DNA from: Bryoerythrophyllum caledonicum
Taxonomy: Eukaryota > Streptophyta > Bryopsida > Pottiales > Pottiaceae
Direction of reading: 5' to 3'
Length of the DNA stretch: 64,000 nt
Assembly: GCA_963971425.1 (NCBI GenBank)
Contig: OZ020515.1
Location: 15,206,291-15,270,290, forward strand
The notes under the pieces: generated by a model
Database searches by the model: none
The model's input: only the letters and a program-made list of their open reading frames with translations
Told to the model about the DNA's origin: nothing
Part shown: positions 1 to 64,000 of the stretch, piece by piece
Position numbering within the stretch: position 1 is the first letter of the stretch
Layout of the letters: every line of letters begins with the position of its first letter
Position numbers and translations under genes: made by a program

Positions 1-470
1 ATGTGTTTGGGTCCATAGTGTTAAATATTGAACATGTTTTACAACTCTTTTTTGGAGAATCTTTCTATGCCAAAAAAGAGTTGTTTACAGGCGTTTCCCA
101 TATATTGTCTAGTGTGGAATTTGACTAGGCATGTTTTTGGTGAGTCTGTGATCATAGGGTTTTTCCAAAAATTGGTGGAGAGTTTGTTGTCAATGTTTGT
201 ATTATTAGTCCATTTATCAATAATAGGGAATTTTTCTGTAAGGGTTTCCAAATTATTTTGTAGGTCGTGTTTTTTGAGGTATTTATCTATGAATCTTATG
301 GGGCCTTTGTTGGGGTTTTGTTTATAGAGGGCCATTCATATCTATGGAAGTAGTATGGGATGACATAGGTGTGTTTGTAGAGGTGTTTGGCATCACGGTA
401 GGCTTTGTCTTGACCTTCTTTTGCTAATTTGTTGGAACTTTGGATGACTTCACAAATAACTCTAATATCC
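1..470 (-). mobile_element. Non-LTR retrotransposon fragment (RT C-terminal region), runs off left edge
   Basis: On the minus strand a 98-codon frame (335 down to 39) contains the segments NPNKGPIRFIDKYLKKH and KTCLVKFHTRQYMGN. I recognise these as the region just upstream of the zinc-knuckle/endonuclease part of non-LTR elements of the kind found at 32.6 kb. Further upstream on the same strand (about 460 down to 340) a second frame reads as related coding sequence, so a frameshift lies near 335. The frame ends with a stop at 39. The piece is a decayed fragment and the rest is outside the window. The assignment rests on remembered family similarity, not on a search. Confidence 0.5.
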
Positions 471-572
471 ACAAAACACCGAGTGAAATATTTATCGACC
501 CTCCAAAATCCAACTCACGCTCAAAAGAATCCACACAAGAAAAAAAACACACAACTAACAATCAACAACACC

Positions 573-806
573 TTAACCCTTAAACATCATTAGATGCCAT
601 TTGTGACCACAATATTCTACATGTATGGTGTGGTATTTTAACATGATAAGGTACAGATCTTGAAATGACCTCCAAATGAAACATGATAGTTAAAGAATCT
701 TCATTCCAAAGGTGTAAGTCTTGCTAAACTAAAAAAATAAAATATTCTTCTAAGTAAAATACGTGCTTGTATACATGGTTTCCAACTGACTTTGTTTAAG
801 GGTTAA
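573..806 (+). mobile_element. TTAA-flanked MITE, copy A
   Basis: A 226-bp body lies between two TTAA tetranucleotides (573-576 and 803-806). It has perfect 9-bp terminal inverted repeats CCCTTAAAC / GTTTAAGGG. The interior holds the family landmarks ACAATATTCTACATGTATGG and AAATGACCTCCAAATGAAA. Termini starting with CCC plus TTAA duplications are hallmarks of piggyBac-superfamily elements. No coding capacity is present. Confidence 0.75.
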
Positions 807-836
807 TCATATTCCAAAATATCATTGTAATACCCA

Positions 837-1062
837 TTCACCCTTAAATGTCAGAAGGTGCCACTGATGACCACAATATTCTACATCTATGGTGTCGTAT
901 TTGAACACAATGAGGCTTAGATTTTGAAATGACCTCCAAATGAAAGATGTTAGTTGAAGAATTTTCAATCCAAAGGTGAAAGCCTTAATACATATTTTTG
1001 TATTCTACAGAGTAAAATGCGTGCCTATAGATACGGTTTCCCATTGACGTTTAAGAGGTAAC
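837..1062 (+). mobile_element. TTAA-type MITE, copy B (decayed ends)
   Basis: Same family as the copy at 573, in direct orientation 35 bp downstream. It starts CCCTTAAATGTCAG at 841 and ends GACGTTTAAGAGG at 1058. The flanking TTAA sites have mutated (ttca on the left, gtaac on the right). The interior landmarks (ACAATATTCTACAT, AAATGACCTCCAAATGAAAG) are retained. Confidence 0.7.
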
Positions 1063-1069
1063 AACCGCT

Positions 1070-1560
1070 AATACCCACACAATATCTTCCAATATCAACG
1101 TAATAACTCGATACAACCCTGGTGTAAACCCAGATACCTTCACAATACCTGCCAAACACCCTTGCACAACCTCTTAATCCCCGCTTGATATCTTCAGATA
1201 CCCATGTAACACCCGGACAAGACTCCGAATAACCAGGTACAACCCCAATACCTCCATAATACCTGCTAACACCCGCCCAATACCCTCGTGCAACCTGAAA
1301 TATCCGCAAAATTTTCCGATGTCGGTATAATACCCGGAAACCACCTCTGACAACAGATATACCCGCTTAATACCTGTGGAAATCCACTCAATACCCAGAT
1401 TAGACCCGTGATATCCTGGTTCGACCAGAATACCCTCCGAATACCCGCTAACACCCGTGCGCAACCTGGAATACCCGCAAATTCATCTGACGTAATACCC
1501 GGAAAACACCCGTGACACCCTGGTACCAATGAGATACCCGTTTGATACCTATTAGATGCC
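1070..1560 (+). repeat. Degenerate minisatellite rich in ATACCCG / AACACCCG
   Basis: About 490 bp of degenerate repeats built on ATACC(C/T)G and AACACCCG words. A longer unit, (A)CCYGCTAACACCCG...TGCAACCTGRAATAYCCGCAAA, recurs near 1262 and 1442 (spacing about 180 bp), with a weaker copy near 1146. The minus strand is open in several overlapping frames only because of this low-complexity composition. The tract ends about 180 bp before the CobW-like start codon, so it overlaps or abuts that promoter. Confidence 0.6.
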
Positions 1561-1743
1561 CGTCCACGTACTTAAACCCTCGATGGTGGAGCTCATAGAG
1601 CCACACAAAACTCACCCACTCACACTCACACACACATTTGCGGCGACAAAACCAAAACCAGGCTTAAACCCTCACGAGTTGGAGCGCGATAGGTTTTGCG
1701 AACTATGCATTTCTGCAGGGCGCTCACGCATCGCACGCTCGCC

Positions 1744-4700
1744 ATGGCCGCCGCGACTGCGCTTCGCTCGGGGCTGGTGGCCAGCAGCACCCTTGGAAGC
1801 GTTGGGAGAGGAGGAGAGAGCTGCTGCACCAGGCAACCCGCGCTGGTTAGGGTTGGGTGGAGGGCAGGGGTGGCGGTGCAGCGGCAGGTGGCGGTGAGCA
1901 GCGGCGGGGTGACGAGGTTTGGCGAGGCGCGCAGGACGGTGCGGACTGTGGCGGCGGGCGTGAGTCAGCTGGAGGATGGAACCACGGAGACCTCCGAGTT
2001 CGGACATGACGCGGAATTTCCAGATAACCGCGTCGCTGTCACGATCATTACTGGTTTCCTCGGTGCCGGAAAGGTATGAATTCAAGTAATTGTGTCGAGT
2101 TCGGAGGAATTTTCGATAGAATGGTGAAAGTTTGAGAGAATTGGTGGAATCAGGGTTTAGGGTTTTACATGGAGATTTTTATGGTGGAAATTACTTTGGG
2201 AGTTTGTCAGGATTCGGATTTTTTACAGAACTGTTCTTGTAAATGCTTCGTAATCTGAAGCTTACGTATTGGATTATTTGTTATTGGTTTCTTGAGGGCT
2301 TTGGTGTTAGGATCGAAAAATAATTTGTTTGCGAGTTGTCCTCATGGTAATTTCATAATTGGAAGGTGATACATTGGTTCAATTGTCTTTCTGAATTGAA
2401 ATGCTTTCGGGGGAATTTGGATTTTTGCACTGGCCTTTCAGCTGCTGTAAATTCCTGTAGCGTGGGATTCTCGCAAATAGCCTCGCCTGTAGATATTTTC
2501 ATATGGTGGGAGTTGTTCTCATAGACGCTCTACAGTTTAAATTTTCATGTCAATCATAAAGCATTTGCAGGGACAGCTCTTTGAACAGCTGTGAATTTCT
2601 GTAGCTTTGGATGTCACATGCATGCTATGTATCTTCACGTTGGCAGCATTTTATTGTGGTGCGAATTGCCCTGAGAGTAATTGAACGCTAACACTTTTGT
2701 TATTGATGTCCAGACCACGCTGCTGAATCACATTCTTACCGCGGATCATGGCAAACGGATTGCCGTCATTGAGAATGAGGTATTCATTTGTGTATTGGCA
2801 GTCTTAGTTGTACCTTTTGAGATGAATGAGTTGCCTAAGTATGACTCTTGAAACTTTGATCAATGCATTTATCAATTAAAAGTTGTCCTTCTGAAAATAA
2901 TATTGAAGACTAAGGCTTCTTAATGTTGGATTGCAGTTTGGGGAGGTGGATATTGATGGGTCTCTGGTAGCTTCAAAGCAGCAAGGCAACGAAGACATAG
3001 TAATGCTCAACAACGGTTGCTTGTGTTGCACTGTCCGAGGGGATCTTGTGCGGATGCTGGGGGATCTCATCAAGAAGAAGAGTGGCAAGTTTGATCATAT
3101 CATCATTGAAACTACAGGTGAGTGAAGGCTGCAACTCATCTACATTCGTAATTGACGTGAGAAGGGAAGTAGCTTGACTGCGGTCAGGAAGTGTACTCTT
3201 TCAGGGCTTGCGAATCCTGCTCCGATCATTCAAACATTTTATCTTGAGGAGAATCTCGCAAACGCGTTGCGGTTGGATGGAGTTGTGACGCTGGTTGATG
3301 CAAAGCATGCAACACAGCACATCGAGGAAGTCAAGCCCGATGGTGTGGTAAACGAGGCAGTAGAGCAGATTGCGTATGCCGATCGTATCATCCTGAACAA
3401 GGTCTCTTAAACCCCGATCTTTTACATATGGATAAGCACAATTGTCAGAAACCTCTTGATATCTTGGATTGTTTGTGCCGATGGTTTTCATTATGTTTTG
3501 TTGTTTTCTGAACTTAGATTCTTTGTTGACAGATCGACCTCGTGAAAGAAGCAGAGGTGGTGTCCATGATGCGTCAGATTAAGGTAAGTGTTCCTGAAGT
3601 GGATTAGATTGTAATTTGATGATATTGCACGGCATGCTCCCGTACTTACGCCGCTGTAAACCAGTACTTCAAAGTCTCGTTTTCATGGTACATTCGCTAT
3701 CCGACTTTTGGCAGCGCATCAACGGACTTGCTCAAGTGCGGAAGGCCCAGAAGGCGGAAGTGGACTTGGACTACGTCCTCGGAGTTGGTGGCTTTGATTT
3801 GGAAAGGTTTGTACTGTGTACCTTTTACATGCTTGTACGAGATTGGTGTGTCTCTGAATTATTATTGCTGTGTTGACTATTGGGTTCGTGTGAAACGGAT
3901 CCAAATTTTCTGGATTCCGAGGACAAATCAACATCCTGTGAAAAATACGAGATAAAAACGTTCTCCTGTCCTTGAATACAGAGTGGAAGCCGATATCATG
4001 GACGGCGTGAAAGCAGAGGCTCACGTACACGACCATGGTCACGAACATAGTCACGAACATAGCCATGACCACAAGCATGAATGTGAAGAAGACCATGTAC
4101 ATACTGCCGAGTGTGGTAAGTGTAATCTGCAGCGATAGATGCACATTTTCGAAATGAAACGGATTATGCATCGACACAGATTTGTGTAGGCACCTGGGCC
4201 TATCCTCACCTGTACCATGTATCTATTGTTGTAGGTCCAGTAGCTCTATCTTGTTTGCAAGTCACTCCTGTGATGTTTGCTAACCCTTGCACTTTCGCAG
4301 GACACAACCATGACGACCACGCTCACGATCATGTCCATGATCCAGGAGTCTCCTCTGTTTCAATCGTCTGTGATGGTGCTCTTGATCTTGACAAGGTACT
4401 GAAACGTTCGCAAACCTCCCCCCTCCTGCTTATAACAAGACCTTCATAACATACAATTTTTGATTGTAATCACTATGTTCCGTAAGACTTTTGTTTGCAA
4501 CAATCCTATGTCGCTGATGTGAATCTTTAGTACTCACCATGTAGGATTTCATATCTCCAGATCAACGAATGGTTAGAACTCCTCATGGATAGGCGCAGTG
4601 AAGACCTGTATCGGACAAAGGGTGTATTATCCATTCACGGTTGGGACGAAAGATTTGTATTCCAGGTAAGTTTTCAAGCAACTCTGGATGACTTCACAAA

Positions 4701-4909
4701 TAACTCATTTTCTTCTTAAGTCACGCCACACAAACTTACACCACTTTGCTTCATTGCAGGGTGTTCACGCTTTGCTAGAAGGCTCGCCCGAACGGAACTG
4801 GGGACCAGATGAAAAGCGGGTCAACAAGCTTGTGTTCATTGGCAAGAACTTAGACGAGTCCGAACTCAGAGAAGGCTTCCAAAACTGCTTAGTTCCCGAC
4901 ACTGCGTAA
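1744..4909 (+). CDS. COG0523/CobW-family G3E GTPase, probable plastid metal chaperone
   Basis: Ten exons: 1744-2073, 2714-2779, 2937-3117, 3205-3401, 3533-3583, 3715-3806, 3982-4115, 4301-4395, 4561-4665 and 4760-4909, all with GT-AG borders and continuous phase. The N-terminal 90 or so residues are rich in Ala, Arg and Ser and look like a transit peptide. Then come the Walker A motif GFLGAGKTTL (split by intron 1), the metal-binding GCLCCTVRGDL, ETTGLANPAPI, and the NK of the G motif in ADRIILNKID. A His/Asp-rich loop (exons 7-8, many HxH and HDH) follows. The C-terminal CobW_C domain carries the GVHALLEGSP and FIGKNLD segments. The family inserts metals (zinc in the ZNG1 branch) using GTP. 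It resembles the plant plastid-nucleoid homologues of the PTAC17 type. The start at 1744 has a good initiation context; an in-frame ATG at 1696 is an alternative. Confidence 0.93.
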
Positions 4910-5717
4910 CGCAACCTGCTTGGATTAGGAGCGCATCGTGATTGCCTGCCCTGTTAGCGAGACAACGGAATGGGCAGATGATTTTAAAACATGTAGATCT
5001 TGTAGAGAAAAGCTTGAAACATACGCAGTATTCGTATGAAGGGTTAACAAGCCACTAATTGATATCCAATTTGTCTCCTCAAATCATGACATGGAAGAAA
5101 TAACGTCCGAGAAGGAAAGAGATCTCGTATTATACCTTTTTCCTCTCTGTTCAAAATTAACTTTTTGATTAATTAAACATTTATTGTAGCACGCCTCATT
5201 AGTAAGTGGGAGAAAACGAGAGTACAAGGGTGTCCATCACTCATGAACCCTTCCAAGTCAGAAGCGAACATGGACATTGAAGCCTGAGGTGGTGATGTGA
5301 CATGCCACTGAAGCTCATCAACCTCATCCTCTGCATGCACTTGGAGCATACACTTCTCTTGAAGGTGCAAGGACTGGCGTAAAGTGACCTGTTCCTTATC
5401 CCCCACATCAAAATGGAATTATGATTGGGGAGGTACAACCTGGTGAGGCTCCTGCATGTCCAAGTAATCACGCTGACGAAACGGGTTATGTCCGAAGTAC
5501 ATGGACAAGAGCCATTTTGATGGTACATAAAAGAGAACTTCAATGGCAGTACGTTATGGAATACGGGACATGTGAGTGGAGAAAAAATAGATACCGTCGT
5601 CATCTAGTTCAGTCATGGAATACTATAGTAACAGGCATGTCCACACGCGCTTGTCCCTCTCTTTCAGCTTTTCTCCCTAGTCTGCAAAACTTAGCTCCTC
5701 GCATTTCTGCAACCGTT
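4910..5717. other. Convergent 3' region between CobW-like and taxilin genes
   Basis: About 800 bp separate the two stop codons of convergent genes. It is AT-rich around 5140-5190 (TTGATTAATTAAAC), compatible with 3' UTR and polyadenylation signals of either gene. The frames present here have no recognisable product, and I see no separate gene. Confidence 0.5.
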
Positions 5718-8700
5718 TCATGACGCTTCTGGCTCCACTGCGCTCATTGCCTCCTGCGCCAAGAAAGGAAAGAAAATTACGTGGTTATTTGCAGTGTCAC
5801 CTAAAGTTTCAATAATATAAGTTTACACTCTTAATAGCTCTTAGATCAATGAAAGATCTTGGTGGACTTGATAAGTTCTGACGCTGTTTAGGGCTGATTA
5901 TGATTATTTAACTTCACAGATGGCTTCAGTAATTTGAAGGCATATCTTCTAAAATGAACTAAGTATTTCATAAGTCAAGGCAAACGACGTTTGTACGACC
6001 CACGTAATGAGGGGGATATTATTTCAACGCTGTGAGAAGGTCCCGACATTATGAGAAAAAGACTCCAAGTAATAATAACATGAGAATTCACACCATACGC
6101 CTCATACCTTGGCAGTAGGGCCCACTACCTGAAGGGAGGCTTGAGAAGGCAACGTGACGGCAGCTTTTCGCTCCGCTTGCATCGACCGGCACAGAGCTTC
6201 CAATCTTTCCTTCTGATTCTTGCTCGTTTCCAACTGTTTCTTCAAAGTGACCCTCTGCGAAATCCCCTCAAAACCATAAGTATTTGTGTAATGATACTGA
6301 CGCAAAATTATATGTTAACGGAAGTTGAAGACAGAGAACAACTATTCTCGCGATGACCAGTATCCTAATCAGTATCGATGCATAAACATGAGTTGGTGCT
6401 AAACTCAGTGTGTATGCTGGCACTCCCTGCCGAGAATCAAATACGCATGTAGACCAATCTCGTGTGCGATGGGGGAAGATAAGAAGGCGCAGGTACTATT
6501 ATGAAACTTCTATTGCTTCCATCATGAGTGGTCCTTTTTCTAGAAACCAGATAGACAAATGGAGTATGGCTCACCTCATCCAGAAGGTCAATAACTGTGA
6601 CATCTGATTTCTCGGTCTTCTTCTTAAGTGTGAGATTCTCCTTCTCTAATTTCTTGATCGTTTTAGACATCTGATTGGACATGGGAACAATCAGTTCTTA
6701 GTTGATGAAGTGAACATGAAAATGCATAAAAACGCTTGCAAGAAACACTTTACACTGTTGGAATGAGTAAAAAATAAATTGACTCGTAGTGAAAAAACAT
6801 GCACTGCCTGATAAAATTTCAGCAGAACGGACGGTTTTTGTGATGGTTACCTTCTCCATCTCTTTCTTGAAGGTTGCAAAGACCTCGTTGCTCTTTGTCA
6901 GCGTCTCCTGTAATTTACATAGATTGCCATCCATTAAATCAGTTCATGTTGAACTTCTGGTGAATTACAGTGTAGCATCAGTATTATCGGATATAATTTC
7001 TTTAATTTCATGTTTAATATTCAAGGACTTAGAGAGGCAGAACCAGCAAACTGAGATTAATCTCAACAGAGGAGATGAGCATCAATACCTTAATTCACTC
7101 AACAGGAACATTCGACAACTGATTGCGGAACGCTAGGATGAGGACTACACAAGCAAGAAACAAGTACTTGCCTGAAACTGCTCAAATTTGTCGCCATATA
7201 AGGCTAATTGAGCCCTCAAATCTTGTTCAACCTTGAGTTGATGCGCAATCTGCTCCTTGTAGAGACGTGACTTGGCTTCCTCTTGAGCGACCAACTCTTC
7301 TTGCTGCTTCAGCTTTACCTCGGCAAGCTGTTGTTCAAGCTCTTTGGTCCTTAACTGAAACAAGCCCACCAAAAATCGGCAGCCGTTCATTGGGCATGGA
7401 AGCTTCAGATGATATAAACGAACATTGAAACACATAGAACGAGATCACGGACAGTAGAATCTGAGGAATACAAGTCTCTCTGCTGATCGCTTCTTTTTCC
7501 TTCCTTGGGTCCAAAGAGGTGGTAGGTAAAGGAAGATCAGTTAAAGCATACCTGATGATTAAAATGTAGGTCCCTCTTCTCACATTGCTGAGTCAAAGCT
7601 TTAAGTGTTTCTCGTAACCTACACAAAAAGGCATTCTTAGAACGAAGCTTTGAAAGAAGCCAAACACGCCCTCTCGTAACTCTAGAAGTAATACTAGAAG
7701 TCTAGGATAAGTACTGATGTGCGTACATCTCATTTTCTTTTATCTGTTGCAACCGCTCATCCCCTTGCTCCTCCAACTTGCTTGTAATATCCTGTATCGA
7801 TCAATGTACCAGACCACTTTAGTTTGCGTATATACTCTGACGAATTGAGTACATCGACGTCGGACTAAACCTCATTTGATACGACTCCATGAAGTGACTC
7901 AATACAGCTTGTTTAGAACTGAATTCATGGTTAATCGAACTGGTGAATACGCTAGTAACAGAATATAAGCATCTGATGAGAAAACCACTGAGGTTCAAGC
8001 ATGCCAAAGTAAATAACAGCTACGAGGAAACAAGAAACACTAATCAACCTTAATAGTATTATGGAACTTTGTGGACAGCTCTTGGCGTTTCAACTGCTCT
8101 TCATTGGAGATCCTTCTGCTATCATCCTGCAGTTTGAGGAAAACGAAGGAAGATTACACGGAACAGTTAATTTCTTTCCATTGAAGAAACCCCAAAAAGA
8201 GGAATCCATAAATCTTCATAACCCAATTTACAAAAAAAACCAGGGAAGACCAGGGAAGATGCTCACAAACAGCATCTTGTTCTGCCTCTGAAGTTCTCGA
8301 CACAACGATTCCAGCTTCTGTCGAAGTCCGCTAACTTTAGAATATTCTCCATAAACTGCAGCAGATTTACAGCACGCCTGTTGTGAGTACCAAAAACATA
8401 TATGCTTTCCATGATCTCTTGCAGGTTTAAAGAGATATCAGGCAAATGTTTCCACCACAAAGAACCACAGAACTTACAGTCTTTCAACATGATTACTAAA
8501 ACAAATACCGCAAAAACCATAAACAAGAACAAGTGACTGCGGCCTCTCGGAAACTTGTGTGATCATCAAAATGAATACATACTGGTATCTTTTTCTTTGT
8601 TGACCTGCTCCAACTTCCGCTGTAGCGTTGATACTTCTTTTGCTAAGCTCTTTGTCTCGGATACCTGCATAATGTCGCTTCAGAAACTTTCAATTCCTTC

Positions 8701-9905
8701 CCACTGCGCCAACTGGGGGAACTGCAATGATGACATCCAAGCAGGAAACCAGAAAAGAGCAATATGCCGGACCTGCTGCAAATACTTGGCATTGAGAAGT
8801 CGAAGCTTCTCCTCGGCGTTTCTGTCTGTTCCATCCAGCATCGCCTTCACCTCCTTCACTTGCTTCTTCGTCGCTCTAGCTGTCACACCCAAGCAACCAC
8901 AGTCATAAGAAGTCTGCACATCCACAGCAACCTCACAGTTTGAAACATCAACGCGCAAAGCAAGAGTAGAATGATCACACAATAGATTCATGTGCAATGT
9001 CGCCCATAGAGTTTCAATACGATACCTCCTCCTTCGATTTATCATGCCACTCTTTCCTCGCTCTGAATAGTTATTAGATAGATAGAAGATAAAAGAGACT
9101 GGTGGTCTCATCTTTCAATTGAGAATGGAAGAGCGTGCTGGTCTCTACACTCAAGTTACAGCCGTCTTTAAGAGTGAAGAAAAGAGAGTTCGCATGAATA
9201 TTAGCCGCCTTCTTCTCCGTTGAGCTGGTTTTAGATTGATTAAGAACAAAAGAGGAGGTATCTTATTCAAACTTCGGGTGCCTTTGCTCTGATGATGGAG
9301 GAGATCTCACCTCTCTTGGCGGCTTCCTCATCAACTTTCGAAGAGCCAGTAGATGCAACCTCAAGCTCAGCAATCTTGAGCTCCAACATATCCTGCAACG
9401 GCTCATCATTTGTACCAGGGTCCCTCCGCAAGGTCGCCATGGGGAGATGACTGGTCTGGGAGCTGGACGGGCGATCACTGTCGTCTCCATCACTATCCGT
9501 AGCACTCTCATCATTTCCATCTTCATTGCCAGGAGGAGCCACCTTCTCAACTCCAAACAACAGAGGTCCTCTTTGAGAATCCGCTTCCACAGCCTCCTCC
9601 CCACTCGAGAGAGCAACCGGAAACCTGCGCACTTTCTCCGACGCCTTGTTCGTCTCTCCATTTGCTTCTCCCAACCCTAATTCAGGTTTCTCCTCGAACA
9701 ATGCGTCTGCAGTGGTTTCAATTGCGTCTGCTGTGACTGGATTTTCTGAGGCGCTGTCTCTGTTGCCATCTGAGACGTCTGCCGTCGGTTCCGGAAAATT
9801 CTCCGACACCGAGAAACCGTCCGGGAGAGACTGCGCCCCGGGCAAGTGGCTCACCATCTCCTCTACCGACGCGGCAGCCTCAGCTTCAATCGGAGGAGAC
9901 TCCAT
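5718..9905 (-). CDS. Taxilin-family coiled-coil protein
   Basis: Minus-strand gene of about 12 exons. Approximate coding blocks are 9270-9905, 8773-8881, 8582-8664, 8270-8383, 8050-8134, 7729-7793, 7554-7620, 7172-7352, 6853-6910, 6575-6671, 6110-6258 and 5718-5753. The N-terminal 200 or so residues are acidic and low-complexity (start MESPPIEAEAA). Then a continuous coiled coil shows taxilin signatures: EEKLRLLNAKYLQQ, LESLCRELQRQNK, AQLALYGDKFEQFQ, ETLTKSNEVFATFKKEMEK, IKKLEKENLTLKKK and RLEALCRSMQAERK. It ends EAMSAVEPEAS. Taxilins bind syntaxins (animals) and act in vesicle traffic; the plant role is inferred only. Total is roughly 550 residues. An upstream in-frame ATG at 9932 is possible, but 9905 matches the family better. 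Individual exon edges may be off by a few bases. Confidence 0.88.
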
Positions 9906-10839
9906 GGTGCGTCCTGAGACGAACAACACCAAACTACGTAAAAAAATAAATCAGACGACACGAGCTCCAGCTGCCGTTATCAACCACAGCGACGTCCACT
10001 GTTGAATCGCGGCCCGCGATCTTGGACACAGCTACTGCACCAAGATTATCACAAGTAGGTCTCACCTTCTTGCCATTCCAACAACTGCGAAAACCTTTAC
10101 AAAAAAATACTGATCGCACGCAACGACGACTAATCACAAGACGCGCTTGCTTCCTATAATCCTCAAACACCAAAGCATTCTCCAAAAATCTAGAGACACT
10201 CCAAAAACTGATCCAAAAACTTCTGATCACGAAATGCGCATCCTTCCAACAATCTTCAACGCACCAATCCTTCTCCAAAAAACCGCAACACTCCAGAAAT
10301 GAATGAAACCAGTCCAGAAACTGCTCCGTTCTCACCTGCGCGCTCCGCTTGGTTCACGCACCGATGGTGTGAGTGCCACTGCACATGAGGCAGCGCCCTG
10401 ACCTGGAAAAAGGACGGAATCAAGTGAGAAAAAGTGCGTTCGGGCTGCGGCGAGGAGAGGAAGGCGAAGGAGGACGGGGAGGTGGCGATGGCGGATCGGG
10501 TGGAGCAGGAATTCACGCGGAGAAGTGCGGGAGAGGAGCTCCGGGGAAGTGCATACTGGCATTCTCTCCCCCAAACCCTAGGTTCGTTGCGGTGTGAATG
10601 GGGGTCGGAGGGGGAACGGGTGGGGAACGGACGGGAACGCGCTTCCGGTGGCGGTTCCCAACACCAGCGGAAGAGCGAGCTCCACTTGTCTCACTAGAGT
10701 TTAAGCCTCTGAGGTGGAAACATTGGTCTTTGAAGGAGGTTGGTGTGAATAGAGTGTTTGTTTGTTTGTTCCACCGTTAATCCTGTAAGGCTGGGTTGGC
10801 TATGGCCGATGGAAAATCTACGAGTGTAGTAGATGATAT
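9906..10839. other. Upstream region of the taxilin gene
   Basis: Probable promoter and 5' UTR of the minus-strand taxilin gene. It is GC-rich at 10330-10690 with several small open frames on both strands that look like nothing known. A short (GTTT)n run occurs near 10760. No separate gene was recognised. Confidence 0.4.
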
Positions 10840-11170
10840 TTTGCTTAAACTCCCCATGACTGAAAGTTTAAGCAATGTGAATAAAAGGAAAATCCAAATA
10901 ATATTACATTTATTTTTTAGTGATTTAGCGGATAGAATTACAATCTCAACCCAAGTGATTTCATATTTTCCCCAAGAGACGTGAATTAGTTATGGATTTT
11001 CAAAGTGGTCAACCATGTGTAGCCTATTACTGCCAATAGGTACCCCCCATTAGAGCTAACCAAAAGTTAGGGATCTTGACCAATAGTGCGGTAAGCCTTA
11101 ATTAAGCCAAAGCGTGAATGGGTGGAAATGGGGTGGAATTGGAACCAAATAAAGAGATAGGAAGGTGGTG
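10840..11170 (+). repeat. Fold-back repeat family, partial copy
   Basis: It contains the family words CCCAAGTGATTTCATATTTTC, AGTTATGGATTTTCAAAGTGG and AACCAAAAGTTAGGGATCTTG, followed by GAATGGGTGGAAATGGGGTGG. The same order of words recurs at 63.1-63.4 kb, and reversed at 22.6 and 23.3 kb. About 250-330 bp are shared and strongly diverged. No coding sequence is seen. Confidence 0.55.
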
Positions 11171-11925
11171 GTCATGGCAGGGTATACCATACTATGTGGT
11201 CAAAAAATCCACTTGATCATGTTGCAATCTGGATGATTTTAAAGTCGCATACTATTTAAGTTGTTAGTTTGTCCACACCTCTACCACTATGTATTATTCT
11301 TTATTATTCATGGCATGCAACAAAATTACAGTGTGTCTTTAGTAACACTCTACCACTGTACGTAATTTCTTGCCAAGTACGATGCCATGTCAGATTGGTG
11401 GTTACAATTTTTTTGTGGTGTAATTCATCATAAACAAGCCACAATCCTACCTTCACCATGAGCTCCAACCTACCTCCTGCTGGGAAGGGGGCATAGTTGG
11501 TATGGAATGTGTTGAATAAAAGCAGCAACACACAATTATTGATGTTCTTTGAGACAATAAGTACTATTCCACTAAAAAAAATAGGATGCTTTCTGCCACT
11601 GATACCATACCACCTTCAAAATGTTAGATACTTCACAAATTCTCCACAGCACACAGAAATGGGTGTCAAGGTTTATCAAGGGTACCTTGCTCCTTCACAT
11701 CCCCTTAGGCAGAAGTAGAATCACAAGGTCAAACAGTGAAGTCAGGGACTTTGATATTCATCAAACCTCCCAAACACCGGATTGTAAAACTGTACACTAC
11801 ATGGCAAAGCTGGTTGCGAAAGTACACTACTATGCTTCAGAGCCACCGTAAAGTTCCACGTGCTATGTACAAGCTATACACAAAAACAGTATGCTCGGCA
11901 TTAGTACGAAGTAACCTGAGTGATC
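11171..11925. other. Intergenic, 3' side of MAF1
   Basis: About 750 bp without a recognisable gene. It probably includes the MAF1 3' UTR at its right end. The small open frames here are short and share no known motif. Confidence 0.4.
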
Positions 11926-14422
11926 TCAGCTTTCAAGGTCCATGCCGTCCACGAAATCCATGTCCCACTCGCCAGATCCATCGTCACTAGAAAAGCTATC
12001 CATGGATTGCTTGCTGCAAACCAAAAAAACCATATATCCATCCGGTCAAAGCTTCAAGATCAAACTAGATGATAAACCTGATTTCTATTTTAGATATATA
12101 GAAAATGATCGCTTGAGGGCAAACTTAAAACGAGACCCACTTAAAGCTTACCTCGCACATCGGGAGCTGAAGTAAAGCACTCGCTTTTGCTTTTTGTTGT
12201 AGAAAAAATAATTAAAGGACCATCTAAGGGGCACAGAAACGCATGCAACATTAACACGTTAAAGTGGATGCAGCACCGGGACTTCCCGGGAGGTTTCCCA
12301 CCCCAGTACTATGCCGGCCCAAAGGCGCTTAACTTCAGAGTTCTGATGGGATCTGGTGTAGTAGCCTTGGTATGACCGCATCCCAAACATAGTTTCCAAC
12401 ACTTTCCACAAGGTTGGTTATGCAACAACCCCCGTCCTCCACAATACCATAAAACGATGCAACCCAAGTCATATGCATCAAGCAACTCAACAACAGAATT
12501 ACAAAGACTACAATCACTTTAAGACTTTTCCAAATGTTTAAGCTCTATCACTCACATGCTGCCAGTGTCAGCAAAAGGATCTCCTTCAGCATCAGGGGAA
12601 TAGCTGTACACTTCACATTCCTCCAGATTCATGACCTGCGGGGAGGTGAAAATGTTACATTCCGAGGCGTAATACCAAACGAACCACATTGATCCGCGAA
12701 AGCAAACAATGAGAAGCGCACCTATATGATACATTCAAACAGAGAAGCTGAACAACAAATAGAGACGCAAGACGCGCTATTCCTTGGATCACATCATAAC
12801 AGGGAGACTTCAGGAGGCGTTCTGCTGACCTCATCAATGCCGTTCCAAATGCTGTCCATCAGCGTTGTTTCCTCCCCAACTTCATTAGACCAAATCTGCT
12901 ATTGAAACCCTGTTAGAATGAATCCACCTCCTAGTAGCTTGGAGACCCAGCATCTATCGCGTCAACTCCCCAGGGGCAGGCAACTCCGAGTACACCAACT
13001 ATCCAAACTTGCAAAAATCAGGATAGAACAAGACTTCGTAACACGACGATTAATAGCATGAGCTGCCAGTTACATATCTACCTTGGATGCCTCAACCAAT
13101 GATACGTCAATCTTTTGCTTTGCAGCAAGAACTCCATGTTCTTTCGAAAAGTGGTGAGGTCGCAACATACTGGTAAGTATATGGACATAAGAATATCACA
13201 ATATTAGATTAATCAACTTTCACCTACCCTTACTAGGTACAAACTGTTGGTCGACAGACTACATAGGAAGTAATAGGAAATGGAGAGACTTGAACTCTCA
13301 GCTCCTTCAGGAGCAACGGCTTCATACCGCTTGTCAACCATTGACACCACTTCCTAATTCCTTTCAATAAAGTGGGTTGCCGGCCTTGAAGACACAGGCA
13401 GTACCCAAGACAAGCTCATCTAGACTCGACACAAAGCCACAAGAACCTGAGATAGCGGGGAATCCCTCCGATGAGCGTAGAGAAGAGCACGCTACCAGAG
13501 GGGCACACACCGCCAGCATAGGGAAACACAAGCTTAAAAAACGCCTTTACCTGAAATCGTAGTCGGGATACATATGATTCAAGGTCAGAATCAGGTAGAT
13601 CAATGTCCTGCGACTGAACACAGACCCAGAAAGAGGTAAAGGTTCCCCAGTCAACATGTCAAACAAAAAGAGAGATACTACAGCAATAACCATTATATAA
13701 TACCTGATACAAACACCTCCCACATCCTGAGAACTTGAAGTCAGAATGACTTGAAGATAAACAGACTTTTAAGTACTGCATAGCGACTTGAAACAAAAAA
13801 AAACGACACAGTTCATAACATGTTAAGAAGAAAAATACCTCGCAGTGTTCGAGAGAGGTCCGACGGGAGAGGTGGACAGTTCCAAAGGCGAATACGCCAA
13901 CGAATCCACAACCTCCTGTTCCAAGCTCCGTGATAACTTCTTATCAACCCCTGCAAGCTTGCCTGTAAAGTCACATCCGCGATTAAAAACACTTCCAGAC
14001 TCCAAAAAGGCCAACTCTCCTCCCTCGCCCGCCAAATTCCAGCTGAACAAACCCTCACAGCTCAACGACAAAACCTTCTCACCAAAAAGGCATAACAAAC
14101 TCTCAAAGCTTATCTTAGAGCAGGAAAAACTCCAAACCTCACAGAAAAAAATATCTTCAAAAACTTACAAGAGTAAGCCTCCATCACGCCTTGAATCATG
14201 CACCCTCCGACATCGACATACGACAGAAACGTGTTTATTCTGCACCGTTAGGGTTTCATCCCGCTCATCAGCCCGTCCACCATCCAGCCCCAGATGGCAC
14301 GCAAAAGAACGGCAACAAAAATCAAACAAAGATCCCGACGAAAAAAGGATGAAACACAACGACGAGGACCAGGGATGAGGGATGGGGTACCGGGCCAGTG
14401 GAGTGTACTCGAGGAACTTCAT
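11926..14422 (-). CDS. MAF1: MAF1, repressor of RNA polymerase III transcription
   Basis: Nine minus-strand exons with continuous phase: 14391-14422, 14169-14239, 13839-13962, 13551-13613, 13082-13169, 12830-12895, 12556-12635, 12152-12223 and 11926-12013. The product is about 230 residues, the usual plant length. It starts MKFLEYTPLARINTF and has the A-box region EAYSCKLAGVDKKLS. The B/C boxes follow: TLIYLILTLNHMYPDYDF, then IWNGIDEVMNLEECEVYSYS, then WSFNYFFYNKK. It ends in an acidic Ser/Asp tail (SSDDGSGEWDMDF). MAF1 binds Pol III and blocks tRNA and 5S rRNA synthesis under stress, and phosphorylation normally controls it. The first coding exon is only 32 bp. I see no break in the gene. 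Confidence 0.95.
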
Positions 14423-15484
<1,062 letters not shown>

Positions 15485-15956
15485 GTCAACCTAATAAAGT
15501 AGAACAATCCATGATTGTACCCCCCCCCAATTGATTTTGTAGATTATGCATGAAGTCGTGAAGGTTTGACAAAACTCAATGGACTGAATTTTAGGTAGTT
15601 GCAACCATAGTTATACAACAACAACATTGGGTCATGAAGGTGTGCAGTTTTAGATTGTTCCACCTCAGGTTGTGTATGGTTTTGGATCATGCATGGCATG
15701 CCGTAATCTCTTTCGCTCACTATTGATTCCTAGCATTGGGCTTTAGGGGGCTCAAAATCTAATCCAACTCGTGACAAGTATCACATACTCTACGCCGCAA
15801 TTCTAAGATCTAAGACTTTCAGCTTTTAAATTTTGTATCAATTTGGCACCTTTTGAGATAAAATTTGAAAAATTGCTCAATGTGCTTCAATCCTAATTCT
15901 TCACCTTTTCCACATAGTTTCTTTGACATACAATGTGGTTATAGACCCCACTTGGC

Positions 15957-16188
15957 TTAATCTTTAAACGTAAAAAGGTGCTACTTGTGGCTACAATATT
16001 CTACATGTATTGTGTTGTATTTAAACATGATAAGGTTCAAATTTTAAATGATTCCACATGAAAGATGTTAGTTGAAGAATCTTCAATCCAAAAGTGTAAG
16101 CATTGCTAAATTTTAATACAATTTCTGTATTTTATAGAATAAAATGTGTGCTTGTATATACAATTCTCAACTGACGTTTAAGGATTAA
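15957..16188 (+). mobile_element. TTAA-flanked MITE, copy C
   Basis: The body 15961-16184 (224 bp) lies between intact TTAA sites at 15957-15960 and 16185-16188. It begins TCTTTAAACGT and ends ACGTTTAAGGA. The interior words ACAATATTCTACATGTATTG and AAAGATGTTAGTTGAAGAATC identify the same family as the copy at 573. Confidence 0.75.
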
Positions 16189-17083
16189 AGAATGGTATGA
16201 CTTTCCAACTTAATACTATCATTTCTAGTCCCTACTTAAATTTTATAATTCCATATCATGATTCAAATACTTAACAAAACATTGTGAAACACGTAAAAAT
16301 TGTTTAAATACAATGAGTCTCCACAAATACAATGCCACATACTATGTGATATTCTACATTCATGGAAAATGATTTTGATCTAGAACTTTGATTGGAATTT
16401 GTCTCAAAGAGAATCTTGATTGTAATGTAATTGTTGAATTCTTTCATAACATACAAAACTATAATGTATTTAAGCCTTAAAACATCTTTGCATACAACCA
16501 AGTAGGAAGGTGTAGAAAAATCATCATAAATCAAATATAAATGTTCACTTCACATATTATATGCCAATGTGAAGCTATCAACACAATGCACAGTCAAACC
16601 AATTCTATTTCATATATGACTTTTCTTACAAGATTCTATTGACAAGTAAAGTAATACACTTTAAAATCTACAATTTTTACTACCAATATACAATGATTTC
16701 AAACATTGTAATCTCTTTCATCAAATGTTAGATGTGCAAATATTTGTCACAGTTTATGTCACACATCATGTTCAACTTCGTAAAATTAGCTAACAAAGTA
16801 GACATTTCATTTTCATGAGCAACTCAAAATAAAAATCTAAATCTTAGGATTTGTACCAAAAATACCTTGAACATAACTTGACTAACCCTTTAAAGACAAC
16901 ATGCCCATAGGTAGTCATTTCTGTGGGAATGTGCAAATAGCAGATCCACCGGTTCATCACAACTTGATCCGCAAACCGAGATAACCTACGTGGATCTGTG
17001 GGCTTTTGACAAATGCGATGAGAACGTGCTCCAAAGTCTAACAAGTAAACTACAATGATTTCGTGAAGTCAGGTCGTGATGAA
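16189..17083. other. AT-rich intergenic sequence
   Basis: No gene recognised. The open frames are short and show no family motif. Confidence 0.4.
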
Positions 17084-17158
17084 ATGTAACCCCTATGTAA
17101 ATGATGTTATGTAACCCCTATGTAAATGATGTCATGTAACCCCTATGTAAATGATGTT
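17084..17158 (+). repeat. Three tandem 25-bp repeats
   Basis: ATGTAACCCCTATGTAAATG plus ATGT(T/C) occurs three times head to tail with one variable base. It is non-coding. Confidence 0.95.
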
Positions 17159-17861
17159 TTACATGATATATGACACTCATCCCATGCCTTGTGGATTCAT
17201 AGGTCTTCAAGGGCTAATGGTGAGGGACAACCAACCAAACTTTCACTACTAAAGATCTCATGGAGCTTCACAAAAGACAACCTCTCATTCAACTTGTTCT
17301 CTTCATTATCTACCTTTGAGATAGCATGCACTAACTAGGTCTTGGTGCCTAGATAGTTGTAGTACTCCCATCAAACTTTTTATTCACAATGGTCTCATGT
17401 AGTCAATGGTCTTACTTGTTTGATTGTTTTGTTACAGCATCTACGATATTTCAATGTAGTAGGATTTGAAAAGTACTTTCTAAGATAGCATTTCACAGAA
17501 TGAAGGTAGAGAGATAGGTTTGTCATCAATAAGATTTGAAGGCATACTTTTAAAACAAAACTAATATTCTAGCAAAATAAAGTCAAAATCTGATGAAAAG
17601 CGGAACCCTCACTTTCCCTTACAAGTACAAAAATGTCTCTACAAAATGTGTCGCTAGACTCAGTATGGAAATCTACAAATGAAAGCTTTCTAGAGGAGAA
17701 ATTGTACGTAGCTTAACATCTAGAGCTTTACGTTATGCAATGTATGAAAGAGCACTGAACTGAATGCGCAAAAGAATTGCAGCAAAAATGAGATAATGAA
17801 TCTCCATTCAAGTTACAAACTACACTCAATACAATAAGAGAAACCAGAGATACAAAGAGGA
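17159..17861. other. Intergenic, 3' side of the patatin-like gene
   Basis: No gene recognised in about 700 bp. The right end is likely the 3' UTR of the minus-strand patatin-like gene. Confidence 0.4.
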
Positions 17862-20746
17862 CTATTTCATTTCTGAAGCTGAGGATGCACCGTTCGTACC
17901 TCCATTTGCAACAGCAGCGGAAGCACCATTTGTACCACCATCCGAGTTCTGATTAGAGCCTTCCTGCTTCTTAACCCAAGCCATTGCATCCTGAAAGCCT
18001 AACTGGAAAAGCTCGTCAAGAATGACATCTTCGGCTGGTTCCAATGCCCAATTAAATAGCTGACACAGAACAAACACCACGAAGCTTAGTGTCACCCATA
18101 TCCTATGTTGAGCACGCACACTGTTCTTTTTAACACCCTCGTGTGGAAAACCAAACAAAACGAGCCCAAGTGCTTCTCTACTCCTCTTTGGCTTTCATCT
18201 TAAAGCGAAGATAATAAGAAGACTAGGTTCTAGATTCAAGTAACGATAATCTTTTAGTGTACTGCTTCAGTGCACGGTGGTACTCTTTCCCTCGTACTGC
18301 TATAAAATGCTGCTACGGCAAAGATGAGGTGCAGGAGGCATCTTCACCAATGACAAGGTTAGTACCTGTCTCATGCCAGCTCGAGTTTCAGCAGGATTTA
18401 GATCGGGGCTGATGCCTTCTGGAGCGTAGAGAGGAAACGCACATACGCGTACCTGCATGATTCACTAGTAAGAATGTTAACAATCAATGCTCAGACCAAT
18501 AAATAAGAAATTTCTCTGAACGTGTCATCGCCCTCTCATAATGTCAATCACATAAAGCAATCTGAATTAAACGCCACTATGTGTGCAGAGAACTTTTGAT
18601 GGTAAGACAAAGACTTCCCTGCAACGCAAAAGGTTCGTCAAAAGAAAATGAGTTCCAGTACCACACTATTCAAACAACCTATGATCATAGCAATTACTGT
18701 ACGTCTCTATTTGTAATAAATGGGCACTGGTAATTACTGTTTTGTCGGCAGCTGTCGGTGGCATAAACAAGGTGATACCTCCATCGACGCAGATTCGATT
18801 GCGGAAAATCGTCACAGGCCTCGGTGCCAAATACCTATCAACAACAACTTCGCGAAGCGATTAGAAAAATATCCAAATGCTAAAATAAATAAGCTGCAAC
18901 GTAGTAGCAGAGTCTCTCGTCACCGGGTGCTTTTTCCTCACCATTAACATCAAATGTCACCTAAAAGAACTCCGCAAACTCGACTACAGTATAAAACCGC
19001 ACTTACTCAAACCCATACCCATTCTCAAAAAAAAAACCTTTCTATTACCTTGTGCTGGTGTCTTCCCCCTGTTGCTCTTCCGGACATCAGAAGAACGACA
19101 GGAAGGTACACGATATCAAAGACAAGAAACAACCTATTCAGACCAAAAAAATTCAAAATCTGGCAAATGCAAATACATGACTTATCGACTCAAAACTTTG
19201 ACAGGCAAAAGCATGCCATCAATTTCCAGATGGGAAAGGAAAAAATATATAAAAATTTAAATTAAATTAAATTGAATTTAAAATTAAAAACACATTTCAT
19301 TTCCCCACCACAAAAGCACACAGCAACGGCACATGGTTCCACTTCAGATGCAGACAAAGAACCAAGGTTCTCCTGAACTAGGACGCAACTAAGGAAGGAA
19401 ATGACAATTTGAAAGTGGAGAGCATACCCTGGTATGAAACATGATGTAAGAAGTGCGTTGATCAAGTCCTCTCTGGACTCAAAATAATCGACCAACAAAC
19501 CTCTAGGCGACCGAAACACTTGCGTTACCGCAACTGCATCATCAATTTAGAGCGTAATTAGTACGCAAATAATCCTCTACAATTGCACGGCAGAGGAATC
19601 CACTCGCACAAACACAAGAAACGAATTAAAAATCCCCAAAAGATAAGAGAACGCAAAAGCGCCGTCTCAAACGAACCTCTGATCTTCCCGTTCACTTTGA
19701 GATGCACATCTTCCGGTAAAAACTTCTCCAGAAAATTTCTAAGCACAGCCTGCATGAGCATGTGAGAGGTCAGAGCCCCACATGAGTTGTAATTTATGTG
19801 TTGTGCTCCAGCTTGTCATCAAATGGCATGTGGAGAGTGCTAACCCCGAGACGAAAGGCGGTGCCGTAAGTGCGGCAATCGAGGGCCAGCTCTTTCGTGG
19901 CCTGGAGAGCATCGTACATGCTGAGGCCGCCTCCAACAACTGCGCACACAAGTGCCCCAGCAGATGATCCAGCCAGTGGTGTATTCTCCTGTATAATCCC
20001 ACCACTTTCCTCCCTGAACATCCACATGCTCTCCCTCATAGCAACTCCACCAGAAAACCACGCACCTATCCACCCTAATGAGGCCTCAATGGAGCACTCC
20101 ACAACAATCCCTAATATTTCACAATCCAATATATTCTCTCAAAGTTTATTGAAATGAAACAACCGAGATTGTGTTCACTTACGGTGATGTAGCCCTCTTC
20201 GATCAAGCACTGGCACACGCCCAAATGATAAGGAAACAGCAACCCCGCCGCGGAGAAGCTAAACCCCGGACTCGTGAACTTCAAATCCTGCTCAGCGCGC
20301 ACGTCCTTCTCACGCCGCTCCCACAAGATCGACGGGTCCAGCGTATCCCTGGTCACATCCGCTGTCTCTTCGCCTCCTCCGAGCGCCTCCGCCGACTCCT
20401 CGATCCCCACTCGCCGGCTCTCTTGTTGTATCGTCGCAATGAGCTCCTCTTGCTCCGTCAACTTACTCTCAACTTCAACATCAACATCATCGCCATTCTC
20501 GACAGTCTTCACCGCCTTGTCCTCCGGCGTCTTAAACCTCAAAGAGAAGATGATATTCTCCAAGATTTTCGCCGGTGAAAATTTCGGCAGCATCATAGTG
20601 ACCCTCGGCCCGCCAGGAACCGAGGCGCGCCCTAGGCGAACCGAAGTCGAGGCGACGAACGGCGCAGTGGCAGGCAGGGATCGCGATAATCCCCGGTGCA
20701 GGCATACGCCGGCTCCAGTGCTCACCGCGAGCCCTATCCCCGCCAT
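17862..20746 (-). CDS. Patatin-like phospholipase/acyl hydrolase, probably plastid-targeted
   Basis: Seven minus-strand exons: 20183-20746, 19845-19988, 19677-19749, 19428-19533, 18738-18834, 18366-18452 and 17862-18059. They code for about 422 residues. The N-terminus (MAGIGLAVSTGAG...) looks like a transit peptide and is followed by an acidic linker. The patatin core begins SPGFSFSAAGLLFPYHLGVC (oxyanion loop). The nucleophile motif GSSAG is in exon 2 (PLAGSSAGALVCAVVGGG) and the catalytic Asp is in RICVDGGITLFMPPTAA (exon 5), so the Ser-Asp dyad is intact. The tail is low complexity with two GGTNGAS repeats. Patatin-like proteins release fatty acids from glycerolipids; the substrate here is unknown. 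An upstream in-frame ATG at 20755 is possible. Confidence 0.9.
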
Positions 20747-21984
20747 GACACACAATTGCCTCTCCTAATTCCACAAAGCAAAACCTCTCCTCTCCATCTA
20801 AAAACCAGAAACTCACACGACGAAAAATTCACACCGCAGAAAGACGATCCTGCACACCGCGCCTCTCTCCTACAATCCTACGCGACGAAAACTCCACGTT
20901 CCAAAAAAACCTCCCGCCATGACGGCTGTTCACCGCGTCCACGACTGTTCAATTCCAAGAGGCGCCTTCCTCCTCGCTAGGGTCTCAACGTTCGATCGCA
21001 ATTCGTAACCAAATCACGCGCCGGAAGAAAGACACAATCTATCTCTCTCTCTCTCGCTCCCGACGTGAAATCTCGTCCGGATAAAGCGAGGTTGAAGTGA
21101 ATTACGGAGACAAACAAAAATGGAAAACGCGAGAGGATGCAAATGCGGATGCAATTGCGAGAGATGGAGGTTGATCGCTCTGCATGTGGACACACGGATG
21201 GCGAGGTTCAGCACTTTTCTGCTGGAGTCGCAGCGTGGGATCCTGACCGTTGGTTGGGGACTGAGAATCTGCGGTCACGGGACCTGCTCATGCGTGGGGC
21301 CCACCATCGTGGGAGATGTGTGTCTACTTAATATGTGGAGATACATAGCCTATACCCTGCAATATCCATGATATATCTATATGATATCCATGATGTGTTT
21401 GTTTCATAACCGTGGATATCATCTAAAAGGGTGGCTAAATTTACTTATTATGTTTGTTAGCATTTTGACTAAATTTTTTGAAATTGAATTTTAACAGTGT
21501 GTTGTTAGCAAACCAAATCTTCTTGTAGCTTTTAAGTTAATTTTAGCCAATTTAGGAATCGCTAGGTGGATGGGTGCCGTACTCTTGGCCGAGCTTGAAT
21601 CCAATCCACTTTATCGAGAGTGAATAAGGGGCCATTTGCACTTGTGCCATAATCCATTGGTCAAACTGTAGTGGAGCTCATTTTAGACCAAACTATGGAA
21701 AGGGGCCGAGTTTGGAGTTGGAGAGAAACATGTCATATGGAGTTGAAAGGTTTTATGAATGAATATTTGATTTTTCTAAAGGGGTTTGAGTTTCTATTCT
21801 TGTTTGGTTTATATTGTTTCACAGATGATTATTTTCAAACCAAAATTCTAATGAAAATATACTTTGTGTAAGTTTTTTGGAGATCTTTTGCTCTTAGCCC
21901 TTACTTCCTAGTGTAAACATGCACATGTCAAATTTTTGCCTTGTACATATCAAATTTCTAAAGTCATTAAGCTTCTTCACATTA
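20747..21984. other. Upstream region of the patatin-like gene and intergenic
   Basis: A CT-rich stretch (21035-21060) and a GC-rich leader suit the promoter and 5' UTR of the minus-strand gene. Short palindromic ATATCCATGATATATC words occur near 21362-21395. No other gene recognised. Confidence 0.4.
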
Positions 21985-22560
21985 GTCCCAAGTTTAATCC
22001 TTAAATGCCAAATGTCGCAAGGTGGGCTTCCACAAATCTCGAGTACGTCCCCATGGTGGCACTTATATTTATAATCCTTGAAATTTTGTACAGAGATACA
22101 AGCAGACAAAAGGTACTGGGAATATTATTTTTGTTCTCATCGGACCTATGGAAGAAAAAGTTAAGCCATCACAAAGAAAAACCTCTCAAGAGTAGGCATG
22201 TTGGGCAACTCCAATAACTTTTGTTGGGACATTCTATTAAATGTGAAGTTTCAAACCTAACAAATAGTATTCTTTCCTTTCAAATTGTCAAGAAAAATTC
22301 TTGAATTTAATGAAAAATAGCATCGCAGAATGGCCGTATAACCCAAGTCAAACATTTTTGCACATTGTCACGCATTGTCGAGCGAGGTACAATAAAACTT
22401 CTTCAACTCCTCATAAAACAAAGAGACCTCCACATTTTTTTGTTTTTGTTTTTCCATAACAATATGCTCCTTATTGACCATTCGGATTACCGTTCTCTAG
22501 CAAATAGATTTCACAAATAATAAAACGTGAACAGGCAATTTCGGAACCTTCACTCCTTCA
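21985..22560 (+). repeat. Dispersed ~570-bp repeat, copy 1
   Basis: Direct, diverged match to 40400-40965. Shared ordered words include CCTTGAAATTTTG, CAAAAGGTAC, GGGCA(A/G)CTCCAA, TTCCTTTCA, TTGTCAA and CATTGT, down to AAACGTGAA. It starts near TTAATCCTTAAATG, and the other copy starts TTAACCCCTAAATG. It is non-coding. Confidence 0.6.
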
Positions 22561-22870
22561 TTGCCACTCTATATTTGGTCCCAATTCCAACCCATGTCCA
22601 CCCCATTCCACCCATTCACTCTTTGTCAACTCCAAATCAAGGCTTACTATTGTTCAAAACCCCTAACTTTAGATCGACGCCAATGCCATAAATAGGCTAA
22701 ACATGGCACACCACTTTGAAAATCCATCACGAATTCACATCTCATCGGAAAAACATGGAAACACTTGGGATGATATTGTAATTCTATTGGCCATCACTGT
22801 ACTATTATTTGGGTTCCTCTTACATCCACATTACTGAAACTGACGGTCATGGGGGGTACACCTTAAAGAG
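22561..22870 (-). repeat. Fold-back repeat family, copy in reverse orientation
   Basis: Contains CCCAATTCCAACCC, CATTCCACCC, GAAAATCCATCACGAATTC, ATTGTAATTCTATTGGCCATC and GGTCATGGGGGGTACACCTTA. The same words in reverse complement occur in the copy at 10840-11170. Confidence 0.55.
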
Positions 22871-23138
22871 TTTGGACTGTAGATAAGTTGTTTTAGGACC
22901 AGTAACACGCCTTTTCCGGGTACGGTAATTGTACCATGGACGCCCACTCCACGTCAGCCCGCCCGCCAAAACAGAGGGTCGCTTCTCAAGCTTCCAACGG
23001 ATTCTGCGGGGCCCACGTGGGCGGTGATCATGTCCGACGTGGCATTTGGTGGGTTGCTTTTAGGGATGATGACGTAGGTTCTTTTGTTGGTGCCGTGTTT
23101 GGGGCCCACAACCCAAAACTCAGGCTCACTTCATTAAT

Positions 23139-23515
23139 TCCCAACAGCCTCCCTATAACCAACAAAAACCCATAGCCAACGCCTATAAAATTGGGGTATA
23201 TCCAACCCTCTTCCATCCCATTACCGCCAACTCACCTCCAAATGGAGGTTTGGTATTAGTCAAGACCCTTACTTTTGGTCGTTGGTTATGGGGGGTACCT
23301 ACTGCTGGCCACGCACTACACATGGCTGCACACTTTGAAAATTCATAACTTATTCAGTTTTTATTGAAAAAATATGAAATCACTTGGGTTGGAATTTTAA
23401 TTCTATTGGCTATCATTGAAAAATTATAGTGTAATTATCTACTCTCTCCATATTTGCACATTCCTTAACTTGTCGATTTTTTGGGGGTTACCTTAGTTGT
23501 GTTTGTGGTAGCATA
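23139..23515 (-). repeat. Fold-back repeat family, second reverse copy
   Basis: CCTATAACCAACAAAAACCC, GAAAATTCATAACT, AATATGAAATCACTTGGGTT and TCTCTCCATATTTGCACATT run through to GGGGGTTACCTTAG. This matches the right arm of the inverted repeat at 63.4-63.67 kb closely. It is non-coding. Confidence 0.65.
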
Positions 23516-23548
23516 TTCTAGTTTTGTTCTCTACGTAGACCCTTAAAC

Positions 23549-23849
23549 GTCACTTGGGAACCTAAAGCCTTAAACGTCACTTGGGTATCTTAACCTTTAA
23601 ATGTCACTTGGAAACTGTATATATAGACACGTATTTTACGCTCTAGGATACAAAATAAGTAATAAAGTTTAGCAGGACTTACACCTTTAGATTCTTCAAC
23701 TAACATGTTAGAAAGTGTGAGATTCTTCTACTGACATGTTTCATTTGTAGGTCATTTCAATAAATTTGAGTCTTATGATGTACAAATACCACACCATACA
23801 TGTAGAATATTGTGCCCACCAGTGGCACCTTCTAAGATTTAGGGGTTAA
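23549..23849 (-). mobile_element. TTAA-flanked MITE, copy D, with tandemly repeated terminus
   Basis: The body 23594-23845 lies between TTAA at 23590-23593 and 23846-23849, in reverse orientation relative to copies A-C. Outside its left end the terminal sequence CCTTAAACGTCACTTGGG is repeated twice more (about 23549 and 23570), giving three tandem copies of the element end. Confidence 0.65.
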
Positions 23850-26320
23850 CCCTTTCTTGACCAGGCCTTGCATATGGCCTTGGAAAATCTATGAATGTAA
23901 TAAATCAGCCCCAAAAAAATTAAAAATCATCCACACGGAGGGTACATTTCACTATTGACTTTTTTCATAGAAATCATTGTGGTTTGTTACTGCCTCAACC
24001 CATGGAAGATGGGTTAGATGGAAGAAAGCACGGTGTAATCTGACCGGTCAAATTAATCCAAAGGTTTTGTAAGCCGTGGCAACCTAAAATTAGATATGAT
24101 TGACTATTTTTGGGTCCTTTCATAGTTAAAAGGTTAAAGGGATAAGGATTCTTCAGATGTTTGTCTTTTGTGTTGGTTGTGAGAGACTTGACGGGTTTGG
24201 ATGAGCTGCTCTATAGACTTGAGATTTTGACCACCGGCCAATTCTCAGGATCAACTCTATTTTATCAATTGGTATAAAATGACAATGGATTTGTGCAACT
24301 TGAAGGTAGACAATCAACGTTTCAACAATGGAGAAATTTACAGCTCTCCCACATTCTATAGTTCCTATTAAGTTGCCCATTACTATAGTAATCCTTTAAA
24401 GCAGCTGCACCACTCAACATGGAAGCCCCCATGGCGGGGAACACAACATCGTGGTGGATGTTGGGCTAGCTAGGCTAGTTGCAGTCATATGGCCTTGCAA
24501 CAAAATTGAGCCACCATGTGTCAAAGCTCTATTAACTCCTCTATCTAATCAAATTTGACCATTTCCACGTGCAATCTCTTAATTATTCAATACTTCTTGA
24601 TGTGCCTACAACCTCTTGTGGAAAGGCCTTCCATTGTCGTCCATACATCCTTTAAAATGAAATAAAACTTTGCGGTAGTATGAGCAATTCCAATGGTGAG
24701 GGTGAAAATGCTATAGAATTGGGCCGGTTGAGAGTCGGAACCTTAAGGCGCCTCCAAGCAATGGACTTAACTTATCAAGAACTTCAGCATTCATCATACA
24801 ACCCTACATCAAACAAGACAATTACTTTCATAAGAATATGTAAAAAGGATACAATTGACCCAATTTCAATATAACCACTAGGTTCTAGACGTAACTGCTC
24901 ACCCCTTGATGGTTGAACAACCGGCAATCCGTACTGCTTGGTTGAAATGAAGTGAATTTGGGCTAATAAGATTGAAGACTCCACGATGCTCCAGCCCTCC
25001 ATAGCTCGCCTCCAAGCTTGCTACAGTCCACAAGATTTTGGCACTCAGAGTTGGCGCTCCCAAGCGTCTCTGGAGCAGGATCCCTGGTGCCTTGAGGGTT
25101 ATATCTTCTTCATCATCTTCCGAGACACCTTGGTTTTGGTATCCCTTGAAAGTTAACTCCACAAAACTCCCTCCTTCCAAATCTCAAACCCTTTTTCTCT
25201 ACAGACTCTGAGATCTTGCCTCCCAAAACTGATGCTTTGGTTCTCAGTTGGCGGCAGACGCCCTGAAGCCTTGGGTGCCATATCTCCTTTTCCTCTTTGC
25301 AAAATCCCATGTTCTTGGAGTCTTTAGAAAGCTACTTTGACAGTGTTTGTATCCTTCAAATCTCAAGCCTTGATTCACTACGAGCTCCGTCATCATGCTC
25401 CTGAAAGTTGATGTTTACACACCGTGACGACCGCAGACCCCCTATTGTTTGATCGCTTGTCACCCCTTAGGTTGTGGTCCAAACCAAACGAACCTTAGCT
25501 CATTAGAATTTTAATCTTACCTTGTTTATGCCTACAGAATATGAACTACAAGTTATTCCTAGTCTAGCCGTAGTCTTGATTCAAAGATTTGGCTTCTTTT
25601 TTCCTAGCTCTAATTCTATCTTGTCTATCTTCTTGCATACACATATCCACACACACCTACACACACATGGGGAAGAGAGAGAGAATGAGAAGAGAGAGGC
25701 CAGCCCTTGCAAGCCACCCTCAAACCCTAACTACTTCCTACCTTCTAGCCACTACATTTCATCATACTTCATCAATTACATACATGGCTGGTCATAATCA
25801 TGGAAGGGCCATCTACAACACATAAATCTTACATAATAAATAAAACTAACTATATCATTGTAATTAACTAAACATCAATTACTTAATACTTCTTAATTAC
25901 TTAATAAAGTTCATATTTCTCTTCCTAAAACTAAGTTGTGAGCCAAAGCGGTGAATCACAGGTAGAAATATTCAATGACATTTTTTTGTTCTTTTGCATG
26001 TTGACATGCTCGTTACAGTGAACGGTCTGACTGCTTTTGGTGACTCAGACTTTTCCCACAATCTCAAGAACTGCATTGAGGTTGAGTTGTTTTTAATGGA
26101 AATAAAATGTCTAATATTAGTATCTAACCATACCACATTGAACTTGATCTAAGATATGAATATAGGAGGAAACTTGCGCAACATTCAATGGTTGAAGTAA
26201 TACTTTATAGTGCTTTGCAGTCAACATATATTAATAGTGAAGGTTGTGGTTTTTAAAGAATCTATTTCATTGCCAGTAAATATTAGTTGTAAAAAAAATA
26301 CTTTAAATAGACGAGGTTTA
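23850..26320. other. Gene-free repeat-like region
   Basis: No gene recognised. Between about 24990 and 25400 two diverged tandem blocks of roughly 200 bp can be seen (cues: CTCAGAGTTGGCG / CTCAGTTGGCGG, CTTGAGGGTTATATCTTC / CTTGGGTGCCATATCTCC). They resemble decayed repeat-derived sequence. A CA-rich patch (ACACACCTACACACACA) is at 25645-25665. Confidence 0.4.
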
Positions 26321-26399
26321 GACGTGCACTTTGTCCCCTTGCCACTTGGCACCCATCAAATCCTCCTCCAAAGGATTAAACTACAAGATAGACCATCCA

Positions 26400-26820
26400 C
26401 ATCCAAGTTCGTGATGCCGGCTCAATGTACAAACTCAACGTCATAATCATGCGGCAACAAAGCCCACATGGCGAGCTTGCCAGTAAGCTTGTTTGACTCC
26501 ATGAGCTACTACAAGGGTGATGGTCGATCATCTACGTAAAATGTTGTCCATACAAATAGGGCCAAAAATGAGCCATGGTCCAAATCGCGGCCAAGGCCTC
26601 CTCCTTTTAGGATAAATAGTTAGACTCCGCATTGTTGGTGCTCCTAGGAGCAAATGCCACAACGTATTTCCATCCCTCATCATCCTTCTCAATCAATATT
26701 GCCCCAAATCCCACAACACTTCGGTCTATGTGCAACTGAAAGGGTTGTGTAGGATTTAGACGCCACAACACAGGCACTGAACCGAGCTGCGATTGAAGCC
26801 AAATGGGAGAAACTTTCATA
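26400..26820 (-). pseudogene. Ty3/gypsy RNase H fragment
   Basis: A minus frame reads PTQPFQLHIDRSVVGFGAIL then YVVAFAPRSTNNAESNYLS, typical of the RT-linked RNase H start. After a stop and frame change it continues MESNKLTGKLAMWALLPHDY and AGITNLDVDGLS, the C-terminal part. The fragment is degenerate. It joins the RT fragment after a deletion. Confidence 0.8.
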
Positions 26821-27267
26821 GGTAGAGCTGATCTCTCCCATCCTGATCAACTCCCCGAAATGCATTCTTTACTCGGTCATCCACCATCAATGGAATCAGG
26901 TGATAACTAGACTACAAATCTAGAGTACAAAATACATTAACTTGGTCCACCACATCAAACAACTCCTCCGGCGTGTGCATGGGGTACCGGTTTGACTTAG
27001 TCTTGCAATTGACCGGCCTATAATCCCCACTCATCCGCTTCTCCATCCAGTTGCCAAAGATATTCTTCTTCGATGGCATAACCGTGCCAAAAGCGTATTT
27101 GTCGTTGGAGAGCTCAATCAGGCTCGCAGCCAACAACTCTTGACAACAAGTCTAAACCCTAACTTTCTCTAAAAGACTGAGCTTGTACGGACGTCAGAGG
27201 ATTGTGGGGTCGGCTTTAAACTGGATGTGAATGGGCTTGCCTCTATACTCCTCCAAATCAGGTAGAC
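26821..27267 (-). pseudogene. Ty3/gypsy reverse transcriptase fragment
   Basis: The minus frame contains LPDLEEYRGKPIHIQFKADP, LAASLIELSNDKYAFGTVMP, SGDYRPVNCKTKSNRYPMHT and PEELFDVV, then RVKNAFRGVDQDGRDQLY. It then jumps directly to sequence upstream of RNase H. The polymerase active-site box (Y/F-x-D-D) and about 100 flanking residues are missing. Stops occur within the frame. The N-terminal side is interrupted by the TTAA element at 27268. Confidence 0.85.
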
Positions 27268-28424
27268 TTAACCCCTAAGAGCCCAAGTGTACTTGAGGCG
27301 TACGTTTTGGATTTTGGGCATATACCTTAGAGTGGAAAAAATACTCCGATTCTTATGAAAATTTTACATTGCATTGTCCTTGATGAAAAATATATGGGGA
27401 ATTTTTCAAATATGATTTTGGACTTTTGGTTCAAAAGTAATTAGCCTTCGAAGGTCAAAATGGGGAGTCTGGACTGTAGGGGCAGCCATGTCAACCAATG
27501 CAATTTGAGGAGAAAAATGGGGCAGAATTTTGGGACAGAAAGTGCAAGGAAAGGAGTCCAAACTTCTATGCACGAAGTCCGAGTGGAAAAAACTTTGAAA
27601 ATTATCAAAAGAGTTACTAAAATAATTTAAAAAAAATAGCAAACAACCGGCTGTCAGCTGCCTTGCCAGCGTCCCGCGCTAGAAGTGGGCCCACTGAGAT
27701 TTTTTTTAAAATTTAAATTTTTGTAAATTTTTTTTTAAAATTTAAAATTTAATTTTTTTTTTCATTCTTGGTATTCGGTCCAACCGCAAGGGCTGTCAAT
27801 AGCAGGACGAATCGGCCGCCCAATTTCAAGCACTACCCTTTCCCATAATGCTTTATTTATTCCATATATTCATGAAAATTATGGATTTTACTAATTTAAG
27901 TCATTTATTTTTCTAAAATTAGTGAAAAAATAAATTGAAAGTTTCCACCATTGGGATTCTCAAATGCAACAACTTGTATGAAACAAACAATTTCATATCA
28001 CTGATGTAGTAATTGTCATCATTTTGTACTCCCTTTCACTAAAGTGTATATTTCTACATCTATTACCCCTCGAATTGACCTCAAATTTGCACACAAATAG
28101 CTAACAATATATAAGTCATATTGGTAAAAGATTTGATCACATTTCAATGTAAAAACTGAAAGATATGCCTAGTCAAAGTAGGCTGACCTTGCCGGTCAAG
28201 GGGAAAAAAGTACTTTTCTTTGCACTTCAAACACTATAATCTTCACATCCGTGCGGTGGATTGCAACCAAATTTGAATTGTAAATTCATATACATGTCTA
28301 TTTTGAGATTATATGGTTGAAAGTCTAAAATTAGGCTATAATGTTAGATTTTGTTGCCACTTGTTGATGATGGCACTTTTGGAGTTTTTCATGAGGGAAA
28401 ATGCCTTGGGCTTTTAGGGGTTAA
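27268..28424. mobile_element. piggyBac-like non-autonomous element, TTAA target duplication
   Basis: TTAA at 27268-27271 and 28421-28424 flank an element whose ends are inverted repeats CCCCTAAGAGCCCAAG and CTTTTAGGGG preceded by GCCTTGGG. About 16 bp match with one mismatch. Removing the element and one TTAA restores the gypsy reading frame (A-L-S-L-P-D-L-E-E-Y). The interior is AT-rich with no transposase. Near 27700-27760 there are short A/T palindromic runs. Confidence 0.8.
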
Positions 28425-28869
28425 GGCAAAACAACTACAATGTGAACGTATAAACGTTTGTATCCTCCATGCCTCGGCACTGATAAGATATGTCTTCAAA
28501 TCCAAAGGCCAATCATCAAACTCTATGGTCTCCTTCTCCACCGTAGAAGACTCAATGCGTATTGGCACGGCCGGTGATTGCTACTTCGTAGCAGAGATGG
28601 CATTTATGCCCCTAGACTCCTCACTCATGGGTTCCACAGAAAATCTTGTGTAGCGGTGATAAAATTGGGAAAAGATATCCCGAGAATCCTCTCAACTAAA
28701 GTCCTCAGCGAAAGCTCCAAAGAGCGTTGGGCACAAAGCCCCTTAGCAACATGCCTCTTCAAACAAAAAAACAGCTCTACTTCCTCGATCTCTGTGAGAT
28801 GTGCCACCGCTGCCCAATGACCATCAGAGTCAGCCTCCATTACGCGTGGATGGTCCCGTAAATGGCGCT

Positions 28870-29447
28870 GAACAATAAATTAGTGGCCACAAAGCGAAAC
28901 GAAACTATTCAAGTCAATGGCTCGACCGAACAAATAACAATGTTGGCCCTTATAGAGATCTGGTGCGGCAATGGTGCATGTCAAAAAGTCCATCTCATCA
29001 CCTGCTTCCTCTCATTTGTAGAGGGCTTATTATAAGTTTGGGAAGAAAAATCCCAAACCATGGCCGGATCGCGAGTCTTAAAGGCAAAAGACCCTGGGTA
29101 GCACATCAATGTAGAAATGCCCCTCCCTAGTGAAACCAACCGGTTCACCACCACCAATGATGGCTCATCATCGTTGGTACCCTTCGTGAAAACACGGTGG
29201 TCGTCCAAGAAGTCATCGACATCACAGCGCACGCGCCATTGCACTTGAGCAAGTGCAAAGGTGAGTGTCGCCGATGATGCCATGTTGGTCCACATCCAAC
29301 GTAGCCGATGGGCGTAAGAGCCCAACGCCGCGGCATTAACAAAAATGGGGGGACCAAGAAGGTGTGGAATGTATCCCTTATCTTCACGCATCTTTGTCCG
29401 TGTATCCCCCAATCGCGGTACATTCTCAAAAAGTTCCCCAGTGGCGT
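28870..29447 (-). pseudogene. C5 cytosine methyltransferase domain, C-terminal half (motifs VI-X)
   Basis: The minus frame reads ELFENVPRLGDTR (motif VI, FENV) at about 29425 and ALGSYAHRLRWMWTNMA (motif VIII, RxR) at about 29300. A conserved segment PGSFAFKTRDPAMVWDFSS follows. After a frame change near 29000 comes YLFGRAIDLNSF, matching motif X (GR/NA). AHRxRxxWxN is close to the DNMT3/DRM type. The first residues of the open frame before ATGELF come from the inserted LTR-like element at 29448. Confidence 0.85.
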
Positions 29448-31412
29448 TGTAGAAGAAAATTTGTCTTGTAAATATAAATAAATCCAAGATAATTTCCTAG
29501 TGGGGGGTCTTAGGGAGGCTTAGTTGAGCCTATCGTTTTAATAACTAAGGTCACATGTTAGATAGGAATGTCTTTTGTTTAACAAATTGCTTAAGATAAC
29601 GAATTATCCATTATTGGTGTGTTAATTAACCCTTGTGCTTTTCCCGTGAGTGCACTCTACACTCTTACAGTCAATTAGTGGTTAAACATGCATTTGTGAT
29701 TATGTGGGATCCTCTCACTAAAGGACACAAAAAGTCTTTAAGTATTTTAGTGAGTGATACGATTTGTCTTGTTTATTATCAATGCATCATAACCGATTCC
29801 ATTACCAACTCTAATTGCTAATTCATTTTTATTAGAATTGACAACTATGCTAGCTATTCTATTTTGCCATGAGCTTTTGGGTTCGGAATTCTATCCTGGC
29901 TTCCCACTTTTGCTCCACTGGTCCGCCTTCAGTTAATCATTTCATCATACCTGCAAAATTTTCCATTCAAAGAAACACCGGACAACAATTATATCTCACT
30001 CTCGGTATAATTGTTGTTATTGATAGCCCTTTGCTATCAAATCTATGTGTTCTCTCACTAATACTTCCTCATGGCAAATGGTCTTGTTTTATGTCGTCAA
30101 TCTCATGACACATACAAGCAATATCTTTTTCTTTAGTTTGACTTAATGGCCACTTGGTCAAACTTTAATATAAAAGGCATCTAGCCCAACTTATGACAAC
30201 ATGGTCATTTAATATAAATTCACAAGACTCTCTCGGCCCACTCTTGGCTCTTTAGTCTTATTCTTCCATCTTCTCCAAATTAATGCTCTTTCTTTTAGCA
30301 ATTTTTTTCTTCTCAATTTACCTTCACTACTCGTCATGCTTCACCCACATGATCTTTTAATGCTTCAAGTCATACTACAATGACATAAATTGCTTTTGGG
30401 AAAATTATCATTGTCTTATAATTTAATGACTAAGGGTGATCAATCCTTATTTCACACATTATAAACGTAATTTCACTCGGCAATTCTATTAGACAAATAG
30501 TATAATTGTATGCATTTACCCCACCCGCTATCCACTCATCTCAGTTTTAGACTTGGGGGAATTACAACAGTCATACAAGACTATTTGTAATTATCACTTT
30601 ATGGTTTTTATAATTCGTCACATCACTCGGTGTTTACCATCGGAAAGGATTTGACAAATGGTTATATAATAAAAGGTCTCGATTACTACAGTGCTTCACA
30701 GCTTCTCCATTTATGATATTCAATTTAGTTATAGATACTGGTAGTATATTATAGCATTCTCAGTGTAGTGATTGAGAATGGACTACACCATCGATTAATT
30801 GTATTTGGATACACCCATTCATTCTTGAGCCATTAATTGGGTATCATTTTCACAAATCAGCATTTTGTGAAAATAGGCTCAATCAACGACTATTGGTCTT
30901 CTGCAATCAACCATCAAAATCCCAAGGATTCCGACTTCATCATCCTCTAACCTCCAATCTACAACTCTGATGTAATGTAGACCACTGGTAATGCAGAAAT
31001 TACACCAACAGATTTGATATCATAAAATTAGGCTTGTATTCCATAAAATTTTGAGAGTTACCATTACCATCCTAGGACACACATTCAAAGTGAGAAAAAT
31101 GTGGTGTGTTCTAAAGTTGGATTCAATTCCTTTATATCCCTCTTGTGACTATTGGTTTCTCAACCTAGACCAATGATCTTCTCTCTCAACTTCCATAACT
31201 ACTCATGTGTCTTACTCTTGATAACTTCCCCCTGATAACTTCCTTTACTTACTTACTTAACCGCCTATTAGTCTTTTTTACACTACTCCAAAAAATTAGG
31301 GTAAATGTTCACACTGTTTCATACTATTTGTAAACTAGTGCTACTTAAGATCCCTATTCACACTGTAAAGACAAATAGTGTTCAAAAAGTAAAATTTATG
31401 CACTTCAGGCGT
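29443..31412. mobile_element. LTR-like insertion (TG...CA, 1960 bp) with 5-bp target duplication GGCGT
   Basis: GGCGT at 29443-29447 and 31408-31412 bracket a 1960-bp AT-rich segment that starts TGTAGAAG and ends CACTTCA. It separates methyltransferase motifs IV and VI. It has no coding sequence that I recognise. A long solo LTR or non-autonomous LTR element fits best. Confidence 0.65.
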
Positions 31413-31800
31413 CGATTACTAAGAAATCCACCACTAGATGGGCCTCAACAAATACGCAAAGAGACTTGGCCGTGAATGGCCTTGGCAAGGCCATCTAGCA
31501 ATCACCTAATCCATGTGACCTAACTGGCAAAGATCATCCTTACCGATCGACATCACATCACGTGGCAACTTGCCAAAACACCCTCGAATTCCAGAAGGTG
31601 ATTACAGCTCCAGAAGAGGCTGAATGTGATGGTAAACGGCACGGTTGGCTGCAAAGCCACTATCCACGTGAACTTACCTACGTATCTTGAGCTCGACCTC
31701 TAATACAACCGCGAGCCCTGTACTCATATCCGCAAATAGCTCCACGAGGGTAATACCCTCATCTGGTCGTCGCCACGGAGTAGTAAAAGCCAACATAGGA
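31413..31800 (-). pseudogene. C5 cytosine methyltransferase domain, N-terminal half (motifs I-IV)
   Basis: The minus frame reads GITLVELFADMSTGLAVVLE (motif I, AdoMet binding; the usual Gly after FA is Asp here) near 31712-31755. Then come YVHVDSG-like sequence (motif II), LGCFGKLPRDV and HMD.VIARWPCQGHS. The catalytic PCQ is at 31473-31493, with Cys present. Stops occur at three or more points. The domain continues at 29447 after the LTR-like insertion. Confidence 0.85.
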
Positions 31801-32177
31801 AAGGAAGAGTCTAATGAGGGATGTGGAACATCTTGGGCATCGACGATCTTTAGGCTGCAACAAGTGAGTTCCAATAGAGTCGCCTATGGAGGTAGTGTAT
31901 CATTGCAGTGACAAGCAAGGCTCACCACTCATGTGTGTTCACGTGATTTCGCTATTGTCGACATTAGAGCACATGTCTCTCTCAAAAGCGTAGAACAACA
32001 TGGCAAATCGGATGCCAAATCACAACACCCGAACATAGTATCTGCCGTGGAAATCACCGCACTAACTACAAAGACAACCAGAATGAGCTCCTTTCTGCCG
32101 TCACCGGCAGACCATCCAAGCCTCATCTAGGCCTCCTCAATCTAATTATCCACCCTAAAATCGAGGGGATAATGCGC

Positions 32178-32560
32178 CTACTGACCTACCAAAATGTTGT
32201 CGTTGGTGGCTGCATTCACAACGCACTGGAGAGGTACGTGGAAGAACAAAGGATCAAATCCCATGCCGAACATCAACTCCAACGGATGTCGTGTGTAGCC
32301 CATGGCCTTCTCTGTGCCCCTAACCGATGTTACAATCATAAATGGGCAAGGTTGGAGGTTCAAAGCACCTAGACCCAAACCCTGGGCTATCTGCTTGCCA
32401 ATCATCACTCGCTGAGCTCTGAAGTCCAACATAACACGTTATGGGGTAGCTCAAATGGGATTGTCGTCCGTATGGCCAATCACCATGACCTTATCGTCAT
32501 TCACCAAACGTTCCACCTCTGGACACACACTACGTCGCTCCCGTGCTAATCGGGCTGCAA
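32178..32560 (-). pseudogene. Retroviral-type aspartic protease region of the gypsy element
   Basis: The minus frame VMLDFRAQRVMIGKQIAQGL corresponds to the protease active-site region. The expected D-S/T-G is changed to D-F-R. Downstream are GYTRHPLELMFGMG and PLQCVVNAATNDNILVGQ, typical of the gypsy protease flap and end. Upstream (32440-32560) RLARERRSVCPEVERL continues to the non-LTR insertion. The protease is inactive by sequence. Confidence 0.7.
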
Positions 32561-33415
32561 CGTCACAAAGAAGAAGAAGAACGGCGGTCCCCGAAGGGAC
32601 GAGGCCGGCGTGAATTAAGTGTCCGTTCATTCCACCACTAAGTTCATGCCCACCGGGCATGGGTTAGAAATATGGAACTACTTCCCCCTTTCGAGGGAGG
32701 ACACTATGTACCCAGTAACAAGTAGCCAATATCAAAAGACCCAAGGTCCAAAAAGTCTCTTAAAGGAAGGAGGAAGTGTACGGTGAAATTGTAAGTACAT
32801 GTCTATGGAGGGAGGTTCGATGCGTCAGGAAGGGGTTGGTTGTTTTCGTTTGTGTAGGAGTATCGACATAGCATGTTGAATTGCAATAGTGTTAATATTT
32901 GAAAAGGTGGTTTTGATTAAAGCGATGGGGATTTTAAATGTGTCTTCAAGGGTTGTCATTGAGGGAATGAAGGTGGTGGCTCTGGCTCCCGCGGTGATGA
33001 CAATAAGGGGGTCTACTTTCCATCCTAGTGCTTGAATATCGTCAATTAGTGGTTGATATTTATTTATTTTATTTGTTATAGTGTCCAGAGAGAATCTATC
33101 ATTACAATATGTAAATTCAATAAACTGAATAGTGAGACTAGGGTCTATGTGGTTTGGTGGGGGGGTCTTTGTATGAAAGTCCTCGAACACATAGTAGGTC
33201 GGGTTTGAATCTCGCATTACATTGACATTTTTGAGTGTGGCAGGTGCATGGTAATAGCCATGGCGGGACCGTATTTTCTTGTGGGTTGTCATTAAAGGTT
33301 CCGGCATTTATGAGAATGAAGCAACGGGATTTGGTTGATGATATAAGTAGTTTACGAATAACCCATACGGCTTTGTTATGTCTTTTGACAATTAGTTAGT
33401 GACTGCAACGTCACA
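32555..33415 (-). mobile_element. 5'-truncated non-LTR retrotransposon with 13-bp target duplication
   Basis: CTGCAACGTCACA occurs at 32555-32567 and 33403-33415, bracketing 835 bp. The element is on the minus strand. Its 3' end (about 32570-32665) carries two hairpins and a (TTC)n tail, and its coding end is the frame 33307-32825. Removing it rejoins the gypsy frame across CDVA|ARLARE. Confidence 0.9.
32825..33307 (-). pseudogene. C-terminal endonuclease-like domain of the non-LTR element
   Basis: A 160-codon open frame ends at the natural stop. It has DPSLTIQFIEFTYCNDRF, a Lys-rich helix (TITNKINKYQPLIDDIQALG), VDPLIVITAGARATTFIPSM and NINTIAIQHAMSILLHKRK. The D...E-F-T...K spacing resembles the PD-(D/E)XK restriction-like endonuclease of R2-type non-LTR elements. 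That assignment is inference from motif pattern. The first part of the protein is missing through 5' truncation. Confidence 0.6.
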
Positions 33416-35392
33416 CAAATAAGCCACTCCAGAGATCAAGGATTGATCTTCGGAGGACTACTCCATAGGTAAGGACGTGGAATTGGCCTCAAACCCCGAA
33501 ATAGCCTCCGCCGCCAATTTTGCCCGCATTGCCACAAAATCCTCCTTGGTGGGTGGAGCCGTCATTGCCTACGACACCTCCTACAATGGCATGTCCACCT
33601 TGCCCTCCAACATACTGCCCGCCAAATGGAATACATTGTATGGTTGAAAATCGGATGTCAAAAAGTCCACACCAGCAAACATTGACAATTGCAATACCTT
33701 ATATCCCAAAGTGTGTGTGGCATCTCTACGAGTGGAGGAAATTGTTGGGGCCGAAGGTGGAGTGGGAGCCGCAATAGAAGTTGCCGCTTTTGAGATGTTG
33801 AACAAAAGAGGTAGCCGGGACTTACCTATGTGGTCCGGTAAACCCATGTGGCGTGGACAACCACTACCACGTAGCACAGAGAGAGAAGGAGCCATCGCTT
33901 GTGCGGTAGTTTGAGCACTAGTAGCAATTACTGCCACCATTTCTTCTGAAGCGCCATAGAAATAGCAATCTAGGGCTGAAGATCAGCCCTAACCTCTTAT
34001 TGGAAGGTGTGTGTCGGTCACTTGTTCTAAAGAAGCCATCGCGCTCAGCTGCTTTTTCAGCTCCTTCATTTCGGCCTGAAGAGTCTTAATGACATCCAAT
34101 TCAACAACCAAAGACCTTGGGCGCTTCTCCAAGTGAAGAGCAAAACAACTTTCTTCACAATGGCCAATCTTGCCACAATGAGAACATGTCACAGACTTCT
34201 TTCCCTTGCCTCCAACTTTCTCTCCAAGCTTGGCTATCTTGAACTTGGCCTTGGCCTTCACCGTGCTTGCCCCCTTCTTCTTGGAGCAATTAGAGTTCTC
34301 CTTGATGTGAGCCGCCTTTCCAAAAGCCCAACGATGTACAACCTTTTCAGGTTGTGTGTCCGCCAAGCTACCGGTCGCGGTGGCAAGCTTCTTAGGGGTA
34401 GAAGCGTCCGTTAGTGCCATGACCAAATCTGTGGCCTTGCTCATGCCCAAAGCCCTACCAAGCGCCTCGACCTCAACGAACATCTGTCGTAAAGTGGCAT
34501 TCCCGTAGTGCGAAAAAAATAAGATGTGGACTAATCAACTCCACCATCCGCTTATTTAGCTTCAAATTGAAGATCTTCACCAGTAGGCGTTCGGTGAACA
34601 TGTCACCGGCTTCCGCTAAGAGCCATGCCAACCGGGTATACATTATACGTCGAGTATCGTCCTTCCCCCGGCAGAAATCCAGGATGTACTGCATGTGATC
34701 ACGCATGAACCACCCGTACTCCACCTCCAAATGCGCCATGAATAGCGTCAAATGATCGAAGGCTGGCGGATTGCCAACCGCCATCAATGCCATACATGTA
34801 TCCATGACCAAAAGTGACATGGCCTCCATGTTAGACCGTTTGGCCACAATGGCAACGCCCTCGCCCTAGAGCCCTTATCGAAGAATCTCTCTTCCACCTT
34901 GGTCTCGTCGGTGGAAGTAGAGAGTTGGGAAACTACACTCTCCTTGAGAGTAGTTGCCAACTCCACACGTTGGCGCCGGTACTCCTCAACGGGACGCAAT
35001 TGTGCTTTGTGTTGTGTGGTCCAGCTCCTTGATCACTGAAGGGCCTTTAACTCCTAGAGTTAGGACAAGAGCTCAAACAAATACCAACCGTTAAACGACG
35101 GCGTCTGCTAGCGCTTCTCCTTCATCCATGTCTGGAATCAGAGCCGCCAATCGAGCAAGGAGATGCCCCCAACCCGCCTCAAGAACTTGTCTTGTAAGAC
35201 AGGATGTTGATCATCATTTATGTCCTCAAACATGCCTACACTCTTGACTCGAAGCCTACGGTCGGTATCCAATGCCAAAATAGGATCAAAAGCCTTGTCT
35301 ATATCTGATTTAGGTTCAAAGTCTGTGGTGGAAGCACTCTCCGAGTGGCCTGGTGAAGGGGAGCGGTAATACCGACTCCGTGTAATCACCAT
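33416..35392 (-). pseudogene. Ty3/gypsy gag with CCHC zinc knuckle
   Basis: The minus frames begin MVITRSRYYRSPSPGHSES (35392) and run in pieces through AHLEVEYGWFMRDHMQYILD, CRGKDDTRRIMYTRLAWLL and the zinc knuckle CSHCGKIGHCEESC (about 34150-34200). A coiled stretch IKTLQAEMKELKKQLSAM follows. Several stops and frameshifts separate the pieces. The sequence continues to the protease linker at 33416. Confidence 0.75.
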
Positions 35393-37353
35393 AAATAAAA
35401 ACCAAGCCAGGCCCTAACTACGGGTACCATCTAAAGGATAAGGGTACGAATGGACAGTTTGCACCTGCAAAACCACCAAACTTTGTGGTTCACCGGTCAT
35501 CACCTCCGACTAGCACAAATTTAACCACAACTCCCCAATAAAAAGGCCTTGCCGGCCATAAATCTGACTTCACTCCTACAGAACCCAATCACAATCCAGG
35601 TCAAGTAACAATGGGCCACTGGAGAACACCGGCAACAAGCCCGCAACACGGGGGAGGTACCGCACAAGAATCTAGAAATCAAAATCAGATCCTCTCCTAC
35701 AACAACATTAAAGCAATAATGAAAATGACCAGTGCCACTAGAACACACCTAAAGTGGATGGTCACCAGTTGCAAAACGTGCAACAACATTAGGGAAACAC
35801 CTAAAGGTGTCCTTCCTGAAATCTAAAACTAAGGAAGTAGCGAGCTAATACGGTCGCAGTGTTTACAAACACAAGTCGTTCCAATGCAAATCACACATTG
35901 AATGATAAATGCGCTCAACATCTTTTCAATACCAAAATTAGATTAATGATGAAATGTCCTAAATATAGGCGCAAATTTCACTCATAACTAAGTTAAATTG
36001 CCCTAGTTACATACCTTCAAAGTATAAACACTAATCTTTTTTTAACAACCTACCAAAATGCGGTTTTGAAGAAACGTTCTCCACTAAAAAAATTCTTCTT
36101 CCACAAGTAGAAATCCCTATGGGGAGCTCAAATCCGAAATCGGAATTTTAAAAAATGAATAGTTTGCAAGATATCAACCCACAGTGAATGAATTTTGCCC
36201 AAATAAAATGTTTTTTCAATAATGGATGAAAATTGCCCACAGTGGATGAATTCATCCAAATGGATGAAAATTGCTTATCAGGTGTAGCAGTTGTTCTTCT
36301 TCATCGAATTCTTGCACCGCTCACATCTTGGTCAAAAACTGTCCGATTTGGGCGCCGTTTGTTGTATTGGCTCCATCTTGACGCGCCCTACAATATCAAT
36401 CTAAGCACCCAAAAATTTCCAAACCCATCCAAGCTCAAATTCTAGAACCAAAGAGTAGAATATGGGAGGGTCTTTGTCAAGTGAATAACTAGTGAATCAC
36501 TAGGGTAGTCAAGCATCTCGTACTCCACGAAGGAAGAATCAACGATTGCAAGTAGTATAAGAGAACGCGAAGCCTATACTAATAACAAACAGTCACTCAC
36601 AACCAAAGGTAATCACTACACACTCTCAAACTCACTTACAAAATTTGACTTGACAAAGACGTCAAGTCAAGGACGTGTGCGGCCCTATGCGCACACATGC
36701 ACAACCCTAGATGGATGAAAAATATCCACGGATGAATGTGGTGCGCCGCCGTACGTCCGTAAACCCATAGACTAGTATCAAATCAATTCATGCTAAAACA
36801 TTATAATGCGGAGAGGCCCTCGACGCCACGTTCCCTTACACCTTATATTTGTAGGTGTTCATTATATATGAGTAATTATGGTATACTTGCCAAGATATTG
36901 CCAAGTAATTATGCTTTACTTTATTTGTCTTTAAAGACATGCATGAACTTTACAATTATAAAAGTACATATTATCAAGGAAAATAATTTATTACTAGATA
37001 CATTATTAAGACAATTTTTAATATATACAATGGGAAACAACTCTATACCCATTTGGTGCCTAGTACCTAGGGTACCTAGGTATTGCATTGCGTCGTGTAT
37101 CGGAACCGAGAGGTAGATAGCAAAAGGGGCGCTAGGTCATCATTAGCAACATGGCCCTCGGGGCCCCAAGGAATGAGCGAGATGCCTTCATCCTTTAATC
37201 CAACCAGAATAGCATGGCCACCACCTATATAATTAGTAGCAAATGTGCAACGGCTTTGTGCCTCTCGTGGAGTCAGATCATTGAGAACATATCATTTTGT
37301 TGGAGGTGGATTTCACCTTTTACCGAGCAAATGATGATGTCCTCCTTTGTTCA
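35393..37353. other. Gene-free region upstream of the gypsy gag
   Basis: No gene recognised. A LTR would be expected just to the right of 35392, but I could not find its partner. Repeated TGGATGAA words occur at 36185-36275 and 36710-36735. A palindrome TACCTAGGGTACCTAGGTA lies near 37065-37083. Confidence 0.35.
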
Positions 37354-37504
37354 AGAATGCAAGTCTACTCTCGAGGGGGGAGTAGTTCCATACTAATAAA
37401 CCTATGTCCGGTGGACATGGATTTAATAGTGGAATGAAAAGACACTTAATTCATTCCGGCCCCCTTTGGAGATTGGAGTTCTTCTCTCTCTCTTGAGAAT
37501 GCAA
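37354..37504 (+). mobile_element. Non-LTR retrotransposon 3' fragment (133 bp) with 9-bp target duplication
   Basis: AGAATGCAA at 37354-37362 and 37496-37504 flank a short 3' end of the same family as 32.6 kb, on the plus strand. It contains TAGTTCCATA, the hairpin ATGTCCGGTGGACAT, ACACTTAATTCA and the end GAGTTCTTCTCTCTCTC. Confidence 0.75.
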
Positions 37505-38828
37505 TAATAGGCAATACTCACATCCTTTTAATGGGAGAGGGAGGAGAGAGGTATATGTACCATGTGTGTATCTCTTTATTGTCGAGACAAGCTCTCGGAA
37601 GACTACCCTTGCTTTATTTAGGACGACATAAATCTACACTTGTATATATTATAATGTTAAATGGTTATATATGATTTTCATAAAATCATATGTTTATAAA
37701 ACTACCAATATTTTAAACTTTAAAACTCAATATATTATCATATCCATTGGAAAATTATGTAATAGTGTTAAATTAAGTTTATTGAAAAACTTTAATTTTG
37801 CTTCATACACTAAATCTTAAAGCAAATCAATTAGATTTTCAGTATGTCATCTATTTTTCTTACCAATTTAAATAGTATGTGGTGCATATTCAAACTTCAA
37901 ACCCGGCTAATTAAAGAACCAATTGGAGACAAACAAATCAAAGAGCATGAGTATGATTCCATGTCTTTTCCAAGTGTTAATGGAAGATCTCCCCTGAATT
38001 CATTGAGGCCATTGCCCGTCCATCAATCAAACAAAAACTACTTATTTGATATGTATTAAAATAATTATTTAGAAATCATTTAATTTTAAGGTGATCATTC
38101 ATAAGAATTCATCAAATGATTTTTTGAGTGCCAGATCAAAATAGTAACAAACTAATTTTTAATTTTTAATCTAGTAATTTTATTGATTACATAATATATA
38201 ATTTTAAATCATCACATACTTCTGTATTATTCTTTAATATTCATTGAATGTCATTTGTTTACAAATATTTAGGGTTTCATATTGATGATATATAAAAATT
38301 GATGTAATATTAAATCAAACATATGCTTTTAATTCATGAACACAATGCTATGTGTGATTATTTGTTAGAATATTAAATCATGTTAATTCTCAACCCTTAA
38401 ACAACCATGACTATGTTCACCAAGACCACTCCAAAACCGCCTATCTAAGATGAAATGTTATGAGACTAATCTTAAAAACTTCTTATTGTTTTCAAATGTA
38501 TGATTTTGAAGTATAGTACTACAAAAAGACATTCAAAATGATTGTTAGGTACATGCATTCTAAATATTGCAATATCATTTTTTCTTCCCTGCACAAACAA
38601 AGTTGGCGTACTTTGACTTCGTATAATTGTATATTTTCCACTACATTGCATAAAATCTATGGACTATGTTCTAACTTGTCTTAGGTCATTGGAGACCTTA
38701 CAAGTGATGGATGGTTTTAAGAAGAAAAAAAATATTCTTGCAATGAATAAGGAATATGACATGGCCATTTCCTAAGATAACAAATTTTCTTTTAATGAAT
38801 AATAGTTGGATCTAAAATTGAAATGATA
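37505..38828. other. AT-rich gene-free sequence
   Basis: No gene or recognisable repeat. It is strongly AT-rich, with only short frames. Confidence 0.4.
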
Positions 38829-39557
38829 GATGTAATCACCAGAAGAAGAAGAACGCCGATCTCCGAAGGAGACCGGCGTGAATAAAGTGTCTGTTCATTC
38901 CACTACTAAGACCATGCCCACAGGACAAGGAATTAGTGAGCTGGAACTACTTCCCTCTCTCGAGGGTAGACACTATGTAACAAGAAACCAAAGAACCACA
39001 AGTCAACCAACCAACCAACGAATCACAAACCAAGCAACTAGCCAACGAACTAACCACAAACCAGGCAAGTAGTCAAAAACCTTAAAACCAACTAGTCATG
39101 AAAACCAAGGCGGGGGGAGAATTTAGGGAGGGTCCTGTGTATTGGGGAGGGCTTGGTTGTTTTCGATTTTGCGTTTATGTAGAAGAATGGACATGGCATG
39201 TTGGATAGCTATGGTGTTAATGTTTTTAAAGGATGTTTTAATTGTTTCAATGGGTATCTTGAAGGTGTCTTCTAGAGTTTTCATAGATGGGATAAAGGTG
39301 GTGGCCCGAGCGCCGGATGTGATTACCATAAGGGGGTCGACATTCCATCCGAGGGCGATGATGTCGTCAATAAGGGGTTGGTATTTGTCTATTTTGTTTT
39401 GGATTGTTTCCGGGGAAAATCTATCGTTGCAATATGTGAATTCAATGAATTGAATGGTGTAGTCTTGGTTGACATTATCGGGTGGTGGGTCATTGTATGG
39501 TAAACCTTTGACACAAAGGATGTCCGGTTTGAGCCTATCGTTGCGATGTAATCACCA
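38829..39557 (-). mobile_element. 5'-truncated non-LTR retrotransposon with 13-bp target duplication
   Basis: GATGTAATCACCA at 38829-38841 and 39545-39557 bracket 703 bp. The minus frame 39329-39123 repeats the 32.8-kb protein end (VITSGARATTFIPSM, INTIAIQHAMSILLHKRK). Further upstream (39330-39540) related sequence continues. The 3' UTR has a TTGGT-rich stretch (38990-39065) and ends in the family hairpins and (TTC)n. Confidence 0.9.
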
Positions 39558-40399
39558 CGCCTTCTCCATTACACAGTTAAATATAAATAAATGAAGTTTT
39601 TGGTTTTTATGTTATTTCAAAGTAATTCAATTAACAAAGGTGAGGGCTCCAAAAACTTTATTTCACTAATGCCCGCCTCAAGTATAGTAGTATTCATCTC
39701 TACAGTACCCTATCCAGCTGACCCAAGGCCGAACTTCTGATGATTGAAGCATCATAATTTTTTCCTTATGAATCATAATCAAACAGAAAATCCCTCTAAA
39801 GCTTTCCAATTGGCTTTATTAATAAAAATTCAATGAAAATGAAATTTAAGTTTTATAAACATGCCCAATCCCCAATTACCTGAGAGGGTGGGACAATTGG
39901 CCTTTTGGAATTAAAATAGGAAAGTAATACAAGTTAAATAGTAAACTCTAATTTTACATTGTTAGTGAAAGAAGAGAAAAAAAAACCCAATTACAAAGTC
40001 TTAAACTTACACTTTGGTGAAGAGAAAGAAATTGACCAAAAAATTTGAAATTCAATTGAGTTATTTGAATATGAATTTGGTCCTTCAATAGTATATCCTT
40101 ATTTTAATTACAATGATAATAATGTCTACTTTTAGCTACTATTAGATAAGGGAGTTTAGTGATCTCATAAAGCTAAAACTAACTAGTTTTAGCTTTGCCT
40201 TGAGAACAAAGAGAGAGAGGTCATATTGCATGACGAATCTTAACCACCTTTTAGCCCTTCAGATTCATTACAAAAATTTCAAACTATTTAGGGCTTGATT
40301 GAAAATCTCAAAAAATAAAAAAGCTTAAACTCTTGATATCTTTGCCTCACATTTTACAGATGACTCTTCTACATGAAAGTATAAGGTGGCAAACACATT
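39558..40399. other. AT-rich gene-free sequence
   Basis: No gene recognised; only short frames. Confidence 0.4.
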
Positions 40400-40965
40400 A
40401 ACCCCTAAATGAAAATAGTCCCGAGGTGGGCTCTTGCATATCTTGGGCACATCCATGGTTGAAATTTATATTTGCAATTCTTGGAATTTTGGAAAGAGAT
40501 GCATGAAGACAAGAGGTACGTGGGAGTATAACTTTTATTCTCATCCAACTTCTAGAAAAAAAGTTATGCCATTTTGAAGAAAATATTGTTGGGTGTGGAC
40601 ACTTGGGCAGCTCCAAAAACTTTTCTAGGACACTCTAGTAGATTTGAGATTTTCAATGCTAGCAAGTAATATTGTTTCCTTTCATGTTGTCAAAAATAAA
40701 TTCTTGTCTTTAGTGAAAAAATGCCTTTTATCCCAAGCCGAAGATTTTTACACATGGCGATACATTGTTGGGCAAGGAGCCAAAGAAACTTCTTCTTTTC
40801 CACATTAAACTTAGAGATCTTCATATTTTTCACTTTTTATTTTTTCTATTACAAGACGTGGTATAGATCTTTTTACTAACCGTTTGGATTATCAATCTAT
40901 AACATGTTCTCTTCCCAACAAATAAAAACGTGAAATGGCACTATTTGAACCTCCACTCTTACACA
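40400..40965 (+). repeat. Dispersed ~570-bp repeat, copy 2
   Basis: Diverged direct match to 21985-22560 (see that entry). Landmarks are GGTGGGCT, TTGGAATTTTG, CAAGAGGTAC, GGGCAGCTCCAAAAAC, TTTCCTTTCATGTTGTCAA and AAAAACGTGAAATGGCA. It is non-coding. Confidence 0.6.
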
Positions 40966-41149
40966 ATTTATTTGAATATGCTACACCCTTTCTCTACCTC
41001 TAAAAATTAGAGTACAAGGAGTTAATATCAAAATCAACATGATGATATAAAATTTAGACCTTGTGTAATGCAAATCTTTGATACCAAGTGAAGTCAAAGT
41101 CTGTTGATCCACTCAATGCAGGAATGAAAATGAACCATTTCTTCAACTT

Positions 41150-41560
41150 TAAAGGAGCGAGAGAACTTTAAAGGAATGAGGGAACTTTAGAGGAGCAATG
41201 GAACTTTAAAGGAGCGAGGGAACCTTAAAGGAGCAAGGGAATTATAACGGAAAGTGCAGGCGGCAACACTTTAAATCGACGTTTTCTACGAGCAAGAAAA
41301 CATTAAAGTTTCCAGGGGACTTCAAAGGAGAGATGAAACTTTAAAGGATCTATGGAACTTTAAAGGAGCGATGGAACTTTAAAGGAGCGATGGAACTTTA
41401 AAGGAGCGAGAGAACTTTAAAGTAGCGACGGAACTTTAAAGGAGATATGGAACTTTAAAGGAGCGAGAGAACTTTAAAGTAGCGAGGGAACTTTAAAGGA
41501 GCGATGGAACTTTAAAGGAGCGAGGGAACTTTAAAGGAGCGAGGGAGCTTTAAAGGAGGT
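41150..41560 (+). repeat. ~19-bp minisatellite (GAACTTTAAAGGAGCGAKG)n
   Basis: Roughly 18 degenerate copies of a 19-bp unit. Each contains the palindrome CTTTAAAG, and an unrelated ~100-bp interruption lies at about 41245-41330. The array ends directly before the GC-rich leader of the EDR4-like gene. Confidence 0.9.
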
Positions 41561-43770
41561 CCCCCTGACCCGCCCCGACCCAGGCAACAGGCGCGGAGTG
41601 GCGCAGAAGGGATGAGCGCCATATTTCGTGCCTGCCTCGGCTCGCACACATCAAGCCTCCAGCCTCCGTCCGCGGCGTCTCTCGCCATCGCCATCGCCCG
41701 GCCTGCCTGCCTGCCTGCGCGCCCCCGGCCATCGTCGCCCTCCCCCGTCTGCCTCACTCCTCCCCGGCGAAGCGGAAGCGGAAGCGGGAGCGCTTGGAGC
41801 TCCTCCCTCAGCTTCATCTCCCGCCTTCCACTCAATTCGCCACACGCAGGTCAGGCCGTCCTCCCCTCACAAGATCTGGATCGGTAGGGATGCGGCAGTG
41901 TTCTGCTCCGTTTCGGTCGCCACTGATCCGGCTCTTGTCCGTGTGGTTGTCCTCGTACTAGGGACAGCAGTTGGTCTAATGGTAGGTTCAGGCAGTTCGT
42001 CCGAGGAGGATTTGCGTGGCGTTCGGGGTTATATTCGTCTGGTGGCTTGAGATGCGATTGACGCGGTCGTTGTGAGGTTGAGAGTGCGGTTACCGACAGT
42101 GAGGGATTGGGCGGGAGTTTGTTGTTCGTGGATCAGGAGTGTGTGAGTGGATCAAGGAGTGGAGTGATTGGAGTTCTAGGTTTTGGCTAGAAATGAGGAG
42201 CAGGAGAGTGTTGGTTGCGATTAGGTCGGTTTGTTATGTGAGAAGGTGGTTTCTGGTGCAATTTTGAGAATCAGAGCGGGGGAGGATTGTGTTTGGATGA
42301 AGTGATCTAAGGCATTTTTCTCGGTGAGCGAGATATATATAGGGCGGAGAGAGCTTTAGCTGAATTGACATCTTGTTTCTTATCCTACTATCCTTCTGAG
42401 CATTGACTCATGGTATTAGTTATTCGTTGACCTGGTACATGAATAGAGGCTGTTGTTAGTGTTTTTTATTTGTCTCGTGTTGAGAGTGATGGAGAGGAAC
42501 TGAATGCGCTGGAGTGCTATGAGTGGGAAGAATCTTGATTATTCTAGAAGTGGCCCGCGAGTGGTTACAGAGCAGTGGATTTAGAGAGTCTTCTAGAGAC
42601 TAGTTTTCGACTGACGGAATGGATCGTTGGCTGTCTCGCCTTCAAACGACAGTTTCTTGACTGGAGAAGCTTTGAGGTGCAGATGAGATCGTTCAAAGCA
42701 TGTCAGTTTCAGTGTACTGATGTCCTTGCTTTAGGTTATTAGCCGTTAGGTAAGCCATTCAAGTATTGACTGATTTACAGTAGTTGATTTTTATTGGCTA
42801 GGTTGTGGTCATTGATCACTGGTAGATATTGTTGGCAACGCTTACCTGGTTAGCTTGAAATTGGGAAATGATCTCTCGATACACATTTCGCAGGTTTTCT
42901 TGGGACTGGACGTCGTCATGGGTGGGGAGAAGGGTGAAGCGGGTTGCAGATTATTTGAGAAGGCACAATGAAGAAATCTAGAAAGCTGCTCTTCAGCAAT
43001 GGATTGACGTTGGAGGAACTTGATTAAAGTTTGTGACGGCAGCGTAGGCCTCGCAGGATTGCAGTGGAAGGGGCATGTCGTGAGATTTTTGCAAAAACTA
43101 GAGAGTGAGCCTTGAAGACTGCCAACAGAGTGTTCATGCTTTTGAAACGTAAGTTCGTCACGTTTTGAATGTTCCTGTATCAGGCGTTTCTGCTTCTTAG
43201 TATTCTTGAAAAGACACAAATAGTCCGACGTTTTTGTCGCATGTCCTGCACAGTGGTATTTGAAATGCACGTAAACGTTACTGATAGATTGACACCGTCA
43301 GATAGTTTCCGGTTTTCCAGGTTGTCCCTGTTGCATCGGTGTTCATTAAAGTTGTTCTATCGGCAGAGCAAGTGGCAAATCGCTTAGTGGGCATTGGCCT
43401 GTGATGTGCAACATAGAAGCAGGTAAAGTGTTGGAATTGAGTTAAGGAAGTACGGAAACGTCTTTCGGGTGGTCAAGTTTTCCAGAATGTGGTTACCTGA
43501 GATTTATCCCTGTCAATTCATGGTGAGGTACACCGGTTTTCATTGTTCTTATGGATAGAGATGTTGCGGAATTGATCTACGGGGTGAAAGGCAAACAGGT
43601 ATCTGAAGCTATGCTGAAGCCCTACTTCATATTCTATGCGAGATTTGTTGAATGAGAAAACTGCCGGGTTGTTAATCGATTTTTAGAAATCTGAATGATA
43701 ATTTATATTTGACATTATTCGCCAAACTGATGCATCGGTTTTGGGTTTATTTTAGAGCTGGAGCTTGGTC
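41561..43770 (+). promoter_or_regulatory. Putative 5' leader and leader intron of the EDR4-like gene
   Basis: A GC-rich CpG-dense block (41561-42060) looks like a promoter and first non-coding exon. The sequence TTTATTTTAG|AGCTGG at 43755 is a good splice acceptor 16 bp before the ATG at 43771. A donor such as ATCG|GTAGGG near 41885 would give a 5' UTR intron of about 1.9 kb. The open frames here have no recognisable product. This is inference and needs transcript data. Confidence 0.45.
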
Positions 43771-46700
43771 ATGGCTACAATGGATAGACCTTCTCGAATT
43801 GTTCGGTGCCCGAAGTGCCTTGCACTTCTGCAAGAGCCTCCTCCGGGCACCCCTTTATATAAGTGTGGGAACTGCTCTACTGTTCTGAGAGGTATGTTTA
43901 CACTTTCTGGAAACAATATATGAGCGCGTCACCTGAGCGTTTTCGAAATCTTGTAGATTTACAACAGAGGCTTCTCTTCTTAATTTTATGTTAATTTTTG
44001 CCAGTGTAGACTCTGTATAGACTCTGGGTAGATTGCTTCTCCATGGTGTACCCACTGTTTCTCATGGTTTTGCAGCAAAACATGCGAGCGTCGATGGATC
44101 TAGAAGGCCGTCCACCCGTGGACCACAGCAAAACAGACCTACTCCACCTGGCCATGCAGATAGTCCCAACAATAGAAGAATGCCCTCCAAACCAGTGCCA
44201 CCTGACCATATGTCAAGGCAGACAGCTTTAGGCGATCCTGGTGACCAGAGTAACAGAACTGGAATCAACCGACCCACTCCAGCGGACATAGGAAAAAGAT
44301 TGCCTAGCCAAGCGCATCACGGTAGTTTCCCTCCTGGGCCTACACCTTTACAGGTGCCACACGGTTCGAACACGAATGATGGCAACGGCCTCAGACCTGG
44401 TCGCGATCATCACAGATTTTCACCACGCGACTTATTGGCAGCTCACGGTAGTGGCAACGAGGATTTCCGTCGCGGGAGAGAAGGGCCAGCGTTCATGCCG
44501 CAACCGATGGCTTCTACTCCAGCACGTATAGAAGAAGTGCAACCTGGTGGCAAACCACCTAATTTGGTGCTCCACAAACTCCCTGCTCCTCCAGTCAATC
44601 AGATCAGGAATCCAGCAGCCAAGTATGACATAACTGGCGAGGAGGGGATTGCAGATTTGCGAATAAGAAACACGCCCATCAATGCGGACGCTAGTATACG
44701 TCAGAAGTCGCCACCTGTTGATCCGGCTGCTGATGCACCTCTCTTTAGACGACCACCCGCAGACGTGCCGATTCAGGGGTCAGTCAACAGGGAGAGAGAG
44801 CGTCAGTGGAAACCAGTAGACAATGAGGACGATACGCCTTATTCACCGTCGAAAGCTCTTGCTGCACTGCATCTGCAGAATGCCGGTCCGCTTTATAAGT
44901 TCAAAGAGAGACAGACACCTGCACTGGGACCAACGCCAAGTTCACAGGGTCTTGCAGTGGTGAGGGGTAGGAACAAGTCCGCAGGAGATGAATCTACGGG
45001 GGCTAAAATCCCCGATTTTGCGTTCGAACGAAATTCGGATGGACTTCGACATGATGCAGTGGAGGTCGGTCCATCCACTGGCAAATCTAGGGAGGAGAAT
45101 CTCAGTGTACATCGGCGACAGCGCTCAGACGGAGTGGCAATCAGTGATCGGTCTGCTGGGAATGATCGCATTCCAGCACTCCCTGCTGTCGTGAGGGGGA
45201 GCGTAGAAGATAATGCGAAGGAGTTAAGGAAGTTCCCTGAGGAACCCATTTCCCGACACCCTGCACTAGAGAATGGAAAGAGAATTTTATCTTCAGTGGA
45301 GGCTACAGCGGATAAAATGAAGAGCAGAGACGATCCTCCGAGTACTCGAGCAGATGAAGTGACCGTCATGCAAGACCAGAAACCGATTGCAAGGCCCTCG
45401 TTATCTGATGGTGCGGGGCGGTCGAAGGAGACAAGCAGCGTGTCACCTCCAAAGGCAAATGCGCTGGAGCAGGACTTGTCACCCACAAGTGACTCTTCTT
45501 CGGTCGGGCGAAAACAGCAAAGAGAATCGGATCTGAAGGCACGGCTCAAAGAGAAGCTGGTTGCGAACAGGGACAGTTTTGACGATGAAGAGGAACCTAG
45601 AATATTATTGGATGATCTAGACGAAGAATTCCCTTCCCAATCGCCTCGAACCACCAGAAGATCTCTGTCACCACCTCGCAATCTGCTGTCTCCACCCAGT
45701 TTTATTCCGTCCAAGTCGGTGTTCAGAGCTGGTGTTAAGCCGCAGTCAGAGCAGCCATCGAAGGTAAAAGCTGATTCACGTCCGGACTCGGATGCACCCT
45801 CGAATCTGCAAAATTTTCCTGGCCTTCCAGATGTTTTGGACTACGATACCAGTGACGATTCGTCCAATGTGGATGATCCTGACTCGTCGTATCAGATTGT
45901 TTCCAAGCCGCACTCTGAAGAGCTCAACGGGCAAGGAGTCCAGTCGGACGTGATACACGGTAACGATGAGGGGTCTGATGATGAAGGTGAGCAAGAGCGT
46001 ACAGATGGGAAATCGCCGAAATCGAGGTCTAAAGATCAGTTGGAGGTCATTGGTTCCTCTGGCCCTGTCAAATCTAGTGTCGGTTCTCCCTATTTCCGCT
46101 CTCCTGAATCCAATCACGACCGTGTAAGTCCATCCCAGGCACAAGCGTCCGATCAACGCAAGCAAGAGCAGCAAGGGAACTTCACTCGGAAGCCAGACAC
46201 CCATGAATCGAACAGTTTCTCTTTTGGTCAAGGTGGAGACGCGCGAGGGTCGGCTTATTCTCTGCTGAAGGGGCAGACGCAGACGGTCAGATTGCAAATC
46301 AATACTCCTGTGCCTGAACGTATCCACGTGAGGTGTCGACATTGTAGTTTGCAGCTGCAGGTTCCGCTGAATCTTCCGAGGAGCGAGACAGGAGTTCAAA
46401 AGCTTCGCTGCGGTTCATGCTGGAAAATATCACGCTTCCGCCTGAACCACCTGCTATCCCCTTCCAGAAGCCCTTCTCCGGGTGGAAGCGAAGTCAATTC
46501 CCCAGAGTCATCTTTCCGGCTTGGTTCCAACAGCCCTGATGGCACTTCCGGCAGATATTCAGGTACGAGATCCAATCGAGAGACGGGTGCTCAGGACAGG
46601 GTGGTGCTCCGGACTCAGTCAGATGCGAATCTTCCTGTGCCCCTCTCTACGCGCCATAACCCGCGTGCTGCATCTGGGTCAAAGTTGGCGAATATGGTTT

Positions 46701-48061
46701 CAGGCTCAAGTCTAGTTCATTCGGAAACGTCGAAAGCGTCTACCCCGAATACCTCAGGAGACTTAGGCCCAGGCGGGAGCTCGTCTCAAGCTGGCGGAAA
46801 TCAGTCTAATGTAGACATGCTGACATCTCCGTCAGGTCCAGCTGAAACCCAGGCTCACGTTTTCCTCTCGCCGACTCTGTCCAGCACGAGTAAGGACACC
46901 AGCATGAAAGACCGCCAGCAGAAGACGTCACCCGATCTCAAAATTCTGCATTCCAGCAGCGATTCGGACGAAGAAAAGGCCACTGCTCAGCTGAAGATTG
47001 GACCTACTGGTTTTAACCCTGCGCGAAATACCACATGGTCTGCCCCCGAAACCCCCGAGTTCGATGACGGCCACGAGTTTAAAGGTCTCAAGGGGTTTTT
47101 CAAGAAAAGCGTGAAAGAACTGACCAAGGTCAAGAAGTCCGCTCAGTACCGCCGCAAAGTGGTAGTGAATGGTCATGCTGTTCCTGATGATGTGGTGAAG
47201 AGAGCGGAGGAATTTGCTGGAGCCATTCATCCCGGAACGTACTGGTAAGTGATTTTGAACTTGAATCTCTAAATGGTGGTGACCCTGAGGTCACTTGGGA
47301 GGTGATTTCTCATCTAGTTTTTATGTCTCGTTTTTTACAGCCTTTTGTGTCTCATTTCGCTATGCTTCCTGCCAGCATTATCCTTTTATGTTCCTCGTAG
47401 GCCAGATCTTTTGTGCTGTGAAATTCGGCGTGCTGAGGTCCACGATCTGGTTTGATCTGCAGGTACGACTTTCGAGCTGGGTTCTGGGGCGTCATGGGCG
47501 GACCTTGCCTGGGGATGATTCCGGTAAGTAGTGCTGTAGATTGTTTAGTATGTCTGCTGGCACTTCACTTGAATCAAATGTTGGCACGAGTCACCCGGAT
47601 TTACATTCGATGAGCTGTTTCGTCATGCAGCCCTTCATTGAGGAATTGAACTTCCCATTGGCGCGGCATTGCTCCCATGGCAAGACTGGAGTGCTTGTGA
47701 ACGGGAGAGAGCTCCATCACAAGGACTTGGAGCTGCTGAAAAAGCGCGGTTTACCAGGGACTCCTGGGAAAGCATATAATGTGGATATTGACGGTCGTCT
47801 AACTGAAGAAACTACAGGAGCCGAGCTTAAAGGACTTGGCCGGCTGGCACCAACGTACGTACTCCCGTAAAACCATCTTCTCAGTATTTGTAATCCTGGT
47901 CTGAGGGCGGAATTGCAGCCAGCTGCATGTTTTTCGCAGTTGTCTTACGCTACAGTTGTTTTTACAGTTACTGACTGGGTATCATTTCTTATCCCTCCAG
48001 GTTGGAACAGACGGGGAGAGGCCCAGGCATGTGGGTGCCAGAAAGCCAGAGGGGTTCGTAG
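43771..48061 (+). CDS. EDR4-like zinc-ribbon (DUF3133) protein
   Basis: Five exons: 43771-43891, 44076-47244, 47463-47523, 47631-47854 and 48001-48061, coding for 1211 residues. The N-terminus (PSRIVRCPKCLALLQEPPPG ... CGNCSTVLR) is the CxxC...CxxC ribbon of the EDR4 family. A very long disordered Ser/Pro-rich middle follows. A second zinc ribbon, VRCRHCSLQLQVPLNL ... LRCGSCWK, lies near residue 800 (DUF3133). The C-terminal folded domain has YWYDFRAGFWGVMGG, PPFIEELNFPLARHC, GVLVNGRELHHKDLELL and DIDGRL, a pattern also seen in the non-GTPase part of extra-large G proteins. EDR4 in Arabidopsis modulates immunity through clathrin-mediated trafficking; the function here is unknown. Confidence 0.9.
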
Positions 48062-49576
48062 CTTTGACCAGAAATCAAGCATGATCCATTGTGTCTCATC
48101 GTGAAAGTAAGAGTAGTATCTAGGCTGGGTACTTCGTTTCGGAAGTTGGAACCAGGAAAACCTACCATCATTTTTTCTCCTGAAGGTACGTCGTCGTCCT
48201 TCGATTCCTTATCCTTTTGGAGAAGCATTCTCAACTGCATTCAGAAACTAGATGCAGTCCTCACTGGGTCAACTATTTTCTGTTACCCTTCTCTCATATT
48301 CCCTTTTCAATGATATTGCAGGCGTGGCGTTAGAACAGGTAGGCATTTACCCGCGTGACTTCAGAAACAAGATCTAGATTTGAATAGGTCTAGTTTGGTT
48401 TTCACATTTCATTGTACACCCCCATTGAACGTGTGATAATGGATGTTTTTTCTACGTAATATATTATTTCTCCGATTTTTAGCGGTTCATTCCTACCTGC
48501 ATATCGTATTATGGCCAACATTTGAAACTAACAAAGATTATACAACCGTCCTTGACCATGTCTGAAGTGACACTCACATCGAACGTTCACTTGCCACATC
48601 AAGAGACGGGATCTTCACATTTTGGTCAACCATCTTAGCAAATATGTGCAACACGAACAATATGATATTGAGACCTTAGAATAATCTTGAAAGTTTCATT
48701 AAGCGAGAAGAGGGGTTGGAAACGAGGGCGAGATTGGAATATGGCAAAGAAAAGAGCATGAGAATTATCATGTTCTTTTTGTAATGTACAAGCTCTCTTG
48801 AGGCGCGGGACGCACGAGTCCACGGCGGAGATGGCATCTCTCCCCGCGACTGGAAAAGCAGTCCACGCCAGCGCGCGCCGTCGTCACCCCATTCGCCCTC
48901 TCACAAGAGTTGAGAGCCCGGTGGCCACAGCCAGCGCCCCACGCGGCGCGGCTCCTGGCGTCGCCCTTTTCGAACCCCCTTTCTGGACGCCTGGCACAGC
49001 TCCTCCAGCACGCGAATTCAACCGCTTCACGCCATGCACCCCAGCTTGACTACTGTGACCATACGGTAAGAAATTATTCCCTGTGCTCTCACTTGCGTGT
49101 CTCCGTTGAGATTACAGTCTGGGTGAGTGGCAATCTAGTGGGCACAGCTTCGTCCAGATTGGACCTAAGGTGCCAGGTTTGAGTAGCATTGCGTTTCGTG
49201 AATTTGGCTGTTCAATGGGTTGAGGTAGCGTCTGGTCTCTCCGTCGCGGTGTTTGGGTGTGAAAATCCGAGTGGACTAACTGGTGAGAGGACAATTTCTG
49301 TTGTGAGTTTATTGGGCTTGGGCTGAACAGTTCGCGGTGGTGCAGCGCAGCGCAGCTACCATGGCGGGGGGAGAGGGCCGTCAGGCGGTCGGCGCCGAGC
49401 GCAGGATGGGCTGGAGTTTCCACCACCTGTTTAGGATTTCTCTCTAGTTTTTCTCTCCTCTGCAATGTGGATAAGAGCCAAGCGCCAAATAATAAAGGGT
49501 ACAGAAATTCCTTCTGGGGAGATAGCACTCGGGGATTCTCGTCCGGAGTAGAGAGCATACTCAAGGAACAGCACCT
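48062..49576. other. Intergenic: EDR4-like 3' region and CYP38 promoter/5' leader
   Basis: No separate gene recognised. The GC-rich part (48800-49050) followed by moderate-GC sequence is likely promoter and 5' UTR of CYP38. The open frames here do not resemble known proteins. Confidence 0.4.
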
Positions 49577-52160
49577 ATGGCGGGGGTCACGGGCCTTGCG
49601 CTTGGGGTAAACACCGGAAACGTGTGCCTGCACCGAGCTTGGCAATCCCTCAGCAAGCCCAATTCCTTCCGCAAACCTGCCCCTGCCATGAGAGTCACCG
49701 TGATGTGCAACATGAGCTCAAATCCTAGAGCTGCCATCAAACAGGTGCCCGTTTCCTCATCCCTGCGCTACCACTCTTTTCCTTCCATCACCACAGGGAT
49801 GGTGATTTGGGTACAATTCTAACCTAACACAAAGCATGACCTAAACCCTTCAGACCCGTAGAAATATAATCTCCTCCGACTAAGCATGTTGTGGATAAAC
49901 TCTCTTCTCTCCGTTGATATATAATTTACCTCAGTTTCTAGCTATGACAATGGACTTTTTTGTCCCTAGTTCTGAACTACGCATTCAGTTTTGGACAGAT
50001 TCCACAAGCGTAGTGGAATTCCTGGGTTTCTTTGACTGTTGTTTGAATCCTGATGGTGGTGGTGTTGTGGCAGCACTGTGAGAATGCTCTGGCGCAAGCT
50101 TTGCGAAGATGTGCGGTATGTTTGGCGACAGCGGTGGCAATAGCCCTCCCTCTTCTTCCCCTCCCCTCCGGTATTGCTGTAGAAGGAGCGGAGCCGGCCC
50201 CCACTACTCTTGTGGAGGCGCCGACACCTTCCAAGGACGTGGGTACCTTGCTCCGAGATGCGCTGCCAGTCCACAATGCGGCCATCCGTGACATCCAGAA
50301 GTCGGTTGAAGGCATTGCAGATTGCTTCAAGCTGCCGCCAGAAGAAGCAGTCGCCAATATTGCACTGGTAAGCTGACAACGCTGTTGTAGTACTTGTTCT
50401 GTCAGCTCCAGATTTCTTAAAATATTTAGCTCTGTAAACGACCTTGCTGTGGTGTTGGCATGACAGAACTCACGCAAGGCTGCGTTGGTCCTAGACCAGA
50501 ACAAGGACAGCCTGTTAGGCGAAATACCGGACCAGAAGAGGGTGATGGGCCAGCTGCTGGTGGAGGAGCTCAACGTAGGTGTAACGGACTGTAACAAGCT
50601 TGCGGAAGAGAATAATCTGGACGCTGTGGCGGCCAAACACAAAGACCTGCTTCAGATTGTCAGCAAGTAAGCGTCCTCCCTTTTAGATATTGTCTCTGTT
50701 CTTTTGGAGCACTTGATCCTTAAAGAGCTCTTTGTTCTCACCACCTGATTCTAATCTTGAAGAGTTGATCTCTGATGAATACAGCCAACTTGACCATGGG
50801 TCGCTTGGTTTGCAGGCTTGAAGAGTTTATGGTGAATAAGTTCCCGTTTGATATTCCGGAGGAGTATGCAACCAAGCCTCTGTTGAAAGGCCGTGCCACC
50901 ATTGAGATGTCCGTGAGGCTAAAAGATAGACCCAATGGCAACGGCAATGGGAAATCCAACACAGTTAAAATTGTTGTGGATGGGTACAACGCACCATTGA
51001 CTGCAGGGAATTTCGTTGATCTAGTGGCACGGCGCTTCTATGACGGCATGGCCATACAGAAAGGTACTTTCCTCTTTGGAATGTGTCAATTATGTTTTCT
51101 TGTGTTGTGTGGGAAGTTCCGACCAGAACTGATATGATTTTCACGTTGGCAGCCGATGGGTTTATAGTGCAAACTGGAGACCCTCGAGGCGCGGCAGACG
51201 GTTTTGTCGAACCTGGAACTGGAAAAGTCCGCACCATTCCATTAGAAATCATGGTTGAAGGTGACAGTGCACCTATTTACGGTGCCACTCTAGAGGTATT
51301 GTCAACGTCCTCCCACTCTTTCTGACCATGTCCTTGTGAGAACTAGAGTATGGTGTGTTTTTGTTGTATTTGAACCAAATCAACACCTGTACTGGGTTTG
51401 AAGTTTGGACCAGATGAGGCTGATTCATGTGATGTCAGGAACTGGGTAGAGATCAAGATAAGACGAAACTACCATTTAATTCTTGTAGTACTCTGGCGAT
51501 GGCTCGGAAGGTATCACCACTTACTTCTTGAGCTGAAGCTGAGCGCACTCCACAGCTGATTCTTCCTTGTGTAGTCTTTTCTAGTTTTGCTTTTCCTCTA
51601 CCGACAGAGTGTGCCTTGATGCTGCGCTAATCACCTGGCCATGGCTACAGGACAAAGATAAGAACTCGGCATCTAGTCAAATATTCTGGTTACTGAAGGA
51701 CTGCCAAGAGAAAAACTCCGACGAGAGTGCAGCACCGAAGGAGGTGATGCTGCAGATGAAAGACTACTCTTCTGCACTAGAACTGAGCACCACAGACCCG
51801 ACAGTAGAGGATAAGAAGGAGACCGTCACCAAGGAAATCAACATTTCCAAGAGCATACTAGACGGCGTTGCAGCCGATTCAGCTGCAACCGAGGCATCAC
51901 AGGCTGAAGCTACGGATTCTTCCTCCTCTTCTCAAGGTGCTGGTGATGAGCAGCCTGGGGATCTTCAGGAGAGTGAGGTTGTGAAGGTGGAGGATTTGAA
52001 GCGGAGTAATGGGACTACCAAGGATGGCCAGTACGCCGTGTTTGGGTACGTTGTAGAGAATCAGGCGCTTCTGGGGCAGCTGCAGGTGGGCGACGTGATT
52101 GAGAGTATGAGAGTTGTAAGTGGCATAGATAATTTGGTAAATCCTAGCTACAGGATTTGA
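49577..52160 (+). CDS. CYP38: CYP38/TLP40-type thylakoid-lumen cyclophilin
   Basis: Seven exons: 49577-49744, 50074-50367, 50467-50666, 50816-51063, 51153-51295, 51439-51510 and 51651-52160, coding for 544 residues. A plastid transit peptide is followed by a hydrophobic lumenal signal ([16 protein letters not shown]). Next come the helical domain ([20 protein letters not shown] ... [16 protein letters not shown]) and the cyclophilin-like barrel: [58 protein letters not shown] and [23 protein letters not shown]38 guides assembly of photosystem II and water-oxidising centres in the lumen. An acidic insert of about 100 residues between FWLLKD and YAVFGYV is absent from the Arabidopsis protein as I know it (about 437 residues). 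Confidence 0.93.
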
Positions 52161-53714
52161 GCTCTTTGTAATTGTTTTTCTCTTTTTATTTTTCTTATAA
52201 TTCTAATCCTCAACATTCTAGAACGAGTGCCAGGATAGCCCCTTCCTCATGCTCATTCCGTTTATTGGCACACTTGTTGTTCTCCTCTTTGATGGCCACT
52301 TGCTTCAGTTTCATCAGCTCTTCTGGCAGCAGTTGGAAATGGGTTGAGTTTTGGATAGAACTAGTAGTAGGAGTAATTGTTTAGGGGGTGGATAGGGCTG
52401 AGATTATGAGGAGTTAATACAAAGTTGAGCAACATTCATGGGGAGTGGCTGCTGCGGGTTAGTGGCGGCTGGTGGTTGTTAATCAGATTAGTTGTAGTTG
52501 CTTAAGGGTGGAAGCCAAGGTGGTTCAAGGACCATGGAGAAACGCATAAGATATCTCTCAACGTCGACTTCACTTTGTTATGGTTTACAATGCTCACGTT
52601 TTACGAGAATAGCCGAATTTATCATCAGCCTTGTTAATCATCAGCCTTGTTAATGTTGGATTTGTTTTCTGTGAGTTTCATTGTCAATGTGAGGTTCATG
52701 GTTGAATGCACTGAGAGACACATGCTGTAGATTGTGAGGCTGTTGTCCGGGTAAAAAAAAAGGGGTGTGTCAATCGGTGAGAAGCGATCAGTGAATTGGA
52801 GGATGAACTGTGGGCGACTGAGGGGTTGTGCAGTAGGCCGCAAAGACCGAGCATGAAGCGCGAGAGGGGCTCTGCATTCACAGACTGTGAGGGACATCGC
52901 GAATCCTGTGCACTCACAGACTACACGAGACGAGCAGGAAGGAGGCTGAGCGGAGCAGGAGGCCACGACACATATAAAAAGAGAGAGCTGAGCTAGGAAG
53001 GTCAGCTCCAGGAGACGCACGGCTGATCAGGAGGTTGGAGCTCGCGGCAAAAGTGCAATAGGCAAGCTTAGGTCGACCCTGAACCTAGAAAGGTGAACTC
53101 CTGATCACCATGTTCCGAGATTGCGAAGCTAATCCTGTAGTCCCTACGTACTCAGAGAACTTGGTCAGTAGGCAAAGATTGCAATTTGGGGGTGAGTACG
53201 CACAAACCCGAGGCCAAGCATATGGGCGGATTTGCAACTTCGACCCTGCAAGGAAATTTTCTCGACATCCATAGACATTCAGAGCTCGGGAATTTTGCAT
53301 CAAGGGATGGGTTTGGAGGTTCAAGCCGGAGTAAACTGATAAATGGAGGATTTTGCCAATGGACTGGTAACCGTGTGAGCGGGCTGAGGTGTCCCGATGA
53401 AAAACTGGCACCTGACGAGGAGGAAGGAGTCATCGAAACAGGTGACATGCCTCCAACCGACTTGCCCTGGGACTATGGCATCGGAAGTACTCAAGAGTAC
53501 TACGAGACCCCTCCAAGTCAAATCCATGCAGGATTTCTTGGAGATGGCGGGGAGCCCGCGTGACGCACCATGCACCATGAGAGACGCGCGGTACAGCGAG
53601 CCCGCACACGTCCACCTGTATCTCATAGAGCAGTTCAGATTATCATCAACCCATGGTCAGAGGAGGAAGCACAAGATGGTCACGGCTGTTGAAATTATAC
53701 TGTACGTGGAGTCT
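52161..53714. other. 3' side of CYP38 and unassigned sequence before the copia element
   Basis: CYP38 3' UTR is probably in the first few hundred bases. A 17-bp direct repeat (ATCATCAGCCTTGTTAA) is at 52620-52655. Frames at 53186-53563 (125 codons) and 53397-53738 are open, but I do not recognise their products and they show no domain motif. Confidence 0.35.
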
Positions 53715-54073
53715 GGAGGAATACGTAAGCTACGATAAAAAGGTTGTAGAAAATTGCTACATAACAGTTTAGGGATCAAGAACCGTTTTGCAAGGATCAG
53801 GTGGTTAGGTTGTTATGACTGTTCTGATTCTCCTTGATCCCCCTTGAACGCTACTTAAGGTCATGTAGGGGCAGGTTCTATGGCGACTGATCTGTAGATG
53901 ATTGTGTGAATGCTACAATGCATGAAGCCATGCACAAGCATGCACCATGCGTCTAAGCCTGTCTGTATGTAGTTGAAGCTGTATGAAATATATACTTTGT
54001 TACGTAGCAACTCTGTGTGTATATGACTCAAATCATGTTCTTTTTGTGTCACGACTTAGTCTGTAGTTTTAAC
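53715..54073 (+). repeat. 5' LTR of the copia element
   Basis: Begins GGAGGAATACGTAAGCTACG and ends GTCTGTAGTTTTAAC. About 97% identical to 58523-58881. The ends do not show the usual TG...CA on both copies. TGGAGG...AACA would fit for this copy only. Confidence 0.9.
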
Positions 54074-54092
54074 AGGTTATGGGCCCACGCTT
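54074..54092 (+). promoter_or_regulatory. Primer-binding site complementary to the anticodon arm of initiator tRNA-Met
   Basis: AGGTTATGGGCCCAC directly follows the 5' LTR. Its core GGTTATGGGCCCAC is the reverse complement of GTGGGCCCAUAACC, the anticodon stem-loop of plant initiator tRNA-Met (from memory). This matches half-tRNA priming known from Drosophila copia, not 3'-end priming. Confidence 0.7.
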
Positions 54093-54250
54093 CTAACAGT
54101 GACTAAGCCGATAATAAAATTTGGTCATAGCTGATAGAGTCAACACGTGGCTATCATCGTTACTTACTCGCTGAACACAAATGGACACGGGCGTTCCAAT
54201 GACTGACCTTGGCGCCAGTCGTACACACACACCAGTGCTCGAAGAGATAG

Positions 54251-55087
54251 ATGATCGCACTCAGACACAAGCTTCAGTCCGAGTCCCGATTAGGCAAGAG
54301 TCTGAGTCTGACTACACACGTTGAGAAGTTGACAGGCGATAACTACGGAGTCTGGAAGTTCCAGATGACCGTGATGTTTCGTGCACGAAAGTTAATGGGT
54401 ATCGTCGATGGTGCTCAGTCAAGAGAGATTCACTATGATGACGTAGAGTGGGTCGATAAAGACGCTGTCTGCCAATCCATCATAATTTCCGCAGTAGACT
54501 CCAAGCTCATGAGGAGGTTAATGACATGCAGATGTGCCAACCAGATGTGGCGCAGATTGAGCACTGTTCATGAGCAAAATGCAACTGAGAACATTCAACT
54601 GTTGCAGCAACAGTTTTTTGAACTTAGGATGAAACCGAATGTTGATGTGGTTGATCACATTAGCATGGTGGAACAATTGGCGAATCAACTAACTGACCTG
54701 GGGGAACCCGTAAGTGAACAAGCAGTGATTTGCAAGGTCATTTGCTCTTTACCGCCTAGTTTCAGATATCTTACAGCAGCTTGGGACAACGTCCCATGTG
54801 ACCAACAGACCATAGAGTCATTAACGTTGAGGTTGTTGAAGGAAGAAGCTCGTAATCGCTTGCAGAGCGATGTTGACGAAGAAGGCGAGAAAGCGTTTTT
54901 CTCAAAAGGAAGCTCGTCTGGGGCTGGCCAGAAGGAAGCTACACCAGAAGAAAGAAAGAAGCGAGCTGCCAAGATCGTTGAGTTGAAAAAGAAGACAAAA
55001 TGCAACAAATGCGGAAGAAAGGGACATTGGGAGAAAGATGCAGTGTCCGGAAAACAAGAAGGAGGGACACGCTCCAAGAGTCGATGA
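54251..55087 (+). pseudogene. Copia gag
   Basis: UBN2/gag-type sequence: VEKLTGDNYGVWKFQM, LSTVHEQNATENIQLLQQQF, then a zinc knuckle CNKCGRKGHWEKD whose last Cys is lost by a frameshift at about 55038 (the +1 frame continues CPENKKEG). An upstream ATG at 54181 gives a plausible native start in another frame, so a second frameshift near 54300 is likely. Confidence 0.85.
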
Positions 55088-58000
55088 CAAGCAGCCAATA
55101 GGAAAGGCAAAATCAAACAGTGAAGCTCATGTTGTATCCAATGAGGACGCTGAAGACATCAACAGTGCAACATTCATGGTACGTACAAATGAGAGCAAGA
55201 ACGACAATGCATGGTACATGGATGGGGGAGCAACGGAGCATATGACTAATCACCTGGAGTGGTTTGAGACGTTTGAGGAGATTGCCGAAGGGCGTTGGCC
55301 GGTCATGATAGCAGACAACAAGCGGATGTGGGTCTGAGGCAGTGGAAGTATTTGCGTACAGTGTTTGATCAATGAGCGGTGGCAGAATCGGAAGCTGGAC
55401 AGAGTGCTCTTTGTCCCTGAACTCTGTAAAAATCTCTTCTCTGTAGGCCAGGCTGCTGATAAAGGATATGTAACGACATATACTAAACGTGCTTGCTATT
55501 TAGCTACAGCGAGCGGAAACGTGGTGTTATCAAGGACCCGTATGACAAAGTTGTACAAGCTTTTGATGCGAGTGGTGGCTCCTAGCAGCCAAGCAAATCT
55601 GGTGGCAAATGTAAACCCGAGCCATGAGGAGGAGCCTCATCAGACAAAACGCTTGGCGATCTGGCATCAAAGGTTTGGACATGTAAATAGCGCCATGATT
55701 GTGAATATGCACAAACAGGGAACAGTCGAAGGGTTAGAGTTGGAAAGTCATGCGTTGCCTCAACGTCCTTGCGAAGGGTGTGCAATGGGGAAGAATAAAC
55801 GAAGACCTTTTCCAAAGGCTAGAAGTACACCATGAGCTGATAAACTTGGTATTTTCCTACACACAGATGTGTGGCCCGATGCATCAACTTTCTGTTGGCG
55901 GAGCCAGGTACTTTGTGTTGTTTAAAGATGACTGTTCTGGTTATCGGATTGTATATTCCATCAAGGAAAAGTCTGACGCACTAGAATGCTTTAAGGCTCT
56001 TTGCCCGCTGATCTCCGTACAGACTGGAAATCAAGTCCAGAAAATTCGCAGTGATCGAGGCGGGGAGTATTTGAGCCAAGAATTCAACGCCTATCTTACC
56101 TCACAAAACATTATTCACGACGTCACCAGCCCTAATACTCCTGAGCAAAATGGGATAGCCGAACGAGAGAACCGTACACTGGTTGAATGTGTACGAGCGA
56201 TGATACACGCGAAAGGGCTGCACTTGAAATGGTGGGGGGAAGCAATCCAGACAGCAGTGTATCTACTAAACAGATCAGGCTCACGTGCGCGCTCATACAA
56301 GACTCCATACGAGCTATGGACCGGAAAAAGACCTGCTGTGAAGCATTTGCGTGTATTTGGGTGCATGGCCTATGTACACGTACCGAAAGCGCACAGAAAG
56401 AAGTTGGACTCGAAAAGCATAAAAGTTGTGTTCGTCGGCTATTGTAGCAACACCAAGGCCTATCGATTGTGGGACCTCAAGCGACGGCGTATCATAGTAA
56501 GTCGAGATGTGATCTTTGACGAGGTTGCTACGCCAAGCTCAACCACAGACACAGCCACCATAGACACAGTTTCGGGATTGTTCTCCGTACAAGTAGACAG
56601 AGTTGCGTCCACAAGCGCAAATTCACGCCCAACATGTACAAGGGAACAACAACCTCACGATGAGATGCCACTTCACGATGAGATGCCAGCTGGCAGAAGC
56701 CACGAAGATGCGGAAGATCCAGTGCATGAAAGTAACAGTGATCATGAAGTAAGCGGCGACGAAGGACAAGATCACCAATCGCCACGACCAGTACGCATGC
56801 GAGGGGCCCCTGTTCCCCTAACCAATTTCTACGTACCACGTGCAGGTGCTGGATTGACGCATGCACTTGCCATTACCTCTTCAGATATTCCAAATGATCC
56901 GGAGAGTTACCACGAAGCTATACGGAGCCCTCAAGCAGCTCGGTGGAAGGATGCCATGCAAGCAGAATACGACTCGCTTATTAAAGCTAGTACTTGGCGG
57001 TTAGTCACTTTGCCACCAGGACGTAAACCAGTGAAGTGTAAATGGATTTTTCGTATAAAAACGAATGCTGATGGCTCCATCTCAAAGTTCAAAGCCAGAT
57101 TGGTAGCGCAAGGCTGCACGCAGACAAAAGGGGTGGACTACGACCGGACGTTTAGTCCAGTTGTGAAGTATGACGCTGTACACACAGTGCTTGGTGTTGT
57201 TGCTCAACAGGCCATGCATTTGACACAATTCGATATTCAGACAGCCTTTCTAAATGGACTCATTGACACGGTGTTGTACATGCTGCAACCTCCTGGGTTC
57301 GAAGTTGAAGGCCCAGATGGAGCAATGTTGGTTTGTCTCGTCCTCAAGAGTCTATACAAATTTAAGCAGTCCAACCGAATTTGGAATCAAACGTTCAACG
57401 AATTCTTGATCGAGTTTGGACTTGAGCCTATTGAAGCCGATCCATGTGTCTACATTTCGAAGCAGCCACCGCTACTCATCGTTACGCTTTTTGTTGATGA
57501 TGGCCTAGCAGGCTGTGTTGAGGAAAAGCGTTTGAATGCTCTCATCAGTTATATGGAGCGACGATTTGCGATCACTCAAAACTCAGCAGATCTATACGTG
57601 GGGCTCCATATACATCAAGCTAAGGATCGACACGTTATATACGTGAACCAGTCTGTCTACTTGCATTGTATCATGAATCAGTTTGGTTTTGAAGGATGCA
57701 AGACTGTGACGACTCCTGCAGATCCGAACACTCAACTGGACGATGTTGCTGACCCTCCAGATGAGGTAACGTATGCGTATTCAGCTGCTGTTGGGTGTCT
57801 TTTATTCGCTCAAACTCTTACCCTGCCAGACATTAGTTTTGCAGTGAGCAAAGTGGCTCAATTCTCTGCCAACCCTCAGCAACCACATTTTGAAGCGGTC
57901 AACAGAATATTCCGCTATTTAGCTGGTACACTTGGGCTATCTCTCTGCTACGATGGACGAGTGAGCTCAAATCTCCTTACCGCATTTGCCGATGCCGACT

Positions 58001-58449
58001 ATGCGGGCGACGTCACTGATAGAAAGAGTCGCTCGGGCAGTTTGCTTCTGTAGAATAAAGCGCCCGTGTCATGGAGCAGCCGGAAACAAGCATGTGTCGC
58101 AACTTCGACAACTGAAGCGGAGTATGTAGCTGCAAGTTCAACGACAAAGGAGGTGATCTGGTTTCATAGACTCCTTGGCAACCTCGGTTTCACCCAGATC
58201 GCCCCTACTCCTCTCTTCTCTGATAATCAGAGTGCTATAAGGCTGGTTCTCAACCCCGAATTCCATCGACGAACGAAGCACATTGATGTTGTATACCATT
58301 TCATTCGGGAGCATCAACAGCGTGGGGACATCGCAATATCTTACACGCCCACTGCCGAACAGCTTGCAGACATTTTTACAAAGGCATTACCAGCCGATCG
58401 TTTTTGTCTTCTTCGAGGTTACTTGGGGCTGCGTATCTGCCCTTCTTAA
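55088..58449 (+). pseudogene. Copia pol (protease, integrase, reverse transcriptase, RNase H)
   Basis: Protease: WYMDGGATEHMTNHLEWF (D-G-G in place of D-S-G), then a stop at 55335. GAG-pre-integrase: WHQRFGHVN and CEGCAMGKNKRRPF, stop near 55833. The integrase core has SDRGGEYLSQEF and NGIAERENRTLVE; the first Asp region (HTDV) is in another frame because of an indel near 55860. RT: KCKWIFRIKTNADGSISKFK, FDIQTAFLNG and LFVDDGLAG. A stop at 58051-58053 separates RNase H (ATSTTEAEYVAASSTTKEV, DNQSAIRLVLNPEFHRRTKH). The protein ends at 58449. Confidence 0.92.
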
Positions 58450-58522
58450 GCACCGTAGCTTTTTTTCTCCTCCACCTCCACTAATGCTTCAGACTGCAAG
58501 CATTAGCATCTAGCAGTCTGAG

Positions 58523-58881
58523 GGAGGAATACGTAAGCTACGATAAAAAGGTTGTAGAAAATTGCTACATAATAGTTTAGGGATCAAGAACCGTTTTGCA
58601 ACGATCACGTGGTTAGGTTGTTATGACTGTTCTGATTCTCCTTGATCCCCCTTGAACACTACTTAAGGTCATGTAGGGACAAGTTCTATGGCAACTGATC
58701 TGTAGGTGATTGTGTGAATGCTACAATGCATGAAGCCATGCACAAGCACGCACCATGCGTCCAAGCCTGTCTGTATGTAGTTGAAGCTGTATGAAATATA
58801 TACTTTGTTATGTAGCAACTCTGTGTGTATATGACTCAAATCATGTTCTTTTTGTGTCACGACTTAGTCTGTAGTTTTAAC
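58523..58881 (+). repeat. 3' LTR of the copia element
   Basis: Same 359-bp length as the 5' LTR with about 11 substitutions, 8 of them G/A or C/T transitions. Ends GTAGTTTTAAC at 58881. Confidence 0.9.
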
Positions 58882-59084
58882 GTTGATTAGACGGAGGAGT
58901 TGGCCACAGTTCACCGCAACGTGGGTCAGAGCGGCATCCTCGGCACCACGACCCTGATGAGGTGGAGATGCCAAGGGAAGGAGAAGCCGAGAGCCCCATG
59001 GGTCGCGCTAGGGACTTACTGATATCACAAACACGGCACCCTCGGAACCACTGCCTCCTAGGCACTCATAGCGACCAAGACAAC

Positions 59085-60878
59085 CAAGTGCTAGGTGGAC
59101 AGATGAGGATTTAAAAAAAGCAATGGTGGCATTAGATAAAGGAGCCACTATGGGAGGAGCTACTCGGGCTCACAACATTCCCGTCATCAGCTTTAGAGAT
59201 CTTGTTGTGGGCAAAACAAGAGGGCGCAAATGAGGACGGCAAGGAGTGCTAACTGAAGAGGAGGAGTTAGAGCTAGTTGCTTACTTGATGGAAATGCAGC
59301 ATGTAGGCTGGCCCAGGAATGTGAACTAGTTGAAATTAAAAATAGCCCAAATTTGTGAAGGGAGAGAGACGCCATTTGTCAATGGTGTCCTTGGAAATGG
59401 GTGGCTGAAGTGGTTCCGCAAGAGGCATTGAGATCTAGCATTAAGAACAATGCAAGGTTTAGAGCAAGCTAGGGGCATTCCACTTGTGTGAGGAGAATGT
59501 GAAATCATTTTATGTGAATTTGCAAGAAGTCTACAAGGCCCATTGTTACACCCTTGACAAAATTTGGAACTGTGATGAGAGTGGGGCAAACGCATCTTGC
59601 AGCGGCAATGGACTTGTAATAGCAAGGAAAGGGTGCAGAAACGTACATGCTATTGTGCCAGACGAGAGGGAGTGGCTCTTAGTTTTAGCTTGTGTAAACG
59701 TAGCGGGACATCACCTACCAAACTTCTACATATTGAAGGGCAAGAGAATCATGCGCAACTACATAGCTCAAGCTAAATAAGGGGCTACAATGGCTATGCA
59801 ATCAAAGGCATGGATGACGTCATATATGTTTGCAAAATGGGTTGAGCACTTCATACATTGCATTCAAAGAAGGGGCTCCATTTCACCATCCGAAAGGCAC
59901 CTCCTCATTCTTGATGGACATGGGAGCTATGTCACACTTGAAGTAGTAGTGGCAGCTTAGAAGGCGGGATTAGATCTGCTGACATTGCCAAGCCACACAA
60001 GTCATGCCTTGCAACCACTAGATTTGTGAGTTTTCAAACCATTCAAGACATATTTTGGAAAATACAGGGATGAGTGGACTATGAGCAATCGTGGAAGACA
60101 TGTGGGAAAGGAAGATCTAGTGATGTGGGTGTCCAAGAGCCTAGGCAAAGCAAAATCAGTACAGAACATTAAGCAAGGATTCACGAAGGCAGGGATATGG
60201 CCGTATAACGATTCAACCATCAAAGATAGATTTGGGCCAAGTCAAAACTTTGCAAGAGGGGAAGATGCAGAAGGAAGTGAACGGCAAACTGAAACTGAGT
60301 CAAGCGATGGGGAGGAGTCAGAGGGAGAAGGCAACATACCTGAAGACGGCGTCATCCTCGATACGCCTCCAGAGGAGTTGCTGCCCCGACACCTCTTATT
60401 TGTCAGGGTTGAGTATGGCGACGAAGACCAGGAGGTTGCAAGAAGTGTCATCGAGGAAGAGGGAGTGGCACCGACGGATCTCATTGCTGTAGTTGTTTTG
60501 GAAGCGACAGGAGCCAAGGGTGAGATTTCACGGAGCCGGATCTCAGCCTTCTTGGAGTTGCCTCAGACAATCTCGTTGCCGTGTCGGCGCCCAAGAGCGG
60601 AGTCATCCTTGGTGGATTGGTCAAAGACGCAGCTAATGACTTCAGAAGGGTTCATTACTGCAGCACAGAGTAGGGCAGCGTGGAGAGAGGAACAAGCGCA
60701 CACAAGAGAGCTAAAACGAAAGGACGCTGAGCTTTCGAAAGCAGAACGTGATGAAGAGAAGGATCAACGACAACAAGAGAGAATTAGAAAGGCCGTTGAA
60801 CGGGAGGTTGTGAAGGAATATAACAAAAAGTGGACATCCAAAGCTGCAAGGCCGTGGGGGAGAGACTTTGGACCTTGA
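59085..60878 (+). pseudogene. pogo/Tigger-like DDE transposase pseudogene
   Basis: The N-terminal HTH is readable: ARWTDEDLKKAMVALDKGAT, then KTRGRK and VLTEEEELELVAYLMEMQHV, then FVNGVLGNGWLKWFRKRH (CENP-B-type HTH). The catalytic domain follows: IWNCDESGANAS (first Asp), LLILDGHGSYVTLEVVV (second Asp), SHTSHALQPLDL (third acidic position) and GFTKAGIWPYND. Stops lie near 59231, 59324, 59429, 59777, 59958 and 60027. The last 265 codons (60081-60878) are open. The acidic/coiled C-terminus is not recognised. Terminal inverted repeats were not found. Confidence 0.85.
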
Positions 60879-61597
60879 TAAGGGAAGCCACAACAAATCC
60901 GAACGTCGCGCCGACCTATAAAGCACCATCAGCAGCATGCAACTGGAAACGGCAGATTGCCATAGCAAGAAGGAAAGTAAAGAAGGCAAGACAAGACGCA
61001 CCACTTCTTCCTGAAATGCTTCCAATTTCTGGAGCCTTTCGCTTCACGGCTACTCAGAGCGGATCCATGGCTTGGTGTGAAGCTGCAAAAATGAGAAGAT
61101 TGCCGGGGGAGAACGCATCGCAATGAGGCTTCTTCTCGTAGGGTGGGCCTGGAGTATGCAAGGGGGGTGGATTTTTGAGAGGGCGGAGTTTTGAGGGGGA
61201 GGGTTGTAAGGAAGGATCTCGTGGCAGTTGACGCGCAGGAATTGGACCTGGGACTAACCGACCGTTGGAAGCGGAAGGTGGGCTCGGTGCTGGGCTCGGG
61301 GGGGGGGGCAAAGCTGTTCCAGCTCATCGCGTACTCCAGGCCCTCTTGCGTACTGCAGGCCCACCTTGCGTACTCCAGGCCGGGAATGAGCTGGACCAAG
61401 GGAGGCAAAGTCGAAATAGGCAATGCATGGTGGACTACGGGTTGGAAAATGGTAGAAATAGAGGAGTCTAGGTGTTGGGAATGGAAAGGCCACCTTAGTT
61501 CATTCAAATATTCATAAGTAATTTGAAATGACTCCAAAAATTCCTAAACCACTTGCATTGGTTTTTTATGTACTTGGCACATTTGTGTAAATTTACT
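60879..61597. other. Sequence after the transposase pseudogene
   Basis: No gene recognised. A 14-bp word GCGTACT(C/G)CAGGCC occurs three times at 19-20-bp spacing (61329, 61348, 61368), next to a run of nine or more G. Confidence 0.4.
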
Positions 61598-61691
61598 CCC
61601 CTGGGTTTTGTTAATTTACCCCCTGGGTTTTGTTAATTTACCCCCTGGGTTTTGTTAATTTACCCCCTGGGTTTTGTTAATTTACCCCCTT
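61598..61691 (+). repeat. Four tandem 22-bp repeats
   Basis: CCCCCTGGGTTTTGTTAATTTA is repeated head to tail about four times, nearly perfectly, then trails into a T run. Confidence 0.95.
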
Positions 61692-61790
61692 GGGTTTTTT
61701 TTTTTTTTAATTCCCATGCAAGATCAGGTTATTCAATTGGGAATGGGAGAACCACCTTAGATTATGGTGTTTGAAGTTGCCGTATATTGG

Positions 61791-61921
61791 TAGTAAAAAC
61801 TGAGTTCCAGTTCGCTAATTCCTTGTCCGGTGGGCATGGTCTTAGCAATGGAACGAACAGACACTTTATTCACGCCGATTCCCTTCGGGAACTGGCGTTC
61901 TTCTCTCTCTAGTAAAAACTG
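61791..61921 (+). mobile_element. Non-LTR retrotransposon 3' fragment (107 bp) with 12-bp target duplication
   Basis: TAGTAAAAACTG at 61791-61802 and 61910-61921 flanks the family's extreme 3' end: CCTTGTCCGGTGGGCATGG, GAACAGACACTTTATTCACG, the hairpin GCCGATTCCCTTCGGGAACTGGC and the tail GTTCTTCTCTCTC. Confidence 0.9.
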
Positions 61922-62549
61922 TGGATATTGGAGGGTGTACTACTTTAACCATTAATAGATTCTTGCAAGAATCTTTATACTTTGAATTAGAGCGGCTCAT
62001 ATGTGCACTAGGTTGATAGCTTTGCATTGACATATCATATGTGAAGAAAATATTTATACACAATTATTAATGATTTTTTTTCTTTTTTCTACTTGATTGT
62101 ATACAAAAATGTTCCAACCTTATACAAATCAAAACGAAAGTTTCGTATGTGAGGAGAGAGATCAACAATCACAACAAAATTAAGAATGTCTTAAAGACAA
62201 AGTTCTATCAAAATTTAAGACCAAAATCAATGTGCATGTGTGTGAGATACAACATAGTAGTGGCATAGTATTCACTGTATTCATTGTATTCTAGTGTATT
62301 TGGTGTATTTTGTGTTGTATTCCTAGCTTTTCCAAGACTTCTACAAATCCAAATCATGATCTGGTTGTTGGAGAGTGTTCGTGTAATGATTGCGCAAATT
62401 TGAACCTCATATCTCAAAGCCTAGTTCCTCATGGATTTCATGCAAATTAAGTTTTAGCACCTCTGGAGTCCCATTTTGGGCTTCCTGGGCGCTAAAGGGT
62501 TAAGAAGCTCTACAACCCCCCACATGCAGAGATTGGGAATGGAGTCTAC
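61922..62549. other. AT-rich gene-free sequence
   Basis: No gene recognised. Short ATTCA(C/T)TGTATTC repeats occur near 62270-62300. Confidence 0.4.
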
Positions 62550-62728
62550 CATTGGTGCCATTGGTGGTCACAGTACTCTACATGTACGTTGTCGTATTTG
62601 AACATGATAAGGTTCACACATTGAAATGACCCCAAATGAAAGATGTTAGTTGAAAAATCTTCAATCCGGAGGTGTAAGTCGTGCTAAAATATAATACATT
62701 TTTTTTGCATTCTGACGTTTAAAGTTAA
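62550..62728 (+). mobile_element. TTAA-type MITE, copy E (left end lost)
   Basis: Family words GTGGTCACAGTACTCTACATG, AACATGATAAGGTTCA and AAAGATGTTAGTTGAAAAATC are present. The right end ACGTTTAAAG is followed by TTAA (62725-62728). The left boundary is uncertain. Confidence 0.6.
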
Positions 62729-62837
62729 CGCTGGTTCTACGTGAGTTTACAGTATCGTACCCATTGGCCGAGCATTTGAGGAGTCCCGTACGTACGGTAG
62801 GAGTACAGTACACGACCCAAACAAGCTCCCAAATATT

Positions 62838-62905
62838 CCAGATGGGCCTACAACAACGACAGCAAAACACAGTATTTTGTTGTTGTAGGCCAATCTGGAA
62901 TACTG
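62838..62905. repeat. Short perfect-loop palindrome
   Basis: Arms ATTCCAGAT(G)GGCCTACAACAA and TTGTTGTAGGCC(A)ATCTGGAAT can form a hairpin of about 22 bp around CGACAGCAAAACACAGTATTTTG. It is non-coding. Confidence 0.8.
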
Positions 62906-63031
62906 TGGCCCCCCATTTCCTCCCACCCATAATAACCCCCCAAGCATCGTTAGGGCACCCACTGTACCCAGCCCCAAAACCAACCCCCTCTACCACCGGC
63001 TTACATCCTTCAAACTCAGCTCTACAGATAT

Positions 63032-63674
63032 ATAAGGTAAGCCCCCCCCATAACCAACAAAAACCCATAGCCAACGCCGTATGGTAAATTGGGGTAAGGT
63101 AAGCCCCCCGTAAAACCGACAAGTTAAGGAATGTGCGTACATGGAGAGAGGAGATAATTATACTATTATTTTTCAGTAATAGCCAATAGAATTCCAATTC
63201 CAACCCAAGTGATTTCATATTTTTTCAAAGAAAACTGATTTAGTTATGAATTTTCAAACTGGTCATCCATGTTTAGTGGGTGGCCAGCAGTAGGTACCCG
63301 CCATAACCAACGACCAAAAGTAAGGTTCTTGACTAATAGCAAATCTCCATTTGGAGCTGAGTTGGTGGTAATGGGATGGAAGTGGGTTGGATATACCCCA
63401 AGTTTATAAGCGTTGGCTATGGATTTTTGTTGGTTATGGGGGGGGGCTTATCTTATACCCAACTGAACATGGCTACCTACTACTGGCCACCCACTCAACA
63501 TGGCTGCACAGTTTGAAAATTCATAACTAATTCAATTTTCATCGAAAAAATATGAAATCACTTGGGTTGGAATTGTAATTCTATTGGCTATCACTGAAAA
63601 ATAATAGTATAATTATCTCCTCTCTCCATATACGCACATTCCTTAACTTGGCGGTTTTAGGGGGGCTTACCTTA
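63032..63674. repeat. Long inverted repeat (fold-back element)
   Basis: The left arm begins TAAGGTAAGCCCCCC (63095), and the right arm ends with its reverse complement GGGGGGCTTACCTTA (63674). The arms share about 200 bp (CAAGTTAAGGAATGTGCGTA / TACGCACATTCCTTAACTTG, and CAACCCAAGTGATTTCATAT / ATATGAAATCACTTGGGTTG). A partial inner inverted copy (63033-63094 against 63400-63456) suggests nesting. Confidence 0.8.
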
Positions 63675-63868
63675 GATCCCCTTCTTGGACTTGTCCTTTC
63701 CCCACGTAACATCCAAAACCGTCACAGAGCTTAGACCCCCCACAATCTACCGACTTCGTAGATTGCATTCACTCTAACTACAGGCAAGTGTGCCCCCAAG
63801 AACCGTCACTGCACCCATAAACCCTCACTATCTACGAAGGTGTTACATGATGACATCTAATATCTAGG
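63675..63868. other. Possible upstream region of the right-edge ORF
   Basis: Fewer than 200 bp with no recognisable feature; GC rises toward the right. Confidence 0.3.
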
Positions 63869-64000
63869 ATGTTTCGGAGTGCGCGCTTGGAGAGGGCACT
63901 GCTTCTTGTGCTCACGTTGCGCGTTGCGGCAGCGTCGCGGCATCGCATCGATCGTGATGCACACCACCTGCAGAGGTTTCTCGGCGCGTCGGTGGAGTGC
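63869..64000 (+). CDS. Partial open frame at right edge, unknown
   Basis: ATG at 63869 opens 44 codons to the window end without a stop, in GC-rich sequence unlike the preceding repeats. The start MFRSARLERALLLVLTLRVA is basic then hydrophobic, as in a targeting or signal peptide. Too short to assign. It could also be a chance frame. Confidence 0.3.
   Translation, partial: MFRSARLERALLLVLTLRVAAASRHRIDRDAHHLQRFLGASVEC

What the first reader, a model, noticed from the sequence alone, without database searches (positions are those of the whole stretch)
28870..31800. C5 cytosine DNA methyltransferase captured inside a Ty3/gypsy pol
Between protease and RT on the minus strand the sequence shows motif I (ELFADMSTGL), motif IV with catalytic Cys (WPCQGHS, 31473-31493), motif VI (FENVP), motif VIII (AHRLRW) and a motif X-like end (FGRAIDL). 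Order and spacing match a C5 methyltransferase once the 1.96-kb insertion is ignored. Neither gypsy nor copia elements normally encode such an enzyme. Retrotransposon-borne methyltransferases have, to my memory, been reported in dinoflagellates and a streptophyte alga. An element that could methylate its own DNA is a possible way to hide or persist. This copy is dead (stops, motif I Gly to Asp), but relatives may be intact.
Basis: partly seen in the sequence, partly recalled or inferred. Interest (0 to 1): 0.92.

Follow-up and report, generated by a model that had tools for sequence, protein, structure and literature searches.

The report
Dead retrotransposon carrying a DNA methyltransferase
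The window holds a broken copy of a jumping element that carries its own DNA-methylating enzyme; the same genome holds over a hundred matches to that enzyme, some in unbroken genes, so a rare kind of element known from a few algae is found thriving here.

Summary
On the minus strand three window stretches match, in order, a profile of C5-methyltransferase relatives (121.8, 189.7 and 28.4 bits; next best in the window 0.8). They lie between a protease-like stretch and a Ty3/Gypsy RT in a dead element (about 36843-26333) with three nested insertions and a lost 3' end. Pfam missed the window's own pieces; relatives were needed. The same 437-Mb genome gave 123 scored PF00145 matches, 122 of them apart from a bacterial-looking patch. 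Unbroken L010 reads gag-protease-methyltransferase, UAG, RT-RNase H-integrase-PHD. The domain is nearest Dnmt3 by profile and fold, keeps the unrearranged motif order and is under purifying selection. It ends the gag-protease frame, before a stop in a context recalled as leaky, rather than sitting inside pol proper. Repeats are split, A-coding-B-A-B, yet ends are TG...CA with 4-bp duplications. Closest known: KnitGypsy-Dnmt3 of Klebsormidium nitens (PMC5890265). Verdict: real; a new member of a known, rare kind with new anatomical detail. What the enzyme does for the element is inferred, not shown.

The parts
26333..36843 (-). Whole remnant of the Ty3/Gypsy-type element, three later insertions included; its 3' part after RNase H is lost
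   Evidence: blastn to relatives L011 and L012, pieces in order at 73-82.5% identity to L011
36477..36843 (-). 5' terminal repeat A
   Evidence: blastn 36843-36477 to the second A repeat of L011, 79%
33403..36044 (-). Leader and gag region, broken; CCHC-like knuckle in the frame 34534-33989 seen by eye
   Evidence: 78% to L011 1243-3889; gag pieces 66-69% amino acid identity to L011; no Pfam gag match in the window pieces
32568..33402 (-). Insertion 1: LINE-like piece with a frame 33307-32825, flanked by TGTGACGTTGCAG (13 bp) on both sides
   Evidence: related copy at 39551-39123; no Pfam match; class inferred by eye
32145..32438 (-). Protease-like stretch (retroviral aspartic type in relatives, below Pfam cut-off)
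   Evidence: 73% amino acid identity to L011; PF13650 0.0012-0.0024 in L011 and L010, below cut-off
31404..31766 (-). Methyltransferase N-terminal part: motif I (damaged) to motif IV WPCQGHS
   Evidence: 121.8 bits, profile 2-137
29448..31407 (-). Insertion 2, 1960 bp, TG...CA ends, flanked by ACGCC on both sides; solo-LTR-like (inferred)
28984..29445 (-). Methyltransferase middle part: motif VI FENVP, motif VIII AHRLRW
   Evidence: 189.7 bits, profile 136-289
28865..29014 (-). Methyltransferase C-terminal part, other frame: motif X-like FGRAIDL
   Evidence: 28.4 bits, profile 278-327
28575..28583 (-). TAG CAATCA: stop at the end of the gag-protease-methyltransferase frame, in a recalled readthrough context (UAG CARYYA)
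   Evidence: Same site in 23 of 25 rows, window included
27272..28420 (-). Insertion 3, 1149 bp, inverted ends, TTAA on both sides; piggyBac-like (inferred)
26793..27271 (-). Reverse transcriptase, N-terminal part
   Evidence: 82% nucleotide identity to L011; RVT_1 9.4e-4, under the curated cut-off
26333..26788 (-). RNase H region, after a deletion of about 450 nt in RT
   Evidence: RT_RNaseH 3.4e-21; 81% to L011

Best explanation
The stretch is a dead copy of a Ty3/Gypsy-type retroelement family whose gag-protease frame ends in a Dnmt3-type cytosine-5 methyltransferase. SHOWN: the domain, its place between protease and RT, its presence in many copies, purifying selection on it, the conserved UAG CARYYA after it, split repeats A-coding-B-A-B with TG...CA ends and 4-bp duplications, and identical repeats in some copies, hence recent insertion. 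INFERRED: the UAG is leaky, so the methyltransferase is made with every Gag-protease molecule and RT-integrase only by readthrough; the enzyme enters the particle and methylates the element's new cDNA, probably at CG, before insertion; the PHD finger behind the integrase reads histone tails and steers insertion. Rough odds: identity and anatomy 0.97; leaky stop 0.8; self-methylation of cDNA as the main selected role 0.45. The confidence given is for the whole statement.
For: Window profile matches; relatives with one 1353-1371-aa frame holding protease-like and methyltransferase domains, then TAG and RT-RNase H-integrase-PHD; fixed methyltransferase-RT spacing in 71 of 74 pairs found among 121 RT copies; dN 0.065, dS 1.62 between L010 and L016; PC, ENV and other catalytic-motif residues invariant in 15 copies chosen for lack of stops; TAG CARYYA in 23 of 25 rows; 10 of 11 copies with both ends found have 4-bp duplications; repeat A identical in L010 (372 nt) and L016 (367 nt). 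Published: Dnmt3 domains of SymbioDIRS elements methylate CG in yeast (PMC5890265).
Against: No activity was measured. In the 2018 paper the K. nitens Gypsy domain showed no activity in yeast, which its authors call inconclusive. CpG observed/expected is 0.50 in L010 but 0.79 and 0.78 in L011 and L016 and 0.72 in the whole window, so no consistent footprint. The catalytic motif is PCQ, not the PCN of Dnmt3, and NCBIfam's dcm model is matched below its cut-off. With DRM included the tree does not resolve the place. Median dN/dS within lineage B is 0.295 for the domain against 0.177 for RT.
Confidence: 0.5

Rival explanations
1. Chance resemblance: a few motifs read into noise, no real methyltransferase.
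For: Pfam and PDB searches of the window's own pieces found nothing.
Against: Profile of relatives gives 121.8, 189.7 and 28.4 bits in order, everything else in the window at most 0.8; tblastn to intact relatives 63-70% identity for the two main pieces against L011.
Confidence: 0.01
2. The domain methylates RNA (the packaged genome or tRNA primer) rather than DNA.
For: The 2018 authors raise RNA as a target for LINE-borne domains; the PCQ motif is also found in other C5 enzymes.
Against: Best profile and fold matches are DNMT3A and DNMT3B, with Dnmt2 far weaker at 1.1e-4.
Confidence: 0.12
3. The domain makes insertions quickly silent, which spares the host and so the element (restraint rather than hiding).
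For: Many copies, several with unbroken frames; K. nitens copies carry CHG and CHH methylation and are described as silent; the 2018 authors propose this too.
Against: No methylome for this genome here; plant hosts silence elements without such help (recalled).
Confidence: 0.2
4. The domain serves as a structural or nucleic-acid-binding part of the particle, its catalysis no longer needed.
For: No activity shown for the Gypsy-borne domain of K. nitens.
Against: PC and ENV of the catalytic motifs are invariant in 15 copies of two lineages only 54% identical; those copies were chosen for lack of stops.
Confidence: 0.1

Closest known systems
KnitGypsy-Dnmt3 of Klebsormidium nitens (de Mendoza et al. 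2018, PMC5890265; main text parts read, no supplement, no sequence compared)
   Same: Gypsy domain set with an unrearranged, intronless Dnmt3-type domain, repeats laid out as in DIRS elements, purifying selection
   Different: Described there as within the Pol polyprotein frame; here the domain ends the gag-protease frame before a UAG. The main text read mentions no PHD finger, leaky stop, 4-bp duplication or two-base junction. The authors say K. nitens has fewer copies than Symbiodinium; here at least 122 matches
SymbioDIRS-Dnmt3 of Symbiodinium (same paper)
   Same: Dnmt3-type domain in a retroelement, split repeats
   Different: Tyrosine recombinase instead of the DDE integrase found here
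DNMT3A/DNMT3B catalytic domain
   Same: Best sequence-profile and fold matches, including the C-terminal ERAMGF...LLGQA against ERVFGF...LLGRS
   Different: PCQ instead of PCN, and an insertion between motifs I and IV
DRM2 of plants
   Same: Weaker profile match, 4.4e-8 to 5.6e-7
   Different: DRM is rearranged; here the motif order is I-IV-VI-VIII-X

Membership tests
C5 cytosine methyltransferase (PF00145) | Significant profile match | tested here: met
   L010 6.6e-14, L011 3.3e-12, L012 6.4e-12, L014 1.3e-13, over the cut-off; window's own pieces: no match
C5 cytosine methyltransferase (PF00145) | Catalytic PC in motif IV and ENV in motif VI | tested here: met
   Invariant in the 15 aligned copies; both kept in the window copy
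C5 cytosine methyltransferase (PF00145) | Enzyme activity | not testable with these tools
   -
Dnmt3 | Closest to Dnmt3 by profile and fold | tested here: met
   DNMT3A 1.2e-16; DNMT1 and chromomethylase chains absent at E up to 1; Foldseek top matches DNMT3A and 3B from a modest model, pLDDT 56
Dnmt3 | Branches with Dnmt3 in a tree | tested here: inconclusive
   With DNMT3A apart from DNMT1, HhaI, phage and bacterial enzymes (99.8/100) on motifs I-VIII; unresolved when DRM is added on motifs I-V
Dnmt3 | PCN catalytic motif | tested here: not met
   PCQ in the 15 aligned copies and in the window; hence called Dnmt3-type, not Dnmt3
DRM | Rearranged motif order (VI-X before I-V) | tested here: not met
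   Order I-IV-VI-VIII-X
Ty3/Gypsy | Order protease-RT-RNase H-integrase (DDE) | tested here: met
   L010 frames: protease-like (below cut-off), RVT_1, RT_RNaseH, H2C2, rve; the window copy lacks integrase
Ty3/Gypsy | Ordinary LTR-coding-LTR layout | tested here: not met
   A-coding-B-A-B in three copies and in others
DIRS | Tyrosine recombinase, no target duplication | tested here: not met
   rve integrase in L010, L011, L014; 4-bp duplications in 10 of 11 copies with both ends found
KnitGypsy-Dnmt3 | Gypsy with Dnmt3-type domain and DIRS-like repeats | tested here: met
   against the text
KnitGypsy-Dnmt3 | Common descent shown by sequence | not tested
Leaky UAG (TMV type) | UAG CARYYA between the two frames | tested here: met
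   23 of 25 rows; L017 has CAG, L014 lacks the site, L003 gave no row; consensus recalled
Leaky UAG (TMV type) | Measured readthrough | not testable with these tools
   -

The most novel reading that the evidence does not exclude
A retroelement family that inserts from joined-end (circle-like) DNA with a DDE integrase: units A-coding-B are joined by two bases, mostly GC, between ...GACA and TGTC..., and insertion at that junction gives 4-bp duplications. It carries both a DNA-methylation writer made at Gag level before a leaky UAG and a histone-reading PHD finger behind its integrase, so that each particle marks its own DNA and chooses its chromatin.
Probability: 0.3. Interest if true: 0.85.

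Novelty: new member of a known kind. Interest (0 to 1): 0.62.

Why it matters
In the paper read, retroelements with a cytosine methyltransferase are known from dinoflagellates and one streptophyte alga. A 437-Mb genome with two divergent lineages of them, several with unbroken frames, shows that the association can last and succeed. The anatomy (enzyme ahead of a probably leaky stop, PHD finger behind the integrase, split repeats with integrase-type ends) turns a general idea, self-methylation, into tests on defined parts.

Tried and rejected
Pfam on the window's own pieces found no methyltransferase; PDB searches of pieces found nothing or chance. Viral-contig scans with the window's C-terminal piece and its RT found no relative. 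A motif pattern found one viral contig, L001, with an ordinary-looking C5 methyltransferase by its motifs, used only as an outgroup. The strongest PF00145 match of the genome, L002, looks bacterial by eye and is not an element. CpG depletion as a footprint of self-methylation was not consistent. Not answered, hence not settled: native Dnmt3 genes of this genome; copies of lineage B by protein and of lineage A; a genome-wide motif count. Whether sister Gypsy elements without the domain exist is therefore open.

Full report
WHAT THE WINDOW HOLDS. The minus strand from about 36843 to 26333 is the remnant of one retroelement. Against relative L011 it aligns in order as repeat A and leader (36840-36223), gag region (36044-33403), protease region to methyltransferase (32576-31470 and 31465-31408), methyltransferase to the start of pol (29447-28423), RT (27271-26793) and RNase H (26788-26333), at 73-82.5% nucleotide identity. 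About 450 nt of RT are missing near 26790, and what follows RNase H in L011 has no counterpart in the stretch compared. Three later insertions interrupt it: 33402-32568 with a 13-bp duplication and a LINE-like frame, 31407-29448 (1960 bp) with TG...CA ends and ACGCC on both sides, and 28420-27272 (1149 bp) with inverted ends and TTAA on both sides (borders read by eye). Their class names (LINE-like, solo LTR, piggyBac-like) are inference.

THE METHYLTRANSFERASE. On their own the pieces give no Pfam match. The test that settles it is a profile of 15 relatives from the same genome, the window left out: three window stretches match in order with 121.8, 189.7 and 28.4 bits; the next best stretch has 0.8, the reversed window 0.9, three shuffles at most 1.6. 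Motif I is damaged (ELFADMSTGL; ELFAGIGTGL in the eight lineage-B rows) and there are stops and frame changes, so this copy is dead.

RELATIVES IN THE SAME GENOME. The window lies in an unnamed 437-Mb assembly of 894 contigs. PF00145 gave 1053 candidates, of which 123 were scored and listed, all over the cut-off; one of the 123 (L002) looks bacterial. Of the 123, 15 lie in open frames of 1353-1371 aa without stops in the match, and two more in frames of 1517 and 1710 aa (counted by eye). Counts are lower bounds by the tool's own warning. Two lineages are seen: A (L010, L016 and others) and B (L011, L012, L015, L018-L027 and the window, by best match); their methyltransferase domains are 54% identical over 327 residues. 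L010 has a frame of 1371 aa with a CCHC knuckle, a protease-like stretch below the Pfam cut-off and the methyltransferase. After one stop, in the same frame, follow 1041 aa with RT, RNase H, H2C2, integrase and a PHD finger. L016 has the same two frame lengths less 11 aa in the first (not scanned by Pfam). L011 has a first frame of 1353 aa but its second frame is broken; its 692-aa piece carries RNase H, integrase and the PHD finger. L014's fused frame showed no PHD. Of 121 scored RT copies of lineage A, 74 have a scored PF00145 match upstream within 3 kb on the same strand, 71 of these at 1290-1332 nt, the others at 1089, 1356 and 1771. The other 47 are no evidence of absence, since most PF00145 candidates were not scored. 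All 10 RT loci cut out, the ten best matches, contain the domain.

WHAT KIND OF METHYLTRANSFERASE. Against PDB sequences the 15-row profile matched 57 distinct chains at E up to 1: DNMT3A best (1.2e-16), then 3C and 3B, M.HhaI (3e-9), M.HaeIII (3e-8), DRM (4.4e-8 and weaker) and Dnmt2-type chains (1.1e-4 and weaker); no DNMT1 or chromomethylase chain is among them. NCBIfam's dcm model is matched at 45.5 and 60.3 bits, under its cut-off of 100.65. A modest AlphaFold model of L011's domain (mean pLDDT 56.3, pTM 0.63) is matched best by DNMT3A and DNMT3B in the 50 rows shown (best E 6.1e-11, TM 0.54/0.61). Motif order is not rearranged. In a small tree of motifs I-VIII the elements and DNMT3A fall apart from DNMT1, HhaI, a phage and a bacterial enzyme with support 99.8/100; with two DRM sequences added and motifs I-V only, the place of the elements is not resolved. 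The catalytic motif is PCQ, not PCN. I call the domain Dnmt3-type with that reservation.

SELECTION. Between L010 and L016 the domain has dN 0.065 and dS 1.62. Median dN/dS within lineage A is 0.056 for the domain (21 pairs) and 0.028 for RT (3 pairs); within lineage B 0.295 (43 of 45 pairs, dS over 0.02) and 0.177 for RT (10 pairs). Between lineages synonymous sites are mostly saturated. Only copies without stops were used, which leans towards intact copies, and the close pairs are young.

THE STOP CODON. In relatives the frame ends in TAG followed by CAACCA (A) or CAATCA (B). At the homologous site 23 of 25 rows, the window among them (28583-28575), keep TAG CARYYA; L017 has CAG, L014 lacks the site, L003 gave no row. 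UAG CARYYA is, from memory, the readthrough context of tobacco mosaic virus. A paper search for CARYYA, readthrough and retrotransposon together found none. If it leaks, the methyltransferase is made with Gag and RT-integrase only by readthrough.

ENDS AND REPEATS. L010, L016 and L011 are laid out A-coding-B-A-B. Of 13 copies examined for ends (these three and ten more), 11 gave both a 5' and a B end; 10 of these 11 have a 4-bp duplication next to TGT...ACA ends, and the eleventh (C9) runs on into a further A repeat, so that its end was not reached. In two copies the 3' end was not in the fetched stretch. Between inner B and A stand two bases: GC in L010, L016 and L011 and in six of seven further copies that show the junction, AC in the seventh. 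One copy (C2:5.99M) is A-coding-B alone with AGCT on both sides. The layout is that of DIRS elements, as the 2018 paper says of KnitGypsy; ends and duplications are of the integrase type. I read it as insertion from joined-end DNA cut at GACA/GC/TGTC; that is inference.

LITERATURE. De Mendoza et al. 2018 (PMC5890265): abstract, parts 1-4 of 7 of the main section and passages; no supplement. Its functional proposals (hiding cDNA, protection against editing, chromatin at the new site, restraint) are. PMC12344493: passages only, which say that some DNMT3 members are embedded in retrotransposons of streptophytes and dinoflagellates. Answered paper searches: 7 papers, all listed; none; 20 of 30 listed; none; 5; 20 of 351 listed. 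The titles and abstract starts shown name no further streptophyte with such elements, but the listings are partial and subscription papers and preprints are largely missing from the library. I therefore claim a new member and no absence from print.

HOST. Unnamed. The window's 1075-aa frame at 44021-47248 matches the EDR4 zinc ribbon at 26 bits, under the cut-off of 27, a plant family by recall; with the precedent a streptophyte is likely. K. nitens has a genome of about 0.1 Gb (recalled), so the host is probably another species.

LIMITS. CpG observed/expected is 0.50 (L010), 0.79 (L011), 0.78 (L016), 0.71 (window element pieces) and 0.72 (whole window), no clear self-methylation footprint. 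Native Dnmt3 genes could not be looked for. What the domain does for the element is inferred from conservation and from the published activity of other elements' domains.

Noticed in passing
L002 (G000:C14:16014858-16018817): GC-rich, bacterial-looking patch inside a 22-Mb contig: a full C5 methyltransferase frame (370 aa) beside what looks by eye like an IS-type transposase; contamination, misassembly or transfer.
   Followed up: partly
window 53715-58881: A copia element with 359-bp repeats 96.9% identical at 53715-54073 and 58523-58881; RVT_2 and integrase between them.
   Followed up: partly
window 33307-32825 and 39551-39123: Two related frames (77% identical DNA) with a PD...E...K pattern, by eye like the restriction-type endonuclease end of a LINE; no Pfam match over cut-off.
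   Followed up: partly
L044 and L045 (G000:C2:5983100-5995800); L042 and L043 (G000:C9): One copy is A-coding-B without further repeats yet has a 4-bp duplication; another continues into a third A repeat.
   Followed up: partly
L014 (G000:C1) and L017 (G000:C3): Copies in which the stop between the two frames is gone (site deleted in L014, CAG in L017), giving longer open frames.
   Followed up: partly
window 12265-12383: A single 5S rRNA gene on the minus strand, 107.9 bits.
   Followed up: no
window 15280-15484 and 41145-41558: A perfect (TAGA)51 array and a 19-bp tandem array of about 22 copies.
   Followed up: no
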